Assembly (NCBI RefSeq): GCF_001854805.1
Contig: NZ_MBLO01000207.1
Span: forward strand, 1-62,951
Reading direction: 5' to 3'
Source of the DNA: Pseudofrankia coriaricola
Lineage (GTDB): Bacteria; Actinomycetota; Actinomycetes; Frankiales; Frankiaceae
Length of the DNA: 62,951 bases
Part shown: positions 1-62,951 of the stretch, piece by piece
Numbering within the stretch: position 1 is the stretch's first letter
Layout: each line of letters begins with the position of its first letter
Made by a program: the position numbers and the translations under genes
Notes under the pieces: model-generated
What the model was told of the DNA's origin: nothing
What the model saw: the letters and a program-made list of their open reading frames with translations, nothing else
The model's database searches: none

Positions 1-429
1 GTCGCCGGGCGTGACCGCCGTCGCCGCGACCAGCCAGGTCGCGGTGCGCCCGTCGGCGAGCACGGCGGTCGCCGCCTCGACGCCGAGACCGCCCGGCACC
101 TCGGCCAGGTTGTCGACGGCGACGGCGGCGCGCTCGGCATAGCCGCCGAAGCCGCCCGTGCTGGCCACCACCCGCAGGCCCTTGAGGGCGGGGTCGACGT
201 CCGGGCCGAGCGCGGTCACGACGCCGCCGACACCGTTGCCCGGGATCATCGGCGGGCTGACCGGGAGCGGGCCGGGGGCGTTGCCGGACCGGATGAGCGT
301 GTCGAGGAAGGTCACATTCACCGCCTCGACCTCGATGACGACCTGTCTGGGCCCGGCGACGGGCTCGGGCGCCGTCCCGGTGACCAGGACCTCCGGACCG
401 CCGAACCTGGTCAGGTACACCACCCGCAT
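1..429 (-). CDS. Quinone oxidoreductase / zinc-type alcohol dehydrogenase-like protein (MDR superfamily), 3' end outside window
   Basis: The reverse strand reads open from ATG at 429 to the window edge (143 codons). The translation starts MRVVYLTRFGGPEVL and continues with the N-terminal GroES-like fold typical of NADPH:quinone reductases: VVIEVEAVNVTFLDTLIRSG, then the glycine-rich PMIPGNGVGGVV segment that precedes the substrate pocket. Such enzymes reduce quinones or enones with NADPH in the cytoplasm. The C-terminal Rossmann domain lies outside the window, so the substrate class cannot be judged. It is divergent from the TfoX-domain gene downstream. The family is well supported; the exact activity is not. 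Confidence 0.8.
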   Translation of the reverse strand, partial: MRVVYLTRFGGPEVLVTGTAPEPVAGPRQVVIEVEAVNVTFLDTLIRSGNAPGPLPVSPPMIPGNGVGGVVTALGPDVDPALKGLRVVASTGGFGGYAERAAVAVDNLAEVPGGLGVEAATAVLADGRTATWLVAATAVTPGD

Positions 430-579
430 GCCGTGCTCCTCCGCTCTCGCCCGCCGTACGCCCTAGCCAGTTCACAACCTGCAGTGGGCATGAGGTCAAT
501 CCCACCCCAGTCGAATTGTCGGTGGTGTCCGTGACAATCCGCGTCGGGGGCAGGGTGGTCACGGCTCGGAGGTGCGGCG

Positions 580-927
580 ATGGCGTTCGATGTGGAGCTC
601 GCGGAGCGGGTCAGGGACGTGCTCGGGCCGCGGCCGGGGCTGTCCGAGAAGCGGATGTTCAGCGGGCTGGCGTTCCTGCTCGACGGGAAAATGATCTGCG
701 CGGTGATGAGCCGAGGGCTGATGCTGCGGGTGGGGCCGGACGCCTACCCGGCCGCGCTGATCCAGGACGGGGTCGGGCCGTTCGAGATGCGCGGCCGGGC
801 GATGACTGGCTGGGTGCTCGTCGACCCGGAGGCCCTCGCCGACACCGACGCGCTCATCGAGTGGGTCGACCTGGGCGTCCGGTTCACCGCCACCCTGCCC
901 GCGGGCGGCAGCAGCAAAGCGAGATAG
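580..927 (+). CDS. TfoX N-terminal domain protein
   Basis: A 115-residue protein starting MAFDVELAERVRDVLG. It matches the TfoX_N fold pattern: an N-terminal helix, then LSEKRMFSGLAFLLDGKMIC (the glycine-rich beta-hairpin region), MLRVGP, and a C-terminal GWVLVDPEAL segment before the last helix. Single-domain TfoX_N proteins are common in actinobacteria and have no assigned reaction. They lack the C-terminal half of the Gammaproteobacterial competence regulator, so a competence role should not be assumed. The gene stands alone: divergent from the oxidoreductase and followed by repeat DNA. Confidence 0.8.
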   Translation: MAFDVELAERVRDVLGPRPGLSEKRMFSGLAFLLDGKMICAVMSRGLMLRVGPDAYPAALIQDGVGPFEMRGRAMTGWVLVDPEALADTDALIEWVDLGVRFTATLPAGGSSKAR

Positions 928-954
928 CCCCCCGGGTGCCGCGTGGGATCGCCG

Positions 955-1030
955 CTGTGCGGCGGCGGGTGACCATGCGGCGCGTAGGCGTGCCTCCGCG
1001 GAGGCCCGTTCACGAGCGAGCGAGGTGTCA
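955..1030 (+). repeat. Partial copy of the R1 dispersed repeat
   Basis: The stretch carries the R1 left-part signature (gcgggtgacc, then gcgtgcctccgcggaggccc and cacgagcgagcgag) and then breaks off. It is directly followed by the full copy starting at 1048. It looks like a truncated tandem copy. Confidence 0.6.
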
Positions 1031-1047
1031 GCTATGCGTGTGCCACG

Positions 1048-1264
1048 GCTTCGGGTTGGTGACGTTGCGCGGCAGGTGACCGCGCTGGCGCGCAGGCGTG
1101 CCTCCGCGGAGGCCCGGCCCACGAGCGAAGCGAAGTGGGTTGGACCGCAGCGGAGGTCGCCGGAGCGCACGTGAGCGGAGGAGGACGGCGCGCGGAGGTC
1201 CCTTCCGCCGCGAAGCAAGGAAGGGGCCGGAGCGCGCCGCCCGGACGGAGCGAACCAGAGACAC
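1048..1264 (+). repeat. R1 dispersed structured repeat, copy 1
   Basis: This roughly 215-nt unit recurs at 39636-39853 (inverted), 39998-40208 and 42697-42906. It begins with cttcgggttggtgacg and ends with gacggagcgaaccagaga. Hairpin 1 pairs CCCAC with GTGGG around a GAGCGAAGCGAA loop (about 1119-1140). The nested hairpin 2 has an outer stem GGCGCGC (1187-1193) with GCGCGCC (1232-1238) and an inner stem CCCTTCC (1200-1206) with GGAAGGG (1219-1225). Both stems change in compensating ways in the other copies. It fills the gap between the TfoX gene and the 3' end of the CBS gene. No coding function is apparent. Confidence 0.8.
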
Positions 1265-1266
1265 GG

Positions 1267-1710
1267 TCAGCCGACGCGGTCCGCGGGGCCGGACTTCACC
1301 GCCTCGACGAGGTGGCTGATCTGGGACTCGCTGAGCTTGCCGCAGCTGGCCAGGTCGGCCTCGCTGATCATCCCGACCAGGCGGTGGTCCTCGATGACCG
1401 GCATCCGCTGGATGCGGTGCTCGCTCATGCGCTGCAGGACCTCGTCCACGTCGGCGCCCGCGTCGACGTAGAACGGCTTGCCCTGGGCGAGCTGGCTCGC
1501 GGGTGTCGTCGCCGGGTCGGAGCCGGCCGCGACACAGCGCACCACGATGTCGCGGTCGGTGATGATCCCCTGCAGCCGGTCGTCCTCGCCGCAGATCGGC
1601 AGCGCGCCGACACCCAGGTCGCGCATCTTGCGGGCGGCGTCCTGGAGCGTCTGGCTCGCGCCGATGCAGGTGGCGTCGGGATGCATGATCTCGCGTGCGG
1701 TCGTCGTCAT
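1267..1710 (-). CDS. CBS-domain pair protein (Hrp1/YrbE-like stand-alone CBS protein)
   Basis: About 147 residues made almost entirely of two CBS motifs. The first has AREIMHPDATCIGASQTLQDAA...LGVGALPI and LQGIITDRDIVV; the second has VDEVLQRMSEHRIQRMPVIED and LVGMISEADLAS. Stand-alone CBS pairs bind adenosine nucleotides and often respond to stress or hypoxia in actinobacteria; no enzymatic domain is present. GTG at 1713 and ATG at 1710 are adjacent. ATG is preferred because GAGAGG lies 6 nt upstream. The 3' end abuts the R1 repeat. The fold is certain, the physiological role unknown. Confidence 0.88.
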   Translation of the reverse strand: MTTTAREIMHPDATCIGASQTLQDAARKMRDLGVGALPICGEDDRLQGIITDRDIVVRCVAAGSDPATTPASQLAQGKPFYVDAGADVDEVLQRMSEHRIQRMPVIEDHRLVGMISEADLASCGKLSESQISHLVEAVKSGPADRVG

Positions 1711-2090
1711 CACGGTCCTCTCGTTGACGCGTGGTCACCGCGGACGCGAGCACCGTTCCCAGCCGCGTCCTCGCACGGGGCCACTCGGATGGCCGGCCGG
1801 CCGGCGCGGGCACGGTCGCCGTTGGCCGCGCCCCGGGGCCGCCCTTGTGTCGGTCGACAGCGCCGGTCGGCCGCCGGCCGCCCGTCGCCGAGACGCCGGT
1901 GAGGACCTGCGCCCCGGGCAGGCCATCCCTCGGATGACCGAGGCGCGGCGGGCCGGCTGGCCGCCACCTGCATACCCGCTCGCCCCGCTCACAAGCCCCG
2001 CCACCCGGGACGTTGATCGCTCTACGCGGCCCCGCGCGGTGTGATCTCACCCGCGGTCACTGTGATCCGCGGCGGCGACGAAAGACCGAA
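1711..2090. other. Intergenic region, 380 bp, no gene seen
   Basis: The region lies upstream of the CBS gene and downstream of the FtsX permease, both on the minus strand. No convincing reading frame, RNA gene or long inverted repeat was found. It should contain the CBS gene promoter, but none is evident by eye. Confidence 0.5.
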
Positions 2091-4580
2091 CTACTCCGTA
2101 CGCAGGCCGTCCGGGCGCATGAGGCGGTAGAGCACGGGCAGGCTCGCCGCCGTCGTGCCGAGGACGACGGCGGCGGTCGCGACCGAGATGGTCGCGATGT
2201 TCGCCCAGTCGAAGCTCGGCGGCAGGCCGACCATCCGCAACAGCGCCGCGCCGAGCCCCATCCCCAGGCCGACCGCGAGCGCCACCCCGAGCACCATCGG
2301 CACCCCCGCCTGCCAGAGGACGGACGCCGCCAGGGTGCGCCGCCTGGCGCCGAACGCCACCAGCACCGCCAGCACCCGGCGCCGCTCCCGCAGCTGCTCG
2401 ACCATGGTCACCAGCAGGCTCGCGCCGACCATGCCGAGCACCGCGGCGATCCCGACATACATCGACATCCGGATCTGGCCGAAGATCGGGTCGACGACCG
2501 TGCGCTCGAATCCCAGGACATGCGCCAGCGGGTCGACCCGGGCGGCGGCCACCGCGACCTTGTCGTAGGCGTCCGGCTCATCGCGGTCGACGTCGATGTA
2601 GCCGTAGGGGACCAGCGTGTCGAGGAGCTCCGGGCCGACGGCGCGCGGGGTGGCCAGCACGAGCGTGCTGACCGGCGCGTCCGGACGGGTGGCGACGACG
2701 CCCGCCCCGGCGGGGATCACCCAGGCGCGGCCCGCGTCGGACAGGCCGGCCAGGTAACCGCCCGCGCGCACCTGGGTGCCGGGACCCGGCAGGGCGGCGG
2801 CCGACGGCGTGCGGGCTGTCGGGTCGGCGAGCTGCTCGGGGCTGATCACGGGCGGCGCGCCGCCGCTCGAGGAGGCGCCCGGGACCGCGAGGAAGGTGTC
2901 GCCGTCGGCGCAGCTTGGCAGGGTGGCGAGCCGCCTCAGAGAGGCGCAGTCGGCGACCGCCAGGGTCGCGGACAGCTGGCTGTTCGCCTGGTCGCCGCCG
3001 ATCGGGGCGACGGTCGTCATCCCGCCCGAGGCCCACGCCCACACCTGGCGCGCCGCGGGCACGGACGCCAGTGCCCGCCCCAGGTCGGCGGCGGTCGAGC
3101 CGGGGGAGCCGGTCTCGACCATCAGCCTGGTCACGCCAGGACTCTCGCCGCCCGGGCCGAAGCTGACGCGGCGGGTGAACCGGTCCTCGGCGACGGAGAA
3201 GACCATCTGCAGCGCGATGGCGCCGGTGACGGCGACCGCCACGGCCGCGACCGCCCGCACGGTCGTCGCGCTGTCCAGCTGCAGCCGGCGCACCGCCAGC
3301 TGCCAGGCCAGCGGGCCGGGGCCGAGCCGGCGCACGGCCGCGTCGAGCACCCACGGCAGCAGGACGGTCACCCCGACCAGGACCAGCACGACGCCGGCGG
3401 CGAGCTGGGCCTGCTTCCCCCGGCCGAAGACCTCCTCGCCGCCCGCGTGCAGGGGCAGCAGCAAGGCGATGCCGACCGCGGGCATCGCCAGCCGCCACCA
3501 CAGCCGCCGCCTCGTCGTCGGGGCGAGGCGCACCACGCCGAGCGGCTCGATCACCACCCGGCGCAGGGAGAACAGGGTGATCGCGACCGCGCTCGCCGGC
3601 ACCGCGACGAGGACCAGCGCGGCGAGTGCCGGGCTCGGCCGGATGTCGCCCGCGAACACGCCACTGCCGAACAGCGTGACGCGCTGCGCCAGCGGGCGCC
3701 CGGCGGCGAACAGCGCCACGCCGGCGGCGCAGCCCGCGAGCGCGCCCGCCAACGCCCCACCGGCCGCGATCCGCCGCGCCATCCCCGGGTCGGCGCCGAC
3801 GAGCCGGACCGCGGCCAGCTGCCGGTCACGCGCCTGCGACCCGAACCGGACGGCGGCCGCCGTGAACGCGCCGATCGGCAGCAGCAGCACGGCGACGATC
3901 ACGATGATGAGCATCGTCAGCACGGCCGGCACCGACGCGTCCCGCTGGGGGGCGCCGAAATGGTCGATCCGGAACCCCTGGCCGCTACCCGGCGCGGCGT
4001 CCGGCCGCCGGTCCCGCGGCTCCCCGATGTAGACGTACAGCTCGTGGGGACCGGCGAGCCCCGCCGCGCCGATAACGCCGACCCGCTCGAAGGGCAGCCG
4101 CGCGGCGAGCAGCGCGCCGCGTGGCCCGTCGAGCAGCCGGGCGAGCGCGGGGGACACCATCATCTGACCGGGGCCGGGCAGGGCGGACAGGCCCGGTGGC
4201 ACCGGCGGGTGCGCCCCGTCCGGCCGCACCACCAGCCCGACGACCACCTGGCCGTGCGTGGTGGTCTCGTACGGCTCCGCCACGACGGTGGTGTCGCTGG
4301 GGGCGAGCGGTCCTCCGACGAGGTAGGACGACGGGTCACGGTCGGCGCGCCGGTCGTCGCGGGCGCCGAGGATCGCGGGCGCGGACGCCGCGACCAGCAG
4401 CAGCGCGACACCGAGCCCGACGCCCACGCCCGTCATCGCGGTGCGCAGCCACGCCGACGGCCCGCCGGCCAGGGTGAGACGCGCCCCCAGCAGCAGCTGC
4501 GCGAGCGACGCGCGGGCCCTGCGCCCGGCCGCGGCCCCAGTGGTGGTCGCGGTGGTCCTGGTCACGACGGGGGCGTTCAT
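2091..4580 (-). CDS. FtsX/MacB-type ABC transporter permease
   Basis: An 829-residue membrane protein with the duplicated FtsX architecture seen in actinobacterial exporters. There is a transmembrane helix near residues 47-67 and a large extracytoplasmic segment. A helix group near 215-290 contains the FtsX-like LAAVRLVGADPGMARR signature. More helices lie in the middle, and the C-terminal block near 705-800 contains LRERRRVLAVLVAFGARRRT. It ends LMRPDGLRTE. It should partner the ATPase encoded directly upstream, whose stop overlaps its ATG by 4 nt (ATGA), so the two are translationally coupled. The substrate is unknown; this class exports peptides, lipids or antibiotics or works mechanically. 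Confidence 0.88.
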   Translation of the reverse strand: MNAPVVTRTTATTTGAAAGRRARASLAQLLLGARLTLAGGPSAWLRTAMTGVGVGLGVALLLVAASAPAILGARDDRRADRDPSSYLVGGPLAPSDTTVVAEPYETTTHGQVVVGLVVRPDGAHPPVPPGLSALPGPGQMMVSPALARLLDGPRGALLAARLPFERVGVIGAAGLAGPHELYVYIGEPRDRRPDAAPGSGQGFRIDHFGAPQRDASVPAVLTMLIIVIVAVLLLPIGAFTAAAVRFGSQARDRQLAAVRLVGADPGMARRIAAGGALAGALAGCAAGVALFAAGRPLAQRVTLFGSGVFAGDIRPSPALAALVLVAVPASAVAITLFSLRRVVIEPLGVVRLAPTTRRRLWWRLAMPAVGIALLLPLHAGGEEVFGRGKQAQLAAGVVLVLVGVTVLLPWVLDAAVRRLGPGPLAWQLAVRRLQLDSATTVRAVAAVAVAVTGAIALQMVFSVAEDRFTRRVSFGPGGESPGVTRLMVETGSPGSTAADLGRALASVPAARQVWAWASGGMTTVAPIGGDQANSQLSATLAVADCASLRRLATLPSCADGDTFLAVPGASSSGGAPPVISPEQLADPTARTPSAAALPGPGTQVRAGGYLAGLSDAGRAWVIPAGAGVVATRPDAPVSTLVLATPRAVGPELLDTLVPYGYIDVDRDEPDAYDKVAVAAARVDPLAHVLGFERTVVDPIFGQIRMSMYVGIAAVLGMVGASLLVTMVEQLRERRRVLAVLVAFGARRRTLAASVLWQAGVPMVLGVALAVGLGMGLGAALLRMVGLPPSFDWANIATISVATAAVVLGTTAASLPVLYRLMRPDGLRTE

Positions 4581-5401
4581 CCGGCCAGCGACCTGGTCCG
4601 GCCGTCGCGGACGACGACCTCCCGGTCGGAGTAGGCCGCGACCCGGGCGTCGTGGGTGACGAGCACGACCGCCGTGGCCGCCTCCCGGGCGGCCTGGGTG
4701 AGCAGGCGCATCACCTCCTCGCCGTTGAGCGAGTCCAGCGCCCCGGTCGGCTCGTCCGCGAAGATCACCCTGGGCTCGGTGACGAGCGCCCTGGCGACGG
4801 CGACCCGCTGGCCCTGCCCGCCGGACACCTCGCCGGGCCGCTTGCCGGCGACGTCGTCGACGCCGAGCCGCGCCAGCTGCGCCCGCGCGCGCTCGCGGGC
4901 CGCGCGGCGGCCGACCCCGCCCAGACGCAGCGGCAGCGCGACGTTCTCCGCGCAGGTCAGCTCGGGGACGAGCTGGCCGAACTGGAACACGAAGCCGAAC
5001 TCGCCCCGCCGCAGCGCGCTGCGGCCCGCCTCCGACATCGCCGACAGCCGCCGCGTCCCGTAGTGGACCTCGCCGGCGTCGGGGCCGATGATGCCGGCCA
5101 GGCAGTGCAGCAGCGTCGACTTGCCCGAGCCGCTCGGCCCCATCAGCGCGACGATCTCGCCCGCGTCGACGCGCAGGCTCGCCCCGTCGAGCGCCGGCGT
5201 CGCCCCAAACCTCTTGCGCAGCTCCACGGCGGCGAGCAGGGCGCCTGACGTTCCCGAGGGGTCCGCCGGCCCGGCCAGGCCCACCCTGGCCGGCCCCGTG
5301 CCTGGCGCGCCGGCCGACGCCGCGGACGCCGCGGACGCCGCGGACGCCGCGGACGCCGCGGACGCCGCCACGGCGCGGGCGGACGGGTCGCGGGGGGTCA
5401 T
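4577..5401 (-). CDS. ABC transporter ATP-binding protein (MacB/LolD family)
   Basis: A 274-residue ATPase that energises the downstream FtsX-type permease. Visible motifs are Walker A GPSGSGKST, the Q-loop FVFQFGQ, the signature VSGGQGQRVAVARAL, Walker B VIFADEPTGALDS and the H-loop VTHD. This set and the length fit the LolD/MacB class. The first 50 residues are low complexity, including an Ala-Ala-Ser run encoded by a 9-bp tandem repeat. The ABC domain proper begins near AAVELRKRFGA. Its ATG overlaps the padR stop by 4 nt, and its own stop overlaps the permease start by 4 nt, giving one tightly coupled operon under the PadR regulator. Confidence 0.93.
   Translation of the reverse strand: MTPRDPSARAVAASAASAASAASAASAASAGAPGTGPARVGLAGPADPSGTSGALLAAVELRKRFGATPALDGASLRVDAGEIVALMGPSGSGKSTLLHCLAGIIGPDAGEVHYGTRRLSAMSEAGRSALRRGEFGFVFQFGQLVPELTCAENVALPLRLGGVGRRAARERARAQLARLGVDDVAGKRPGEVSGGQGQRVAVARALVTEPRVIFADEPTGALDSLNGEEVMRLLTQAAREAATAVVLVTHDARVAAYSDREVVVRDGRTRSLAG
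5316..5369. repeat. 9-bp tandem repeat (six units) inside the ABC ATPase gene
   Basis: Five perfect units of gacgccgcg and a sixth differing in the last base run head to tail. They encode an Ala-Ala-Ser series near the N-terminus of the ATPase. The unit length is a multiple of three, so gain or loss of units keeps the frame. Confidence 0.9.
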
Positions 5402-5946
5402 GGCCGGGCCTCCTCGGCCTGGGGCGACCGGATCGCGTTCCGGAGCGCGTCCAGCCGGGCGGCGGTCAGCTCCAGGAAGCGCAGGTCGGCCTCCAGATGG
5501 AACAGTGCGTGGTCGCAGACGAGCTGGTCGGCGAGGTCGCCGCCGGTCTTGCGGCGGGTGAGCGTGCGCATCGCCGTGAGGTGCTCGGCGCGCTGCCGGT
5601 CGAGGACGTCGGTGGCGCTGCGCCCGGTGAGCAGGGCGACGACCAGCTTGGTGTACAGCCCGCTGTGCAGGTACAGGTCCGGCCTCTCCGGCTGGGTGAG
5701 CCAGTGCTCGACGTCCGTGACGCCCGCCTCGGTGATCGCGTAGCGCTTACGGTCCGGCCCGTCGCCGGGCGTCACGCCGTCGACCTCGACCAGGCCGTTC
5801 TTCAGCAGCCGCGACAGCGTCGCGTACACCTGCCCGTAGTGCAGCGGCCGATCGTGCCCGAACCGTTCGTCGTAGCTGCGCTTGAGGTCGTACCCATGGC
5901 GCGGCCCGGCTTCCAGCAGCCCGAGCAGCGTGTGGCCGATCGACAT
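5398..5946 (-). CDS. PadR-family transcriptional regulator
   Basis: A 182-residue protein starting MSIGHTLLGLLEAGPRHGYD, the classic PadR N-terminal winged helix. It continues with LHYGQVYATLSRLLKNGLV (recognition helix) and KRYAITEAG (wing). The C-terminal half is the Vir_Act_alpha_C-type helical dimerisation region. PadR proteins usually repress the exporter operon they lead. Here the gene is first in a three-gene operon with an ABC ATPase and permease, all with 4-nt ATGA overlaps. A perfect 30-bp palindrome lies 10 bp upstream of the start, strongly suggesting autoregulation. The ATG at 5946 is chosen because longer in-frame starts run through the palindrome. Confidence 0.92.
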   Translation of the reverse strand: MSIGHTLLGLLEAGPRHGYDLKRSYDERFGHDRPLHYGQVYATLSRLLKNGLVEVDGVTPGDGPDRKRYAITEAGVTDVEHWLTQPERPDLYLHSGLYTKLVVALLTGRSATDVLDRQRAEHLTAMRTLTRRKTGGDLADQLVCDHALFHLEADLRFLELTAARLDALRNAIRSPQAEEARP

Positions 5947-5955
5947 GCGCAGGAC

Positions 5956-5985
5956 TATACATGGCATGTATACATGCCATGTATA
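5956..5985. promoter_or_regulatory. 30-bp perfect palindrome, likely PadR operator
   Basis: The dyad is exact over all 30 bp. Each half is TATACATGGCATGTA, and each half is itself nearly symmetric (TATACATG/CATGTATA), so the site can be read as two overlapping ATGTATAC-type boxes. PadR proteins typically bind ATAC/GTAT or ATGT/ACAT dyads. It lies just upstream of padR, where bound protein would block the operon promoter, and about 30 bp from the stop of the map gene. Confidence 0.82.
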
Positions 5986-6014
5986 CCCATGCTTCGGTCG
6001 TCGGGGGAGGGCGG

Positions 6015-6782
6015 TCAGGGGAGGGTGAGGACGCGGGGCCCGTCGTCGGTGATGGCGACCGTGTGCTCGACGTGGGCGGCGCGGCTGCCGTCGGTGGTAC
6101 GCAGCGACCAGCCGTCCGGGTCGGTGCGATAACGGTCCCGGCCGCCGGCGAGCAGCATCGGCTCGATCGCGAGCACCAGGCCGGGGCGCAGCGGGAAGCC
6201 GCGGCCGGGCGGGCCGTCGTTGGCGACGTGGGGGTCCTCGTGCATCCGCCGGCCGATGCCGTGCCCGCCGAACCCCTCGGGTATGCCGTAGCGCTCCCGC
6301 CGGCAGACCCGGCCGACCGCGTGCGAGATGTCGCCGACCCGGCCGCCCGGGCGCGCGGCCGCGATGCCGGCGGCCAGCGCCTCCTCGGCGGCGGCGATCA
6401 GGCGCAGGTCCGCCGGGTGCGCGGTGCCGACGGTGAAGCTGGTCGCGGCGTCGCCGGTCCAGCCGGCGAGCTCGGCGCCGCAGTCGATGCTGACCAGGTC
6501 GCCGTCGCGCAGCCGGTAGCCGTCCGGGATGCCGTGCACGATCACGTCGTTGACGGACGCGCAGAGCACCGCCGGGAACGGGGTCGGAGCGAACGAGGGC
6601 AGGTAGCCCTTGAACGTCGACGTCGCGCCCGCGTCGGCGAGCACGCGCGCCGCGGCCTCGTCCAGCTCCAGCAGGCTGGCGCCGACGTGCGCGGCCGCCC
6701 GGGCCGCCCCCAGCGCCCGCGCGACCACCTGCCCCGCCGCCCGCATCGCCGCGATCGCCGCCGGTGACTTCAGCTCGACCAT
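6015..6782 (-). CDS. map: Type I methionine aminopeptidase
   Basis: About 255 residues. The enzyme removes the initiator methionine from nascent proteins. All five metal ligands of the pita-bread fold are visible: the two Asp of SIDCGAELAGWTGDAA, the His of GGHGIGRRMHEDP, the Glu of LAIEPML and the Glu of VEHTVAI. The substrate-site histidine is in VNDVIVHGIPDG. Three in-frame ATGs lie close together. The innermost (6782) is preferred because GGAGGAG sits about 7 nt upstream. There is no N-terminal SH3-binding extension. It stands apart from secY/infA, so it may be a second map copy in the genome. Confidence 0.93.
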   Translation of the reverse strand: MVELKSPAAIAAMRAAGQVVARALGAARAAAHVGASLLELDEAAARVLADAGATSTFKGYLPSFAPTPFPAVLCASVNDVIVHGIPDGYRLRDGDLVSIDCGAELAGWTGDAATSFTVGTAHPADLRLIAAAEEALAAGIAAARPGGRVGDISHAVGRVCRRERYGIPEGFGGHGIGRRMHEDPHVANDGPPGRGFPLRPGLVLAIEPMLLAGGRDRYRTDPDGWSLRTTDGSRAAHVEHTVAITDDGPRVLTLP

Positions 6783-6915
6783 GCTCATCTCCTCCATCCC
6801 GGGCCGTGCGCCGCCATTCCGGCTCGTCTGGTCCGGCTGGTCCGGGTCTTGGCCCGATCTCGCCCCTGTGTGGTCCCGGTCCGCGCAACGACGCGGTTAA
6901 CGACCCCAATAACTA

Positions 6916-6937
6916 TCCCGGTATTATTATCACGGGA
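6916..6937. promoter_or_regulatory. AT-rich promoter region with TCCCG-N12-CGGGA dyad upstream of the XRE gene
   Basis: TCCCG (6916-6920) and CGGGA (6933-6937) flank an unusually AT-rich core, GTATTATTATCA, that contains a possible -10 element (TATTAT). The ATG follows within 6 nt of the right arm. The arrangement suggests self-regulation by the helix-turn-helix protein encoded next and a very short leader. This is inferred from layout only. Confidence 0.45.
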
Positions 6938-6942
6938 CTAGG

Positions 6943-7245
6943 ATGCTGCGCATGGTGCGGACACCGCTGACCAGCCATGAGCGCGCGCGGGGCGAACGGC
7001 TCGGGGCGCTGCTGCGGGCCGCCCGCGGCGAGCGCAGCATGGTGCGCGTCGCCGAGCTCGCCGGCGTGTCGGCCGAGACCATCCGGAAGATCGAGTCCGG
7101 CCGGATCCCGACACCCGCGTTCTTCACCGTCGCCGCGCTCGCCACCGTCCTCGGCATCTCGCTCGACGAGATCGCCGCGGCCTGCGCCAGTCCCAGCGGC
7201 GTCGCCGACGCCCTCGACTACGTCGCCAGCCGCATGTCCGCCTGA
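6943..7245 (+). CDS. XRE-family helix-turn-helix regulator
   Basis: A 100-residue protein with a Cro/C1-type HTH. The helices are ERLGALLRAARGERSMVRVAELAG, VSAETIRKIESGRIP (recognition helix) and FFTVAALATVLGISLDEIAAAC. There is no effector domain beyond a short C-terminal helix. Small XRE proteins of this kind are common in actinobacteria and usually autoregulate. An AT-rich promoter with a dyad lies immediately upstream. ATG at 6952 is a possible alternative start (AGGA 8 nt upstream). The target genes are unknown. Confidence 0.88.
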   Translation: MLRMVRTPLTSHERARGERLGALLRAARGERSMVRVAELAGVSAETIRKIESGRIPTPAFFTVAALATVLGISLDEIAAACASPSGVADALDYVASRMSA

Positions 7246-7372
7246 CCCCGGCGCACCCGCGTCGTGGCCAGGCGCCGGCCGACGCCGCGAACCGGCGGGC
7301 AGGGCGGCGTTCGGCGCTGTCCGGCTGGTGACGTTCCGGCGCGGCGGCGGCGCCGGAGCCTAGGCTTCGCGC

Positions 7373-8119
7373 ATGCGGATCTTCGACGATCTGGAAGCCG
7401 AGCTGGACGACCTCGACCGGATCCTCGGCGGCCTCGACCAGGCGTCCTGGGCGGCACCCTCGGCGGCGGCCGGCTGGAGCGTCGCCGACGTCGTGCTCCA
7501 CCTGGCCCAGACCGACGAGACGGTGGTCGAGACCATCGCCGCCGGCCCGGCCGGCGCCCTCCGGTCCGTCGGCGGGGTCGACGAGACCACCTCGGTGGAC
7601 GAGGCGATGGACGCCTGGGTGAGCCGCGAGCGGGCGGATCCCACCCAGGTATACGCCCGCTGGCGCGCGGCCAGGACCGCCGCCCTCGAGGTGCTGCGCC
7701 GGGCCGACCCGGACACGCCGGTCACGTGGGTGGCGGCCCCGCTGCGACCGGCGGCGCTCGCCACGACCCGGCTCACCGAGCACTGGGCGCACGGCCTGGA
7801 CATCACCGAGCCGCTCGCGATCCCGTTCCCGGACACCGACCGGCTCCGCCACGTCGCCTGGCTCGCGCACCGCACGCTGCCGTACGCGTTCGCGTCCGCC
7901 GGTGAGCGGGCGCCGGCGGTCCGTTGCGAGCTGACCGCCCCGGACGGTGTCACCCGCTGGGAGTACGGCCCGGCCGACGCCGCCTGCGTGGTCAGCGGCC
8001 CGGCCGGTGCCTTCTGCCGCGTCGCCGCTCGCCGTCTCGCCCCCGAGTCCTCGGGGCTGGTGACGCACGGCCCCGACGCCCCCCGCGTTCTGGACCTCCT
8101 GCGTACCTACGCGCTCTGA
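7373..8119 (+). CDS. Maleylpyruvate isomerase-like mycothiol-dependent protein (TIGR03084 family)
   Basis: 248 residues with the DinB-like MDMPI N-terminal four-helix domain. Visible are MRIFDDLEAELDDLDRILGG, SVADVVLHLAQTDE with the metal-binding His, and LTEHWAHGLDI with further metal ligands. A C-terminal SCP2-like region, VRCELTAPDGVTRWEYGP, follows. Family members bind a divalent metal and are thought to use mycothiol as thiol cofactor, which fits the presence of mshC in this window. The reaction is not known for this subfamily. It is monocistronic, with GC-rich DNA on both sides. Confidence 0.87.
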   Translation: MRIFDDLEAELDDLDRILGGLDQASWAAPSAAAGWSVADVVLHLAQTDETVVETIAAGPAGALRSVGGVDETTSVDEAMDAWVSRERADPTQVYARWRAARTAALEVLRRADPDTPVTWVAAPLRPAALATTRLTEHWAHGLDITEPLAIPFPDTDRLRHVAWLAHRTLPYAFASAGERAPAVRCELTAPDGVTRWEYGPADAACVVSGPAGAFCRVAARRLAPESSGLVTHGPDAPRVLDLLRTYAL

Positions 8120-8254
8120 CCCGCGCCCGTGCCCTGAGACACCGTGGTCGACCACAGATTGCGCGGCGGCGGTGGGACTTACAGCGTTGTCCACGCTGTT
8201 GACGGCCGGGCCGCACCCGAAAAAGAATCTTGATGTGTAAGCCGGAGGGTCCGG

Positions 8255-8302
8255 TCACGGTCCGCGCCAAGGCAAATGCGCGGGTTGGGCGCGGAGAGTG
8301 AC
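8255..8302 (+). other. Two-part stem-loop in a 330-bp non-coding gap; possible structured RNA
   Basis: An outer 5-bp stem (GTCAC 8255-8259 with GTGAC 8298-8302) and an inner 8-bp stem (TCCGCGCC 8262-8269 with GGCGCGGA 8288-8295) are separated by a purine-rich 2x2 internal loop (GG opposite GA). The terminal loop is 18 nt. It lies about 150 nt upstream of the DUF5703 gene. A 12-bp palindrome GTGGTCGACCAC sits at 8144-8155 in the same gap. No known riboswitch class was recognised. Confidence 0.4.
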
Positions 8303-8451
8303 CAGATAAGGCGGGTGCGTGGACCATCGCGCGACGCGCCGCTACCGGGTCTGTGACCTGCGCGATGCCACGGGGTGGGACGTGCCACCGCGGCCTCAAG
8401 TCACCGCGAAACGTACCCTCGAGATCTACCTGGCCGTTACCGTGTCGACAC

Positions 8452-8646
8452 ATGGAGCTGGAGTACCAGCGGCTGTACCTGCCGCCGTGGACGGACCGGC
8501 GGACGGCGCAGACGGTCCTGACCATGCATGCCGAGTTCGGAGGCTGGGAGCTCGAGCGGCTGCGGCTGCTCCCCGACGGCTCGCGGCGCGTGGTGCTGCG
8601 CCGCCGCCGACGGCCGGGCAGCCTGCCCGGCTACCTCCCGACCTGA
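8452..8646 (+). CDS. DUF5703-family small protein
   Basis: A 64-residue basic protein starting MELEYQRLYLPPWTDRRTAQ. It has the motif MHAEFGGWELERLRLLPDGSR and an arginine-rich run (RRVVLRRRRRPG). The pattern resembles the DUF5703 small proteins of Streptomyces and Frankia, which have no known function. The arginine cluster could contact nucleic acid or membrane, but this is speculation. ATG at 8452 is chosen over longer in-frame starts because the conserved family N-terminus begins there. Confidence 0.7.
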   Translation: MELEYQRLYLPPWTDRRTAQTVLTMHAEFGGWELERLRLLPDGSRRVVLRRRRRPGSLPGYLPT

Positions 8647-8703
8647 CCGGACCTCGCCCGAGGTGGAGCCGCCGGGCCGGGCACAGGCCCGGCCCGGCAC
8701 TGA

Positions 8704-10308
8704 CTAAGGCACGTATGCCAGCGTGAACGCCAGCGTGGCGTAGACCGTCATCAGCGTGGCCGAGGCCGCCAGGGCGAACGGCCAGACGGTGCGCCGGCCG
8801 AGCGCGAGCGCCGCGACCAGGACGAACGGGAACGCGCCGAACACGTAGCGCTCCGAGGAGTCCAGGTTCGAGCCGGTGAACACGGTGAGCAGCACCAGCG
8901 CGCACCAAACCGAATAGCTCGCCGGCAGCAGCCGGGTCATCAGCACCAGCGCGACCAGCGCCACCAGCAGCCACGGCACGTGCAGCCCCGTGCCGACCTC
9001 GCCGTGGATCGTGCCCTGTGCCGCGTCCCACAGCACCGACAGCGGGTTGCCTGCGGCGCCGTGGCGGGCCGCGTCGCGCTGCATGGTCAGCGGCGCCAGG
9101 CCGTCGTGGTACGTCGCCGCGGACCAGGCCACGTAGATCGCGGCGCCGGCGGCCGGGGCGACGACCGCGCCAAGGCGCGGCAGCCACCAGCGTGGGCTGG
9201 CCGAGCGCGGCCCGCGGGCCGCCTCGATCGCCATCGGCGCGACCAGCAGCAAGCCCAGCGGCCGGCACAGCCCGCTGAGGAGCCCCGCGAGCGTGGCCAG
9301 CCCGAACCGCCCGGAGCGGGCGGCCAGGAACGCCCCGATCGCGAGCAGCATCGCGGGCGCCTCGGCGTAGCCCATCGCCAGCACGAACGCGGGCGGGGCC
9401 AGCGCCGACAGCCAGATCACCCGGCGGATCGCCGGGTCCGGGAACCCCTCGGCCCGGGCCAGCCGGGCGAGCAGGACGGTGAGCGCGAACGCCAGCGCGT
9501 TGACGACCACCAGCAGCACCGCGCCCTGGCGCCCCGCGAGGCCGGGCAGCGCGCACAGGCCGCGCACCAGCAGCGGCAGCAGCGGGAAGAACCGGCGGCT
9601 CTCCTCACCGGCGCCGCCGTAGCCGTGGGACGCGATGCTCTCGTACCAGCCGGCGTCCCAGCCGAGCAGGCCGGAGTGGTCGAGCCTGCCGCCGTTGTCG
9701 GCGACCGAGCCGGCCAGGAAGTGGACGAGGCCGAGCGCCGCCGCGACGACGACCCGGCCGGCCACCCAGGCGGCGGCGGCCTCGGGCACGTACCAGCGGG
9801 CGAGCCGTCCGCCGCGGGCGACATCGGGAGCGACGCCGTCGGACAGGCCGAACCGCTGCCGGGCACCGGAGCTGCCGCGGGCGGCCGCCGGGTCGGCGAG
9901 CACGACCAGCATGTTGTCGATGTCGTCGGTGTAGCGGCCGGACCGCTCGGCGTCCCGGCGCATCGCCCGGTGCGCGCCGGGGCCCCGCCGCTCCACCGGC
10001 CGTGCCGCCGCGGGCCCGTACGCCTCGAACCGGGGCCCGGCCGCGTCGCCGGCCCCGTCCCGATCCGGGAAGTCGGCGGCACCCACGTCGCCCGCGCTCG
10101 ACGGGGCGGCCCTGGTGGCGGCGCCCGCCGTCAGGGCGAGCCGCCCGCCGGCCGGCTCCGCCGGGGCGGTGCCGGCCGCGGCTGGCACCGCCCCGGCGAG
10201 TCTCGCGGGGGAGGCGTCCAGCCCCGGCGCGGTCTCCTCGCCAGAGGACGGGGACCTGGCGGGCGGTCGTGACCCGGCCGCCCGCCCATCATCCGGCGTG
10301 TCGGTCAT
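8704..10308 (-). CDS. PIG-V-like mannosyltransferase (GT-C fold membrane protein)
   Basis: A 534-residue polytopic membrane protein. Residues 1 to about 150 are a low-complexity Ala/Pro/Gly region. The GT-C core follows, with GLLGWDAGWYESIASHGY (the acidic first-loop motif of PIG-V/GT76-like mannosyltransferases), FFPLLPLLVR and about ten hydrophobic helices, including ALAPPAFVLAMGYAEAPAML. Such enzymes transfer mannose from a polyprenyl-phosphate donor outside the membrane. The ATG overlaps the stop of the upstream GT39-like gene by 4 nt, so the two probably act in one envelope glycan or glycolipid pathway. The acceptor is unknown. Confidence 0.83.
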   Translation of the reverse strand: MTDTPDDGRAAGSRPPARSPSSGEETAPGLDASPARLAGAVPAAAGTAPAEPAGGRLALTAGAATRAAPSSAGDVGAADFPDRDGAGDAAGPRFEAYGPAAARPVERRGPGAHRAMRRDAERSGRYTDDIDNMLVVLADPAAARGSSGARQRFGLSDGVAPDVARGGRLARWYVPEAAAAWVAGRVVVAAALGLVHFLAGSVADNGGRLDHSGLLGWDAGWYESIASHGYGGAGEESRRFFPLLPLLVRGLCALPGLAGRQGAVLLVVVNALAFALTVLLARLARAEGFPDPAIRRVIWLSALAPPAFVLAMGYAEAPAMLLAIGAFLAARSGRFGLATLAGLLSGLCRPLGLLLVAPMAIEAARGPRSASPRWWLPRLGAVVAPAAGAAIYVAWSAATYHDGLAPLTMQRDAARHGAAGNPLSVLWDAAQGTIHGEVGTGLHVPWLLVALVALVLMTRLLPASYSVWCALVLLTVFTGSNLDSSERYVFGAFPFVLVAALALGRRTVWPFALAASATLMTVYATLAFTLAYVP

Positions 10309-12143
10309 GCGGGTGGGAACCGGACGAGCTGGTAGTTCTCGTACACCTCAGCCGGCTTGCCCTGCTCCATCTCCAGGCTGGGTTTCGGCCGCTTGTTCTG
10401 GATCTCGGTCTGGATCTGTAGGCAGAGCGTCTCGTAGGTCCGGTAGCCACCGGAGTCGGCCATGAAGATCGTGTGGTCCTTGCCTGCCTCCGCCAGCGCC
10501 CGCTCCGCGAGCTTGACGCCGTCGGCGGCCTTGTTGCGCTCCTCGTAGTCGACCCAGTTGACCCGGTCCGGCGGCCCCCACGTCGGCACGAGGTGGACCT
10601 TGAGACCGGCCGGGATCGTGCGGGCCAAGCCGGGGCCGAGCTGGTCGGGGCAGATCAGCAGGAGGTCGCCGGGCTTGGCCTCCCGCTTGAGGATCGACGC
10701 CACGTCGGTGGCCTGCGTGCGCTGCATCTGGACGTCGGTGTAGCCGCCGATCACCCCGGCCAGAGCGCAGACCGCGACGGTGCACTGGACGAACCGCTTG
10801 TGGCGTACGACCGTCGCGCCGAGGCCGACGACCAGCAGGAACGGCACGAACGCCGTCGCCGTGTACCGGTCGGCCCAGGCGTTGCCGACGACCTTGCCGG
10901 CCGTGACGGCGACCAGCAGCGTCATCGTGGACAGCAGGAACAGGGTGCGCCCCGGTTCCCCGCCGCGCAGGTCGATCAGGACGAACCGGCCGCCGAGGCC
11001 CCGCCCGGCGATGCCGAGCGCGACCAGGCAGGTGATGAACAGCAGCAGGATCCGGCCCACGGTCGACGGGCCGCCGGCCCACTGGCCGTAGGCGTGCGAG
11101 ATGGCCGCGTAGGTCGCGGGCTCGCCCCACGGCGTGCCGGTGTGCGCCGACTGGAAGCGGAACTCGCTGAGCCACGGGGAGAACACGATCGCCCCGCAGA
11201 CGATCCCGAGGGCCGCGGCGAACGCCCCGCGCCGCCCGGCGGCGGGGAACCGCGGCCGGGCGGCCGCGGCGGCGGCAGTGCGCGCCGCGGCACCGGCGGC
11301 CGAGTGGCGCGCGGCCTTCGCGGCCGCGGCGCCGGTCCCGGGCAGCGAGGGCGGGTCGGCGGCGACGCTGCCCGCCGGCAGGCCCGCGGCCGCCAGGCCC
11401 TCGTCGACGGCGTCCTGGGTGGCCGGGTCGACGGACGGGCCGTCGTCCGGCCGCCCGGCGCCGGCCCGATCGGCGTGGCCGAACAGGAGCGTCGGGCGCC
11501 ACCACAGCAGGACCAGCCAGCCGCCGACCGTCAGCAGCAGGTAGAGGCACCAGTAGTGGGTGAGCGCGAGCGAGCCGGCCGCGAGCGCCACGTAGGCCAC
11601 CGACAGCGCCGTGGGCTTGCGCAGCGCGCGCTCGATGGCCAGGCCCCCGAGCGCGGTCAGCAGCACGATCAGGCTGTACATCCGGGTCTCGGTCGCGAAG
11701 CGCAGCGCGAACGGCGAGGTGATGTAGAAGACCACCGCGAGCTGGGCGGCCCGCTGCCCGACGACCCGGCGCGCCAGCAGGTACAGCGGCCAGACGGCGA
11801 CCAGGTTGATGATCGCCGACAGCGCCCGCACCGCCGAGTTGCCGGCACCGAACAGGCTGATCCAGGCGTGCAGGATCAGGTAGTAGAGCGGCGGCGAGCC
11901 GTCCTCGCGCAGGCCGGTGAACATGGTCGGGCCGTTGCCCGTCAGCGGCATCTTGGCGATCGCGACGCTCTGCGCCTCGTCGAGCCACAGGTCCTGGCGG
12001 GCGGTGAACCGCACCACGACCGCGACCGCCAGGATCAGCAGCATCACGGCCTGGTAGATCCGATCCGCGCGCCCGGGGCGCGGCCCCGGCGTGTCGACCG
12101 GCTCGGGGATGCGCTCCGCCGGCCGGACCGCGACGTCCGTCAC
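10305..12143 (-). CDS. GT39/ArnT-like membrane glycosyltransferase
   Basis: About 612 residues. After the first helix comes DLWLDEAQSVAIAK, the acidic D-E motif of GT39/ArnT-type GT-C enzymes, then DGSPPLYYLILHAWISLFG in the first large loop. About ten to twelve further helices follow, interrupted by a long Ala-rich cytoplasmic loop near residues 230-330. The C-terminal soluble domain has LLICPDQLGPGLART and VDYEERNKAADG, shared with the paralogue at 14733-16751. GTG at 12143 is chosen because AGAGGA lies 6 nt upstream. It is coupled to the PIG-V-like gene by a 4-nt overlap. Donor and acceptor are unknown. Confidence 0.82.
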   Translation of the reverse strand: MTDVAVRPAERIPEPVDTPGPRPGRADRIYQAVMLLILAVAVVVRFTARQDLWLDEAQSVAIAKMPLTGNGPTMFTGLREDGSPPLYYLILHAWISLFGAGNSAVRALSAIINLVAVWPLYLLARRVVGQRAAQLAVVFYITSPFALRFATETRMYSLIVLLTALGGLAIERALRKPTALSVAYVALAAGSLALTHYWCLYLLLTVGGWLVLLWWRPTLLFGHADRAGAGRPDDGPSVDPATQDAVDEGLAAAGLPAGSVAADPPSLPGTGAAAAKAARHSAAGAAARTAAAAAARPRFPAAGRRGAFAAALGIVCGAIVFSPWLSEFRFQSAHTGTPWGEPATYAAISHAYGQWAGGPSTVGRILLLFITCLVALGIAGRGLGGRFVLIDLRGGEPGRTLFLLSTMTLLVAVTAGKVVGNAWADRYTATAFVPFLLVVGLGATVVRHKRFVQCTVAVCALAGVIGGYTDVQMQRTQATDVASILKREAKPGDLLLICPDQLGPGLARTIPAGLKVHLVPTWGPPDRVNWVDYEERNKAADGVKLAERALAEAGKDHTIFMADSGGYRTYETLCLQIQTEIQNKRPKPSLEMEQGKPAEVYENYQLVRFPPA

Positions 12144-12798
12144 GGTCTGTCCTCTCCGTCCCTGTTCGTCGGGGGGCCTGAGCCACCCGAGACCTTCCAC
12201 TCCCACCGCGGGGCGGGCGGGTCCATCTGTGGTCCCGTCCCGGCTTCCGTGCCAGCAGGAGGGTGTTTCGCGGCACTCTCGCTGTTGTCCGTCTGCTGCC
12301 TTCGTTTGTCGGTCCGCTGCCTTTGGACCCTGCGTGCCCTGGTCCGCTGTGGTGCCGCCGTGGCCTCCAGCGGCGCCATGCTGCGCCCGGCAGTGGCTCT
12401 ACCGAGGCCCGAGGCCCGCCGTCGAGGGGCAGGCAAGGTGGCGCCGCCGGCCGCCGGCCGGCGTGCGCGCCCAGTCTTTCACGGGCTGTCGGGGCGTACC
12501 GGTTCGCCCCTTGCGCCGTCTGTCCACCGGTCCATCTCGCCTTCCCTTGCGTACCAGTGGTGATCGTCTCATCGCCACGGGTCGATCGCCGCGTCGCGCG
12601 GTCCGCCGCACCGCGGCCGCCGCGCCGGCGCCCCGCTAGGTGGACGGCCGCGGTGCGGCGGACCGCCGTCCGGGCCCGTCTGGGCCCGTCTGGGCGTGGT
12701 CTGGCAAGGTGCGGTCATGGCCTCACCCGTCCGCGATGCGCGCGTCGTCACCCTCCGCGTAGCCCGGGGGCTTCAGCCCGCGGCCCGCCGGAGCCGGC
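12144..12798. other. Divergent intergenic region, 655 bp
   Basis: It separates the minus-strand GT39-like gene from the plus-strand GT87-like gene, so it should carry both promoters. No credible gene was found despite several open frames. The notable structure is the long inverted repeat listed separately at 12598-12666. Just after it, the hexamer-rich run cccgtctgggcccgtctggg forms a short direct repeat (about 12675-12694). Confidence 0.55.
12598..12666. repeat. 22-bp perfect inverted repeat with 25-nt loop
   Basis: The arms at 12598-12619 and 12645-12666 are exact reverse complements over 22 bp (core GGTCCGCCGCACCGCGGCC). The hairpin would be extremely stable. It lies in a divergent promoter region rather than after a gene, so a simple terminator role is not obvious. 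Confidence 0.85.
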
Positions 12799-14493
12799 AT
12801 GACGGCTGACATCCCCGGCGCTGGTCGCGGTGACGTGGCCGGCGGCATGCCGGCCGCCGAGGCCGTCGGCACCGACGTGAGCGGCGGCGTGAGCGGCGGC
12901 GTGAGCGGCGGCGTCGAGACCAGCGCCGCTGCCGGGGCCGGGGCCGCCAACGCCACCGACGTCGCGACGACGGGCCCGCCGGCGCCGGGGGACGGGCCCA
13001 CCGCTGTCGGCCAGTTCGGTGGCGGCGCCCAGACGCCCGAGGTGGCGCCGCCGGGGCGGTCGTCCGAGCCGGCGGCGGTCACGAGGCCGGTCGCGGGGCT
13101 GGTGGCCGCGTGGTGCGCGCTCGCGGTCGGGATCGCGGCGAAGGACGGCCGCTACGGTGGCTGGGCGATGTCGGCGGTGCTCGTCGGCTGGGGAGTGGCG
13201 GCGGTCACGGTCGCCCTGCTGGGCGGCAGCCAGGGCCCGGCGAGCTGGCTCGGCCGGCCCGTGCGGCTCGCCGCCCGCCGGCTCGGCCGGTCGACGCCAT
13301 GGCTGTCGTGGCGGGTGACGTGGGCCGCCGTCGCCCTGGTGGTGGGCCTCGGGCCGGTGCTGCGCCACCCCCGTTACTACGGCTCCGGCGGGTTCGCCGA
13401 GCTCGCCGACTGGTGCTCGATCGCCGCGGGCCTGCTCGCCGCGGCCGGCGTCGCCGCGGGCCTGCTCGCCGCGCGCCCGGAACCCTGGCCGCCGGCCCCG
13501 ACCTGGGGGCTTGGCGCGCTGCGCGGCCACCGCGTCTTCGACGCCGTGGTCGCCCTCGCGGCCGCCGCGGGGGTGGCGACGGTGCTCGCCGCGCCCGACC
13601 CCCAGATCGACGTGTTCCACCTGCTCCAGGCGTCCGCGCGCGGGCTCCCCGACGGCGTGAACATGTACCACCAGGTGTGGCTGACCGGCCGGCCCGGCGA
13701 CCTGCACGGCGGGCTCGTCGACGTCTACCCCTACCTGCCGGCCACCTCGGTGCTGCTCGCCCCGTTCCGGCTCCTGCTCGGCGACGTCCGCTACGGGCTG
13801 CTCGCCGCGCTCGTCGTCGCGGTCTACGCCGTCCGGGCGCTCGGCCGGCGAGAGGCGCCGTGGGTGCCCGTCGTCCCGCTGCTGGTGCTGGTCTTCCCGG
13901 AGTCCTGCTACGCGCTGGAGCAGTCCTGGACGGAGCCGTTGCTGGTCGCCTGCCTGGCCGTGATGGTGTGGGCGGCGTGCGGTGGCCGGGGGGTGCTCGC
14001 GGTCGTCGCGTTCGCCGTGGCGCTGGCGAGCAAGCAGCACGTCGTCCTGCTGGTCCCGGTGGCGGCGGCGTGGCCCGCGTTCGGCCGGCGGCGCGCCGCA
14101 GCGGCCTGCGGGCTCGGTCTCGCGTTCGTGGCGCCGTGGGTGCTCGACGACCCGGGCGCGTTCTTCCATGACGCCGTGCGGACCAATCTCGGCTACTCGG
14201 TGCTCGACCACTCGCTGTCGGTGACCGGCTGGGCGCACCACTTCGGCGTCAACCTCGGCTTCGGGACGACCGCGGTGGCGCTGGTGGCGGCCTACCTGCT
14301 CGCCTGGCGGGCGCGGGGCGACGCGGCCGGCTTCGCCGCCGGCGGCGCGCTGGTCCTGCTGACCGTGGTCGAGCTGAACAAGCAGTCGTTCTTCAACCAC
14401 TACACCCTGCCGATGGCCCTCCTCATCCTGGCCATCGCCACCACCCTGGCCCCAGCCACCCCAGCCACCGGGACTACTCAGGCCAGCCCGTAG
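12799..14493 (+). CDS. GT87-like / DUF2029-type polytopic membrane protein
   Basis: 564 residues. Residues 1 to about 95 are Gly/Val/Ala rich with three Val-Ser-Gly-Gly units from a 12-bp tandem repeat (12877-12912). The rest has about ten to twelve hydrophobic helices. Between helices are NMYHQVWLTGRPGDLHGGLVD, VYPYLPATSVLLAPFRLLLG and FPESCYALEQSWTEPLLVAC, the last resembling the GT87 family of polyprenyl-phosphomannose-dependent mannosyltransferases. ELNKQSFFNHYTLPMALL lies near the end. A role in mannosylation of lipid or glycan is inferred from its neighbours. The N-terminal start is uncertain. It is convergent with the second GT39-like gene. Confidence 0.7.
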   Translation: MTADIPGAGRGDVAGGMPAAEAVGTDVSGGVSGGVSGGVETSAAAGAGAANATDVATTGPPAPGDGPTAVGQFGGGAQTPEVAPPGRSSEPAAVTRPVAGLVAAWCALAVGIAAKDGRYGGWAMSAVLVGWGVAAVTVALLGGSQGPASWLGRPVRLAARRLGRSTPWLSWRVTWAAVALVVGLGPVLRHPRYYGSGGFAELADWCSIAAGLLAAAGVAAGLLAARPEPWPPAPTWGLGALRGHRVFDAVVALAAAAGVATVLAAPDPQIDVFHLLQASARGLPDGVNMYHQVWLTGRPGDLHGGLVDVYPYLPATSVLLAPFRLLLGDVRYGLLAALVVAVYAVRALGRREAPWVPVVPLLVLVFPESCYALEQSWTEPLLVACLAVMVWAACGGRGVLAVVAFAVALASKQHVVLLVPVAAAWPAFGRRRAAAACGLGLAFVAPWVLDDPGAFFHDAVRTNLGYSVLDHSLSVTGWAHHFGVNLGFGTTAVALVAAYLLAWRARGDAAGFAAGGALVLLTVVELNKQSFFNHYTLPMALLILAIATTLAPATPATGTTQASP

Positions 14494-14543
14494 ACGTCGC
14501 ACGGCTCTGACTGTCAAGAGGCCCCGTCGGGCGCACCCGTCCT

Positions 14544-14695
14544 AGACAACGCAACTCGGCCACCAGCCGTGACAGCGCATCGGCGCACTGCCAACGCGAC
14601 CCATCTCTGGACCCCGCCCCACGCCGGCCCCGGCCGTACACCTCAGCCCCGAAACCAGGCCGGGAGGGCGCTCAGCGCCCGACAGGCGCCGCCGC
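14544..14695 (-). repeat. R2 3'-flanking repeat, copy 1
   Basis: Read on the minus strand, this copy begins GCCTGTCGGGCGCTGAGCGC. It continues CTCCCGGCCTGGTTTCGGGG and ends with a block close to gcgccgatgcgctgtcacgg then gagttgcgttgtc. The same sequence, diverged, follows dop (44608-44727) and pafA (52455-52597), with a partial copy after the M50 gene (38386-38455). It starts a few tens of nt downstream of the GT39-like stop codon and runs in that gene's direction. GGGCGC/GCGCCC forms a small hairpin at its head. Confidence 0.75.
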
Positions 14696-14732
14696 GGGCG
14701 GTCGCGCAAGCGACCTTCCCGCAGGCGGCGCC
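14685..14732 (-). terminator. Strong hairpin directly after the GT39-like stop codon
   Basis: GGCGCCGCC (14685-14693) pairs with GGCGGCGCC (14724-14732). An inner stem CGGG/CCCG and a further GGTCGC/GCGACC stem (loop gcaa) continue it. It abuts the minus-strand stop codon at 14733 and overlaps the start of the R2 element. There is no U-tract, as is usual in such GC-rich genomes. Confidence 0.75.
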
Positions 14733-16751
14733 CTATCGCAGGGTGGTGAAGCGTTCCAGCCAGGCGCCCTCGTACAGGGGCTTCTTGTTGACGAGGACGC
14801 TGCGGTCGCGGCGGACGCCGAGCTGCTCGGAGACCAGGCTGCACGAGCCCTCGAGGAACCGGTAGCCGTCGGCTCCGACCAGGAAGATCGCGTGGTCGGG
14901 GCCGGCGAGCGTGTTCAGGGAGCGGGCGAACTCGTCGCTGTTGGCCTGCTGCATCCGTGCGGCGTAGTCGACCCAGTCGACGAGCGCCGGGCCGGTGGAG
15001 TCCGCGTAGGCGACCTCGCGCAGGTCGGTCTCGCCTAGGCGGGTGAGCGCCCGGTACACGGCGGGGCCGAGTTGGTCGGGGCAGAACGCGACGACGTCGC
15101 CCGGCCTGGCCTGCTTGGCGATCTCCGCCGCTATCTCGCTCGCCTGGGTGCGCTCGGTCCGGGCCAGCTGGTAGCCACCGACGAGGCCCGCGAGCGAGGC
15201 GACGATCAGCACCCCGCTGCGCCAGCGCTTCGACGGCAGGATCGACACACCCAGCGCCGCGAGCATCAGGCAGGCGGGCAGCGAGATTCCGGTGTAACGC
15301 TCCGCGTACGCGCTGCCGCCGAACATGTTCACCACGTAGGCCAGCGTCAGCGGCGCGAGCCACACCGCGGCCAGGTAGCGGCCCGGCATCCGCCCGGACG
15401 GCTTCACGACCAGCTCGCGGCCGCTCGGGCGGCCGGTCAGGCCGATGAGCGCCCCGCCGAGCAGCACCAGGCCCAGCAGCGCCCCCGTCGACTGCGGGCC
15501 GGCCCAGTCGAACACCGTGTCCAGCAGCACCTGCGCCTGCACCCGCGGCGCCCACGGCGTCCCGGTGTGCAGCATCTGGAACAGGAACGACGGCATCCAC
15601 GGGGCGAACAGCACGGCGGAGGCCGCCATCGCGGCGAACGCGCGCAGCGCTGGGCGGCGGTAGCGGGGACGGCGCCGCGACTGCAGCAGCAGGAACGCCG
15701 CCACCGTGAAGATCAGCAGGAACGTCCAGTAGTGGGTGTAGACCAGGGCCGCCGTCGCGAGCGTCAGTAATGCCAGCCGCCACGGCGACGAACGGTCCAG
15801 CGACCGGACGAGCGCGAGCCCGAACGCGAGCACCAGCAGGACGACCATCGAGTACATCCGGGTCTCGCTGCCGTAGCGGATCGCGTACGGGGAGCAGGCG
15901 AACAGCAGCAGCGTCGCCCGGGCGACCCGGCGCGGCGTGGCCTCGTCGCCGTTGCCGTACGCGGCGGCGAGCGTGCCCACCCGGGCGCCGGCGGCCCACG
16001 CCAGCGGCAGGGTCCCGAGCGACAGCACCCCGGACAGCGACCGCACGGCGACGTCCCCGTCGCCGAACATCTTGATCCACACGTGCAGCAGCAGGTAGTA
16101 CAGCGGCGGCGCGCCGTCGTGGCGCAGCGCCGAGAGCAGGCCGCCGACCGGCCGGTGCGCGATCTCGACGGTGAGCGACTCGTCGAGCCACAGGTGGCTT
16201 GTCGTCGCGAAGCGCAGCACCCCGCCGACCAGCACCGCGGCCGCGATGAGCACGAGCGGCAGCCGTCCGCCCACCCGCGCGGCCAGCGGGCTTCGCCGTG
16301 CCCGGTCGCGCAGCCTCACCCAGAGCGCCACCAGCCACAGGCCGACGCGGTGGGCGACGCCCAGCGGTCCTCCGGCGCCGGCGGCCGGGCCTCCGCCGGC
16401 GGTCCCGCCCGGCGCGCCGTCCGCCGGGCTGTCCGTATCGCTCTCGGGGGCCGTGACAGCCAAGAGGGAGCCTGTCTGCGCGGGGCCCGCCGTCGGGGCC
16501 GGCTCCCGGACGCCGGCGGCCGGGACGGAGGGGGCGGCCGACGGCGCGGGTTCCCGGTGGCGCGGCGGGCCGGGGTCGACCGGCGGCGCCTGGCGCGGGA
16601 CGGTGGCCGTCGCCACGGTGTCCGCGGGTGGGTGGATCGACGCCTGCGCGGGGACGGCCGCGGCGGTCAGCTCCGGCGGGGCTGGTGCCGCCATCGAGGT
16701 GTCGTCGCCCGACGGGTACACGGTCGGGCTGGCGGATGGGTCGATGTTCAC
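14733..16751 (-). CDS. GT39/ArnT-like membrane glycosyltransferase, paralogue of 10305-12143
   Basis: About 672 residues. A Pro/Ala-rich cytoplasmic N-terminus is followed by a GT-C core with TSHLWLDESLTVEIAH (acidic motif) and DGAPPLYYLLLHVWIKMFG. Multiple helices and a C-terminal soluble domain follow, with AFCPDQLGPAVYRAL and LVDWVDYAARMQQA, closely matching the paralogue. Family members transfer a sugar from a polyprenyl-phosphate donor on the outer membrane face. GTG at 16751 is a tentative start; an in-frame ATG lies further downstream at MAAPAPPEL, and longer open starts exist upstream. It probably joins the three other GT-C genes in one envelope pathway. Confidence 0.8.
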   Translation of the reverse strand: MNIDPSASPTVYPSGDDTSMAAPAPPELTAAAVPAQASIHPPADTVATATVPRQAPPVDPGPPRHREPAPSAAPSVPAAGVREPAPTAGPAQTGSLLAVTAPESDTDSPADGAPGGTAGGGPAAGAGGPLGVAHRVGLWLVALWVRLRDRARRSPLAARVGGRLPLVLIAAAVLVGGVLRFATTSHLWLDESLTVEIAHRPVGGLLSALRHDGAPPLYYLLLHVWIKMFGDGDVAVRSLSGVLSLGTLPLAWAAGARVGTLAAAYGNGDEATPRRVARATLLLFACSPYAIRYGSETRMYSMVVLLVLAFGLALVRSLDRSSPWRLALLTLATAALVYTHYWTFLLIFTVAAFLLLQSRRRPRYRRPALRAFAAMAASAVLFAPWMPSFLFQMLHTGTPWAPRVQAQVLLDTVFDWAGPQSTGALLGLVLLGGALIGLTGRPSGRELVVKPSGRMPGRYLAAVWLAPLTLAYVVNMFGGSAYAERYTGISLPACLMLAALGVSILPSKRWRSGVLIVASLAGLVGGYQLARTERTQASEIAAEIAKQARPGDVVAFCPDQLGPAVYRALTRLGETDLREVAYADSTGPALVDWVDYAARMQQANSDEFARSLNTLAGPDHAIFLVGADGYRFLEGSCSLVSEQLGVRRDRSVLVNKKPLYEGAWLERFTTLR

Positions 16752-16923
16752 CCCACGGACGCTACCGAGGCCCGGGATAGACCAACGAGGCCGCCATCCC
16801 CGGCCGGTTCCGGTTGGTCTGGTGTCGCCCGCGGCCCGCCGGACCATGCGCCAGACGCCGCGCCCGGCGCCGCCGGTTCGCGGCTGCCCGGCCGACTGGT
16901 CGCGGCTCACTCGACGGACTCGG

Positions 16924-19290
16924 TCACGTGCCGGCCACCACCCGAGGGACCTGCCGTCGGCCCGCGGCGCCGACGCCCCCATCCGTTACGTCCTCGTCGT
17001 CGTCGTCCGGCTCGGTGGGCTCGCCCGCCTCGGCTCCGGCGAGCAGCGGCGCGAGCAGGGTCACCCGGCGCCGGCCGCCGGCCGTACGCACGGCCTGGCG
17101 CAGGGCCGGGCCGCCCACGCACACGATCGACAGGTGGCCGCGGGCCCGGGTGATCGCCGTGTAGACCAACGGGCGGTTGAGCATCCGGCCAGCCTCCGGT
17201 GGGAAGACGGTGACCACCGCCGGCCACTCGCTGCCCTGCGCCCGGTGCACCGTCACAGCCCAGCCGTGCCGCAGGTCGCCGAGCACGCCGGCCGGCACCT
17301 CCAGCGTGCCCCCGGGGAACGTGACGAGCAATCCACCGCGGTCGGCGAGCTTGGTGACCACCCCGATCTCGCCGTTGGCGAACCCGACGTCCAGATGGTT
17401 CGCCGTCGCGACCACCCGGTCGCCGACGTCGAACCCGCTGACCGCCCCCGGGCCCGGGTTGAGCGCCGCCTTCAGCGCCGTGTTGAGGGCGGCCGTCCCC
17501 GCCGGGCCCGCGTGCACCGGGGTGACGACCTGCACGTCGGCCGGCACGATCCCGAGGACCCGGGGGATCGAGTCGGTGACCAGCTGGACGACGCGGCGCG
17601 CCGCCTCACCCGCCGAGCGGGCCATCACGACGACCACCTCCCGGTCCGGGCCGCCCGCGGGGGGTGGCAGGTCGCCACCGCGCACCGCCGTCGCCAGCTG
17701 CGCGATCGCCCCGCCGGCGGACTGCCGGTACAGCCGGGAGAGCTCCGTGATTGGCGCCACGCCCGACTCGATCAGGTCGGTGAGCAGCTGGCCGGGGCCG
17801 ATGCTCGGCAGCTGCGCCGGGTCGCCGACGAACAGCAGGTGGGTGCCGTCCGCGCAGGCCTCCACCAGGGCGGCGGCGAGCTCCGCGTCGACCATCGACG
17901 CCTCGTCGACGACGACCAGGTCGGCGTCGAGCGGGTAGTGCTCGCCGCGGGTGAACCCGCCGCCCCTGCCCTGCGCGCCGAGCAGCCGGTGCAGCGTGCT
18001 CGCCGGGGCGTCGCACAGCTCCTCGAGCCGCTTGGCCGCCCGCCCGGTCGGCGCGGCGAGCGCGACCTCGGCGCCCGCGGCGCGGGCGAGGCGGACGACG
18101 GCGGCCACGGTGCGGCTCTTCCCGGTCCCCGGGCCGCCGGTCAGCACGCTCACCCCGACGGCCAGCGCCGTGCGCGCCGCGGCGAGCTGCACCTCGTCAA
18201 GCCCGTCGGTCAGGTCCTCCTCGCCACCGCCCGGCGCGCCGGGCGCCGGGCCCGCGAGGACGGCGGGGCCGTCGTCGCCAGGCGCGCCGGCGGCGCTGTC
18301 GGTGCCGGCGGCGCTGTCGGTCTCGTCGCCGGCGTCGTCCGGCTGGCCGGTGCCCGTGCCGGTGCCGTCGTCGAGGCCGAAGTCGAGCTCGGTGGCCAGG
18401 TGTGCCGACGCCTGGTCGTCCTCGTCCCCGTCGGTGGGCCGGGCCAGCCCGCCGTCCGCGAGCGCCCCGGCACCGGCGCGCGGGCGGCGCCGCCCGCCCG
18501 GGCGCAGCGGCTCGGCGGTCACGGTGAGCCGTTCGATGCCGTCGGCGATGGCCTGCTCGGCCATCGCGTACCGCTCGAGGCTCATCCGGTCGTCGACGAG
18601 CACGAGGCGGCCGTCCCGGGCGGCGTCGGTGAGCGCCGCCGCCGGGTCGCTCACGCCTTCGCGGGCGGCCGCCGCCAGCACCGCCTCGACCGGCCCCGCC
18701 GTGTCCCCGGCGCGGGCGGCGGCCTTCGCGAGCAGGTGGATGAGCACCCCGGGCCCGCGCCGCGGGTCCTCGCGCCCGAGCCCCATCGACCGGGCCAGCC
18801 GGTCGGCGTGGGTGAGCTCGGCCTCCCCGCCGACCAGCAGCGCCCAGGGGTCGGCGCGCAGCTCGTCGGCCGCCTGGGCTCCCAGCTCGTCGCCGACCCC
18901 CCGGGCCAGGCGCACCGGCAGGTCGGCCGCGGCGAGCAGCTCGGCGACCTCGTACTTCCCGGAGGCGGCGCGGAACGAGTCCAGCAGCCGGCGTGCCCGC
19001 GGCCCGCTCACCCCCTCGACGGCGGAGAGCCTGGCCAGGTCGACGTCGGCGGGGCGGCGGATGCCCGCGCCGGCGAGCCGGGAGGCCGTGGTCCGCCCGA
19101 GCCCCGGCCACAGCCCCGCCGCGCAGAACGCGCCGAACAGAGGGTCGGCGAACGGGGGGTCGGCGGCCGGAGGCGCCTGGCCGGGGACCGGCGGGCGGTC
19201 GTCCGCCGGGGCCCCCACGGCGGCGGTGGCGAAGCCTGGCGCGCCCATGGTCCTCCGGGCGTCAGGGGCAGGGGAGGTCTGGTCCGGCAT
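16924..19290 (-). CDS. RecD2-like DNA helicase
   Basis: 788 residues. An N-terminal helix-hairpin-helix region (GLGRTTASRLAGAGI, LSAVEGVSGPRARRLL) is followed by RecD2-type linker domains. The SF1B core has motif I LTGGPGTGKSRT, Q-like TGRAAKRLEEL, motif II VVVDEASMVDAELAAAL, motif III FVGDPAQLPSIGPGQLL, LSRLYRQSAGGAIA, and the C-terminal VTVHRAQGSEWPAVV plus YTAITRARGHLSIV. RecD2 enzymes unwind DNA 5' to 3' without RecBC. A low-complexity Asp/Ala/Gly insert lies near residues 255-345. The 3' end is about 170 bp from the GT39-like start, and the gene appears independent. Confidence 0.88.
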   Translation of the reverse strand: MPDQTSPAPDARRTMGAPGFATAAVGAPADDRPPVPGQAPPAADPPFADPLFGAFCAAGLWPGLGRTTASRLAGAGIRRPADVDLARLSAVEGVSGPRARRLLDSFRAASGKYEVAELLAAADLPVRLARGVGDELGAQAADELRADPWALLVGGEAELTHADRLARSMGLGREDPRRGPGVLIHLLAKAAARAGDTAGPVEAVLAAAAREGVSDPAAALTDAARDGRLVLVDDRMSLERYAMAEQAIADGIERLTVTAEPLRPGGRRRPRAGAGALADGGLARPTDGDEDDQASAHLATELDFGLDDGTGTGTGQPDDAGDETDSAAGTDSAAGAPGDDGPAVLAGPAPGAPGGGEEDLTDGLDEVQLAAARTALAVGVSVLTGGPGTGKSRTVAAVVRLARAAGAEVALAAPTGRAAKRLEELCDAPASTLHRLLGAQGRGGGFTRGEHYPLDADLVVVDEASMVDAELAAALVEACADGTHLLFVGDPAQLPSIGPGQLLTDLIESGVAPITELSRLYRQSAGGAIAQLATAVRGGDLPPPAGGPDREVVVVMARSAGEAARRVVQLVTDSIPRVLGIVPADVQVVTPVHAGPAGTAALNTALKAALNPGPGAVSGFDVGDRVVATANHLDVGFANGEIGVVTKLADRGGLLVTFPGGTLEVPAGVLGDLRHGWAVTVHRAQGSEWPAVVTVFPPEAGRMLNRPLVYTAITRARGHLSIVCVGGPALRQAVRTAGGRRRVTLLAPLLAGAEAGEPTEPDDDDEDVTDGGVGAAGRRQVPRVVAGT

Positions 19291-19518
19291 GCCCGAAGCG
19301 TAACCAGCCCCGGGCCACGTCCCGGTAGCCTGACCGCCGCCGCGCCGGGGTCGGTATGGGCCGTTTCCATCGCGGCCTGGGCCGCCCCGCGCACCGCCGG
19401 CCCACGTCCCGGCGCCGCCCCCGCCGGCCGCGGCTTCGTCCTCGCGCGCCCCCGTCCCGCGGGCCCTTGTGCCTCGCCGCGCCGGCGGGCCTCGGCCGTC
19501 AGGCGCCGGCGGAAGGGC

Positions 19519-20577
19519 TCACCGGTCGAGGATCTCGGCGTCGACGATCTCCTCGTCGGCGCCGCGGCGGATGGGACCGGTCGGGGGGGTCACCGGCGTG
19601 GAGTCGGTGGGGTAGAGCTCGCCGTCGAGGATGTCGGCCATGGCGGGACCGCGCGCGGCGCGGTGGCGGCCGGTGCCGGTCCGCGGCGCGGCCGGCTGCG
19701 CCGGGCCCCCTGCGCCCGCTGGGCCCCCCAGGCCCCCCGGACCCGCTGGGCGCGCAGCCTCGCCCGGCGGCGACGTCGTCGGACGCGGCGGCGCGGTGCG
19801 CGCCCCCGAGGCGCCGGTGGCCGCCCCGGGTGCCGCGCGCGGCGGAGGAGGAGCGGTGGGCGTGGGCGGAGCTGGGGCTGTGGGCGGCGACGGTGCGACC
19901 GGTGCGACCGGTGCGGGCGGTGCGGGCGGTGGGGCCGCGTCGCCCGGTCGGGCCGGCGGCTGCTCCGCGTCGTCGGGCGGCGCTTCGGCGCCGGCCCTGG
20001 CGAGGTCGGTGACCGCGCGCTCCATGTCGTCCGAGGCGACCAGGCCGCGCAGCCGCAGCATCGCGCCGAGCAGCTCGCCCTGCTGGCGGCGCAGGGCCTC
20101 CAGCGACGTGGCCGCGCGGGCGATCTCCGCCTCGAGGTCCTCGTGGCGCTCCCTGGCGAGCCGGCGCGCCTCGGCGACGGCGTCGGCGAGCAGCTTGCCA
20201 GCCTGTTCGCGCGCCTCCAGGGTGATCGGGTGGTGCGCCCCGGCGTCGCTGACCACCTCGTAGAGGGTCTGCTCGGCGACCAGCCGGGCCCCGGCGACGA
20301 TCTCGTCGGCCATCTGCTGGGCGATCGTGAGTATCCGTCCGATCCGCTCGCCCAGCCGGGCCGCGGCGTCCAGGTCGTCGGCCGCGCGCCGGTCCCGCTC
20401 GTGGCGCAGCGCGGCCTCCGCCGCGGCCACCCTCGCCGTCAGGTCGCTGGAGTACCGCCACAGCGCGTGCATGTACCCGTCGACCTGCTCGGAGTCATAG
20501 CCCCGGGCGACGACGTCGAAGGCGGGCCGAGGCGCGTCGGCCCCGTCGTCGGGCGGGTCGCGGTGGTGCGGCGCCAT
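19519..20577 (-). CDS. DivIVA-like coiled-coil protein
   Basis: 352 residues. The N-terminus PAFDVVARGYDSEQVDGYMH is the DivIVA/Wag31-type membrane-curvature motif. A heptad-rich helix of about 170 residues follows (LTARVAAAEAALRHERD through EEIARAATSLEALRRQQGEL). After about residue 205 the protein is a Pro/Ala/Gly-rich disordered tail ending DEEIVDAEILDR. DivIVA-like scaffolds in actinobacteria recruit polar growth or cytoskeletal factors. The long tail is unlike true Wag31, so it more likely belongs to the Scy/FilP-like or cellulose-binding-protein-like group. It lies 12 bp downstream of the mshC stop, in the same direction, probably cotranscribed. Confidence 0.75.
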   Translation of the reverse strand: MAPHHRDPPDDGADAPRPAFDVVARGYDSEQVDGYMHALWRYSSDLTARVAAAEAALRHERDRRAADDLDAAARLGERIGRILTIAQQMADEIVAGARLVAEQTLYEVVSDAGAHHPITLEAREQAGKLLADAVAEARRLARERHEDLEAEIARAATSLEALRRQQGELLGAMLRLRGLVASDDMERAVTDLARAGAEAPPDDAEQPPARPGDAAPPPAPPAPVAPVAPSPPTAPAPPTPTAPPPPRAAPGAATGASGARTAPPRPTTSPPGEAARPAGPGGLGGPAGAGGPAQPAAPRTGTGRHRAARGPAMADILDGELYPTDSTPVTPPTGPIRRGADEEIVDAEILDR

Positions 20578-20589
20578 ATACCAGCCCCC

Positions 20590-21876
20590 TTACGTCTGCA
20601 CCACGTCAAGGTCTACACCGAGTAGTGCGTCTACCAGCATCCGGGTAAGCACCGGCGTGTCCGTGTCGTCCCCGCCCGGCGAGGCGGGGCCCGCGAGGGC
20701 ACGGTCCGTCCAGCCGTCGACGGCGGCCAGCGCGGCAGGCGTATCCAGGTCGGTGCCGAGCGCGCCGCGCACCTCGGCGAGCAGGGCGGTGGCGCCCGGT
20801 ACGGCGGGCAGGGCCGCCGCGGCCCGCCAGCGGGCCAGCCGCGCCTCGGCGGCGGCGAGCTCGGCCGGGGTCCATTCCCAGTCCTCGCGGTGGGAGTGGG
20901 CGAGAAGGGCGAGCCGGATCGCCGCCGGGTCGACGCCACGGCCGCGCAGCCGCGAGACGAACTCGAGGTTCCCGCGCGACTTCGACATCTTGTGCCCGTC
21001 GAGGCAGACCATGCCCGAATGGACGTACCGCTGGGCGAAGGGGTTGCGTCCGGTCGCCACCTCGGCGTGCGCGGAGGAGCACTCGTGGTGGGGGAAGACC
21101 AGGTCCGCGCCGCCGCCCTGCAGGTCGATCACGTCGCCCAGGTAGTGGCGGGCGATCGCCGAGCACTCGATGTGCCAGCCCGGCCGCCCCGGGCCGAACG
21201 GCGACGGCCAGCTCGGCTCGCCCGGCCGCTCGGCCCGCCACAGCAGCGGGTCGAGCGGGTCCTTCTTGCCGCGCCGGTCCGGGTCGCCGCCGCGCTCGGC
21301 GGACAGCGCGCGCATCGCCACGGCGTCCAGGCCGCTGACGTAGCCGAACCGGGGTGCCGCGGCGACCGAGAAGTACACGTCGCCGTCGAGGGAGTAGGTC
21401 GCGCCCGCGGCGGTGAGCTCGGCGACCATGTCCACGATCAGCGGCACCGCCTCGACCACGCCGATGTAGTGCCGCGGCGGCAGGATCCGCAGCGCCGTCA
21501 TGTCGGCACGGAACAGGTCGGTCTCGCGGCGGGCGACGTCGACCCAGTCGACGCCGTCGCGGGCGGCCCGCTCCAGCAGCGGGTCGTCGACGTCGGTGAC
21601 GTTCTGTACGTACCGGACCTGGTAGCCGGCGTCGCGCAGCACCCGGTTCACCAGGTCGTAGGTGAGGTAGGTGAAGGCGTGGCCCAGATGGGTCGCGTCA
21701 TACGGCGTGATCCCGCAGACGTACATGGTCACCGCCGGCGCCTCGGCGCCTGCCCCGGCCTCACCGGGCAGGGCGGGGCCGACCGGCTCCAGCCGGCCGG
21801 TGGACGTGTCGACGAGCCGTGGCTGCTGGCCCCGTCCGGGCAGCGTGGGAACGGGACAGGCCGGCCAGCTGTGCAT
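20590..21876 (-). CDS. mshC: L-cysteine:1D-myo-inositol 2-amino-2-deoxy-alpha-D-glucopyranoside ligase
   Basis: 428 residues. MshC ligates cysteine to GlcN-inositol in mycothiol synthesis and derives from cysteinyl-tRNA synthetase. Visible are [20 protein letters not shown] (first zinc Cys plus the HIGH-like signature), [28 protein letters not shown] and [12 protein letters not shown] (other zinc ligands), and KMSKSRGN. It lacks the tRNA-anticodon domain and is shorter than CysRS. ATG at 21876 gives [16 protein letters not shown], matching the family N-terminus; an in-frame start at 21936 is therefore rejected. It is divergent from the histidine phosphatase gene, as in other actinobacteria. 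Confidence 0.95.
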
Positions 21877-22025
21877 GTCAGCCAGCGTAGCCGGGCCCGG
21901 GACGCGCCTCGGGTGACTCCGGGCAAGCGCGATCAACGACTCGAACCGCCCGGATGTCGGCCCCGGTCGGTAGCGTGAGCACGCCCGGGCGCGCCGGCCC
22001 GGCTGGCTGACGAGGGAGGCACCCG

Positions 22026-22808
22026 GTGTCGACGGTGCTGCTGGTGCGCCATGGGCTCACCGCGCTGACCGGGAAGCTGCTGCTGGGCTGGACGCCCGGC
22101 GTCGGCCTGGACGAGCGGGGGCGGGCACAGGCGCGAGCGGTGGCGGCGCGGCTGGCGGGGGTGCCGCTGGACGCGGTCGTGAGCAGCCCGCTGGACCGCT
22201 GCGCCGAGACCGCGGCGCACATCGCGGCCACCCGGCCCGAGGGCGTGCCGCCTCTGGAGGTCCAGCTCGACGACCGGCTCGGCGAGTGCCACTACGGCGA
22301 CTGGACCGGCCAGGAGCTCGCCACCCTGGTCAAGGACCCGCTGTGGAAGGTCGTGCAGGCGCACCCGAGCGCGGTGACGTTCCCCGGGCCGGAGGGGGAG
22401 GCGCTGCGCGACACCCAGGCCAGGGGGGTCGCGGCGGTGCGGGACTGGAACACCCGGCTCGGCAAGGACGCGACCTGGGTCGCGTGCTCGCACGGTGACG
22501 TGATCCGCGCGATCGTCGCCGACGCGCTCGGCATGCACCTGGACATGTACCACCGGATCACCGTCGACCCGTGCTCGGTGACGGTGATCCGCTACGAGGA
22601 GCGCCGGCCGTTCGCGCTGCGCCTCAACGACCTCGGCGGCGCCGTCGACGACCTTCTCCCCAGGCCGAAGGAGCAGGGGCAGCAGCAGGCCGGAGGCGCG
22701 AACGGCCAGGTGGCCGGCTCCCGTCCGGCCCAGGCCGACCCGGCCGACGACGACGCGGCGAGCGACTCGATCGTCGGTGGCGGCGCCGGCGTCGTGCCGC
22801 AGGTCTGA
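22026..22808 (+). CDS. Histidine phosphatase superfamily protein (MSMEG_4193 family)
   Basis: 260 residues. [16 protein letters not shown] carries the catalytic RHG histidine; [14 protein letters not shown] and the acid/base region [14 protein letters not shown] follow; [20 protein letters not shown] holds the second histidine. The family, typified by M. tuberculosis Rv2135c, is consistently found beside mshC but has no settled substrate. The last 40 residues are a disordered Gln/Ala/Asp tail. The GTG start at 22026 has GGGAGG about 8 nt upstream. The kinase-fold SCO1664-like gene follows after about 240 bp. Confidence 0.88.
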
Positions 22809-23051
22809 CGCGCGGCGGGCACGGGCAGCCCTCGCCGCGTCGACGGCCCAGGGGCAGCCCCCTCGGCGGCCGGTGGGGAGCGGCGCTGGTCGGCGCGCGG
22901 CCCTCCCAGGCTCGGGCGGTCGACGGAACGGGCCTGGAGGGATTCGGGCCCGGCCACACGAGCCCGGCCACACGAGCACATCGGGACGGATGGTGAGGTG
23001 GTCCTGGTCACAGGTGACGGGGTCGGGACGGCGGGGCGGGAGACTAGGACG

Positions 23052-23987
23052 GTGGACGCGGCAGCGGGCGGCCCTGGGCCCGTGACGGGGCGGCGGGACG
23101 ACGACGAGACCGCCGGCGCCGGAGCCGGTGGAGCCCGGGCGGGCGGTGCCAGGGCGGGCGGTGCCCGGGCGGATGCCGCGGCGGCGGGCGCCGTCGCGGC
23201 GAGCGGCGCGGGCGTGCCCGCCGCGCGGGGCGAGCCCGCCGTACCGGCCCGGCTGGAGCCGAGCGACGCCGGGGGGCTTTCCGCGGAGGCGGCGCTCGAG
23301 CTGCTGCGCACCGGGGAGATCGCCGTCGAGGGGCGCCTCGTCGAGGCGAGCAACGCCACCCTGTTCTGCGCGGTAAGCGCCGGCGGCGCCCGGGCCCACT
23401 GCGTGTACAAGCCGGTGCGTGGCGAGCGGCCGCTGTGGGATTTCCCGGACGGGACGCTGGCCGCCCGCGAGTACGCGGCCTACGAGCTGTCCGAGCAGCT
23501 TGGCGACGGGCTGGTCCCGCCGACCGTGCTGCGTGACGGCCCGTTCGGCGTCGGGATGGCGCAGCTGTGGATCGACGTCGACGAGACCGTCGACGTGGTC
23601 GACCTGGTGCGCGCGGGTGACAGACGGCTGCGCCGCGTGGCCCTGTTCGACGCCGTCATCAACAACGCCGACCGCAAGGGCCCTCACCTGCTGCCCGCGC
23701 CGTCCGGCCGGGTCTACGCGATCGACCACGGCGTGACGTTCCACGGCGACGACAAGCTGCGCACCGTGCTGTGGAACTGGCGCGGCCAGCGGTTCGACGC
23801 CGCCGAGTGCGCCCTGCTCGACGGCCTGGGCGCCGCGCTCGACGGCGCGTTCGGTGAGAAGCTCGACGACCTGCTCACCCAGTCTGAGATCGCGGCCCTC
23901 GCGGCCCGCGTCGACCGGCTGCGCAGCCGCGGCCGTTTCCCGCAGCCTTCCGACGACTGGCCCGCCATCCCCTGGCCACCGTTCTGA
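23052..23987 (+). CDS. SCO1664-family protein (phosphatidylinositol kinase-like fold)
   Basis: About 311 residues. An Ala/Gly-rich N-terminus is followed by the family core: EGRLVEASNATLFCAV, HCVYKPVRGERPLWDFPDG (nucleotide-binding lysine), LAAREYAAYELSEQLG, then VALFDAVINNADRKGPHLL and VYAIDHGVTFHGDDKLR. These resemble the catalytic and metal-binding loops of PI3K-like/HipA-type kinases. It ends FPQPSDDWPAIPWPPF. The M. tuberculosis homologue, Rv2133c, sits in the same neighbourhood. GTG at 23052 is chosen because GGGAG lies 8-10 nt upstream; 22998 is an alternative. The DUF3090 gene usually between the phosphatase and this gene is not present here. Confidence 0.82.
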   Translation: MDAAAGGPGPVTGRRDDDETAGAGAGGARAGGARAGGARADAAAAGAVAASGAGVPAARGEPAVPARLEPSDAGGLSAEAALELLRTGEIAVEGRLVEASNATLFCAVSAGGARAHCVYKPVRGERPLWDFPDGTLAAREYAAYELSEQLGDGLVPPTVLRDGPFGVGMAQLWIDVDETVDVVDLVRAGDRRLRRVALFDAVINNADRKGPHLLPAPSGRVYAIDHGVTFHGDDKLRTVLWNWRGQRFDAAECALLDGLGAALDGAFGEKLDDLLTQSEIAALAARVDRLRSRGRFPQPSDDWPAIPWPPF

Positions 23988-24001
23988 CCCCACCGCGCCT
24001 A

Positions 24002-24021
24002 GGGCCCGTGCGCACGGCCCG
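24002..24021. terminator. Short hairpin between convergent genes
   Basis: CCGTGC and GCACGG form a direct stem, extended with a bulge by GGGC/GCCC. It lies in the 118-bp gap between the converging SCO1664-like and HAD genes and could serve both strands. The evidence is position and pairing only. Confidence 0.45.
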
Positions 24022-24105
24022 GCCCACCGCGGGGCGCGGCTGCCGGCGCGCCGAAAGATCCCGGCATGCACGGGCGCCGGGGCGCCCTGCTAGGGAAGCA
24101 GTGGC

Positions 24106-24990
24106 CTAGGGAGCGGTGGCCTGGGGCGCGGTCGCCGTGAGGGCGCGCAGGAAGTCGAGGGTGACGTCGTGCAGGCTCGCGACGCGCAGGAGACGGGCCG
24201 AGAGCTCGGCGATGTCCTCCGGCGCGGGCCGGTGCCCGCCGACGGGCGCCGGCGCCGGCTCCATACCGGCGGGCAGCCTTGCCTGGGCCGCGGCCCTGGC
24301 CGCCCCGGTGGCCAGGGCGGCCTCGGTCGTGGCCGCCACCTCGGCGAGGCTCGGCAGGCCCGGCACCGAGGGGACGAGGACAGTGCGGCAGCCGGCGCGC
24401 AGACCGGCCAGGGCGCCGGTCGTCGAGTCCTCGAGCACGACGCAGCGGGCCGGGTCGACGGCGAGGGCCGCCGCGGCGACCAGGTAGGGGTCGGGGAACG
24501 GCTTGCGCCGCGCCACCTCGTCGCCCGCGACGGTGATGGTGAACAGGTCGCGGCCGAGGGTGTCGAGAACCGGGTCCATCAGCGAGCGGAACGACGACGA
24601 CACCAGCGCGGTGGGTATGTCGGCGGCGCGCAGCGCCGCCAGCAGCTCCGGCGCGCCCGGCCGCCGCATCACCAGACCGGGGGTCCTGAAGAGCTCGACG
24701 GCGCGGTCCACCAGGAAGCGCGCGGCCTGCGCAGGGTCCCCGTCGACGCCCAGCATCGACAGCATGAGCGGCACGGCGGTGTCGACGCCGTGCCCGAGCA
24801 TCGCGTGCTTCATCTCCGGGGTGAACGGGCGGCCGTAGCTCGCCGCCAGCTCCTCCTCGGCGATCGTCCACAGGTGCTCGGTGTCGACCAGCAGCCCGTC
24901 CATGTCCAGCAGGACGGCGGCCGGCGGCGCGTCTCCCGCGGAGCCGGGAAGGGCGGCGGCAAGGGGGCCGGGGAGCTCGGGGAGGCCCAT
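24106..24990 (-). CDS. HAD-superfamily hydrolase (beta-phosphoglucomutase/phosphatase-like, subfamily IA)
   Basis: 294 residues from ATG 24990 (MGLPELPGPLAAAL). Motif I is AVLLDMDGLLVDTEHLW with both catalytic aspartates. A helical cap follows, then motif II TALVSSSFRSLMD, motif III lysine in RRKPFPDPYLVAA and motif IV CVVLEDSTTGALAGLRAG. This layout is that of subfamily IA phosphatases and phosphoglucomutases. An extended C-terminal helix region after residue 225 includes AEDIAELSARLL-type sequence and may mediate dimerisation. Longer in-frame starts exist upstream but add only low-complexity sequence. It is divergent from the PAC2 gene. The substrate is unknown. Confidence 0.86.
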   Translation of the reverse strand: MGLPELPGPLAAALPGSAGDAPPAAVLLDMDGLLVDTEHLWTIAEEELAASYGRPFTPEMKHAMLGHGVDTAVPLMLSMLGVDGDPAQAARFLVDRAVELFRTPGLVMRRPGAPELLAALRAADIPTALVSSSFRSLMDPVLDTLGRDLFTITVAGDEVARRKPFPDPYLVAAAALAVDPARCVVLEDSTTGALAGLRAGCRTVLVPSVPGLPSLAEVAATTEAALATGAARAAAQARLPAGMEPAPAPVGGHRPAPEDIAELSARLLRVASLHDVTLDFLRALTATAPQATAP

Positions 24991-25387
24991 GGCAGCGCCG
25001 GTCACAGGGCGGGGACGAGGTCGGTTCGCACGCCGGAAGCCTACCGGCGGCTCGACGCCGGACCCGATGCCCGGTCGGGAGGCCGACGCTGCCGGCGCCC
25101 CCGGGAAACCGGGCAAATCGGCGCGCGCAGCCGGACAAATCGGGCTTCCCGGCGGGCGTGCCGGGGACGAGCCGGTCGAAGCCGCCAGTCGGTGCGGCGC
25201 TTACCCAGCCGGCACGGCAGACTTGACCGGGCGCGCTCCGGAGTCCAGCCCGCCCGGTCGGTCGAACCGGCCGAGTGGCCAGGTACACCGATGCGGGGCG
25301 ATATGGGGCGCTCGACGGGCGGTGTCACCGAGAGGACGTACGGTGGCACCGTAACGGCAGCCGCCGGCGGGCGGCGGGAGGTGGTAG
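24991..25387. other. Divergent intergenic region with a spaced direct repeat
   Basis: No gene was seen in these 397 bp between the HAD and PAC2 genes. Two near-identical 13-mers, CCGGGCAAATCGG (25109-25121) and CCGGACAAATCGG (25131-25143), are spaced 22 bp centre to centre, two helical turns, which could be a tandem protein-binding site. AT content rises locally around both. Confidence 0.4.
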
Positions 25388-26230
25388 GTGATCGAGTTCT
25401 CCGGTGTCGGACAGCTCCGGTCGCCGGTTGTCGTCGCCGCCTTTGAGGGGTGGAACGACGCGGCCGACGCGAGCTCCGCGGCGGTGGAGCACCTGGAGAC
25501 GGTGTTCGGTGCCAGGGTCATCGGCGCCATCGACCCGGACGACTACTACGACTTCCAGGTCAACCGGCCGACTGTCAGCGGCGTCGACGGCGAGGCTCGC
25601 AAGATCTCCTGGCCGACCACCCGGCTGTCGGTCGCCCGCCCGCCGAAGTCCGACACGGACCTGGTGCTCATCCGCGGGCTCGAGCCGAACATGCGCTGGC
25701 GCGGCTTCACCGAGGAGCTGATCGAGGCGGTGCACGCCCTGGGCAGCGACATGGTCGTCACGCTGGGCGCCCTGCTCGCCGACTCGCCGCACACCCGGCC
25801 GGTGCCGATCAGCGGCACCGCCGGCGACCCGGCGACCGCGGCCCGCCTCGGCCTGGAGTCGTCCCGCTACGAGGGGCCGACCGGCATCGTCGGGGTCTTC
25901 TCCGACGCCTGCGCGCGGGCGGAGCTCGCGAGCGTGTCGTTCTGGGCCGCCGTGCCGCACTACGTGGCGAACCCGCCGTGCCCGAAGGCCACACTCGCGC
26001 TGCTTCGCCGCGTCGAGGACCTGCTCGACCTGGAGATCCCGCTCGCCGACCTGCCGGAGCGGGCACGCGCCTGGGAGCGCCAGGTCGACGAGCTGGCCGC
26101 CGGGGACACCGAGGTCGCCGAGTACGTCCGCTCCCTGGAGTCCCGCGAGCCGGAGACGGCGCTGCCGGAGGCCTCCGGCGACGCCATCGCCCGCGAGTTC
26201 GAGCGTTACCTGCGCCGCCGGGGCCAGTGA
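25388..26230 (+). CDS. PAC2-family protein (proteasome assembly chaperone 2-like)
   Basis: 280 residues starting at GTG 25388 with GGGAGG 7 nt upstream. Visible PAC2 features are VVVAAFEGWNDAADASSAAVEHL near the N-terminus, ISWPTTRLSVARP, DLVLIRGLEPNMRWRGF, VVTLGALLADSPHTRPV and SFWAAVPHYVANPPCPKATLALL. Bacterial PAC2 proteins share the fold of the eukaryotic proteasome assembly chaperone PAC2 and occur in actinobacteria near mshC and the proteasome locus (Rv2125 in M. tuberculosis). A chaperone role here is unproven. It is the last conserved gene before the accessory block that starts with the TIR/NACHT gene. Confidence 0.9.
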   Translation: MIEFSGVGQLRSPVVVAAFEGWNDAADASSAAVEHLETVFGARVIGAIDPDDYYDFQVNRPTVSGVDGEARKISWPTTRLSVARPPKSDTDLVLIRGLEPNMRWRGFTEELIEAVHALGSDMVVTLGALLADSPHTRPVPISGTAGDPATAARLGLESSRYEGPTGIVGVFSDACARAELASVSFWAAVPHYVANPPCPKATLALLRRVEDLLDLEIPLADLPERARAWERQVDELAAGDTEVAEYVRSLESREPETALPEASGDAIAREFERYLRRRGQ

Positions 26231-26236
26231 CGCCGG

Positions 26237-26266
26237 GTAGTGGGTGACACCCAAGTAGTGGGTGAC
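26237..26266. repeat. 12-bp direct repeat upstream of the TIR/NACHT gene
   Basis: GTAGTGGGTGAC occurs at 26237-26248 and 26255-26266, an 18-bp period. The pair begins 6 bp after the PAC2 stop and about 95 bp before the TIR/NACHT start, so it may mark the insertion boundary or a binding site. Confidence 0.6.
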
Positions 26267-26358
26267 GCGACGTCGTGGCGCCGGACGCGGCGGCACCCGA
26301 TGCCGGGCCGTGCGGGGTCGTTCACGATCACCCTCGGCGACGGTGTGATGATATTGGG

Positions 26359-29300
26359 GTGAGGCCGGGGGAGTCACCGTACTGGGACTTCTTCGTCACC
26401 TACGCGGCCGGCGACGTGATCTGGGCGGAATGGATCGCCTGGCAGCTCGAGGACGCCGGCTACCGCGTGTTGCTCGAGGCCTGGGACGGGGTCCCAGGGA
26501 CCTACCAGGCCGCCGTGGCGGACCAGGGCATCGCACACGCGGCCCGGGTCATCGCGCTCGTCTCGCCCGCCTACCTGCGGCCCGGCCCGCACCACCAGGC
26601 CCGGAGCGCCGCGCTCTCACGGGACCAGGACAGTCCGGCGAGTACGCTGCTACCGATCCAGGTCGAGCCCTGCGACCCCGTCGGGCTGCTCCGCGAGATC
26701 CGCCCCATCAGGCTGTTCGGCTATGACGACGACACGACGCGGGCGCGCCTGCTGGGTCTGACGGCCGCCGCCGTATCGGGCCGTGCGAAGCCGTCCGTGG
26801 CGCCGCGGCTGCCGGGCGCAGATCCGCCGGCCGGGCACCGCGCGGCCGCGCCGCCCACCCTCCCCGCGGCGCGCGGCCCGGAGCCCGGCCCCGTGGCGGA
26901 CAGGCTCGGCTCGATCTGCGCCGACCTGGCCGTGGACTTGCGACGGCAGGCGCGGGAGGAGGGGCGGCGTCGGGGCGACAACGCACTGCGACCGGCGACC
27001 GTCCGGTGGCAGCCGGCCGACGAGGCGATCTTCGAGGGCTGGCCGCTCCTGGTCAGGCGGGCTCTCGACCGCGCGTCCGGGGTGCGGGCACCGACGCCGG
27101 ACACCTGGGCCACCGGGCCGGGCCAGCTCGCCCGCGGGCCGGATCTGCACGCCACCCTGCGCCAGGTGCCCACCCGCCGGCTGGTCGTACTCGGCGCCGC
27201 CGGCTCCGGAAAGTCGACGCTGCTTTACCAGCTGCGGGCGGACCTGCTGGACTCGCTCGACGCCGGCCGGGGCGACGCGGTGCCCGTGCTGATCCACATC
27301 TCGTCGTGGACGCCTCGGCCCGGCGAGCCTACCTTCCGGTCCTGGCTGGTGGAGATGATCGGCGGGTTCCCGGCACTGCGCCGCCTCGGCCGCGCCGCCG
27401 CCCGCGAGACCGCCGGTGACCTGCTCGACGAGCATCGCCTCCTGCTGCTGCTCGACGGGCTCGACGAGATCTCGCCGCGGTATCGCGGCCCGGCGATCGA
27501 CGAGATCAGCAGGCAGCTCGACCAAGGCCAGGAGTTCGTCCTGACCTGCGGCACCCGGGAGTACCGGGACGCGGTGAGCCCCGGGGAGGGAGCCGAGACG
27601 AGCCTGGCCGGCTCGGCGGGCATCGAACTGTGCCCGCTGGACCTGGGCGTCGTCGAGAACTACTTGCGCGACGTGCGCCCGGGCCAGCGGACGTTGGACA
27701 GCTGGGAGCCTGTCCTGCGCACGCTGGCCGGCGCGCCGTCGCACCCGGTGGCGCTCGCGCTGACGAACCCGCTCGCGCTCGCCCTCGCCATCCAGGTGTA
27801 TATGCGCCCAGCCGGCACGGGACGCCGCGACGACCCCGCCGAGCTGCTCACCCGGGGCTTCGCCGACCCGGGCAGCGTGCGTCGGCATCTCCTCGGCGCG
27901 CTGATCGCGGCCGAGTACCCGGCGGGCCGGCGTGGCTGGACCCGGGAGCGGGCTCAGCGCTGGTTCAGCTTCCTCGCGCACCATCTGGAAAGCGAGGGCG
28001 GCGGCCCGGACCTCGCCTGGTGGCGGCTCGCCGCGCACGTGCCCGGCCCGATGCGCCACCGGCTGCTGCTCGCGGCGGGCACGGCGGTGTGGGTCCCGCT
28101 CGCGGTGGCCGCGCTGGCGACGGGGGCGGCCGGCTCGGCGGCCCGGCGCCTGTTCGACACGTCGCCGCCCTGGCAGGGCGTCGGCCTCGTGCTGGCCGTG
28201 TCCCTGTGCTGGTGCGTCGGGATCTGCTGGCTCGTCTTCTGCGCCCCTCCGCACGGCGGCGGGCTGCGGCACTGGGGACGGCGCGCACCCGCATCCCGGG
28301 TCTGCTGGTCGCGGGTGCCCCGCGCGCGGGACGGCACGCGGCGGCGCACTAGGGCGCTGCCGACGGGCCTGCTCACGTTCGCCGTCACCACGTCGGCCCT
28401 CTCGGCGGTGGTCGACGCCGGCCCGGCGCGCCTCAGCACCCCCCTGATCCTCGCCTTCTGGTTCGCCACGGGGCCGGCGGCGGCGGTGGCCGTGGCGCTG
28501 CTGTCGCGGTTCACCACGGACGAGATGGCCGCCGGGGCGCCGGCCGGCCCCGCGCAGGCCAGGTCTGGCGACCGGCGGCGGTTCGTGCTTCTCGCCGTCC
28601 TGCTCGGCGGCGCGGCGGGCCTCTGCCTGCTCGCCGCGGTCGGCCTGCTGTTCGCCCTGCCAGCGCGGGTGACGCCGCGGCTCGCCGTCGGGGCCGGGCT
28701 CGTCGTCGGCCTCGGGTATGGCGTGCCCTACGGGCTGGCCCGTGCCGCGACGCTCACGACTTGGCCGGCGTACACCGTCACGCGGCTGTGGCTGGCCTGG
28801 CGGGGCGATCTGCCCTGGCGCCTGGGCGCTTTCCTCGACGACGCCCATGACCGGCGGCAGATCCTGCGCCGGGTCGGCGCCGTCCATCAGTTCCGGCACA
28901 TCGAGCTGCAGCGGCAGCTCGGCGGCAATGTCCCCGACCCGCTGGCGGCCCGGCTGGCCGAGCAGACCGCGACGCACGTGCGCGCCCTCGCTGTGGCCGG
29001 CCCCGTGATCCCCCTGCGGTGGCAGGCCGCCGCGCCCGAGCTCGCGCCGCCGTGGCCGCTGCTGCGGGACGTCGCCGGCGGCTGGCCCGGCGGATCGCCG
29101 GAGGCATGGGCGGAGGGACCGGACGGGCTCGCCGGCACTGGCACTCGGCTCGCCCCGTCGTTCGCGCGCATCCCGACCCACCGGCTGGTCGTCCTCGGTC
29201 CGGAAGGCTCAGGGCGGACCACATTGCTCGCCGCGCTGGCCCGCGACCTGCTCGCGGCCAGGCTGCCCACCGGCCCGGTGCCCGTGCTGCTGTCCCCGCG

Positions 29301-30939
29301 CTCGTGGGATCCCGAGCGCGACGACCTGGCGACCTGGCTCGAGTACGAGATCGGCTGTCGGCACACCTGGCTCGGCTGGCGCACTGCGGCGGTGAGCCGG
29401 GCTGGGGCGCTGCTGGCGCGGCGCAAGGTGCTCCCCCTGCTCGACGGCCTGGAGGAGATCCCGGCCGAGCGGCGGGCCCGGGCGTTGGACCGGATCGGCG
29501 ACTGGCTCGCGGATGGCCTGCCGCTGGTGCTGAGCTGCGCCCCGGAGGCCTGGCGGGATCTCGTCGAGGCTCCGCCGGCCCCGCGTTCCCACGCGCGGCC
29601 AGCCGGCGCCCAGGCCAGGTGGGGGCTCGCCCGGCGCCGGCTGCCGGTCGACGCGCCTACGCCGATCGGCCGGGCGATGGCCCGCAGCCCGCAGCCGGCG
29701 GACGATCCGGCCGGCCGCGGCGCGGGCGCGTCGGAGGCCGGCGAACCGGCCTGGCCGAGCCGGCTCGCGCGGCTGGCGGCCGCGGTCGTCGAGATCCGCC
29801 CCGTCGGCCTGGCGGGCGCCGCGGCGTACCTGGCCGCCAGCACACCAGGGCCCGATGGCGTGTCCTGGGACCCGCTGCTGCACCGGGCGGCCGCGGACCC
29901 GGCAGGGCCGGTCGCCGGTGCGCTCACGTCACCGCTCGTGCTGAGCCTGCTGGCCGATGGCTATGGCAAGCGGCGGGTGGCCACGGGAACGGCCGGGCGG
30001 GCACCTGCCGAGCTGACAGACGCGAGCCGATTCCCCACGGCGGGCTCGGTCCAGGAACATCTGGCGGTGCTCCGGCTGCGGCGGGCGCTCGCCCCCGATG
30101 ACGCCACCGCACCGGCGGTTCGCGCCGCCGCGGTCCGTCTTCGGGCGCTGGCGCACCTGGCCCTGTGCCTCGACGGTCAGCCGCTCGCCAGTGCCCAGCG
30201 TTCCACCGGCGGTCGAGAACGCGACCGGTCGCAGGCTTTGGCCGAGTTCGGCTGGTGGGACACCCAGACCTTGCTTGCGGTTCCCGCCGTTGTGACGGCC
30301 CTGGGGGTGCTGAGCGGTGTCCTGACGCTCGGCATCATGATCGAGATGGCGGGGCTCGCGGTCGGGCTGGTGTCCGCCGTCGGGATCGGGCTGCTAGGCG
30401 TCGTCGTGACGCGGCTGATGCTGGCACGGACCGGGATGGGCGCCGGGCCGGTGCCGGCGATTCGGGACTATGCGCGGCCCGCGGGGCGGGACCGGACGGC
30501 GTCCGGGCCGGTGAGCCGGTGGCGGCCGGCCGGGCCCCGCGCGGTGCTGCGCCGCTGCCGCTGGACGGTGCCCGCCGCCGTGGTCATCACGGCTGTGAGC
30601 TGTGGCGTCTCCCGCCCGGTCTGCCGAGCGGGCGGGATGACGCCGCTGACCTGGCCCTGGGGGCCCGCCTCGACGCCGGCCACAGCCGCCGCCGTGACCG
30701 CGGCGGCGCTGAGCTGCGCTCTCATGATGACCGCGTGGGGGCGGTACCAGCTCTCCCGCTGGTGGCTGAGCCGTCAGCTGGGAACACCGGCCGACCTGAT
30801 CGGTGTCCTAGAGGACGCCGCTGAACGCGGTGTCATCCGGCAGGTGGGTGACCGGTGGATGTTCGCGCATCCCTGCATGCGCCGAGCCCTGGCAGCAGCC
30901 GCCACCGTCCGGGCCGACGGTCGTGACCCGCCGGCCTAG
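26359..30939 (+). CDS. TIR domain protein with two tandem NACHT-plus-membrane modules
   Basis: A 1526-residue protein. Residues 7-150 form a TIR domain (SPYWDFFVTYAAGD, AEWIAWQLEDAGYRVLLEAW). Module 1 (about 205-870) has VRWQPADE, NACHT Walker A LGAAGSGKST near 279-287, Walker B LLLLDGLDEI near 362-371, then about six membrane helices between 568 and 795, ending in a winged-helix-like QFRHIELQRQL near 844. Module 2 (about 880-1526) repeats the plan: LRWQAAAPE, GPEGSGRTT near 946-954 (Arg replaces the Walker A Lys), LLDGLEEI near 1030, helices at 1303-1465, and MFAHPCMRRAL near 1501. It is thus an NLR-like STAND protein, probably membrane-bound. The GTG at 26359 places the start 6 residues before the conserved PYWDFF. 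A role in defence or cell-death signalling is inferred from family behaviour. It is monocistronic. Confidence 0.85.
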   Translation: MRPGESPYWDFFVTYAAGDVIWAEWIAWQLEDAGYRVLLEAWDGVPGTYQAAVADQGIAHAARVIALVSPAYLRPGPHHQARSAALSRDQDSPASTLLPIQVEPCDPVGLLREIRPIRLFGYDDDTTRARLLGLTAAAVSGRAKPSVAPRLPGADPPAGHRAAAPPTLPAARGPEPGPVADRLGSICADLAVDLRRQAREEGRRRGDNALRPATVRWQPADEAIFEGWPLLVRRALDRASGVRAPTPDTWATGPGQLARGPDLHATLRQVPTRRLVVLGAAGSGKSTLLYQLRADLLDSLDAGRGDAVPVLIHISSWTPRPGEPTFRSWLVEMIGGFPALRRLGRAAARETAGDLLDEHRLLLLLDGLDEISPRYRGPAIDEISRQLDQGQEFVLTCGTREYRDAVSPGEGAETSLAGSAGIELCPLDLGVVENYLRDVRPGQRTLDSWEPVLRTLAGAPSHPVALALTNPLALALAIQVYMRPAGTGRRDDPAELLTRGFADPGSVRRHLLGALIAAEYPAGRRGWTRERAQRWFSFLAHHLESEGGGPDLAWWRLAAHVPGPMRHRLLLAAGTAVWVPLAVAALATGAAGSAARRLFDTSPPWQGVGLVLAVSLCWCVGICWLVFCAPPHGGGLRHWGRRAPASRVCWSRVPRARDGTRRRTRALPTGLLTFAVTTSALSAVVDAGPARLSTPLILAFWFATGPAAAVAVALLSRFTTDEMAAGAPAGPAQARSGDRRRFVLLAVLLGGAAGLCLLAAVGLLFALPARVTPRLAVGAGLVVGLGYGVPYGLARAATLTTWPAYTVTRLWLAWRGDLPWRLGAFLDDAHDRRQILRRVGAVHQFRHIELQRQLGGNVPDPLAARLAEQTATHVRALAVAGPVIPLRWQAAAPELAPPWPLLRDVAGGWPGGSPEAWAEGPDGLAGTGTRLAPSFARIPTHRLVVLGPEGSGRTTLLAALARDLLAARLPTGPVPVLLSPRSWDPERDDLATWLEYEIGCRHTWLGWRTAAVSRAGALLARRKVLPLLDGLEEIPAERRARALDRIGDWLADGLPLVLSCAPEAWRDLVEAPPAPRSHARPAGAQARWGLARRRLPVDAPTPIGRAMARSPQPADDPAGRGAGASEAGEPAWPSRLARLAAAVVEIRPVGLAGAAAYLAASTPGPDGVSWDPLLHRAAADPAGPVAGALTSPLVLSLLADGYGKRRVATGTAGRAPAELTDASRFPTAGSVQEHLAVLRLRRALAPDDATAPAVRAAAVRLRALAHLALCLDGQPLASAQRSTGGRERDRSQALAEFGWWDTQTLLAVPAVVTALGVLSGVLTLGIMIEMAGLAVGLVSAVGIGLLGVVVTRLMLARTGMGAGPVPAIRDYARPAGRDRTASGPVSRWRPAGPRAVLRRCRWTVPAAVVITAVSCGVSRPVCRAGGMTPLTWPWGPASTPATAAAVTAAALSCALMMTAWGRYQLSRWWLSRQLGTPADLIGVLEDAAERGVIRQVGDRWMFAHPCMRRALAAAATVRADGRDPPA

Positions 30940-33479
30940 GCAGTGGAGATGGCGCGCAGGACGTTCATGCGGGCGGCGCGCAGGGCGGGGAAGACCGCGG
31001 CGGCGACGCCGAGGACACCGCCGAGGATGAGCACCACGACGATCGTGGCGGTCGGGTAGGCGAAGCTCGTGATGCCCTGGCTCTTCAGCGCCGTCACCAG
31101 CGCCCAGCCGAGGAAGCTGCCGACGCCTACCCCGAGCGCCGCGCCGAACAGCGCGATCACCACCGACTCCAGGACGATCACGACCCACATCTGCCCGCGG
31201 CGCAGGCCGACCGCGCGCAGCAGGCCGATCTCCCTCGTCCGTTCGATGACGGACAGGGCGAGCGTGTTGACGATGCCGAACAGCGCGATGAGGACGGCGA
31301 GCGCGAGCAGGACGTAGACGAGCCCGAGGATCTGGTCGACCTGCTTGGACTGCTCGGCGATGAACTCGGACTGGTCGTAGACGTTCACGCTCGGCACCGC
31401 CTTCGCCGCGGCGTCGATCGCGGACCGGACCGTGGCCGGGTCCGCGTTTGGCCCCCGTTTGACCAGGACGAGGAAGTTCTCGTCGGCCGCGGCGTGCTTG
31501 ACCCATGCGGGCTGGGTGAGCAGCGCGTTGGGCGCGATGCCGCCGCCGGCGAACGTGGCCGCGAGCGTCAGCGTCTCCTGGCCGTTGCTGAAGGTGATCT
31601 TCACGGGTGAGCCGACGCGGGCACCGATCTTGGTCGCCGTAGTCTCGTCGATGGCGACCTGGCCCTCGCGCAGGTGGATGTCCCCGGACGTCACCTTCAG
31701 CTTCAGCAGATCGCTGATCGCCGCCGGGTCGCCCGCCCAGAAACTGTCGGACGTGCCCCGGTCCGCTATGGCCGCGAAACCACCGCTGATCGCGGCGACC
31801 GTGACCCCAGGCTGTTTCGCGACCGTCTGGCCAAGCCGCGGGCTGAACGACGTGGCGAACCCGGGGCTGAACATCAGGTAGTCGGCCCCGACGCTGTTCG
31901 TCACCGTGTCCTTCACCGACACCTTGATCGACTGACCGAAGATGGCGAACGCGCTGACCAGCGCGAGGCCGATCATCAGCGCGGACGCGGTCGACGCGGT
32001 CCGCCGCGGGTTGCGCATCGCGTTCTGCAGCCCGATCCGCCCGACCACGCCGAACAGCGCCGGCAGGGCCGCCCCGATGACCCGGGTGACCGGCCGGGCC
32101 AGCACCGGCGACAGCGCCGTCACCCCCAAGAAGATCATCACCGCGCCGACGCCGACCAGCGGGGTTCCCGACGAACCTGGCCGCGACAGCCCGACGACGA
32201 CGGCCCCGGCGCCGAGCAGGGCGCCGGTGACACCGGCGAGCGCCCGCATCCGCAGCGACCGGGCGGCGATCGTGTACGAGTCGCGAAGGGCGGCGATCGG
32301 CGGCACGGTCGCGGCCTTGTGGGCGGGCACGACGGCGGCGGCCGACGTGACCAGCACCCCCACCAGGTACGACACGACGGCGGTGCGGGGCCGGAAGACC
32401 ATGGCGCCGGTCGGCAGCTCCACGCCGAAGGCGCCCAGCGCCGACTGGAGCAGCGCCGCGAGCGCGACCCCGCACACCAGGCCGGCCGTCGCCCCGAAGA
32501 AGCCGATCAGCGCGGCCTCCACCTGCACCGAGACCTGAACCTGGCGGCGGCTCGCGCCGATCGCCCGCATCAGCGCCAGTTCCCGGACGCGCTGGGCGAC
32601 CAGCATCGTGAACGTGTTGAAGATGATGAACGCGCCGACGAACACCGAGATCCCGGCGAAGATCAGCAGGGCGGTAGACAGGAAGGCCAGCCCGTCGCGC
32701 ACGGCGGTGGCGTTCTCGTCGGCGAGCTGGTGACCGGTGATCGCCTCGACGTCGGGGGGCAGCGGCGCCGCGGCGACCTGTCTCGCCAGCTCCTCCTGCG
32801 AGACGTCGTTCGAGGCCAGGTAGACCGCGGAGAACTGGTCGGGCTTCAGCATCAGCCGCTGGGCGTCGGCCAGGGTGAAGGCGGTGACGGGGGTGCCGGC
32901 GAGGCCGTCCTGCCCGTTCATCCGGAACGTGCCGACGAGGGTGAACGCCGGGCGTTCCTCGACATCCATCGCGATCTTCTGGTTGAGCTGGAACCCGTAC
33001 CGGTCCGCGGTGGCCTTGTCGACCACGACCTCGCCGTCGGCGTTCGGGGCCCGGCCGGTGGCGATCTCCTGCACCGACGTGGGCTGGCCGCCGGTCCAGT
33101 TGATCGCGATCGCCGGGGTGGTCGGCTGGGCGATGGACTTGTCGGTCGCCGGGTCGAGCGGCGCCACCTTGCCCCTAACCTGGCCGACGACCGCCACCTT
33201 GGGGAACTTCGCCCGCAGCCCGTCGACGAGCGACGCCGGCAGCGGGGATCGGCCGTCGTCGCTGGTCGGGTCGACCTTGTTGACCGCGCGGACGTCGACG
33301 CTGACGTTCTTGGTGATCCCGGCGAACAGCGACGTGAACGTCGCGTTCAGCGTGTCGGTGAGCACCAGCGTGCCGGAGACGAAGCTGACGCCGGCGACGA
33401 CGGCGAGCGCCGAGAGGAGCAGGCGCAGCTTGCGGGCGAGCAGGCTGCGCAGGGTTGCGCGCAGCATCCTCAGGTCCAC
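30936..33479 (-). CDS. MacB/FtsX-type ABC transporter permease
   Basis: 847 residues with the actinobacterial duplicated FtsX plan. The first helix lies in LLLSALAVVAGVSFVSGTLVL. A MacB-like periplasmic domain (about 45-250) is followed by helices with VAQRVRELALMRAIGASRRQ. A second amphipathic start LQNAMRNPRRTASTASALMIG begins the repeated half, with another periplasmic domain and the C-terminal ERTREIGLLRAVGLRRGQ helix group. It ends RMNVLRAISTA, the typical family C-terminus. It is paired with the ATPase immediately upstream (10-nt overlap). Its stop shares the CTAG tetranucleotide with the converging TIR/NACHT gene. The exported substrate is unknown. Confidence 0.92.
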   Translation of the reverse strand: MDLRMLRATLRSLLARKLRLLLSALAVVAGVSFVSGTLVLTDTLNATFTSLFAGITKNVSVDVRAVNKVDPTSDDGRSPLPASLVDGLRAKFPKVAVVGQVRGKVAPLDPATDKSIAQPTTPAIAINWTGGQPTSVQEIATGRAPNADGEVVVDKATADRYGFQLNQKIAMDVEERPAFTLVGTFRMNGQDGLAGTPVTAFTLADAQRLMLKPDQFSAVYLASNDVSQEELARQVAAAPLPPDVEAITGHQLADENATAVRDGLAFLSTALLIFAGISVFVGAFIIFNTFTMLVAQRVRELALMRAIGASRRQVQVSVQVEAALIGFFGATAGLVCGVALAALLQSALGAFGVELPTGAMVFRPRTAVVSYLVGVLVTSAAAVVPAHKAATVPPIAALRDSYTIAARSLRMRALAGVTGALLGAGAVVVGLSRPGSSGTPLVGVGAVMIFLGVTALSPVLARPVTRVIGAALPALFGVVGRIGLQNAMRNPRRTASTASALMIGLALVSAFAIFGQSIKVSVKDTVTNSVGADYLMFSPGFATSFSPRLGQTVAKQPGVTVAAISGGFAAIADRGTSDSFWAGDPAAISDLLKLKVTSGDIHLREGQVAIDETTATKIGARVGSPVKITFSNGQETLTLAATFAGGGIAPNALLTQPAWVKHAAADENFLVLVKRGPNADPATVRSAIDAAAKAVPSVNVYDQSEFIAEQSKQVDQILGLVYVLLALAVLIALFGIVNTLALSVIERTREIGLLRAVGLRRGQMWVVIVLESVVIALFGAALGVGVGSFLGWALVTALKSQGITSFAYPTATIVVVLILGGVLGVAAAVFPALRAARMNVLRAISTA

Positions 33480-35320
33480 CGGCCGGTCTCGTAGCCGCCT
33501 GTCTCGTAGCGGCCGTCGTAACGGTCCACCTCGTAGGCCTCACGGCCGTCCTGGTCGCCTCGGGCGTCATCCGGCCGGTAGCCGGAGCGGGGCGCCGGGC
33601 GCGGCTGGTAGCCGCCTTCTGGAGCGCCGTAGCCGTTGGGGACGCCGTACGACTCGGTGTCGTCGGGCGGGTAGCCGCCCCGTGGGTAGTGGCCGTTCGG
33701 CTCCTCGCCGTAGCCGGCGTGGCTGTAGCCGTCGGCCGGCGCGTACCCACTGGCCGGGGGACCGTAGCCGTCGGGGTAGGGGCCGGGCTCCCCGTAGGGG
33801 TCGATCTGGACGGGGCCGTCGTCCCCGCCGTAGCCGCGGCGCGGGCCCGGCGGACCCGGCTCGCGAGGGGCACCGGTGTCGCGGCGGTACGGGGCGCGCC
33901 AGGGTGGCTGCTGCTCGCCCGCGGGCGGCCCGGGCGCCGGGTAGCCGGTGGTGTCCTCGCCGGCCGGGTAGCCGCCGACCGGCTCCGCGGGCGGATAGCC
34001 GCCGCTCGGCTCGCCGGCCGGGTATCCGCTCGGCTCGGCGGGCGGGTAGCCGCCCGTGGCCCGCCGCGGCGGCGGGTAGCCCTCGGCGCCGTGCCTGGCC
34101 AGCGGGAACTCGTCGGTCTCCTCGACCACCGGATACCCATCGGCACCGCGGGCCGGCGGCGGCCCGCCCCGCCCGGCGCCGAGGTCGGGCCGGGCCGGGC
34201 CGCGGCCGTCGCGCGCGGGCCCGGTGCCGCGCCGGTAGCCGGGATCCGCGTACCCACCGGCCCCGGCCCCGGCCCCGGCACCTGCTCCGGTGCCGCGCCG
34301 ACCCGTGGCGGGACCGGGGCCGGTGGGTACGCGGGCGGCGTTCGCGCCCGTCGCCGACCGTCGCCCCTCGCCCGGGGGCGGCATCGTGGGCCGGCGCCGC
34401 GTCGGCGGGCGCTCGCCGTCGTCCCAGCCCGCGCGGCCGCCGTCGTCTCGCCCGCCGCCGGTGTCGCGGCGGGCGGGCGCGCCGTCGCGGCCGGCCGCGC
34501 GCGGCGCGGTGGTGCCCCGGCGGGACGGGCGGCCGCGGCCCGGCTGGTCCAGGTTCTTCATCCGGTCGAGCACCGCGTCCGCGGTCGGCTCGAGCATCGT
34601 GTCCACGATCCGGCCGTCCGCGAGGAAGATCACTTCGTCGGCGTAGGAGGCGGCCTTCGGGTCGTGGGTGACCATCACCACGGTCTGGCCGAGCTCGCGC
34701 ACCGAGTCCCGCAGGAACGACAGGACCTCGGCGCCGGAGGCGCTGTCCAGGTTGCCGGTCGGCTCGTCGCCGAAGATGATGTCCGGCCGGGTGATCAGTG
34801 CCCGGGCGCAGGCGACCCGCTGCTGCTGGCCGCCGGACAACTCGGTCGGCTTGTGGTTCAGCCGCGGGGCCAGGCCCACCGCGTCGACGACCAGCTGCAT
34901 CCACTTCTTGTCCGCCCGACGCCCGGCGATGTCGAGGGGCAGCGTGATGTTCTCCGCCGCGGTCAGCGTCGGCAGCAGGTTGAACTGCTGGAAGATGAAG
35001 CCGATCCGGTCGCGGCGCAGCTGGGTGAGCTGCCGGTCCGACAGGCGCGAGAGCTCCACGTCGCCGATGAACACCCGGCCGCCGCTGACCGTGTCGAGGC
35101 CGGCCAGGCAGTGCATCAGCGTCGACTTGCCCGAACCGGACGGCCCCATGATCGCCGTGAACCGGCCGCGGGGGAAGTCCAGGTCGATGCCGCGCAGCGC
35201 GGACACCTCGGTGTCCCCGGAGCCATAGACCTTCGTCAGCCGCTCCGCCCGGGCGGCCAGGCGCGGCCCACCCGAACGGCCCGCCGCGGTGTCGGCGGCC
35301 CGTCCGCGCACTGGGCTCAT
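33470..35320 (-). CDS. ABC transporter ATP-binding protein with long disordered Gly/Pro/Tyr-rich tail
   Basis: 616 residues, more than twice the usual 230-250. Residues 22-245 are a complete MacB/LolD-type ATPase: Walker A GPSGSGKST, GFIFQQFNLLPTL, signature LSGGQQQRVACARAL, Walker B IIFGDEPTGNLDS and VMVTHD. From about residue 260 the chain is low complexity: Arg/Gly-rich first, then many Gly-Tyr-Pro units (GGYPPAEPVGGYPAGE, NGHYPRGGYPPDD), ending YETGGYETGRWT. The reading frame is open throughout and overlaps the permease start by 10 nt, so the tail is real coding sequence and not a frameshift. The tail may tether partners or phase-separate; its function is unknown. Confidence 0.88.
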   Translation of the reverse strand: MSPVRGRAADTAAGRSGGPRLAARAERLTKVYGSGDTEVSALRGIDLDFPRGRFTAIMGPSGSGKSTLMHCLAGLDTVSGGRVFIGDVELSRLSDRQLTQLRRDRIGFIFQQFNLLPTLTAAENITLPLDIAGRRADKKWMQLVVDAVGLAPRLNHKPTELSGGQQQRVACARALITRPDIIFGDEPTGNLDSASGAEVLSFLRDSVRELGQTVVMVTHDPKAASYADEVIFLADGRIVDTMLEPTADAVLDRMKNLDQPGRGRPSRRGTTAPRAAGRDGAPARRDTGGGRDDGGRAGWDDGERPPTRRRPTMPPPGEGRRSATGANAARVPTGPGPATGRRGTGAGAGAGAGAGGYADPGYRRGTGPARDGRGPARPDLGAGRGGPPPARGADGYPVVEETDEFPLARHGAEGYPPPRRATGGYPPAEPSGYPAGEPSGGYPPAEPVGGYPAGEDTTGYPAPGPPAGEQQPPWRAPYRRDTGAPREPGPPGPRRGYGGDDGPVQIDPYGEPGPYPDGYGPPASGYAPADGYSHAGYGEEPNGHYPRGGYPPDDTESYGVPNGYGAPEGGYQPRPAPRSGYRPDDARGDQDGREAYEVDRYDGRYETGGYETGRWT

Positions 35321-35776
35321 CGGTCTTCCTTTCGCGCGCCCTGGAGTTCGGTGGCCATCGCTGCCCGCGCCGGCCGGCCTCGCCCGGCGAGGCCGCCGGC
35401 CGGGTCGTCATGCCGCTGGGCGGACAGGCCAGGCTCGCGGACGGCCACCAGCCCGGCCGCCGGGCGGGGAGCGCCGCCGCGCCGCCAGGGTGTCGGACGC
35501 CTGGCTCGCCCGTTTGGTTGACCGCTCGTTGTCGGGCCGATGGCAGTCCCGCCGGCCCCCGCGCCGGTGGGACGCGGTTCGCCCACCCCCGGCCGCCGAC
35601 CAGCCGCCGTCATCGGCCCAGCCCCGGCCGGGCCGGCCACGGCGGGGGCGGCTCGGCCGGCCCGAGGCGATCGATCGCAGACGCGCCGCACCTACGCATC
35701 GTGCCTGATTCCCTCGGATCCGCGGCGCCCGCCCGGTCTGGCGGCGGTATGGGACTCGTTCCGTACCCGCCAGCCG
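35321..35776. other. Intergenic region with a GC-rich hairpin
   Basis: These 456 bp between two minus-strand genes hold no convincing gene. CGGCCTCG (35375-35382) pairs with CGAGGCCG (35388-35395), flanked by further complementary CCGGC runs; this may terminate transcription from the RecB-like gene. The rest should contain the promoter of the ABC operon. Confidence 0.45.
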
Positions 35777-36835
35777 CTACCCCTCCGCCTCGCAGACGGC
35801 GGGGGCGGTGTCGTCGGCCAACGGCGCCTCGGGCAGCGGCGGTGGCGTGCCGCCGAACGCCGGGCAGCGGGACTGGTGGTCGCACCAGCCGCACAGCTTG
35901 CTCGGCGTCGCCCGCCAGTCGCCGGTGCGGTGCGCCCGCGAGATCGCCGCCCACAGCGCCTGCACCCGCCGCTCGGTCGCCAGCAGGTCGTCGACGTCCG
36001 GGACGACCCGCAGCCACGTCCGGTCTCCCAGGTAGTACAGCCGCAGCTCCCTCGGCACCACCCCGCGGGTCCGCCACAGCAGCAGCGCGTAGAAGCGCAT
36101 CTGGAACAGCGCCGTGTTCTCGAACGCCGGGCCGGGGGAGCGCCCGGTCTTGTAGTCGACGACCCGCAGCGCGGGGCCGTCCGCTGTCCGCGCCTCGTCG
36201 AGCCGGTCGACGTAGCCGCGCAGCCGCAGCCCCGAGTCCAGGACGTGCTCCACGTAGAGTTCCCGGGCGGCCGGCGCGAGCCGGCGCGGGTCCTCGAGCG
36301 CGAAGTAGCCGGCGAGCAGGTCGCGCGCGGACGACAGCCACCCGGCGAGCTCGTCCTCGTCCGCGAACATCGCCGCGAGCTCCGGCTCGCGGGCCCGCAG
36401 GTCCGCCCACGCCGCCGGCAGCAGCTCCTCGGCGGCCGCCGGGGTGCGCCCGGCCGCCGGCAGGTCGAACAGCCGCTCCAGGACCGTGTGCACCATCGTC
36501 CCCCGCGTCGCCGCGAGGCTCGGCGGCTCGGGCAGCCGGTCGACGACGCGGAAGCGGTACTTCAGCGGGCAGCTGACGAAGTCCGCCGCCCGCGACGGCG
36601 ACAGCGACCCGACGATCTGGGGCCGCTGCTCCGGCACGGCCGCGGCGTCGCCACGGCCTCCGGCGACTGGGGCGTCACCTGGCGGCACGGCGCCGGGGAG
36701 CCCCGCCGTGCTGGTGGCCGGGGAGCCGTCCGCGGCGAGAACCGTCCCGGCCGTCGCCAGGCCGGCGGTCCGCGGATCGCCCGTGGCGGGATCGCCCGTC
36801 ACGGGATCGGCCGTCGGGTCAGCGGCGGTGCTCAT
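35777..36835 (-). CDS. RecB-family PD-(D/E)XK exonuclease with Fe-S cysteines
   Basis: About 352 residues from ATG 36835; an in-frame ATG at 36865 is an alternative. A disordered N-terminus is followed by PSRAADFVSCPLKYRFRVVD (first Cys) and LAATRGTMVHTVLERLFDLP (motif with the active-site His). The catalytic core is LRVVDYKTGRSPGPAF, then LFQMRFYALLLWRTRG. The C-terminal SKLCGWCDHQSRCPAFGG supplies three more Cys, the pattern of 4Fe-4S binding in AddB/Cas4-like nucleases. The M. tuberculosis equivalent, Rv2119, lies at the same syntenic position. No CRISPR locus is nearby, so a Cas4 role is unlikely; DNA repair is more plausible. Confidence 0.88.
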   Translation of the reverse strand: MSTAADPTADPVTGDPATGDPRTAGLATAGTVLAADGSPATSTAGLPGAVPPGDAPVAGGRGDAAAVPEQRPQIVGSLSPSRAADFVSCPLKYRFRVVDRLPEPPSLAATRGTMVHTVLERLFDLPAAGRTPAAAEELLPAAWADLRAREPELAAMFADEDELAGWLSSARDLLAGYFALEDPRRLAPAARELYVEHVLDSGLRLRGYVDRLDEARTADGPALRVVDYKTGRSPGPAFENTALFQMRFYALLLWRTRGVVPRELRLYYLGDRTWLRVVPDVDDLLATERRVQALWAAISRAHRTGDWRATPSKLCGWCDHQSRCPAFGGTPPPLPEAPLADDTAPAVCEAEG

Positions 36836-36990
36836 GGCCGCCACCCTAGGGCGCACCTGTGACATGCCGTCCGCCGAGGTCCTCCCAGCCAGCGGGCACC
36901 GCCCCTTGGGCCGGGACGCGCCCGTGCGGCGGCAGCCTCGGCCACCTCACCGGCTCCCGGCGAGACCGGGCGAGCCGGCCGGCGGCGTTC

Positions 36991-37026
36991 CCCGGGCCGT
37001 CTCCGCCCGGGCGGAGACGGCCCGGG
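36991..37026. promoter_or_regulatory. 36-bp perfect palindrome in a divergent promoter region
   Basis: The sequence is exactly self-complementary over 36 bp with no spacer; its half-site reads CCCGGGCCGTCTCCGCCC. A partial second copy of the right half (cccgggcggagacgg) follows at once, to 37035. It lies between the starts of the minus-strand RecB-like gene and the plus-strand M50 protease. It could be an operator for a dimeric regulator or extrude as a cruciform. Confidence 0.75.
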
Positions 37027-37217
37027 CGGAGACGGAAACGCCCGCGAACGTGGTCCGCGAAACCTCCCGGGCACCGGCCGGACGACGGCGGGGCTGTCCG
37101 GGAACGGGTGCCGGCAGGCGCCCCCGGTTGAGATTCGGATAAGAAACCGGGCGCTAAAGGAAAAGGACGGAGGCCGATCGGGTGGATCGCCGGGGAGGCG
37201 GCCGTAGCATCGGTGAC

Positions 37218-38420
37218 ATGGCCGACCAGCCCGATCCAACGGGCCCGAACGCGCAGGCTTCCAGCACCCCGCCCGCGCAGCGCCCGCCGGGGTTCCGGAT
37301 CGGGCGGGTCCGCGGCGTCCCAATCTACGTCTCGCCGCTGGCGGTCGTCTTCGCGGTCCTCGTCGCCACGGTCTACGCCGACACGCAGCGCTCCCGGCTC
37401 GTCGGCCCCAGCGACTCGCTCGTCCTGCTGCTGGCCACCATCACCGCGGTCGGCTTCCTCGCCTCCATCCTGCTGCACGAGATCGGCCACGCGCTGGTCG
37501 CCGAGCGGTTCGAGCTGCGGGTGCGCTCGGTCACCGTGCACGGCTTCGCCGGCTTCACCCAGCACGAGAAGGAGCCGCAGTCGGCCGGGCGGCAGTTCCT
37601 GCTCTCCTTCTCGGGGCCGTTCGTCAACGGCCTGCTCGCCGGGCTGTGTTATCTCGGCCTGCTGGGGGTCCCGTCGCACAGCTCGATCGGCGTGGTGCTG
37701 TTCGACCTGGGCCTCACGAACCTGCTGCTGTTCGGGTTCAACCTCCTGCCCGGCCTGCCGCTCGACGGCGGCGGCGTGGTTGTCGCCGCGGTCTGGAGGA
37801 TCACCCACAGCCGGCTGCGCGGCCTGCGCGGCGGCGCCTACGGCGGCTTCGTCGTCGCCGCAGCCGTCGCCGTGTTCACGCTGCGCTACCCGTCCAGCGG
37901 CTTCTACACCCTCTACATGCTCGCGCTCGCCGGCTTCATCGGCTTCGGCGCCTACCAGTCGCTGCGCGCCGCCGACCTGCGCGAGAAGCTCCCCGACCTG
38001 CGCGCCGGCCGGCTGATCCGCAAGACGCTGCCGGTCGACGGGTCGGTGCCGCTCGCCGAGGCGCTGCGCCACGCCCAGCAGGCCGGCGCCACCGCCATCG
38101 CCGTCGTCGACGACACCGGCAGCCCCTCCATGATCATGAACGGGGCGTCGGTGGACGCGATGCCCGAGCACCGCCGCCCCTGGGTCGGCATCTCCGAGGT
38201 CAGCAGGACCATCGAGCCGAACATGATCCTCGACGCGGACCTCGCCGGCGAGGAGCTGCTCAACCACATCCAGCGCCACCCCGCGTCGGAGTACCTCGTC
38301 ACCCAGAACGGCCGGCCCGTCGGCGTGCTCGTCATGGTCGACCTGGTCGCGCGCCTGGACCGGAACGCGGCCCAGCGAATGGTGGGGCGGGCGCCGGGGC
38401 GCCCGCCTGTCGGGCGATAG
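37218..38420 (+). CDS. Site-2 protease family (M50) membrane metalloprotease with CBS domains
   Basis: 400 residues from ATG 37218. Helices with the zinc site LLHEIGHALVAE (about residues 86-97) and the second motif FNLLPGLPLDGGGVV (about 173-187) define the group III S2P fold. About six membrane helices end near residue 250. Residues about 270-395 form a CBS pair (LPVDGSVPLAEALRHAQ, AIAVVDDTGSPSMIMN, PASEYLVTQNGRPVGVLVMVDL). M. tuberculosis Rip3 has the same M50-CBS layout. Such proteases cut membrane-bound anti-sigma factors or similar clients, with CBS domains sensing nucleotide. The last codons and stop lie inside a partial R2 repeat. It is transcribed toward the tRNA methyltransferase gene. 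Confidence 0.9.
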   Translation: MADQPDPTGPNAQASSTPPAQRPPGFRIGRVRGVPIYVSPLAVVFAVLVATVYADTQRSRLVGPSDSLVLLLATITAVGFLASILLHEIGHALVAERFELRVRSVTVHGFAGFTQHEKEPQSAGRQFLLSFSGPFVNGLLAGLCYLGLLGVPSHSSIGVVLFDLGLTNLLLFGFNLLPGLPLDGGGVVVAAVWRITHSRLRGLRGGAYGGFVVAAAVAVFTLRYPSSGFYTLYMLALAGFIGFGAYQSLRAADLREKLPDLRAGRLIRKTLPVDGSVPLAEALRHAQQAGATAIAVVDDTGSPSMIMNGASVDAMPEHRRPWVGISEVSRTIEPNMILDADLAGEELLNHIQRHPASEYLVTQNGRPVGVLVMVDLVARLDRNAAQRMVGRAPGRPPVGR

Positions 38421-38455
38421 GCGCCCTCTCCACCTGGTTCCGTGCCCTGCCATGC
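38386..38455 (+). repeat. R2 3'-flanking repeat, partial copy
   Basis: It begins inside the last codons of the M50 gene, where GGCGGGCGCC pairs with GGCGCCCGCC, and continues gcctgtcgggcgatag (which supplies the TAG stop). Then follow gcgccctctccacctggttc and cgtgccctgccat. About 55 nt align with the copy after pafA. The downstream half of the element is not recognisable here. Confidence 0.6.
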
Positions 38456-38487
38456 GGCGGGCGCGGTGCGGCGGCGGCAGCCGGTAA

Positions 38488-39579
<1,092 letters not shown>

Positions 39580-39635
39580 CACAGGGAACTAACCCGGGAC
39601 CTCGGAGGACAGAGACGGGGTCGGCGCAGAAGGCT

Positions 39636-39853
39636 GTGTCTCTGGTTCGCTCCGTGCGGACACGGCCCTCCGGCAGCCCGCTCGCCTGGCGGCTCGCGGG
39701 CTACCTCCGGGCCGTGTCCTCCTCCGCGAACGTGCGCTGCGGCGACCTCCGCTGCGGCCCCCCTACGTCGCTTCGCTCGTAGGAGGGCCTCCGCGGAGGC
39801 GCGCCTCCGCGCCAGCTCGGTCGCCTGCCGCTGTGACGTCACCAAGCCAAGAC
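39636..39853 (-). repeat. R1 dispersed structured repeat, copy 2 (inverted)
   Basis: It is the reverse complement of the R1 consensus: the ending tctctggttcgctccg comes first at 39638 and the cttggtgacgtc head comes last. The stem sequences differ from other copies, but pairing is kept. The outer stem is GACACGGCCC (39659-39668) with GGGCCGTGTC (39709-39718). The inner stem is AGCCCGC (39675-39681) with GCGGGCT (39696-39702). Hairpin 1 is CCTAC (39762-39766) with GTAGG (39779-39783). It faces copy 3 across a 144-bp spacer. Confidence 0.8.
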
Positions 39854-39888
39854 CGACCCCCGAACCGTAGCCAGATCTTCGCGGGAGC

Positions 39889-39979
39889 CACGTCGCTTCG
39901 CTCGTGGAACGTCTGGATCGGTGCTGGTCGCGTTCCGTGCCGATCAGGCGCGAAGGCCGTCCACGAGCGAAGCGACGTG
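39889..39979. repeat. 19-bp perfect inverted repeat between R1 copies 2 and 3
   Basis: CACGTCGCTTCGCTCGTGG (39889-39907) and its exact reverse complement (39961-39979) flank 53 bp. Each arm contains the R1 loop signature GAGCGAAGCGA, so these are probably R1 hairpin-1 fragments mirrored around the centre of the repeat cluster. Confidence 0.8.
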
Positions 39980-39997
39980 CCCCCACCGAGACAGCAG

Positions 39998-40208
39998 CTT
40001 CGGGCTCGCGACCTACAGCGGGACGCAACCGGGCTGGGCGCGGAGGCGCGCCTCGCGGAGGCTCTCCTACGAGCGAAGCGACGTAGGGGGGCCGCAGCGA
40101 GGTCGCCGGAGCGCCCGTGAGCGCAGGAGGACGGCGCGCGGAGGCCCCTTGGGAGCGAAGCGAGTAAGGGGCCGGAGCGCGCCGCCCGGACGGAGCGAAC
40201 CAGAGATA
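39998..40208 (+). repeat. R1 dispersed structured repeat, copy 3
   Basis: Hairpin 1 is CCTAC/GTAGG around GAGCGAAGCGAC (about 40066-40087). The outer stem is GGCGCGC (40133-40139) with GCGCGCC (40077-shifted partner at 40177-40183). The inner stem is CCCCTT (40145-40150) with AAGGGG (40166-40171). It ends gacggagcgaaccagaga at about 40208. Together with copy 2 it fills the roughly 700 bp between trmI and the ferredoxin gene, where no gene was found. Confidence 0.8.
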
Positions 40209-40276
40209 CAGCCCCAGCTGGCGAGGCGCGGACCCGGCGGGCAGAGTGAGGACCCATGCGGCACGGGAGGCGGGCG

Positions 40277-40597
40277 TCAGGAACCCGGGCCGGCTTCCAG
40301 GGTGCCGTCGGGCCGCTCCACGTAGATGCAGTCGCCGGGGCATTCATCGGCCGCGTCGACCACCGCGTCCACGAGTGGGAGCGGAATCACCACCCGGGCG
40401 CCCGGTTGGGTCAGCAGCTCGCCTTCGGTGCTCTTGACGTACGCGAGGCCGTCGATGTCGTGCTCGAACACGGAAGGTGCCCGGGTGACGCACAGGCCGT
40501 CACCGGTGCACGCCCCCTGGTCGATCCGCACCCGAAGCCCGGCCGAGACACCCGAGTTCGAAGGAGTTGCCACGCGGCTCCGATCGTCTGTCACCAT
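40277..40597 (-). CDS. Ferredoxin (small Fe-S protein, 3Fe-4S or 4Fe-4S single-cluster type)
   Basis: 106 residues. The cluster ligands are visible as GACTGDGLCV near the N-terminus and ADECPGDCIYV near the C-terminus. CTGDGLC lacks the middle Cys of the classic CxxCxxC, with Gly/Asp in its place, which favours a 3Fe-4S cluster as in P450-partner ferredoxins. Insertions between the halves (VKSTEGELLTQPGARVVIPL) are typical of the actinobacterial type. A ferredoxin next to the ARC gene is common in this phylum. It is divergent from ARC by 120 bp. The electron partner is unknown. Confidence 0.86.
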   Translation of the reverse strand: MVTDDRSRVATPSNSGVSAGLRVRIDQGACTGDGLCVTRAPSVFEHDIDGLAYVKSTEGELLTQPGARVVIPLPLVDAVVDAADECPGDCIYVERPDGTLEAGPGS

Positions 40598-40717
40598 GGC
40601 ACCGTAACCCGCTGTTTACGACAAAGCCCGGCCGTCCTTGCGGACCTTGCCTGTCAGCGGCGGTCACAACGGTAGTGTTGGGTGCGTCCCGGTCAGCACG
40701 GGGGAGGTGGAGGCGCG

Positions 40718-42526
40718 GTGTCCGATCCCCGCTCGGGCTCTGGCTCCGATGGGAGCACGGGTCGTCCTGGTGACGCCGAAGCGGCACGAACGTCGGCGTA
40801 CCAGAAGGAAGTGCACGAGCTCACGACGCAGGTCGCCTTCCTCGAGGAGGAAGTGGCCATGTTGCGACGGCGGCTGTCAGAGTCGCCCCGGCAGGTCCGG
40901 GTGCTCGAGGAACGGCTCGCTGAGATCCAGTCGGACCTGGCGAGCTCCACGGCACACAACGAGAAGCTGGTGGCCACCCTCCGGGAGGCACGTGACCAGA
41001 TCGTCACGCTCAAGGAGGAGGTCGACCGGCTGGCCCAGCCGCCGAGCGGCTACGGGATCTTCCTGACCCCGTACGACGACGGCACGGTCGACGTGTTCAC
41101 CCAGGGCCGAAAGCTTCGGGTGACGGTCTCGCCGAACGTCGTCATCGACGGGCTGCGCCCAGGCCAGGAGGTCATGCTCAACGAGGCTCTCAACGTCGTC
41201 GAGGTGCGGGCCTGGGAGCGGCACGGCGAGATCGTGCTGCTCAAGGAGATCCTCGAGAGCGGCGACCGGGCGCTCGTCATCGGGCACACCGACGAGGAGC
41301 GGGTGGTCATGCTGGCCCAGCCGCTGCTCGACGGCCCGGTGCGCGCGGGCGACTCGCTGCTCATCGAGCCGCGCAGCGGCTACGCCTTCGAGCGGATACC
41401 CAAGTCGGAGGTCGAGGAGCTCGTCCTGGAGGAGGTCCCCGACATCGGCTACGAGCAGATCGGCGGCCTCAAGGGCCAGATCGAGTCGATCCGCGACGCC
41501 GTCGAGCTGCCGTTCCTGTACAAGGACCTCTTCGTAGAGCACAAGCTCAAGCCCCCGAAGGGCGTGCTGCTCTACGGCCCGCCCGGCTGCGGCAAGACGC
41601 TCATCGCCAAGGCCGTCGCCAACTCGCTCGCCAAGAAGGTCGAGGCGCTGCGCGGCAACGGGTCCGGTCGGGCGTTCTTCCTCAACATCAAGGGCCCCGA
41701 GCTGCTCAACAAGTACGTCGGCGAGACCGAGCGGCAGATCCGGCTGGTCTTCCAGCGGGCGCGCGAGAAGGCGTCCGAGGGCATGCCGGTCATCGTGTTC
41801 TTCGACGAGATGGACTCGATCTTCCGCACCCGCGGCTCGGGCGTGTCCTCGGATGTCGAGAACACGATCGTCCCGCAGCTCCTCGCCGAGATCGACGGTG
41901 TCGAGCTGCTGGAGAACGTGATCGTCATCGGCGCCTCGAACCGCGAGGACATGATCGACCCGGCCATCCTGCGCCCCGGCCGGCTCGACGTGAAGATCAA
42001 GGTCGAACGGCCCGACGCCGAGGCGGCCAAGGACATCTTCGCGAAGTACGTCCTGCCCGAACTGCCGCTGCACCCGGACGACGTGGCCGAGAACGGCGGC
42101 AGTCCCGAGGCCACCGTCCAGGCGATGATCCAGCGGACCGTCGAGCGGATGTACTCGGAGAGTGAGGACAACCGCTTCCTCGAGGTCACCTACGCCAACG
42201 GCGACAAGGAGGTCCTGTACTTCAAGGACTTCAACTCCGGTGCCATGATCGAGAACATCGTGGCCCGTGCCAAGAAGATGGCCGTCAAGGAGCTCATCGA
42301 GGGCGGCGTCAAGGGCATCCGGATGCAGCACCTGCTCCAGGCCTGCATGGACGAGTTCAAGGAGAACGAGGACCTCCCGAACACGACCAACCCGGACGAC
42401 TGGGCCCGCATCTCCGGCAAGAAGGGCGAGCGGATCGTCTACATCCGCACGCTCGTCACCGGCACCAAGGGCACCGAGGCCGGCCGCTCGATCGACACCA
42501 TCGCCAACACGGGCCAGTACCTGTAG
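40718..42526 (+). CDS. arc: Proteasome-associated AAA ATPase ARC (Mpa)
   Basis: 602 residues from GTG 40718 with GGGGGAGGTGGAGG just upstream. ARC forms hexamers that bind Pup on substrates, unfold them and feed them into PrcAB. The N-terminal coiled coil (about 25-105: [21 protein letters not shown]) is the Pup docking site. Tandem OB domains (about 115-250) follow. The AAA module has [13 protein letters not shown] (Walker A near 287), [12 protein letters not shown] (Walker B) and [11 protein letters not shown]. The C-terminus ANTGQYL is the penultimate-tyrosine tail that docks in the 20S alpha ring. It is followed by its own terminator and an R1 repeat before dop. Confidence 0.97.
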
Positions 42527-42536
42527 AGGCAGCTCC

Positions 42537-42579
42537 GAGGCCGGCCCGCCCCCGCATCCACCGGGGACGGGCCGGCCTC
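42537..42579 (+). terminator. Terminator hairpin after arc
   Basis: GAGGCCGGCCCG (42537-42548) pairs perfectly with CGGGCCGGCCTC (42568-42579), with an additional inner CCCC/GGGG pairing. It starts 10 nt after the arc stop. No U-tract is present. Confidence 0.8.
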
Positions 42580-42608
42580 GCGCGTTCCGCGACGAGACCA
42601 GACCGCCT

Positions 42609-42682
42609 GGTAGTTGGTGACGTGCAGCAGCGGGTGGCCGTGCGGGCGTGGAGGGCTCGGCACCGAGCGCAGCGAAGGAAAC
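42609..42682 (+). repeat. Partial R1 copy
   Basis: The stretch tagttggtgacgtgcagcag followed by gggtggccgtgcgggcgtgg and gagcgcagcgaagg matches the R1 left part, then stops. It precedes the full copy 4, mirroring the truncated-plus-full arrangement seen at 955-1264. Confidence 0.55.
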
Positions 42683-42696
42683 GCACGGACGAGGCC

Positions 42697-42906
42697 ACTT
42701 CGGATTGGTGACGTTCAGCGGTAGGTGACCGTGCGGGCGCGGAGGCGCGCCTCGCGGAGGCCCGGCCCACGAGCGCAGCGAAGTGGGTTGGGCCGCAGCG
42801 AGGTCGCCGTAGCGCCCTGTTCGCGGAGGAGGACGCCGCGCGGAGGTCCCGTGGGAGCGAAGCGAGTACGGGGCCGGAGCGCGGCGCCCGGACGGAGCGA
42901 ACCAAT
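42697..42906 (+). repeat. R1 dispersed structured repeat, copy 4
   Basis: It starts acttcggattggtgacgttc. Hairpin 1 is CCCAC/GTGGG with a GAGCGCAGCGAA loop. The outer stem is GCCGCGC (42835-42841) with GCGCGGC (42879-42885). The inner stem is CCCGT (42848-42852) with ACGGG (42868-42872). It ends gacggagcgaacca at about 42904, some 55 bp before the dop start, so it lies in the dop leader or promoter region. Confidence 0.8.
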
Positions 42907-42962
42907 AAAACTGCGGGGCTGTCTGGCCGACCAACCGGCCGCCGACCGCCTACGCTGACAGA

Positions 42963-44480
42963 GTGAGCGTTCGCCGGATCATGGGTGTGGAGACCGAGTA
43001 CGGCGTCTCGGTGCCTGGTCAGCCCAACACCAACCAGATGCTCGCCTCGTCGTTGGTGGTGAACTCGTATGCCAACCGGACGGCCAGCGGCGGCAGCCGG
43101 GCCCGCTGGGACTTCGAGGAGGAGTCCCCGCTGCGGGACGCACGCGGCTTCGAGACGCCACGCGAGCCCGTCGTCGACCCGTCCGCGCCCGCCAACGAGG
43201 ACGACCTGGGCCTGGCGAACGTCATCCTGACCAACGGCGCCCGGTTCTACGTCGACCACGCCCATCCCGAGTACTCCGCCCCCGAGTGCACCAACCCACG
43301 CGACGTGGTGCTCTGGGACAAGTCCGGCGAGCGGGTCATGGCCGAGGCCGCGCGGCGCGCCCTGCACGTCCCCGGCACCTACCCGGTGCACCTCTACAAG
43401 AACAACACCGACAACAAGGGCGTCTCCTACGGCTGCCACGAGAACTACCTCATGGCCCGGTCGACCCCCTTCGGCGAGATCGTCCGCAACCTCACCCCGT
43501 TCTTCGTCACCCGCCAGGTCTTCTGCGGCGCCGGCCGTGTCGGTGTCGGCGTCGACGGCCGCACCGCCGGCTACCAGCTCAGCCAGCGCGCCGACTTCTT
43601 CGAGGTCGAGGTCGGGCTCGAGACCACCCTGAAACGCCCCATCATCAACACCCGCGACGAGCCGCACGCCGACCCGGAGAAGTACCGCCGGCTGCACGTC
43701 ATCATCGGCGACGCCAACATGAGCGAGATCGCCACCTATCTCAAGGTCGGCACCACCGCGCTCGTGCTGTCGATGATCGAGGACAGCTGGCTCACCGTCG
43801 ACCTGTCCGTCGACGGGCCGGTCGCCGCCCTGCGGGCCGTCTCCCACGACCCGAGCCTTCGCCACCTGGTCACCCTGCGCGACGGGCGGAGGATGACCGC
43901 CATCCAGCTGCAGATGGAGTACCTCGAACAGGCCCGCAAGTACGTCGAGGACCGCTACGGCACGGACGCCGACGCGCAGACCGTCGACATCCTCGCCCGC
44001 TGGGAGTCCGTTCTCACCCGGCTCGAGGACGACCCGATGACCTGCGCCCGCGAGCTCGACTGGGTCGCCAAGCTCTCCATCGCCGAGGGCTACCGCACCC
44101 GCGACAACCTGCCCTGGAACGACCCGCGGCTCCAGCTCGTCGACCTGCAGTACCACGACGTCCGCGCCGACAAAGGCCTTTACAACCGGCTCGTCGCCCG
44201 CGGCCGGATGGACCGGCTCGTCACCGAGGACGACGTCGTGCGCTCCATGACCGAGCCCCCCGAGGACACCAGGGCCTACTTCCGCGGCCGTTGCCTCGCG
44301 CAGTACCCGCAGCAGGTCGCCGCCGCCAGCTGGGATTCGGTCATCTTCGACATCGGCCGCGACTCCCTGCAGCGCGTCCCGACCTTGGAGCCGCTGCGCG
44401 GCACCAAGAGCCACGTCGGCGCCCTGCTGGAGCGCTGCCGCACCGCCGCCGAGCTCGTCGACGCCCTCTCCGGCAAATAA
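42963..44480 (+). CDS. dop: Depupylase / Pup deamidase Dop
   Basis: 505 residues starting at GTG 42963. Dop removes Pup from substrates and, where Pup ends in Gln, deamidates it. It has the carboxylate-amine ligase fold: [15 protein letters not shown] (ATP/Mg site), [17 protein letters not shown] with the catalytic Asp, [31 protein letters not shown] and [14 protein letters not shown]. The Dop-specific loop after residue 40 ([20 protein letters not shown]) distinguishes it from PafA encoded at 51057. Because this Pup ends in Glu, only the depupylase function seems needed here. An R1 repeat lies upstream and a strong terminator follows the stop. Confidence 0.97.
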
Positions 44481-44504
44481 GGACGGGCGCTGGGGCGCCC
44501 GTCC
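44481..44504 (+). terminator. Terminator hairpin directly after the dop stop
   Basis: GGACGGGCGC (44481-44490) and GCGCCCGTCC (44495-44504) form a perfect 10-bp stem with a TGGG loop, starting at the base after the stop codon. Its inner part matches the hairpin at the head of R2 copies. Confidence 0.88.
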
Positions 44505-44552
44505 GTCGGGCGCCGAGCCTGACCTCCCAGATCGGCTCCGCAAGCTCCCAGA

Positions 44553-44583
44553 CCTGCTTGATCGGCGAAGCCGATCAAGCAGG
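44553..44583. terminator. 14-bp perfect hairpin with GAA loop
   Basis: CCTGCTTGATCGGC (44553-44566) pairs with GCCGATCAAGCAGG (44570-44583). It is a second strong stem-loop in the dop-pup gap, about 50 nt after the first. It may be a back-up terminator or part of a structured RNA that includes the following R2 copy. Confidence 0.75.
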
Positions 44584-44607
44584 AACCCGGATCCGGCAGG
44601 GACCCTG

Positions 44608-44727
44608 CTCCCCACGTGGTTCCGGGGTTAGGGCATATGACCGGGGTTGGTCTGGTCTCGGCTTGAGGACGTTGCTAGGGCGACGCAGCGCTGATGCGCC
44701 GTCACCACTCGGTGGCTGGGTTGCGTG
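44608..44727 (+). repeat. R2 3'-flanking repeat, copy 2
   Basis: It begins ctccccacgtggttccgggg and continues to agcgctgatgcgccgtcacc then ggtggctgggttgcgtgg. The parallel copy after pafA aligns along the whole length, with several small differences. It follows the two dop hairpins and runs in the dop direction. Confidence 0.75.
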
Positions 44728-45210
44728 GACGGGCTGCCGGCACGACGTCAGGCCAGTTGACGCGCCCCGGCCGCCGTCCAGCGCCCAACGCCGCTGTGGG
44801 GCGCGATGGGCCGCGCCGTGCCAGGGTGGTGAGGACGGCGCCGCCTGTGCGCTCCGTGGCCGCCCTGACGGGCCGCGCGACGGCCTCACGGGGCCGTGAC
44901 GTGGCTGAATGGGCGCGGCCGGGCGTGGGTAGCCTTCGTTGCGCTGAGGGCTGACGGCCGGACGGAGGCCGACGTTCGTGATGAAGTGGTGCTCTCTCGA
45001 TCCGCCGAAACCAGTCGGTGGGCCGGGATAGTGTGATCGCAGGCGACGACGCCCGGGCTGGTCGACGACATGACTGGCCATCGGCACCGCCGGCGCGGAT
45101 AGCTCGCCAGACACCGGCTTGGTCCGGATACGGGCCTGGCAGGGCCTGGGCGGCGGCGCCGGCACGGACGGGCGGCGCAGGCGCGCCGGCCGCGACGACA
45201 GGAGGCAGTC
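44728..45210. other. Intergenic region upstream of pup
   Basis: About 480 bp without a convincing gene. It must contain the pup promoter, but no clear -35/-10 pair was recognised. A strong ribosome site (GACAGGAGGCAGTC) lies at its end, just before the pup ATG. Confidence 0.5.
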
Positions 45211-45429
45211 ATGCCGAGCAAGGACACCAGCGGGGGCCAGACCCACGGCAGCCGTCGTGACGACGACACCGAGGAGGTCGAGGTCGAGGAGCGTTCCGCC
45301 TCAGATCTCAAGGAGCGCCACGAGAAGCTGTCCGAGGACGTGGACTCGCTCCTCGACGAGATCGACGACGTTCTCGAGGAGAACGCGGAGGAGTTTGTCC
45401 GCGGCTATGTGCAAAAAGGTGGAGAATAG
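45211..45429 (+). CDS. pup: Prokaryotic ubiquitin-like protein Pup
   Basis: 72 residues, acidic and disordered. Pup is attached by its C-terminal Glu to substrate lysines by PafA and recognised by ARC. The N-terminal half is hydrophilic (MPSKDTSGGQTHGSRRDDDT). The helical ARC-binding part is ASDLKERHEKLSEDVDSLLDEIDDVLEENAEEFVRGYVQKGGE (positions 29-72), with the conserved FVRGYVQKGG end. The last residue is Glu rather than Gln, so the protein is made ready for ligation without deamidation. GGAGG lies 8 nt before the ATG. It is followed within 100 bp by the endonuclease VII-like gene and prcBA. Confidence 0.96.
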   Translation: MPSKDTSGGQTHGSRRDDDTEEVEVEERSASDLKERHEKLSEDVDSLLDEIDDVLEENAEEFVRGYVQKGGE

Positions 45430-45526
45430 TCGAAATTCCAATCTTACCATGACTGATTGATAGACGTCAAGACCCGGTTCTCTAAGCGCGTTTGTGCAGG
45501 TCACGGCCTCGGTGTACCTATGTCCC

Positions 45527-46567
45527 ATGATCACAAAGGCGTGTCGGGACTGTGGCGTCGAGAAGCCCCTCGATCAGTTCCACCGTGACCCGAAAGCCAG
45601 AGACGGCCGGCATAGCTACTGCATCGAGTGTTTCCGTCGGCGTGGCCGGGAGCGGTACTACCGGAGGAAGGCGGGCGACCTTACGAACCTTCGGCGGACT
45701 CGTCCGCTGGTGTCCGACGGGTACCGGGTGTGCCCGGACTGCGGCGAGCGCAAGCCCGCCGCAGAGTTCGCTGCGAAGAAGAACGCGGCGGACGGCCTGC
45801 ACACCTATTGCAGACCGTGCAACAACGCGCGTTCGTACGCCAGCGCGCGACGTCTGCACGGCAGCACCCGCAGCCGTGCCCTCCTGTTGAGATACGGCCT
45901 GACGGAGCAGGACGTCGAAGCGATGGTTGCCGAGCAGCGTGGCCTTTGCGCGATCTGCGTGGAGAGACCGGCCGCCCACGTGGACCACGACCATCGTGCC
46001 GGCTGGGTCCGGGGTGTGCTGTGCTTCACCTGCAACGTCGGGCTGGGCAACTTCGGGGACGACGAGTACGGGCTGCGGCTGGCGGCCAGGTACCTCCGGA
46101 TGCACCAGCACCGAGGTTCGCCGTTGATGGCGGCGCAGGGCTTCCGGGTGTGCATGTGCTGTGGCAAGCGCAAGCCGTTCGCGGACTTCGCGGCCCGCCG
46201 GAGCGAGGGTGCCAAGGTCGGTGAGGATCGCATGCAGCCCTGTTGCTCCGCTTGTCTCGGGGCCCGCGGGCGTGGTGACTCGGGGAAGTGGCACGGTGAC
46301 GTTGTAGGTACGCGTATCCGTCGGCGGTTCGGTCTGACGGAGAGTCAGGCTGACGCGTTGGTGGCCGCCCAGGGGGCCGCGTGTGCCGTCTGTCGGATTC
46401 GTCCGCCGGAACACGTGGACCACGACCACGCGTCCGGTCGGATCCGTGGCATCTTGTGCTTCACCTGCAACACCGGGATGGGCAACTTCGGGGATGACCC
46501 GGACCGCCTGCTGCTGGCGGCGAACTACTTGAAGGGGGATGCGTGCCGGATCCAACTAGTGGTGTAG
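45527..46567 (+). CDS. Protein with two tandem endonuclease VII domains and zinc ribbons
   Basis: About 346 residues from ATG 45527; a GTG at 45494 is in frame. Three Cys4 zinc ribbons begin [18 protein letters not shown] and CMCCGKRKP. Two copies of the recombination endonuclease VII (HNH-like) domain follow the second and third: [20 protein letters not shown] with [20 protein letters not shown], and [20 protein letters not shown] with [20 protein letters not shown]. Both keep the His-Asp-His catalytic core and the Cys pairs. The gene sits between pup and prcB, and its end overlaps the prcB start by 25 nt, implying translational coupling. The relation to proteolysis is unknown; single-domain versions in the same place are known in related genomes by my recollection. 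Confidence 0.85.
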
Positions 46568-47370
46568 CCGGGCGTCTACCGTCCGTGTTCATGATGCCGG
46601 GAACGTCGTCGTTCACCGAGTTCCTGTCGCTCGCGTCGCCTGACCTGCTGCCCGGGAGCCGGCAACAGCTGCCGGTGCCCGCGACCGAGGTGGCGCACGG
46701 GACGACGATCGTGGCGGTGACCTTCCCCGGTGGCGTGATCATGGCCGGTGACCGCCGGGCGACCCAGGGGAACCTGATCGCGACCAGGGACGTGGAGAAG
46801 GTGTTCCACGCCGACGAGTACTCGGCGGTCGGCTACGCCGGCACGGCCGGCGTCGGCGCGGACCTGGTGAAGCTGTTCCAGGTCGAGCTGGAGCACTACG
46901 AGAAGATCGAGGGCGCGGTCCTCAGCCTGGACGCGAAGGCGAACCGGCTCGGCTTCATGGTCAAGGGCAACCTGCCGATGGCCCTGCAGGGCTTGGCGGT
47001 GGTCCCGCTGTTCGCCGGCTACGACCTCGACAGCGGCGCCGGGCGGATCTTCTCCTACGACATCGCCGCGGCCCGCTCGGAGGAGAAGGGCTTCCACTCG
47101 ATCGGCTCCGGCTCGCTGTTCGCCAGGGGCGCGCTGAAGAAGCTCTACAAGGACGACCTGTCGGAGGAACGCGCCGTCCGGATCAGCCTGGAGGCGCTCT
47201 ACGATGCGGCGGACGACGACTCGGCGACCGGTGGGCCGGACATGGCCCGGCGGATCTTCCCGGTGATCGCGGCCGTCACCGCCGACGGGTTCCGGCGGTA
47301 CGCCGACGACGAGGTGGGGGCCGTGGTGGATGCCCTCGTCGCGGACCGCATGACGAACCCTGGAGGATGA
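46543..47370 (+). CDS. prcB: 20S proteasome beta subunit PrcB
   Basis: 275 residues. PrcB carries the proteolytic active site of the 20S core. A 53-residue propeptide (ending TEVAHG) precedes the catalytic Thr54, which becomes Thr1 after autocleavage ([21 protein letters not shown]). The Asp17-type and Lys33-type residues of the active site fall in MAGDRRAT and [27 protein letters not shown] is the conserved second half. The GTG start has GAAGGGGGA just upstream, inside the preceding gene. Its stop is 1 nt before the prcA start, so both subunits should be made in step. Confidence 0.97.
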
Positions 47371-47371
47371 C

Positions 47372-48112
47372 GTGACCATGCCGTTCGGCGGCTACGCAAG
47401 CCCGGAGCAGTGGGTCCGGGACAAGTCCGAGTACGCCCGCAAGGGCATCGCTCGGGGCCGCAGCGTCGTGATCCTCACCTATGCGGACGGCATCCTGTTC
47501 GTGGCCGAGAACCCGTCCACGACGCTGCACAAGATCAGCGAGGTGTACGACCGGATCGCGTTCGCCGCGGTCGGCAAGTACAACGAGTTCGAGAACCTGC
47601 GCACGGCCGGGATCCGGCTGACCGACATGAAGGGCTACACCTACGACCGGCGGGACGTGACCGGCCGGGCGTTGGCGAACGCCTACGCGCAGACCCTCGG
47701 CGCCATCTTCACGGAGTCGGTCAAGCCGTACGAGGTGGAGATCGTCGTCGCGGAGGTCGGGCAGACGCCGGAGTCGGACCAGATCTACCGGCTGACCTAC
47801 GACGGCTCGATCGCGGACGAGCGGGGCTTCGTGGCGATCGGCGGCCAGTCCGAGCAGGTGAACACGTCGCTGCGCGAGCACCACACCGCTGGCCAGCCGC
47901 TGGCGGCGGCGCTGCGGGTCGCGGTGACGGCGCTCACCGCCGGCGTCCAGCCCGGTCCCGGCGTGGCGGCGGGCAACGGCGAGCGGGTGCTCTCGTCGGC
48001 CAACCTGGAGGTGGCGGTGCTCGACCGCACCCGGGCGCGCCGCCAGTTCAAGCGCATCGTCGGCGCCCAGCTCGAGGGCCTGCTCGCGGAGACGGCCGCC
48101 GCGGCGGACTGA
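47372..48112 (+). CDS. prcA: 20S proteasome alpha subunit PrcA
   Basis: 246 residues. PrcA forms the outer rings that gate the 20S chamber and dock ARC. The N-terminal gating segment is [29 protein letters not shown] (1-29), then [19 protein letters not shown] and [23 protein letters not shown]. The C-terminus is Ala-rich ([10 protein letters not shown]). The GTG start has GGAGG in the last codons of prcB. It is terminated by a strong hairpin with a short T-run 10 bp downstream, which closes the pup-endoVII-prcB-prcA unit. Confidence 0.97.
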
Positions 48113-48121
48113 CGGTGTCAC

Positions 48122-48170
48122 GAGAAATCCCCGCTGGTCCGCGTCCGCGAACCGGCGGGGATTTCTCTTT
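48122..48170 (+). terminator. Terminator after prcA
   Basis: GAGAAATCCCCGC (48122-48134) pairs with GCGGGGATTTCTC (48155-48167), followed by TTT. The stem has 13 perfect pairs including an A/T-rich base. It is the best intrinsic terminator in the window. Confidence 0.92.
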
Positions 48171-48348
48171 GGTGCCCACCGCCGCGGCTGCAGGAGCCTC
48201 TCGAGGCCACTGATGCCCCGCCTGGCGATCCGAAGCGGCCTGGCAGGAATCCGCCGCCTGACGGCGGCCCGGCGGCCCGCGGCTGCCGTCAGGCGAGCGG
48301 TCCTGCCTGCGCCGCCATGACCGCGGCGCGCCGGCCGGGCCGTCTCGG

Positions 48349-49083
48349 CTATGCCGTCTTGGCCGCGTGCTCGTCGAGGAACGCGAGGGCGCGCGACCAG
48401 GCATCCGCGGCGGCCTCGGGGCGGTGGACGGAGGCCCGGTCGTCGCTGTGGAAGGCGTGGCCGGCGCCGGGGTAGGAGACCAGCTCGGTGGGGACCGGCG
48501 CCTTGGCCGCAGCCTCCCGCAGCGCGTTGATCTCCGCCAGCGTGATCAGCGCGTCTTCCTCCCCGTAAAGGCCGAGCCATGGGCCGCGCAGCGCCGGGGC
48601 GAGCTCGACGAGCGGCGCGATGCCATCCCAGTAGGGCGCGCTGACGGCGCCCCCGTAGAACGAGACCGCGGCGGCCAGCGGCGCGCGGGTGGCGGTGGCG
48701 AGCGCGACGGTGCCGCCCATGCAGAAGCCGATGATCGCGCGGCTCTCCTCGCCGACGCCGGCCGTACCCAGGTAGGCGAGGGCCGCGTCGACGTCGGCGG
48801 CGATCTCCGCGCCGGTGAACGCGAGCATGTCGGTGGCCGCGGTCGGCCAACCGCCCGCCGCCGGGGTCTGAGCGATCCCCTGGCGGTGGTACAGGTGCGG
48901 CGCGGCGGCGAGCCAGCCGGCGGCGGCGAGCCGCTCGCAGACGGAGCGCAGGTACGGGGTGATGCCGCGGGCGTCGTGGACGACGACGACGCCGCCGCGC
49001 GGCGCCCCGGCGGGGGCGCGGACGGTCAGTGGCGCGCCGCCGGGGGCCGCGGCCTCGGTGGGCGTGTTGTGGGCATGGGACAT
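48349..49083 (-). CDS. Dienelactone hydrolase family protein
   Basis: 244 residues with the alpha/beta-hydrolase fold. The catalytic Cys is in IIGFCMGGTVALA, the Asp in YGEEDALITLAEI and the His in YPGAGHAFHSDDR. VVVVHDARGITPYLRSVCERLA is the typical N-terminal strand with the oxyanion region. Dienelactone hydrolases open the lactone ring in the catechol pathway. No ring-cleavage genes are nearby, so a broader carboxyl-ester hydrolase role is as likely. It is on the minus strand, converging with prcA, and breaks the proteasome gene series. ATG 49083 starts MSHAHNTPTEAAAPGG. Confidence 0.9.
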   Translation of the reverse strand: MSHAHNTPTEAAAPGGAPLTVRAPAGAPRGGVVVVHDARGITPYLRSVCERLAAAGWLAAAPHLYHRQGIAQTPAAGGWPTAATDMLAFTGAEIAADVDAALAYLGTAGVGEESRAIIGFCMGGTVALATATRAPLAAAVSFYGGAVSAPYWDGIAPLVELAPALRGPWLGLYGEEDALITLAEINALREAAAKAPVPTELVSYPGAGHAFHSDDRASVHRPEAAADAWSRALAFLDEHAAKTA

Positions 49084-49361
49084 GGCCCTATCGTCTCCGC
49101 CCCGCGGGAGTGATGGCGGCCCGGGCGGGGGAGCGGGGCGAGGCCGTCCGGTGGGATGTCGGAGTTGCCCCGCGGCGTCGACGCCGGGCGTCGGATCCTC
49201 TATCCGGCCCTCTGCCGGGACTCTGCCGCCGGTTCGCGACGACACGCCGCGAGGCGCGTGCGCACGCCGGCTCGCTGCCACAGGATCGGCGCGAACGATA
49301 GCGGACGGTGATGGTGGTGGGTGCCTGTCAGGACGGGCACGCCGCGGGCGGGAGGGGCCGG

Positions 49362-50768
49362 GTGCTGACGGGCGAGGGAAACGACCCCGGCGGGGGCGGT
49401 GCGCGGGACTCGGTGGCCGGCCCGGATGGTGGCCGTGGCGGTCCGCGCCACCGCGCGCCCGGCAGGACCACGGGACCCGGCGGCATCCGCGGCCGGGGCA
49501 CGGGCCCGCGCGGCCCGCGCGCGGAGCCGGCGTGGGCCGTGCCGGAGCCGTACGCGCCGGGCCGGCCGGGGCCAGGCACCTTCACAACCGGGCCGTATGG
49601 GCCGTACAGGGCGGATGGGGCGGGCCCGGCGACGCGGGCCGCCGACGGCGGTGGGCGGCAGGCTCGGCGGCTCGTCGTGCTCGTCGTCGGCATGGCGGTA
49701 CTGGTCGGGGTGCTGACCAGCCTGTACGGGTGGACCGTCACCAGCCTGCGCCCGCGCTCCCTGCCGGTGCTGGCGGCGGGCCCGGCCGACGCGGCGAAGG
49801 CACTCGCCGAGCAGCTGTCGGACACCGAGCCGGGGGCGTTGCGGGTCCGGGTGGTCGCCGACGGCGACGCCGCCGACGCGGCGCTGCGCGCCCGCGAGGC
49901 CTATGCCGCGTTCGTGGTCGGGCCGAGCGGGCTGTCGCTGCACGTCGCGTCGGCCGCGAGCCCGGCCGTGTCGGAGGCGATGCAGCACGGCATCACCCAG
50001 GTCGCGCCGAACGCCGAGATCCCGGTGGTGGACGTGGTGCCGAACGCGCCGGCCGACCACGTCGGCGGCGGGCTGTCCGCCGGCTACCTGCCGCTGGTCC
50101 TGGTGGTCGCCGCCGGCGGGGTGCTGCTCGCGCGGGCGACCCCGCGCCGCCGCGTGAGGCTCGCGGGGCTCGTCGGCCTCGCCGTGGCGGCGGGGGCGTC
50201 CGGGGCCGCGGCGCTGCGCTACGGGCTGGACGTGCTGCCTGGCTCCTACCTGGCCGCGGCCGGGGTGCTGACGCTGCTGTCGCTCGCGGTGGCCGGCACG
50301 GTCCTGGGGCTGGGCGCCAGGGCGGGGACGGCGGGGCTCACCGGCGGGTTCGTGTTCTTCGTGGTCGCGGCGGCGCTGTCGGCCTGGTCGTCGGCGCCGG
50401 AGATGATGCCGGCCCCGTGGGGGGGTCTCGGGCAGCTGACCCCGCCGGGCGCCGGCGTGACACTGCTGCGGTCGGCGGCCTACTTCCGGGGCGCCGGCGG
50501 CGGGGACCCGGCGGCGGTGCTGACGGTGTGGGCGGCGCTCGGGGTGGCCCTGGTCATGGTCGGCGACACCCGCGGCTGGCTTGGCGGCTCCCGGCGCGCC
50601 GAGACGCCGGACGAGGACGACGACGAGGCGGTCGGCTTCCCCGGCATCCCCGTGCCGGTTCCCGCCTCGGCGCCGACGCCGGTCGTGCCCGCGCCGGCGG
50701 CGGACGTGTGGGCTCGGGCGGAGAGCTCGGCGCGGACCGTGCCGCCGGCCGGCCCGCCGGTCCGCTGA
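49362..50768 (+). CDS. YhgE/Pip-like polytopic membrane protein
   Basis: About 468 residues from GTG 49362 (GGGAGG upstream; other GTG/ATG starts exist from 49308). A Gly/Arg/Pro-rich cytoplasmic N-terminus leads to a first helix (LVVLVVGMAVLVGVLTSLYG). An external domain of about 150 residues follows (EAYAAFVVGPSGLSLHVASA, AEIPVVDVVPNAP, HVGGGLSAGYLPLVL), then five or six helices with LGQLTPPGAGVTLLRSAAYF between the last two. The layout recalls DUF3533/YhgE-Pip and ABC-2-type permeases. No ATPase is next to it, so transport cannot be claimed. The C-terminus is a disordered Pro/Ala tail. Confidence 0.65.
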   Translation: MLTGEGNDPGGGGARDSVAGPDGGRGGPRHRAPGRTTGPGGIRGRGTGPRGPRAEPAWAVPEPYAPGRPGPGTFTTGPYGPYRADGAGPATRAADGGGRQARRLVVLVVGMAVLVGVLTSLYGWTVTSLRPRSLPVLAAGPADAAKALAEQLSDTEPGALRVRVVADGDAADAALRAREAYAAFVVGPSGLSLHVASAASPAVSEAMQHGITQVAPNAEIPVVDVVPNAPADHVGGGLSAGYLPLVLVVAAGGVLLARATPRRRVRLAGLVGLAVAAGASGAAALRYGLDVLPGSYLAAAGVLTLLSLAVAGTVLGLGARAGTAGLTGGFVFFVVAAALSAWSSAPEMMPAPWGGLGQLTPPGAGVTLLRSAAYFRGAGGGDPAAVLTVWAALGVALVMVGDTRGWLGGSRRAETPDEDDDEAVGFPGIPVPVPASAPTPVVPAPAADVWARAESSARTVPPAGPPVR

Positions 50769-51056
50769 GCGGTCGCCCGCCGTCCGGGCAGGCGGCCCGG
50801 CCTACCCCTGGCCTGACGGCCCGCCCGCATGTCCGGGAGGGCCACGCCAGGCCGCTCGCGGGCGGCCGCGAGCTTTCGGCCCGGTCGGCCGTGGGGCCGC
50901 CGTCGCCGCGGGAGATGGCGGCGTATGTCGCCGGGCGTAGCCGAAATGACGAGTTTTCTGACGGTTCGTGACGCCGACCGGCCCGGCGTGCCGAATTCCC
51001 GGGGCCGGCGCGTGCGTCCGGCCGCGCGGAGACGGCGACGCGCATAGGGTCCAGGT

Positions 51057-52415
51057 GTGGATCGCCGCATCTTCGGCCTGGAGAACGAGTACGGCGTCAC
51101 CTGCGTGTTCCGCGGCCAGCGGCGGCTGAGCCCGGACGAGGTGGCCCGTTACCTGTTCCGGCGGGTCGTGTCCTGGGGCCGCAGCAGCAACGTGTTCCTG
51201 AAGAACGGGGCGCGCCTCTACCTGGACGTGGGCAGCCACCCCGAGTACGCCACACCGGAATGCGACTCCGTGCCCGACCTCGTCACCCACGACAAGGCCG
51301 GGGAGCGCATCCTGGAGGGCCTGCTGGTGGAGGCCGAGCGGCGGCTGCGCGAGGAGGGCATCGCCGGCGACATCCACCTGTTCAAGAACAACACCGACTC
51401 GGCGGGCAACAGCTACGGCTGCCACGAGAACTACCTGGTCGGCCGGCACGGCGAGTTCTCCCGGCTCGCCGACGTGCTGGTCCCGTTCCTCGTGAGCCGC
51501 CAGATCCTCTGCGGGGCCGGCAAGGTGCTGCAGACGCCGCGCGGCGCGGTCTACTGCATCTCCCAGCGGGCCGAGCACATCTGGGAGTCGGTGTCGAGCG
51601 CGACGACCCGGTCGCGCCCGATCATCAACACCCGCGACGAGCCGCACGCGGACGCCGAGCGCTTCCGCCGGCTGCATGTCATCGTCGGCGACTCGAACAT
51701 GTCCGAGACGACGATGCTGCTCAAGGTCGGCGCGACGGACCTGGTGCTGCGCATGGTCGAGGCGGGCGTCGTGCTGCGTGACATGACGCTGGAGAACCCG
51801 ATCCGCGCCATCCGCGAGGTCAGCCACGACATGACCTGCCAGCGCAAGATCCGGCTGGCGAACGGACGGGAGGTCAGCGCGCTCGACATCCAGCGGGAGT
51901 ACTACGCCAAGGCGGTGGAGTTCGTCGACCGCCGCGGCGGTGACGCGGTCGCGAAGCGGGTGCTCGACCTGTGGGGCCGTACGCTGCTGGCGATCGAGAC
52001 CGACGACCTGGAGCTGGTCGCCCGGGAGATCGACTGGGTGACGAAGTACGTGCTCATCGATCGTTTCCGCGCCCGCCACGACGTGTCGCTGGCCTCGCCG
52101 CGGGTCGCCGAGCTCGACCTGAAGTACCACGACATCCACCGCGAGCGCGGGCTGTACTACCGGATGGAGAAGGCGGGGCTCGTCGAGCGGGTCACCCGTG
52201 ACCTGGACATCTTCGAGGCGAAGTCGAAGCCGCCGCAGACCACCCGGGCGCGGCTGCGCGGCGAGTTCATCAAGCGGGCGCAGGAGAAGCGCCGCGACTT
52301 CACCGTCGACTGGGTCCATCTCAAGCTCAACGACCAGGCCCAGCGCACGGTCCTGTGCAAGGACCCGTTCCGCTCCGTCGACGACCGCGTCGACAAGCTG
52401 ATCGCGTCCATGTAG
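51057..52415 (+). CDS. pafA: Pup-protein ligase PafA
   Basis: 452 residues. PafA uses ATP to join the C-terminal Glu of Pup to substrate lysines. Its sequence shows [16 protein letters not shown] (catalytic ATP/Mg Glu), [18 protein letters not shown] with the catalytic Asp, [39 protein letters not shown] and [12 protein letters not shown]. It lacks the Dop loop and ends with the C-terminal domain [24 protein letters not shown] that contacts Pup. It is a paralogue of dop in this window. GTG at 51057 matches the family N-terminus. An R2 repeat follows its stop, as it does for dop. Confidence 0.97.
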
Positions 52416-52454
52416 GGCGCTCCCGTTGCCGGACGCTCCGCGCCCGCAACCGGG

Positions 52455-52597
52455 CAGCGCCTGTCGGGCGCTGGGCGCCCTCCCCACGTGGTTCCGGGTC
52501 CTGGCATATAGCGGTGGTAACGCTGGGTCCGGGCTGACGAGGTGGTCGGGTTGGCGCTGCGCTGAGGCGCCGTCACCAGCGGTGGTCGGGTTGCGTT
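52455..52597 (+). repeat. R2 3'-flanking repeat, copy 3
   Basis: It starts about 40 nt after the pafA stop. The head gcgcctgtcgggcgctgggc forms GGGCGC (52466-52471) / GCGCCC (52475-52480). Then come ctccccacgtggttccgggt, a variable centre, and gcgctgaggcgccgtcacca with gtggtcgggttgcgttgc. This is the clearest copy against which the others align. Confidence 0.75.
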
Positions 52598-53032
52598 GCT
52601 TGCTCGCTGGAACGACACCGTCCCATCGTGTGATTTGACATCGAACCCGTGGGATGCCCGGGTGTTGCGCACTCTCATGACTTTTCGCTGGCGTGCGAAA
52701 CAGCGGCGCCGCATATGGATGACTGTCCGCGTTTCGTGCTTTCTGGTCGGTCGTGGTGCGGGCGGTCCGGGTCGCAGCGTGGCGGGGAGCGTTTGTCCAC
52801 GTCTTGTGCTTCTGGCCGGTCGTGTCTCGGCGGTGGGGGTCGGGGGTTTGGCGGGGGAGCGTTGTGGGGGCGGTGGCCTGGGGGAACTGGGGCGGGCGGT
52901 GGTGGCGGAAGGGTTTCGGGCTCTGCGAGGATGCCTCCGGATCTGGTCGGCATCCGCTCGGTATCTCGTCGGAAGGCGCGCCGGCAGGTCGTCCACGTCA
53001 TCCGCCGCCATCCAGGAAGGACGCACCCTCCC
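52598..53032. other. Intergenic region upstream of the FKBP gene
   Basis: About 435 bp, unusually rich in G/T on the plus strand from 52740 to 52960. It includes imperfect direct repeats around tttgtgcttctggccggtcgtg-like sequence (52730-52750 and 52800-52825). No credible gene was seen. It should hold the FKBP promoter. Confidence 0.45.
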
Positions 53033-53728
53033 GTGACGACGAGTCTTCGCCCCGTGCCCACCCGTCCGTTCGCGCCGCTGGCCGCCGCGGCTGGTTCCCG
53101 CGGCCGGGGGCACGGTCGGCGGGTCGTCGCCGGCTGTGCGGTGGCGGTGGTCCTGCTGGGCGCCGCCGTCGCCGGGTGCGACGCGGGTACCGCCCCCGAC
53201 GGCACCGCCGCGGCCCCGGTGACGACGAAGGCGCCCGTCACCGAGGCGCCGACCGTGCTGCCGGTCGTGGGCAACCCGACGAACCTGACGGTCGAGCCGG
53301 CTGTCGGCGCCGGCGTGGGCGTGCCGCCCACGGCGCTGACCGTGAAGGATCTGGTCGTCGGCCAGGGTGCCCAGGCGAGCCTCGACAGCAACGTGACGGT
53401 CAACTACGTCGGCGTCCTGTGGAACACCGGCGAGAAGTTCGACGCCTCCTGGACCCAGGGCGAGCCGGCGACGTTCACGCTGAGCCAGGTCATCGCCGGC
53501 TTCGCCCAGGGCATCGGCGGCAGCGTCAAGGACAGCGTCGAGGGCATGCGCGTCGGCGGCCGGCGGATGATCATCATCCCGCCCGCGCTGGGCTACGGGC
53601 CGCAGGGTGGCAGCGGCCCGATCAAGGTCGACGACACGATCGTCTTCGTCGTGGACCTTCTCGACCTCGGCGGTTCCGGGGCCGCGGGCGCCACCACCGC
53701 CCCGACGGACCCCGCGGCCAGCAGCTGA
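53033..53728 (+). CDS. FKBP-type peptidyl-prolyl isomerase lipoprotein
   Basis: 231 residues from GTG 53033. A signal peptide with arginines (GHGRRVVAGCAVAVVLLGAAVAGC) ends in the lipobox VAGC, so Cys49 is probably lipidated and the protein anchored outside the membrane. The FKBP domain spans about 105-215: SLDSNVTVNYVGVLWNTGEKFDASW, FTLSQVIAGFAQGIGGSV, GMRVGGRRMIIIPPALGYG and DDTIVFVVDLLDL. These keep the usual ligand-pocket Tyr, Asp, Phe, Val and Ile positions. It should catalyse proline isomerisation of exported proteins. FKBP genes are commonly found between pafA and pafB in actinobacteria. Confidence 0.93.
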   Translation: MTTSLRPVPTRPFAPLAAAAGSRGRGHGRRVVAGCAVAVVLLGAAVAGCDAGTAPDGTAAAPVTTKAPVTEAPTVLPVVGNPTNLTVEPAVGAGVGVPPTALTVKDLVVGQGAQASLDSNVTVNYVGVLWNTGEKFDASWTQGEPATFTLSQVIAGFAQGIGGSVKDSVEGMRVGGRRMIIIPPALGYGPQGGSGPIKVDDTIVFVVDLLDLGGSGAAGATTAPTDPAASS

Positions 53729-53834
53729 CCGGCGCGCGGGCGCGTATCCGCGTTTCCAGCCGGACGGCCAACAGGCACCCATGGGCCGGCCGTCGCAGCC
53801 CCCAGCGGGCCGCAACAGGCGGCATAATACGGAT

Positions 53835-53850
53835 CCACGGGAGCCCGTGG
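53835..53850. terminator. Small hairpin between the FKBP and pafBC genes
   Basis: CCACGGG (53835-53841) and CCCGTGG (53844-53850) pair with an AG turn. A TAATAC-like sequence precedes it (53824-53829) and could be the -10 element for pafBC, in which case the hairpin lies in the leader. Confidence 0.4.
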
Positions 53851-53919
53851 CGGGCGCGCGTCGAACTGCTGTGCGGCCTCGCGTCCCGGTTGCCCTGACG
53901 GCAGATAACCTCACCGGGT

Positions 53920-56142
53920 GTGTCCCGTCGACGGCTGGAGCGGCTGCTCAACCTGACGATGTGCCTGATGGCGACGTCGAGGTTCCTGACCGTGTCCGAG
54001 ATCGGCGACATGGTCGAGGGCTACGAGCCGGGCCGAGACGGCGACGAGCACGAGGCGTTCCGCCGGATGTTCGAGCGGGACAAGCAGTATCTGCGCGACC
54101 TGGGCATCCCGCTGGAGACCGGGTCCGACTCCTACGGTGACGAGGTCGGGTACCGGATCCGCCGCGACGACTACGCGCTGCCCGAGATCCGGCTGACCCC
54201 GGACGAGGCGGCGGCGCTGGCGCTCGCCACCCGGCTGTGGTCGACCGCGTCGCTGGCGGCGCCCGCGGCGAGCGCGCTGCGCAAGCTCGCCGCTGGGGGA
54301 GCCGCCACCAGCCCCGGCCTGGGCCCCGGTCCGCCCGGTGAGGCCCCCGCCAGGCCGGCCGGGGCGCCGGGGCCGGCGGAGCTGTTCGGCCTCGACGGGC
54401 TCGAGCCGCGCGTCGACGCGGCCGAGGCGGCGTTCGAGCCGTGCCTGGCCGCTGTCCAGGAACGCCGTGCCGTGCGCTTCCCGTACCGCAAGCCGGGGGA
54501 GGCCGAGCCGGCGGAGCGCCTCGTCGAGCCGTGGGGCGTGCTGTCCTGGCGCGGCCGCTGGTACCTGGCCGGGCACGACCGCCGCCGCGGCGCGCCCCGG
54601 GTGTTCCGCCTGTCCCGGGTCACCGGGCCGGTGCGCCCGGTCGGCCCAGCGGGCGCGGTGGCGGTGCCGGCGGGTGTGGACCTGCGGGCGATGGTGACGA
54701 TGTCCTCGTCGTCCGTCCCCGACCGGGTGCGCACGGCGACGCTCGCGGTCCGGGTCGGCGCCGGCCATGCGCTGCGCCGCCGGGGCCGCCCCGCCGCGGT
54801 GTCCGGCGCGGCCGGCGTACCCGTCCCGGTGGGGGAGGCCGGCGAGGCACGCCCCGGGGTCGGCGCGGACATGGAGGTGCTGCGGATCGGCTTCGCCGAC
54901 GTCGAGCGGATGGCCCGCTGGGTGGCCGGCTACGGCGCCGACGTCGTCGTCCTCGACCCGCCGGACATGCGCGCCGAGGTCGTCCGCCGGCTGCGCGCCG
55001 CCGCCGGTGGCGCGGCCGCCTCGGCCTCCGTCCCGACGACCGCCGCCGTGGGCACCACGGACACGGCTGGCGGCGCCGGCTCCTCGGCCTCCGCCGCGGG
55101 AGCGGGCGGTAACGGCGGCGGGCGGCGCCGGGCCGACGGGCCGGCGGGCCGGGCGGCGGGCCGGGCGGCGGGCGAGGCGCCGTCGGAGGACCGGCTGTCC
55201 CGTCTGCTGGCGCTGGTGCCGTGGCTGCGCGCGCGGCCGGGGGTCTCCGTCGACGCGGCCGCCGCGGCGTTCGGGATCACCGCCCGCCAGCTGCGCGACG
55301 ACCTGGACCTGCTGTTCATCTGCGGCCTGCCCGGGGGCGCGCCCGGTGACCTGATCGACATCAGCTACGAGGGCGGACAGATCACCGTCGTCGACCCGCA
55401 GACCCTGGACCGGCCGCTGCGCCTGACCGTGGACGAGGCGACCGCCCTGGTCGTCGCCGCGCGGGCGCTCGCCGACCTGCCGGGCCTCGCCGGCCGGGAG
55501 GCGCTGGAACGGGCGGTCGAGCGGATAGAGGAGGCGATCGGCAGCCGCCCGACCGAGCGGGTCGGCGTCCAGCTCGACCCGCCGAACGAGGTGCTGACCG
55601 TGCTGCAGCGGGCCCTGCGGGAGCGGCGCCGGGTGCACCTGCGCTACCTGGTCTGGTCGCGCGACGAGCTCACCGAGCGCGATGTCGACCCGATGCGGCT
55701 GCTGTCGATGGACGGGCACTGGTACCTGGAGGGCTGGTGCCACCGCGCCGAGGCGGTGCGGATGTTCCGTCTGGACTCCATCGTCGGCGGCGCCGCCGGC
55801 GTGCGGGTGCTCGACGAGCGGGCGGCCCCGCCGCCGGACGCGGCCGTCCGTGACGTCAGCGCCGGGGTGTTCACCCCGGGCCCGGGCGACCTGCTCGCCG
55901 TCGTCGACCTGTCCGCCTCCGCCCGCTGGGCGGCCGACCACTACCCCGTCGAGTCCACCGCGGAGCTGCCGGGCGGCGGCCTGCGCATGACCCTGTACGC
56001 GACCGGGACGGCGTGGCTGCGCCGCCTGCTGCTCGGCCTCGGCGGCGACGCCAGGGTCGTCGGCCCGCCCACCCTCGTCACCGAGATCCACGACGCGGCC
56101 GCCAAGGCCCTCACGGCCTACGACGACACCGCCTCTTCCTGA
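53920..56142 (+). CDS. pafBC: Fused PafB-PafC transcriptional regulator (HTH-WYL-HTH-WYL)
   Basis: 740 residues, the sum of PafB and PafC. The N-half has a winged helix (LERLLNLTMCLMATSRFLTVSEIGDMV, FERDKQYLRDLGIPLETG) and a WYL domain (SWRGRWYLAGHDRRRGAPRVFRLSRV). A disordered Ala/Gly/Ser linker (about 355-425) precedes the second half: LSRLLALVPWLRARPGVSVDAAA, RDDLDLLFICGLPGG and WYL segment SMDGHWYLEGWCHRAEAVRMFRLDSI. PafBC activates the RecA-independent DNA-damage regulon in mycobacteria; WYL domains are thought to bind single-stranded DNA. PafB and PafC are often separate adjacent genes, and fusions are known. It is followed 26 bp later by a small membrane protein gene. Confidence 0.95.
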   Translation: MSRRRLERLLNLTMCLMATSRFLTVSEIGDMVEGYEPGRDGDEHEAFRRMFERDKQYLRDLGIPLETGSDSYGDEVGYRIRRDDYALPEIRLTPDEAAALALATRLWSTASLAAPAASALRKLAAGGAATSPGLGPGPPGEAPARPAGAPGPAELFGLDGLEPRVDAAEAAFEPCLAAVQERRAVRFPYRKPGEAEPAERLVEPWGVLSWRGRWYLAGHDRRRGAPRVFRLSRVTGPVRPVGPAGAVAVPAGVDLRAMVTMSSSSVPDRVRTATLAVRVGAGHALRRRGRPAAVSGAAGVPVPVGEAGEARPGVGADMEVLRIGFADVERMARWVAGYGADVVVLDPPDMRAEVVRRLRAAAGGAAASASVPTTAAVGTTDTAGGAGSSASAAGAGGNGGGRRRADGPAGRAAGRAAGEAPSEDRLSRLLALVPWLRARPGVSVDAAAAAFGITARQLRDDLDLLFICGLPGGAPGDLIDISYEGGQITVVDPQTLDRPLRLTVDEATALVVAARALADLPGLAGREALERAVERIEEAIGSRPTERVGVQLDPPNEVLTVLQRALRERRRVHLRYLVWSRDELTERDVDPMRLLSMDGHWYLEGWCHRAEAVRMFRLDSIVGGAAGVRVLDERAAPPPDAAVRDVSAGVFTPGPGDLLAVVDLSASARWAADHYPVESTAELPGGGLRMTLYATGTAWLRRLLLGLGGDARVVGPPTLVTEIHDAAAKALTAYDDTASS

Positions 56143-56168
56143 CAGGCGCGCGGGTAGGGTGATCGGTC

Positions 56169-56390
56169 ATGCCGTGGGTTCTGGTCGACGTCGCGCTGAT
56201 CGTCGGGTCACTCCTGCTGCTCGTGCTGTGTGCCCTGGCCGTGTGGCGCAAGGTCCGCGCGGCGCGGTCCACGGCGGGCGAGCTCAAGGAGCAGGTCTCC
56301 GGCCTGTCGGCCGAGACCACAGCCCTGTCGGCCCGGCTCGACACCGCCGAGGTGACGGCCCGGCTCGCCGAGCGATCCGCGGCGGGCTGA
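56169..56390 (+). CDS. Small single-helix membrane protein, conserved position
   Basis: 73 residues. One transmembrane helix (VLVDVALIVGSLLLLVLCALAVW, residues 4-26) is followed by a short basic stretch (RKVRAARS) and a coiled-coil-prone helix (LKEQVSGLSAETTALSARLDTAEV). I do not recognise a named family. It lies 26 bp after pafBC and about 300 bp before tatA. The orientation is probably N-out with a cytoplasmic coiled coil. Confidence 0.7.
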   Translation: MPWVLVDVALIVGSLLLLVLCALAVWRKVRAARSTAGELKEQVSGLSAETTALSARLDTAEVTARLAERSAAG

Positions 56391-56515
56391 CCGACCGACC
56401 GGCCCGGGCTCGGTGATCCGCCGCCGTCATTCCTCCCGCGCTGTCCGTAAATCTCGGCGGATGACGTATGTGGTCTGACCAGCCAGGACGGCGACGTAAG
56501 GGCCGATCGGCCGGC

Positions 56516-56547
56516 TTCATACGCCGGAAGATTCATACGCCGGAAGA
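56516..56547. promoter_or_regulatory. Two tandem 16-bp repeats upstream of tatA
   Basis: TTCATACGCCGGAAGA occurs twice head to tail (56516-56531, 56532-56547), each copy containing the short dyad TTC...GAA. The surrounding 295-bp gap is locally less GC-rich and shows a TATGCT hexamer near 56615-56620. The repeats may bind a regulator of the tat genes. Confidence 0.55.
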
Positions 56548-56685
56548 TGCAGGTAGACGGGTTGTGGGCTCATTCCGTCATCTGTGGGTTACCTGGCTGT
56601 TGTCTGTTCCGACCTATGCTCTCGACGTAACATCAGGCTCGCACCGGTCGCAGCACCGGTCATCGGACACCGGAGGACGTCTGCC

Positions 56686-57006
56686 ATGCCGAACCTGGGT
56701 ACGACCGAGATCATCATTATCGCGATCGTGGTGCTGGTCCTGTTCGGGGCGAAGAAGCTGCCCGAGGCCTCACGGTCGCTCGGCCGCTCCCTGCGGATCT
56801 TCAAGGCGGAGACGAAGGGCCTGCGCGAGGACGACGTAACGCCGACCCCTGCGCCGTCGCCGAAGCCGATCGCCACCCCGAAGGCGGAGCTGGAGTCGTC
56901 GGAGGTCGACGCGCTGCGCAAGCGGGTCGCGGAACTCGAGCACGATGCCGTGCAGGCCCCGTCGGCCAACGGTGTCGGCCCGGTCGAGGCCCAGCAGCAG
57001 CACTGA
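56686..57006 (+). CDS. tatA: Sec-independent protein translocase TatA
   Basis: 106 residues from ATG 56686 with GGAGG 8 nt upstream. TatA oligomers form the pore for folded twin-arginine substrates. [40 protein letters not shown] (1-40) shows the N-terminal helix, the FGAKKLPE hinge and the amphipathic helix. A Pro-rich disordered segment and a C-terminal helix ([19 protein letters not shown]) follow. A longer in-frame start at 56584 is rejected because the conserved N-terminus begins here. tatC is about 230 bp downstream. Confidence 0.94.
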
Positions 57007-57009
57007 CCC

Positions 57010-57031
57010 CTCGTGCCGCCGACGGCACGAG
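57010..57031 (+). terminator. 9-bp hairpin between tatA and tatC
   Basis: CTCGTGCCG (57010-57018) pairs with CGGCACGAG (57023-57031) around CCGA. It sits 4 nt after the tatA stop and could terminate most transcripts, giving more TatA than TatC, or stabilise the tatA 3' end. Confidence 0.65.
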
Positions 57032-57238
57032 ACTCGGGCCGGTGGGGGTCGCGTCGCACGCCAGCCCGGTGCGGGTCGGCGGCCTGACCACGTCGATTCG
57101 CCGTCGTACCCGGGTCGGCGGCCGGGCGGGCCGACAGGCCGACCTCGCCGCGCCCCCGGCCGTGGCGCGTCGTGACGGGTGGCCGGCGGCCTTCCGTAGA
57201 CCCACGTCCCCGACCCAGTGAGCAGGAGCGGCCCGAAC

Positions 57239-58273
57239 GTGCCTGGCCTCCCTTCGCCGCGGCGCCTCGCCTCGTCTGTCAACCACCGGCGCACGCGCAC
57301 GGTGGAGGACAGCCGGATGCCGCTGACCGAGCACCTGCGCGAGCTGCGCAACCGGCTGTTCAAGGCACTGCTGGCGTTCCTCGCCGCCTTGGTCGTGGCC
57401 TTCGTCTTCAAGAACACGATCATGCACTGGCTGACGGGGCCGTACTGCGACCTGCCCGCGAAGCTGCGCGCGCAGCAGGCCGGCCAGAACTGCCAGCTGT
57501 ACTTCTTCGACATCACCGGCGCCTTCATGATCGAGCTGAAGGTCGCCGCGATCGCGGCCGCGGTGCTCTCCGCGCCGGTCTGGCTCTACCAGCTCTGGTC
57601 GTTCATCACGCCGGGCCTGCACCGCCACGAGCGGCGCTGGGCGCTGACCTTCGTGGCCACCTCGCTGGTGCTGTTCGCGGTCGGCGGGTTGTTCGCGTAC
57701 CTGACGCTGGAGACCGGGCTCAGGCTGCTGCTCGGCTTCGGCGGCGAGCACCTCGTCAGCCTCCTGTCCGCGGATAAGTACCTCAGCTACGTGATCGCGA
57801 TGCTGCTCATCTTCGGCATCTCGTTCGAGGTCCCGCTGCTGATCTGCCTGCTCAACCTGGCCGGGCTGGTGACCACGAAGCGGCTGCGGTCGTGGCGGCG
57901 GGCCGAGATCTTCCTGACGTTCGTGTTCGCCGCGATCGTGACGCCGAGCCAGGACCCGTTCACCATGTTGGCGCTCGGCCTGCCGATGATCGTCCTGTAC
58001 GAGCTCGCGCTGTTCATCGGCTGGCTCAACGACCGCCGCAGGAAGCTGCGCGGTGACACGTCCGTCTACTCGGACCTCGACGACGACGCGGCCTCGCCGC
58101 TGGAGTTCGACGACTCCGGTGAGTCGCGGCGCGTGGCGGCTCTCACCGCGCAGGCCCAGCAGGACGGCCGGGCCGGCCGCAAGGCCCGCAAGCAGCTCGC
58201 CGCGCTCGCCGCGCTCGCCGAGGCCGGCGCGCCGGCCGACTCGGCCGGCGCCGCTGCCGGCGACGCCACCTGA
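57239..58273 (+). CDS. tatC: Sec-independent protein translocase TatC
   Basis: About 344 residues. TatC recognises the twin-arginine signal peptide and is the core of the Tat receptor. Conserved features are MPLTEHLRELRNRLFKALL (N-terminal cytoplasmic motif), SAPVWLYQLWSFITPGLHRHERRW (signal-peptide site with the Pro and Glu), FGISFEVPLLICLLNLAGLV and AAIVTPSQDPFTMLALGLPM. Six helices end near residue 265; a disordered Ala-rich tail follows. The start is uncertain: GTG 57239 has AGGAG 11 nt upstream, GTG 57218 is in frame, and ATG 57317 (GGAGG 8 nt upstream) would remove a 26-residue extension of the kind also seen in other actinobacterial TatC. Confidence 0.93.
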   Translation: MPGLPSPRRLASSVNHRRTRTVEDSRMPLTEHLRELRNRLFKALLAFLAALVVAFVFKNTIMHWLTGPYCDLPAKLRAQQAGQNCQLYFFDITGAFMIELKVAAIAAAVLSAPVWLYQLWSFITPGLHRHERRWALTFVATSLVLFAVGGLFAYLTLETGLRLLLGFGGEHLVSLLSADKYLSYVIAMLLIFGISFEVPLLICLLNLAGLVTTKRLRSWRRAEIFLTFVFAAIVTPSQDPFTMLALGLPMIVLYELALFIGWLNDRRRKLRGDTSVYSDLDDDAASPLEFDDSGESRRVAALTAQAQQDGRAGRKARKQLAALAALAEAGAPADSAGAAAGDAT

Positions 58274-58378
58274 GCGGTCCGGCAGCTCAAACCACCCGTC
58301 CATCCGCCGGCCCACCTGCCGGGCGGCGCCGCCCGGCGCCCGGGCTGGCCTGTCGGTCCGGTCCCGTAACCTGAAGGC

Positions 58379-61300
58379 GTGACCTCCCAGCCACCCGAGC
58401 CGGGTGCGGAAGTCGACGCCGCCACGGGGGCGGACGGCGACGTTGGCGGGGTTGATCCCGCTGACCGCGCCCCGCGTGCCCACCAGTCGTCCGCCAGGTC
58501 CGCCGTCCCGGCCGCCCAGGACGGCCTCCCCGCCGCCGGTGCGGCCCGCGGCGCCGGGCCTCCGGGCGAACTCGCCGATCCCGACCAGTTCTCCTACACC
58601 GCGGAGCTCACCAGCCGGGAGACCGGGCCGTGGCCGGCCCCCGCGGCCCCGGCCGACGAGCTGACGGCCGAGCTGGACGCCGAGCTCGCCCTGGAGCTCG
58701 AGGCGGAGGCCGAGGAGAAGCCCCCCGGGGTGGCGGTCACCGACCCGGTGGTGGCGCTGGCGCAGTTCGCGGCGCGCTACCCGTTCGGGCTCGACCCCTT
58801 CCAGGTCGAGGCCTGCGAGGCCCTCGCCGCCGGCGAGGGAGTGCTCGTCGCCGCGCCGACCGGCGCCGGCAAGACGATCGTCGGCGAGTTCGCCGCGTTC
58901 CTCGCGCTGCGCGGCGGGCGGCGCTGCTTCTACACCACGCCGATCAAGGCGCTGTCGAACCAGAAGTACGCCGACCTGGTCGCCGCCCACGGCGTGGCCA
59001 ACGTCGGCCTGCTCACCGGCGACACCTCCCGCAACGGCGACGCCCCGGTGGTGGTCATGACCACCGAGGTGCTGCGCAACATGCTCTACGCCTCCCCGGA
59101 GGGCAGCCACCGCTTCGACGACCTCGCCTACGTCGTCATGGACGAGGTCCACTACCTCGCCGACCGGCAGCGCGGCGCCGTCTGGGAAGAGGTGATCATC
59201 CATCTGCCGGCGCATGTCCAGCTGGTGTCGCTGTCGGCGACGGTGAGCAACGCCGAGGAGTTCGCCCAGTGGCTGGTCACCGTCCGCGGCCACACCCGGG
59301 TGATCGTCTCCGAGCACCGGCCGGTGCCGCTGTGGCAGCACGTCCTGGCCGACCGCGCGCTCTACGACCTGTTCGTCGAGGACGCCGCCCCGCTCGGTGA
59401 CGTCTACGGCGGCCCTCGCGCGCTCAAGCCCGCGGGGCCCGGGTCCGGTCCCGGCCCTGGTGCCGCCGCCGGCCGGGATCGGGCCCGCGACGGCGCGCGC
59501 GGCGAGCGGCCCGGCCGCGTCGGCGCCCCCGGACGGCAGAGCCGCGCGGCCCGCGACGCCGGGCCAGCCCGGCCGGGCCGGGGTGGCCGTAACAGCCATG
59601 ATGGTCAGCGCGGCCGCGACGACCGCCCGGCCGGGGCCGGCGACGACCGGAACGGCGCGGGGGACCGGGCCGTCGGGGCGGTTGCCTCGGACGGCCGGCC
59701 GGTCAACCCCGAGCTGCTGCGGCTGGCCCGGCTGGAGAGCTCTGGGCCGGAGTGGTCGCGCTCCGGGCGGCCGGGCCCCGGCGGACGGCCGCGGCGGCGG
59801 CCCTGGGTGCCGAGCCGCCCGCAGGTGATCGAGCGGCTCGACCGCGACGGCCTGCTGCCGGCGATCACCTTCGTGTTCAGCCGGGTCGGCTGCGACGCCG
59901 CGGTGGCGGCCTGCGCGGCCGCCGGGCTGCGGCTGACGACGTCCGAGCAGGCCGCCGAGATCCGCGCCCACGTGCGGGCCCGCACCGCCGGGATCCCCGA
60001 CGGCGACCTGCGCGTCCTCGGCTACTGGGAGTGGCTCGACGGGCTGGAGCGGGGCCTGGCCGCGCACCACGCCGGGATGCTGCCGGTGTTCAAGGAGGTC
60101 GTCGAGGAGCTGTTCGTGCGGGGCCTGGTCCGCGCCGTGTTCGCGACAGAGACGCTCGCGCTCGGCATCAACATGCCGGCGCGCACCGTCGTCCTCGAAC
60201 GGCTGTCGAAGTTCAACGGCCAGACCCGCGCCGACATCACCCCCGGCGAGTACACCCAGCTCACCGGCCGGGCCGGCCGGCGCGGCATCGACATCGAGGG
60301 CCACGCGGTGGTGCTCTGGCAGCCGGGGCTGGACCCGCTGGCCGTCGCCGGGCTCGCCTCGACCCGCACCTACCCGCTGCGCTCGTCGTTCCGCCCCTCC
60401 TACAACATGGCCGTCAACCTGGTCGGCCGGCTCGGCGCCGAGCGCGCCCGCACCGTGCTGGAGTCGTCGTTCGCCCAGTTCCAGGCCGACCGGGCCGTCG
60501 TCGGGCTCGCGCGCCAGGTGCGGCGCAACCAGGCGGCGCTCGACGAACTGACCGCCGAGGTCGAGTGCGACCGGGGCTCGGCCCACGAGTACGACCAGAT
60601 CCGGCGCGACATCCGCGAGCGGGAGAAGCGCCTCTCGCGCGAGGGCGCGGCCCACGGCCGCGCGGAGGCGGCCGAGGCGCTGGCGCGGCTGCGCACCGGC
60701 GACGTGGTCCGGGTGCCGGCCGGGCGGCGGATGGGGCTCGCGGTCGTGCTCGACGTGGCCGTCGACCCGCGCTCCGTCGACGAGCCGCGCCCACTGGTGC
60801 TCACCGCCGACCGGCAGGTCAGGCGGCTCTCCCTGATCGACTTCCCGGTCGCGGTCGAGCCGCTCGGCCGGGTGCGGGTGCCGCGGACGTTCAACCCCCG
60901 CGACGCCCGCTCCCGGCGCGACCTGGCGAGCTCGCTGCACCACGCCGAGCTGCGCGCCGAGCCCGGCAAGCGGGAGCGGGCCCGCTCCGCCGCGTCCGAC
61001 GACGCCGAGCTCGCCCGGCTGCGCCGCGCGCTGCGAGCCCACCCGGTGCACGACTGCCCGCGCCGCGAGGAGCACCTGCGCAAGGCCGAGCGCGCGACCC
61101 GGCTGCGCCGGGAGACCGAGGCGCTGGCCCGCAAGGTCGAGGGCCGGACCAACACGGTCGCCCGCACGTTCGACCGGGTCCGCGCGGCGCTGACCGAGCT
61201 CGACTACCTGGACGGTGACACCGTCACCCCGAAGGGAGCGCGCCTCGCCCGGATCTACACCGAGCAGGACCTGATCGTGGCGGTCTGCCTCGACCGGGGC

Positions 61301-61738
61301 GTGTGGGAGCCGCTCACGCCGGCGGCGCTGGCCGCCGCGGTGTCGTCGCTGGTGTTCGAGCCGCGCGGCGACGACCTGGCGATGCCGGCGCTGCCCGGCG
61401 ACGAGGACCTGCGGGCCGCGCTCGGCGCCACCCACCGGATCTACGTCCAGCTGTCCGGCGTCGAACAGGAGCATGGCCTGGACTTCCTGCGCCCGCCGGA
61501 GCTGGGCTTCGTCACCGCGGCCTACGGCTGGGCGTCGGGCCGGTCGCTGGAGCGGATCCTCGGCGAGGACGCGACCGAGCTGACCGCAGGCGACTTCGTC
61601 CGCTGGATGCGCCAGCTGCTCGACCTGCTCGACCAGATCGCCCAGACAGCCGGCGCCGGGTCCCCCCTGCGCTCCACCGCGCGCGAGGCCATGGACGCCC
61701 TGCGCCGCGGCGTCGTCGCCTACTCGATGACCGTTTAG
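58379..61738 (+). CDS. helY: HelY/Ski2-like DEAD/DEAH-box RNA helicase
   Basis: 1119 residues from GTG 58379. The Ski2-like core follows a disordered N-terminus: FQVEACEALAAGEGVLVAAP then TGAGKT (near 160), VVMDEVHYLADRQRG (DEVH near 256), VSLSATVSNAEEF, FVFSRVGCD, RAVFATETLALGINMPART and QLTGRAGRRGID. A Gly/Arg/Asp-rich insert of about 120 residues (348-468) splits the two RecA domains. The C-terminus contains the DSHCT domain of Mtr4/Ski2 helicases (EQEHGLDFLRPPELGFVTAA, AGDFVRWMRQLLDLLDQIAQ). Rv2092c (helY) occupies the same position next to tatC in M. tuberculosis. A role in RNA turnover is inferred from the family. Confidence 0.93.
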   Translation: MTSQPPEPGAEVDAATGADGDVGGVDPADRAPRAHQSSARSAVPAAQDGLPAAGAARGAGPPGELADPDQFSYTAELTSRETGPWPAPAAPADELTAELDAELALELEAEAEEKPPGVAVTDPVVALAQFAARYPFGLDPFQVEACEALAAGEGVLVAAPTGAGKTIVGEFAAFLALRGGRRCFYTTPIKALSNQKYADLVAAHGVANVGLLTGDTSRNGDAPVVVMTTEVLRNMLYASPEGSHRFDDLAYVVMDEVHYLADRQRGAVWEEVIIHLPAHVQLVSLSATVSNAEEFAQWLVTVRGHTRVIVSEHRPVPLWQHVLADRALYDLFVEDAAPLGDVYGGPRALKPAGPGSGPGPGAAAGRDRARDGARGERPGRVGAPGRQSRAARDAGPARPGRGGRNSHDGQRGRDDRPAGAGDDRNGAGDRAVGAVASDGRPVNPELLRLARLESSGPEWSRSGRPGPGGRPRRRPWVPSRPQVIERLDRDGLLPAITFVFSRVGCDAAVAACAAAGLRLTTSEQAAEIRAHVRARTAGIPDGDLRVLGYWEWLDGLERGLAAHHAGMLPVFKEVVEELFVRGLVRAVFATETLALGINMPARTVVLERLSKFNGQTRADITPGEYTQLTGRAGRRGIDIEGHAVVLWQPGLDPLAVAGLASTRTYPLRSSFRPSYNMAVNLVGRLGAERARTVLESSFAQFQADRAVVGLARQVRRNQAALDELTAEVECDRGSAHEYDQIRRDIREREKRLSREGAAHGRAEAAEALARLRTGDVVRVPAGRRMGLAVVLDVAVDPRSVDEPRPLVLTADRQVRRLSLIDFPVAVEPLGRVRVPRTFNPRDARSRRDLASSLHHAELRAEPGKRERARSAASDDAELARLRRALRAHPVHDCPRREEHLRKAERATRLRRETEALARKVEGRTNTVARTFDRVRAALTELDYLDGDTVTPKGARLARIYTEQDLIVAVCLDRGVWEPLTPAALAAAVSSLVFEPRGDDLAMPALPGDEDLRAALGATHRIYVQLSGVEQEHGLDFLRPPELGFVTAAYGWASGRSLERILGEDATELTAGDFVRWMRQLLDLLDQIAQTAGAGSPLRSTAREAMDALRRGVVAYSMTV

Positions 61739-61750
61739 CGCCCCGGGCCG

Positions 61751-62569
61751 TCAACGGGCGGAGCGGCGGCGGTAGATGACGGCGGAGGCGGTGTAGCCGA
61801 CGAGCAGGATGCCGGCGCACCAGACCAGGGCGGCGGCCAGGTCCGAGCCGTCGGCACCGCCGCCGACGAGCAGGCCGCGGACGGTGTCGATCACCGGGGT
61901 GAGCGGCTGGTGGTTGGCGAACGCGCGCAGCGGGCCGGGCATCGTGTCGGTCGCGACGAAGCCGCTGCTGACGTAGGGCAGGAACAGGATGAAGAACGTC
62001 ATCCCGTTCGCCGCGTCGGGGCTGCCGGCGAGCAGGCCGAGCGCGACCGACACCCAGGTGATCGCCAGGACGTAGAACGTGACGACCCCGATGGCGGCGA
62101 GCCAGCCCCCGACGCCGGCGTCGGGGCGGAAGCCGAGGCCCAGCGCGATGCCGATGACCAGCGCGGTCGCGACGGCGTTGGCGGCGAGGCTAGCGACGAC
62201 GTGGCCGGTGAGCACCGCCGGGCCGCGGACCGGCATCGACCGGAACCGGTCGATGATCCCGTTCGTCATGTCGGCGGCGACGGCGACCGCCGTGGACGCC
62301 GCGCCCCACCCCGAGGCCAGCACGATGATCCCGGGGACGACGTAGGTCAGATACGCGGCCCGGCCGCCGCCGGCGTCAAGCGCGCCGCCGAACACGTAGA
62401 CGAACAGCAGCAGGAGCATCACCGGCAGCGCGACGGAGATGATCACCGTGTCGGGCTGGCGCGGCAGCCGGCGCAGGCTCCGGCCGATCATCGCGGGGGT
62501 GCCGCCGCCGGAACGGGCGGGCCTGGTGGCGGCGGGCGGGCGGCGTGACGGGACGGCGGCGGTGGTCAT
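61751..62569 (-). CDS. ABC-2 type transporter permease (DrrB-like)
   Basis: 272 residues with six helices: VIISVALPVMLLLLFVYVFG, YLTYVVPGIIVLASGWGAAS, VVASLAANAVATALVIGIAL, IGVVTFYVLAITWVSVALGL, GMTFFILFLPYVSSGFVATD and LVWCAGILLVGYTASAVIY. DMTNGIIDRFRSMPVRGPAVL is the cytoplasmic loop that contacts the ATPase, typical of DrrB-type drug exporters. Its ATG overlaps the stop of the ATPase gene by 4 nt, so the pair forms a DrrAB-like exporter. The substrate is unknown. It converges on helY with only 12 bp between stops. Confidence 0.92.
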   Translation of the reverse strand: MTTAAVPSRRPPAATRPARSGGGTPAMIGRSLRRLPRQPDTVIISVALPVMLLLLFVYVFGGALDAGGGRAAYLTYVVPGIIVLASGWGAASTAVAVAADMTNGIIDRFRSMPVRGPAVLTGHVVASLAANAVATALVIGIALGLGFRPDAGVGGWLAAIGVVTFYVLAITWVSVALGLLAGSPDAANGMTFFILFLPYVSSGFVATDTMPGPLRAFANHQPLTPVIDTVRGLLVGGGADGSDLAAALVWCAGILLVGYTASAVIYRRRSAR

Positions 62570-62951
62570 CGGGTGTCCTTCCGGGACGCGGAGCCGGCGG
62601 TGAGGGCGAGGAAGACGTCGTCGAGGGTGGGGACCCTCAGCTCGACGCGCGCGACCTCGATGCCGCGGCCGTCGAGGTCGTCGAGCAGGTGGCGCAGGGC
62701 GGCCGCGGTGCCGTCGGTGGGCACGCCGACCCGGCGGGCCACCGGGTCCGCGTCGACGTCGACCTCGCCGCCCGCCAGGCCCGCCCCGGTGGCCGCCGCG
62801 TCGGTGTCCGACGCCGCGGACGACGCCGCCGCGGTTGGCGGGGGAGCCGTGGGCTGGGCGGGCACGGCGGCGCGCAGGGTGGCGACGGCACGGGAGTAGG
62901 CCGCGTCGTCGGGGAACGTCAGCTCGGCACGTTCGGCACCCAGGCGGGCCT
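62566..62951 (-). CDS. ABC transporter ATP-binding protein (DrrA-like), 5' part outside window
   Basis: Only the C-terminal 127 residues are present; the frame is open to the window edge. They read ARLGAERAELTFPDDAAYSR, then an Ala/Asp-rich stretch, VARRVGVPTDGTAAALRHLLDDLDGR, and GIEVARVELRVPTLDDVFLALTAG. The LRVPTLDDVFLALTG-type ending is the C-terminal regulatory domain signature of DrrA-family ATPases. The ABC core lies outside the window. It is coupled by a 4-nt overlap to the DrrB-like permease. Confidence 0.9.
   Translation of the reverse strand, partial: ARLGAERAELTFPDDAAYSRAVATLRAAVPAQPTAPPPTAAASSAASDTDAAATGAGLAGGEVDVDADPVARRVGVPTDGTAAALRHLLDDLDGRGIEVARVELRVPTLDDVFLALTAGSASRKDTR

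Follow-up and report, generated by a model that had tools for sequence, protein, structure and literature searches.

R1, a repeat of about 215 bp scattered through the genome of Pseudofrankia coriaricola, is in our preferred reading, which we hold with about even confidence, one arm of a non-coding and modular element, non-autonomous and either mobile or recombining, in which the plus strand would adopt its fold as single-stranded DNA and copies would be exchanged between sites. The complete element consists of two inverted arms with their 3' ends pointing outward, a centre that is usually 80-150 bp long and, optionally, short A units between the arms; as far as searched, it is confined to a single genus of soil-dwelling actinobacteria. 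The plus strand of each arm can form a covarying fold of two hairpins, predicted stability is biased towards that strand, the loops follow a GNA/GNNA grammar, and sites that genomes have in common hold differing contents. The window analysed here, 62,951 nucleotides that make up contig 207 of the 11.2-Mb assembly, contains four full units, and taken singly it hid this larger picture of arms belonging to a two-arm modular element with about 100 copies, whose sequence turns over between species.

To our knowledge, there are few dispersed repeats in bacteria whose pairing is preserved, pair by pair, on a single defined strand, and listings of open-access papers on Frankia or Pseudofrankia repeats showed no description of R1. 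Frankia repeats longer than 500 nt have served to locate insertion sequences in a study that included two strains of the Pseudofrankia group (available part of PMC4447401). If the single-stranded DNA fold is indeed read, one genome would offer around 100 natural substrates for finding the enzyme, and the pattern of presence and absence within the genus would help to look for it. Furthermore, because sites keep the element and not its sequence, the rate of exchange between dispersed copies could be measured.

Distribution within the genus

Searched by blastn against its own genome, the copy at 1048-1264 returned at least 92 matches (40 of 249 candidates scored), and a covariance model returned 121 (150 candidates scored), of which seven weaker ones were left out of the fetched copy set. 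Among the matches listed, the model detected R1 in seven of the eight genomes of the genus (the Pseudofrankia group), with at least 71 matches in G006, 65 in G005, 37 in G004, 24 in G002, 16 in G003 and nine in G001, and none in G007. It likewise listed no match in 27 other genomes of the family or, under stricter filters, in 23 further genomes of the class. A scan of 84,980 species genomes for an exact pattern yielded 50 stretches, which come exclusively from Pseudofrankia asymbiotica, Frankia nepalensis CN7 and Frankia sp. AgB1.9; it is incomplete as a census, having missed three more R1-bearing genomes of the genus. Viral contigs (exact pattern) and plasmids and phages (blastn) gave no R1 match.

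Within G006, the 8.19-Mb sequence C1 holds 53 of that genome's 71 R1 matches, among those listed, and includes an element-poor arc at about 2.91-6.42 Mb, in which one match is listed over 3.5 Mb. In the P. coriaricola assembly, contigs 24, 30, 210, 238 and 261 have an end near an R1 unit, and the repeat may therefore interrupt the assembly.

Architecture of the element

All four long copies named in the original prediction lie where it had placed them, with borders that we refine to 1049-1264 (plus strand), 39635-39852 (minus), 39998-40210 (plus) and 42698-42912 (plus). The first, a single arm found by blastn, covariance model and HMM alike, adjoins with its 3' end (GAACCA) the end of a convergent CBS-domain gene (ORF 1267-1713, minus strand), and on its inner side lies a short A unit at 959-1027 (plus strand; nhmmer match to model positions 20-91), which comprises the 5' part of a unit only. 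The second and third, both matched by the HMM, are the left and right arms of a two-arm element set between convergent trmI-like and ferredoxin genes; its centre, at 39853-39997, comprises two facing small hairpins with GCGAAGC, and a similar core recurs in several other arrays. The fourth, again a single arm matched by the HMM, sits between a proteasomal ATPase gene and a Pup-ligase-family gene, preceded by a degenerate A unit at 42612-42693 (plus strand) that was recognised by eye and not reported by the HMM.

The same plan extends across the genome. Run on 67 sequences from P. coriaricola, the HMM found 185 units, full or partial, of which 108 span more than 150 model positions. Arrays that include a full unit number 73, with units on both strands in 38 and on one strand in 35. 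Full units occur on both strands in 34 arrays, and every plus full unit in these stands to the right of the minus ones, which means that 3' ends point outward; only partial units (in L010 and L147) break this order. The short A units match the 5' part of the model alone and mostly lie on the inner side, and the 41 centres span 0-765 bp, with the core in either orientation. Units end in one of two kinds of tail, ..GAACCAGNAACACAG and ..ACAACCTTCCCGCCCGACCCCG. At the outer ends of five loci (L012, L147, L153, L158 and L166), tandem repeats of the 3' motif GCGAACCAGNAACACA continue past the unit.

A fold kept by paired changes

RNAalifold predicts two long hairpins on one strand from 58 of 60 aligned copies, two chimeric copies having been left out. 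Mapped from this alignment onto the first unit of the window, hairpin 1 occupies 1088-1168 (plus strand) and is built of an outer stem, a GNA/GNA internal loop, an inner stem and an apical GCGAAGC, and hairpin 2 occupies 1186-1239 (plus strand), with the outer stem CGGCGCGC/GCGCGCCG, a GGA/GGA internal loop, an inner stem and again an apical GCGAAGC. The stem variants listed in the original prediction are indeed present in the four long copies of the window. Its constant GCGAAGC loop is the general rule, with two exceptions: hairpin 2 of the inverted copy (39635-39852) reads GCCGCCAGGC, a loop of the GCCA type, and hairpin 1 of the copy at 42698 reads GCGCAGC. What had been taken for an unpaired GGAGGT/CCGGA is rather a symmetric 3x3 internal loop, GNA/GNA, together with GG/CC pairs and a T that is either bulged or wobble-paired.

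For the 46 pairs in the 58 copies, the share of paired cells is 98.9% (shuffles: 91.4 +/- 0.3), and the number of cells with changes on both sides is 185 (shuffles: 65 +/- 5). Neither value is reached in any of 500 shuffles, in a comparison that ignores the relatedness of the copies and takes its structure from the same 58. Slid by one to three columns, the structure retains between one and 20 cells changed on both sides. The two hairpins are thus supported by covariation above both kinds of control. The covariance model built from the 58 copies has 165 positions. A single copy also folds better than its own shuffles (z -3.8, with 0/200 as good).

Individual stems tell the same story. The outer stem of hairpin 2, seven base pairs long and present in many versions, has every pair intact in 94 of the 100 P. 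coriaricola copies that could be read (of 103) and in 59 of the 63 that could be read in the relatives (of 72). In hairpin 1, a one-base deletion that turns CCTCCGC into CCTCGC in one arm is answered by one that turns GCGGAGG into GCGAGG in the other, and among the 58 copies 22 carry both deletions, 36 neither, and none a deletion in one arm alone. Moreover, G001 and G002 contain a second subfamily, which follows the same plan with different stems in hairpin 1, the same kinds of loop and a similar 3' end; its 12 copies show changes on both sides in 19 of 57 pairs, and a further stem closes its hairpin 2. In five variants of 204 nt (L182, L189, L190, L191 and L192), the loop of hairpin 2 contains one more nested stem, which again ends in a GAA loop.

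Covariation, the excess of G·T over A·C pairs described below and the second subfamily together support a maintained single-strand fold, RNA or single-stranded DNA, as had been proposed from the window. Since the stems change in pairs, R1 is unlikely to be the remnant of a protein-coding sequence.

Strand, loops and the choice between DNA and RNA

Wobble pairs fall on one strand. Over 45 pairs, G·T outnumbers A·C by 217 to 7 in P. coriaricola and by 133 to 10 in the relatives, a tally that leaves out two column pairs that are mostly G·T, and may not be true pairs, and keeps two more in which G·T is frequent. If one counts instead the column pairs that have three or more such cells, the split is nine to none and eight to one, respectively. 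Cytosine deamination on an exposed strand could account for this excess instead of selection. Predicted stability, with RNA and with DNA parameters, is greater for the plus strand than for its complement in all 103 distinct P. coriaricola copies and all 72 from relatives.

The loops are equally regular. In P. coriaricola the apical loop of hairpin 1, with A units included, is GNA in 151 of 160 cases (two nested), with three AAA, and that of hairpin 2 is GAA or GCCA in 115 of 116 (100 GAA, 15 GCCA); the relatives obey the same loop classes in 121 of 126 and 102 of 107, respectively, in a tally that counts places fetched twice as two. Neither the P. coriaricola nor the relatives' part of this apical-loop tally contains a GNRA tetraloop. 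Internal loops are mostly GNA on both sides, and their middle base is free, chiefly on the 3' side of hairpin 1 (GGA, GCA, GTA). RNA would be expected to prefer GNRA loops, but it too can form GNA loops, as well as internal loops that G·A closes. Hyperstable DNA mini-hairpins obey a rule by which a GNA or GNNA loop sits on two or more G-C pairs, and the GCGAAGC mini-hairpin melts at 78 C, according to the available part of PMC4686876. R1 has the same apical loops on two G-C pairs as d(GCGAAGC), which is described there as a building block of aptamers and not as a genomic repeat. Because the GNA/GNNA rule holds in R1 and the tally has no GNRA, apical and internal loops tilt the case towards DNA, short of settling it, and it is mainly on this loop rule that the DNA reading stands.

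The main rival is a structured RNA, which we think somewhat unlikely: the plus strand would be transcribed, as a small RNA or as an element of an untranslated region, and the RNA fold would be under selection. Covariation and wobble pairs on one strand would fit this, as would RNA energies that are strongly biased between strands. Furthermore, at one site in five genomes, each a different species (P. coriaricola and G001 to G004), a unit in the same orientation precedes the same start codon, its 3' end running into the gene start, and the DNA upstream is scrambled; at some sites a unit makes up the whole leader of a gene, as an RNA element could. The loop classes described above, without a GNRA among those tallied, speak against RNA, and so does the position of the units among genes. 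With borders taken from a simple codon-usage caller and not from annotation, 64 of the 107 outer ends that have a called neighbour face a stop codon, and thus lie antisense to that gene, 33 of the 64 within 10 nt; among the 43 that face a start codon, 13 lie between -10 and +20 nt. By the same caller, single arms have a gene at a median distance of 10 nt outward and 81 nt inward, and those with both neighbours called comprise 14 in tandem sense, 10 in tandem antisense, eight convergent and two divergent arms, with similar scores (means of 183 and 189 bits in the two tandem classes). The fold is therefore kept even where neither flanking gene would transcribe the plus strand, as between the tandem genes that flank those 10 of 34 single arms. 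Rfam, finally, gives no match at gathering level in the window, which agrees with the earlier view that R1 belongs to no family that can be named, and around the first copy only one match at chance level (E 3.5).

Turnover at persistent sites

One whole two-arm element is present twice in the P. coriaricola genome, at 95% identity over 549 bp between unrelated flanks, which favours our preferred reading; that no target-site duplication was seen by eye in this one recent pair of copies speaks against it. R1 presence varies between genomes at orthologous sites. The border between the ATPase and Pup-ligase genes, compared across P. coriaricola, G001, G002, G004, G005 and G006 (G003 and G007 being unreadable across it), carries a unit in P. 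coriaricola, one unit plus a degenerate one in G001, and none in G004, G005 and G006; G005 and G006 also differ from P. coriaricola at the left border. The corresponding interval in G002 (L135) holds only two inverted, collapsed R1 3' ends that form a short palindrome. At the L019 site a remnant of an R1 3' end, recognised by eye, persists in G005, which leaves no clean empty site, and such remnants blur the comparison of filled with empty sites, so that the borders of insertion are not fixed to the base.

Where sites are shared, their contents diverge. P. coriaricola and G005 have 17 sites in common, found in G005 by an exact hairpin-2 pattern and thus a non-random sample, with flanks mostly 90-97% identical (lowest 84%). 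For the 22 orthologous unit pairs at these sites (one row per place; duplicate loci, other genomes and the fragmentary L010 2392 row left out), core identity is 87.7%, against 86.7% for permuted partners, a value as high being reached in 105 of 2000 permutations. Paralogs within P. coriaricola are, at 88.6%, more alike than these orthologs, and the ortholog is the best P. coriaricola match in one of the 22 pairs. To judge from these identities, sites persist while their R1 contents appear to be exchanged or replaced, and R1 sequence is probably swapped between sites faster than species diverge. Gene conversion alone could produce this turnover.

Under the single-stranded DNA reading, the plus strand would be exposed and read as single-stranded DNA, and a putative recombination, replication or transposition enzyme, supplied in trans, would act on it; copies might then be exchanged between sites by that enzymatic route or by gene conversion. 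The position at gene borders may mean that insertions elsewhere are removed, or else that the element targets borders. We advance only tentatively, and with less confidence than the reading with which we began, the fuller proposal that a single-stranded DNA structure with G-N-A grammar, kept pair by pair, in apical and internal loops alike, is the substrate of a putative strand-specific recombination that reshuffles copies between fixed gene-border sites.

Mobility of a more familiar kind would follow if R1 were an ordinary MITE, derived from a DDE insertion sequence and akin to BOX or bcr1, with a structure incidental to terminal inverted repeats. The multi-copy, intergenic, modular and lineage-restricted character of R1 and its inverted arms all agree with this, and BOX elements are themselves modular and folded, as the accessible part of PMC3049150 describes. 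No target-site duplication, however, was seen by eye in the one recent pair of copies. Nor are arms of about 215 bp with internal hairpins simple terminal repeats, and R1 is visibly GC-rich, whereas MITEs are described as AT-rich with target duplications in the part of PMC3049150 available. We regard an ordinary MITE as improbable.

Less probable again is that no structure is selected, and that hairpin-templated (template-switch) mutation perfects palindromes which gene conversion then spreads, giving paired changes without function. Such hairpin-templated correction can also yield paired changes, which is a reservation on the covariation itself, and fast turnover at fixed sites along with many intact types of stem would suit a mutational engine. 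It leaves unexplained, however, the free middle base beside fixed G and A in the internal loops, the invariant unpaired segments, the shared plan of the second subfamily and the wobble on one strand.

RAYT is the transposase associated with REP/BIME elements, and mobilisation of R1 as a REP/BIME family by such a Y1 enzyme is contradicted and most improbable: R1 is palindromic and extragenic, with inverted unit pairs and strand-specific folding, but Y1_Tnp is absent from the seven R1-bearing genomes and present in R1-free G007 and G008. This candidate was set aside on a search with the Pfam model, which was positive in none of the seven and, as a control, in five of 14 known genomes. Among the nine genomes searched, Y1 transposases occur only on C610 of G007 and on C8 and C11 of G008. 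Y2 transposase (IS91/Helitron-like) was found in none of the nine, and the 14 control genomes were equally silent.

Likeness to known systems

The sites called attC in integrons act in the form of folded single-stranded DNA, in which the unpaired bases are conserved and the stems vary. As a folded DNA substrate, which is how R1 is proposed to work, attC would be its nearest counterpart, although R1 is dispersed over many contigs and not gathered in cassette arrays. Nearest in kind, by our comparison, would be BOX, bcr1 and REP/BIME. BOX of Streptococcus pneumoniae is likewise modular, intergenic, folded and almost limited to a narrow lineage, with about 100 copies and inner modules that vary in number (available parts of PMC3049150 and PMC2267715); it differs in having TIR and target duplications in an AT-rich genome (PMC3049150, in part), whereas R1 is GC-rich, with outward inverted arms, GNA loops and many paired changes. 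The bcr1 repeat of the Bacillus cereus group is also a lineage-specific, intergenic, folding repeat, of 147-167 in length, which we call similar (PMC2267715 and PMC3733652, from the parts available), but R1 stands apart by its pair of long hairpins with GNA loops, its A units and its arrangement in two-arm arrays. REP/BIME elements share with R1 their hairpins, inverted pairs and extragenic position, and yet REPs are 20-40 bp long and bear GTAG or CGTC tags (both from the accessible part of PMC3733652), against about 215 bp for R1, at whose ends no tag of the GTAG/CGTC type was recognised by eye.

Other observations

Reverse transcriptase occurs in all seven R1-bearing genomes and also in R1-free G008, and is absent from R1-free G007. 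On C1 of G002, reverse-transcriptase matches at six places have identical scores and the same reading-frame length, as an intron or comparable element that had spread recently would show. The window itself contains two further pairs of similar stretches: 4597-5149 and 34609-35155, alike in pieces at 71-88% identity, and 43560-43728 and 51540-51708, with 73% identity, the latter pair overlapping a Pup-ligase-family gene.
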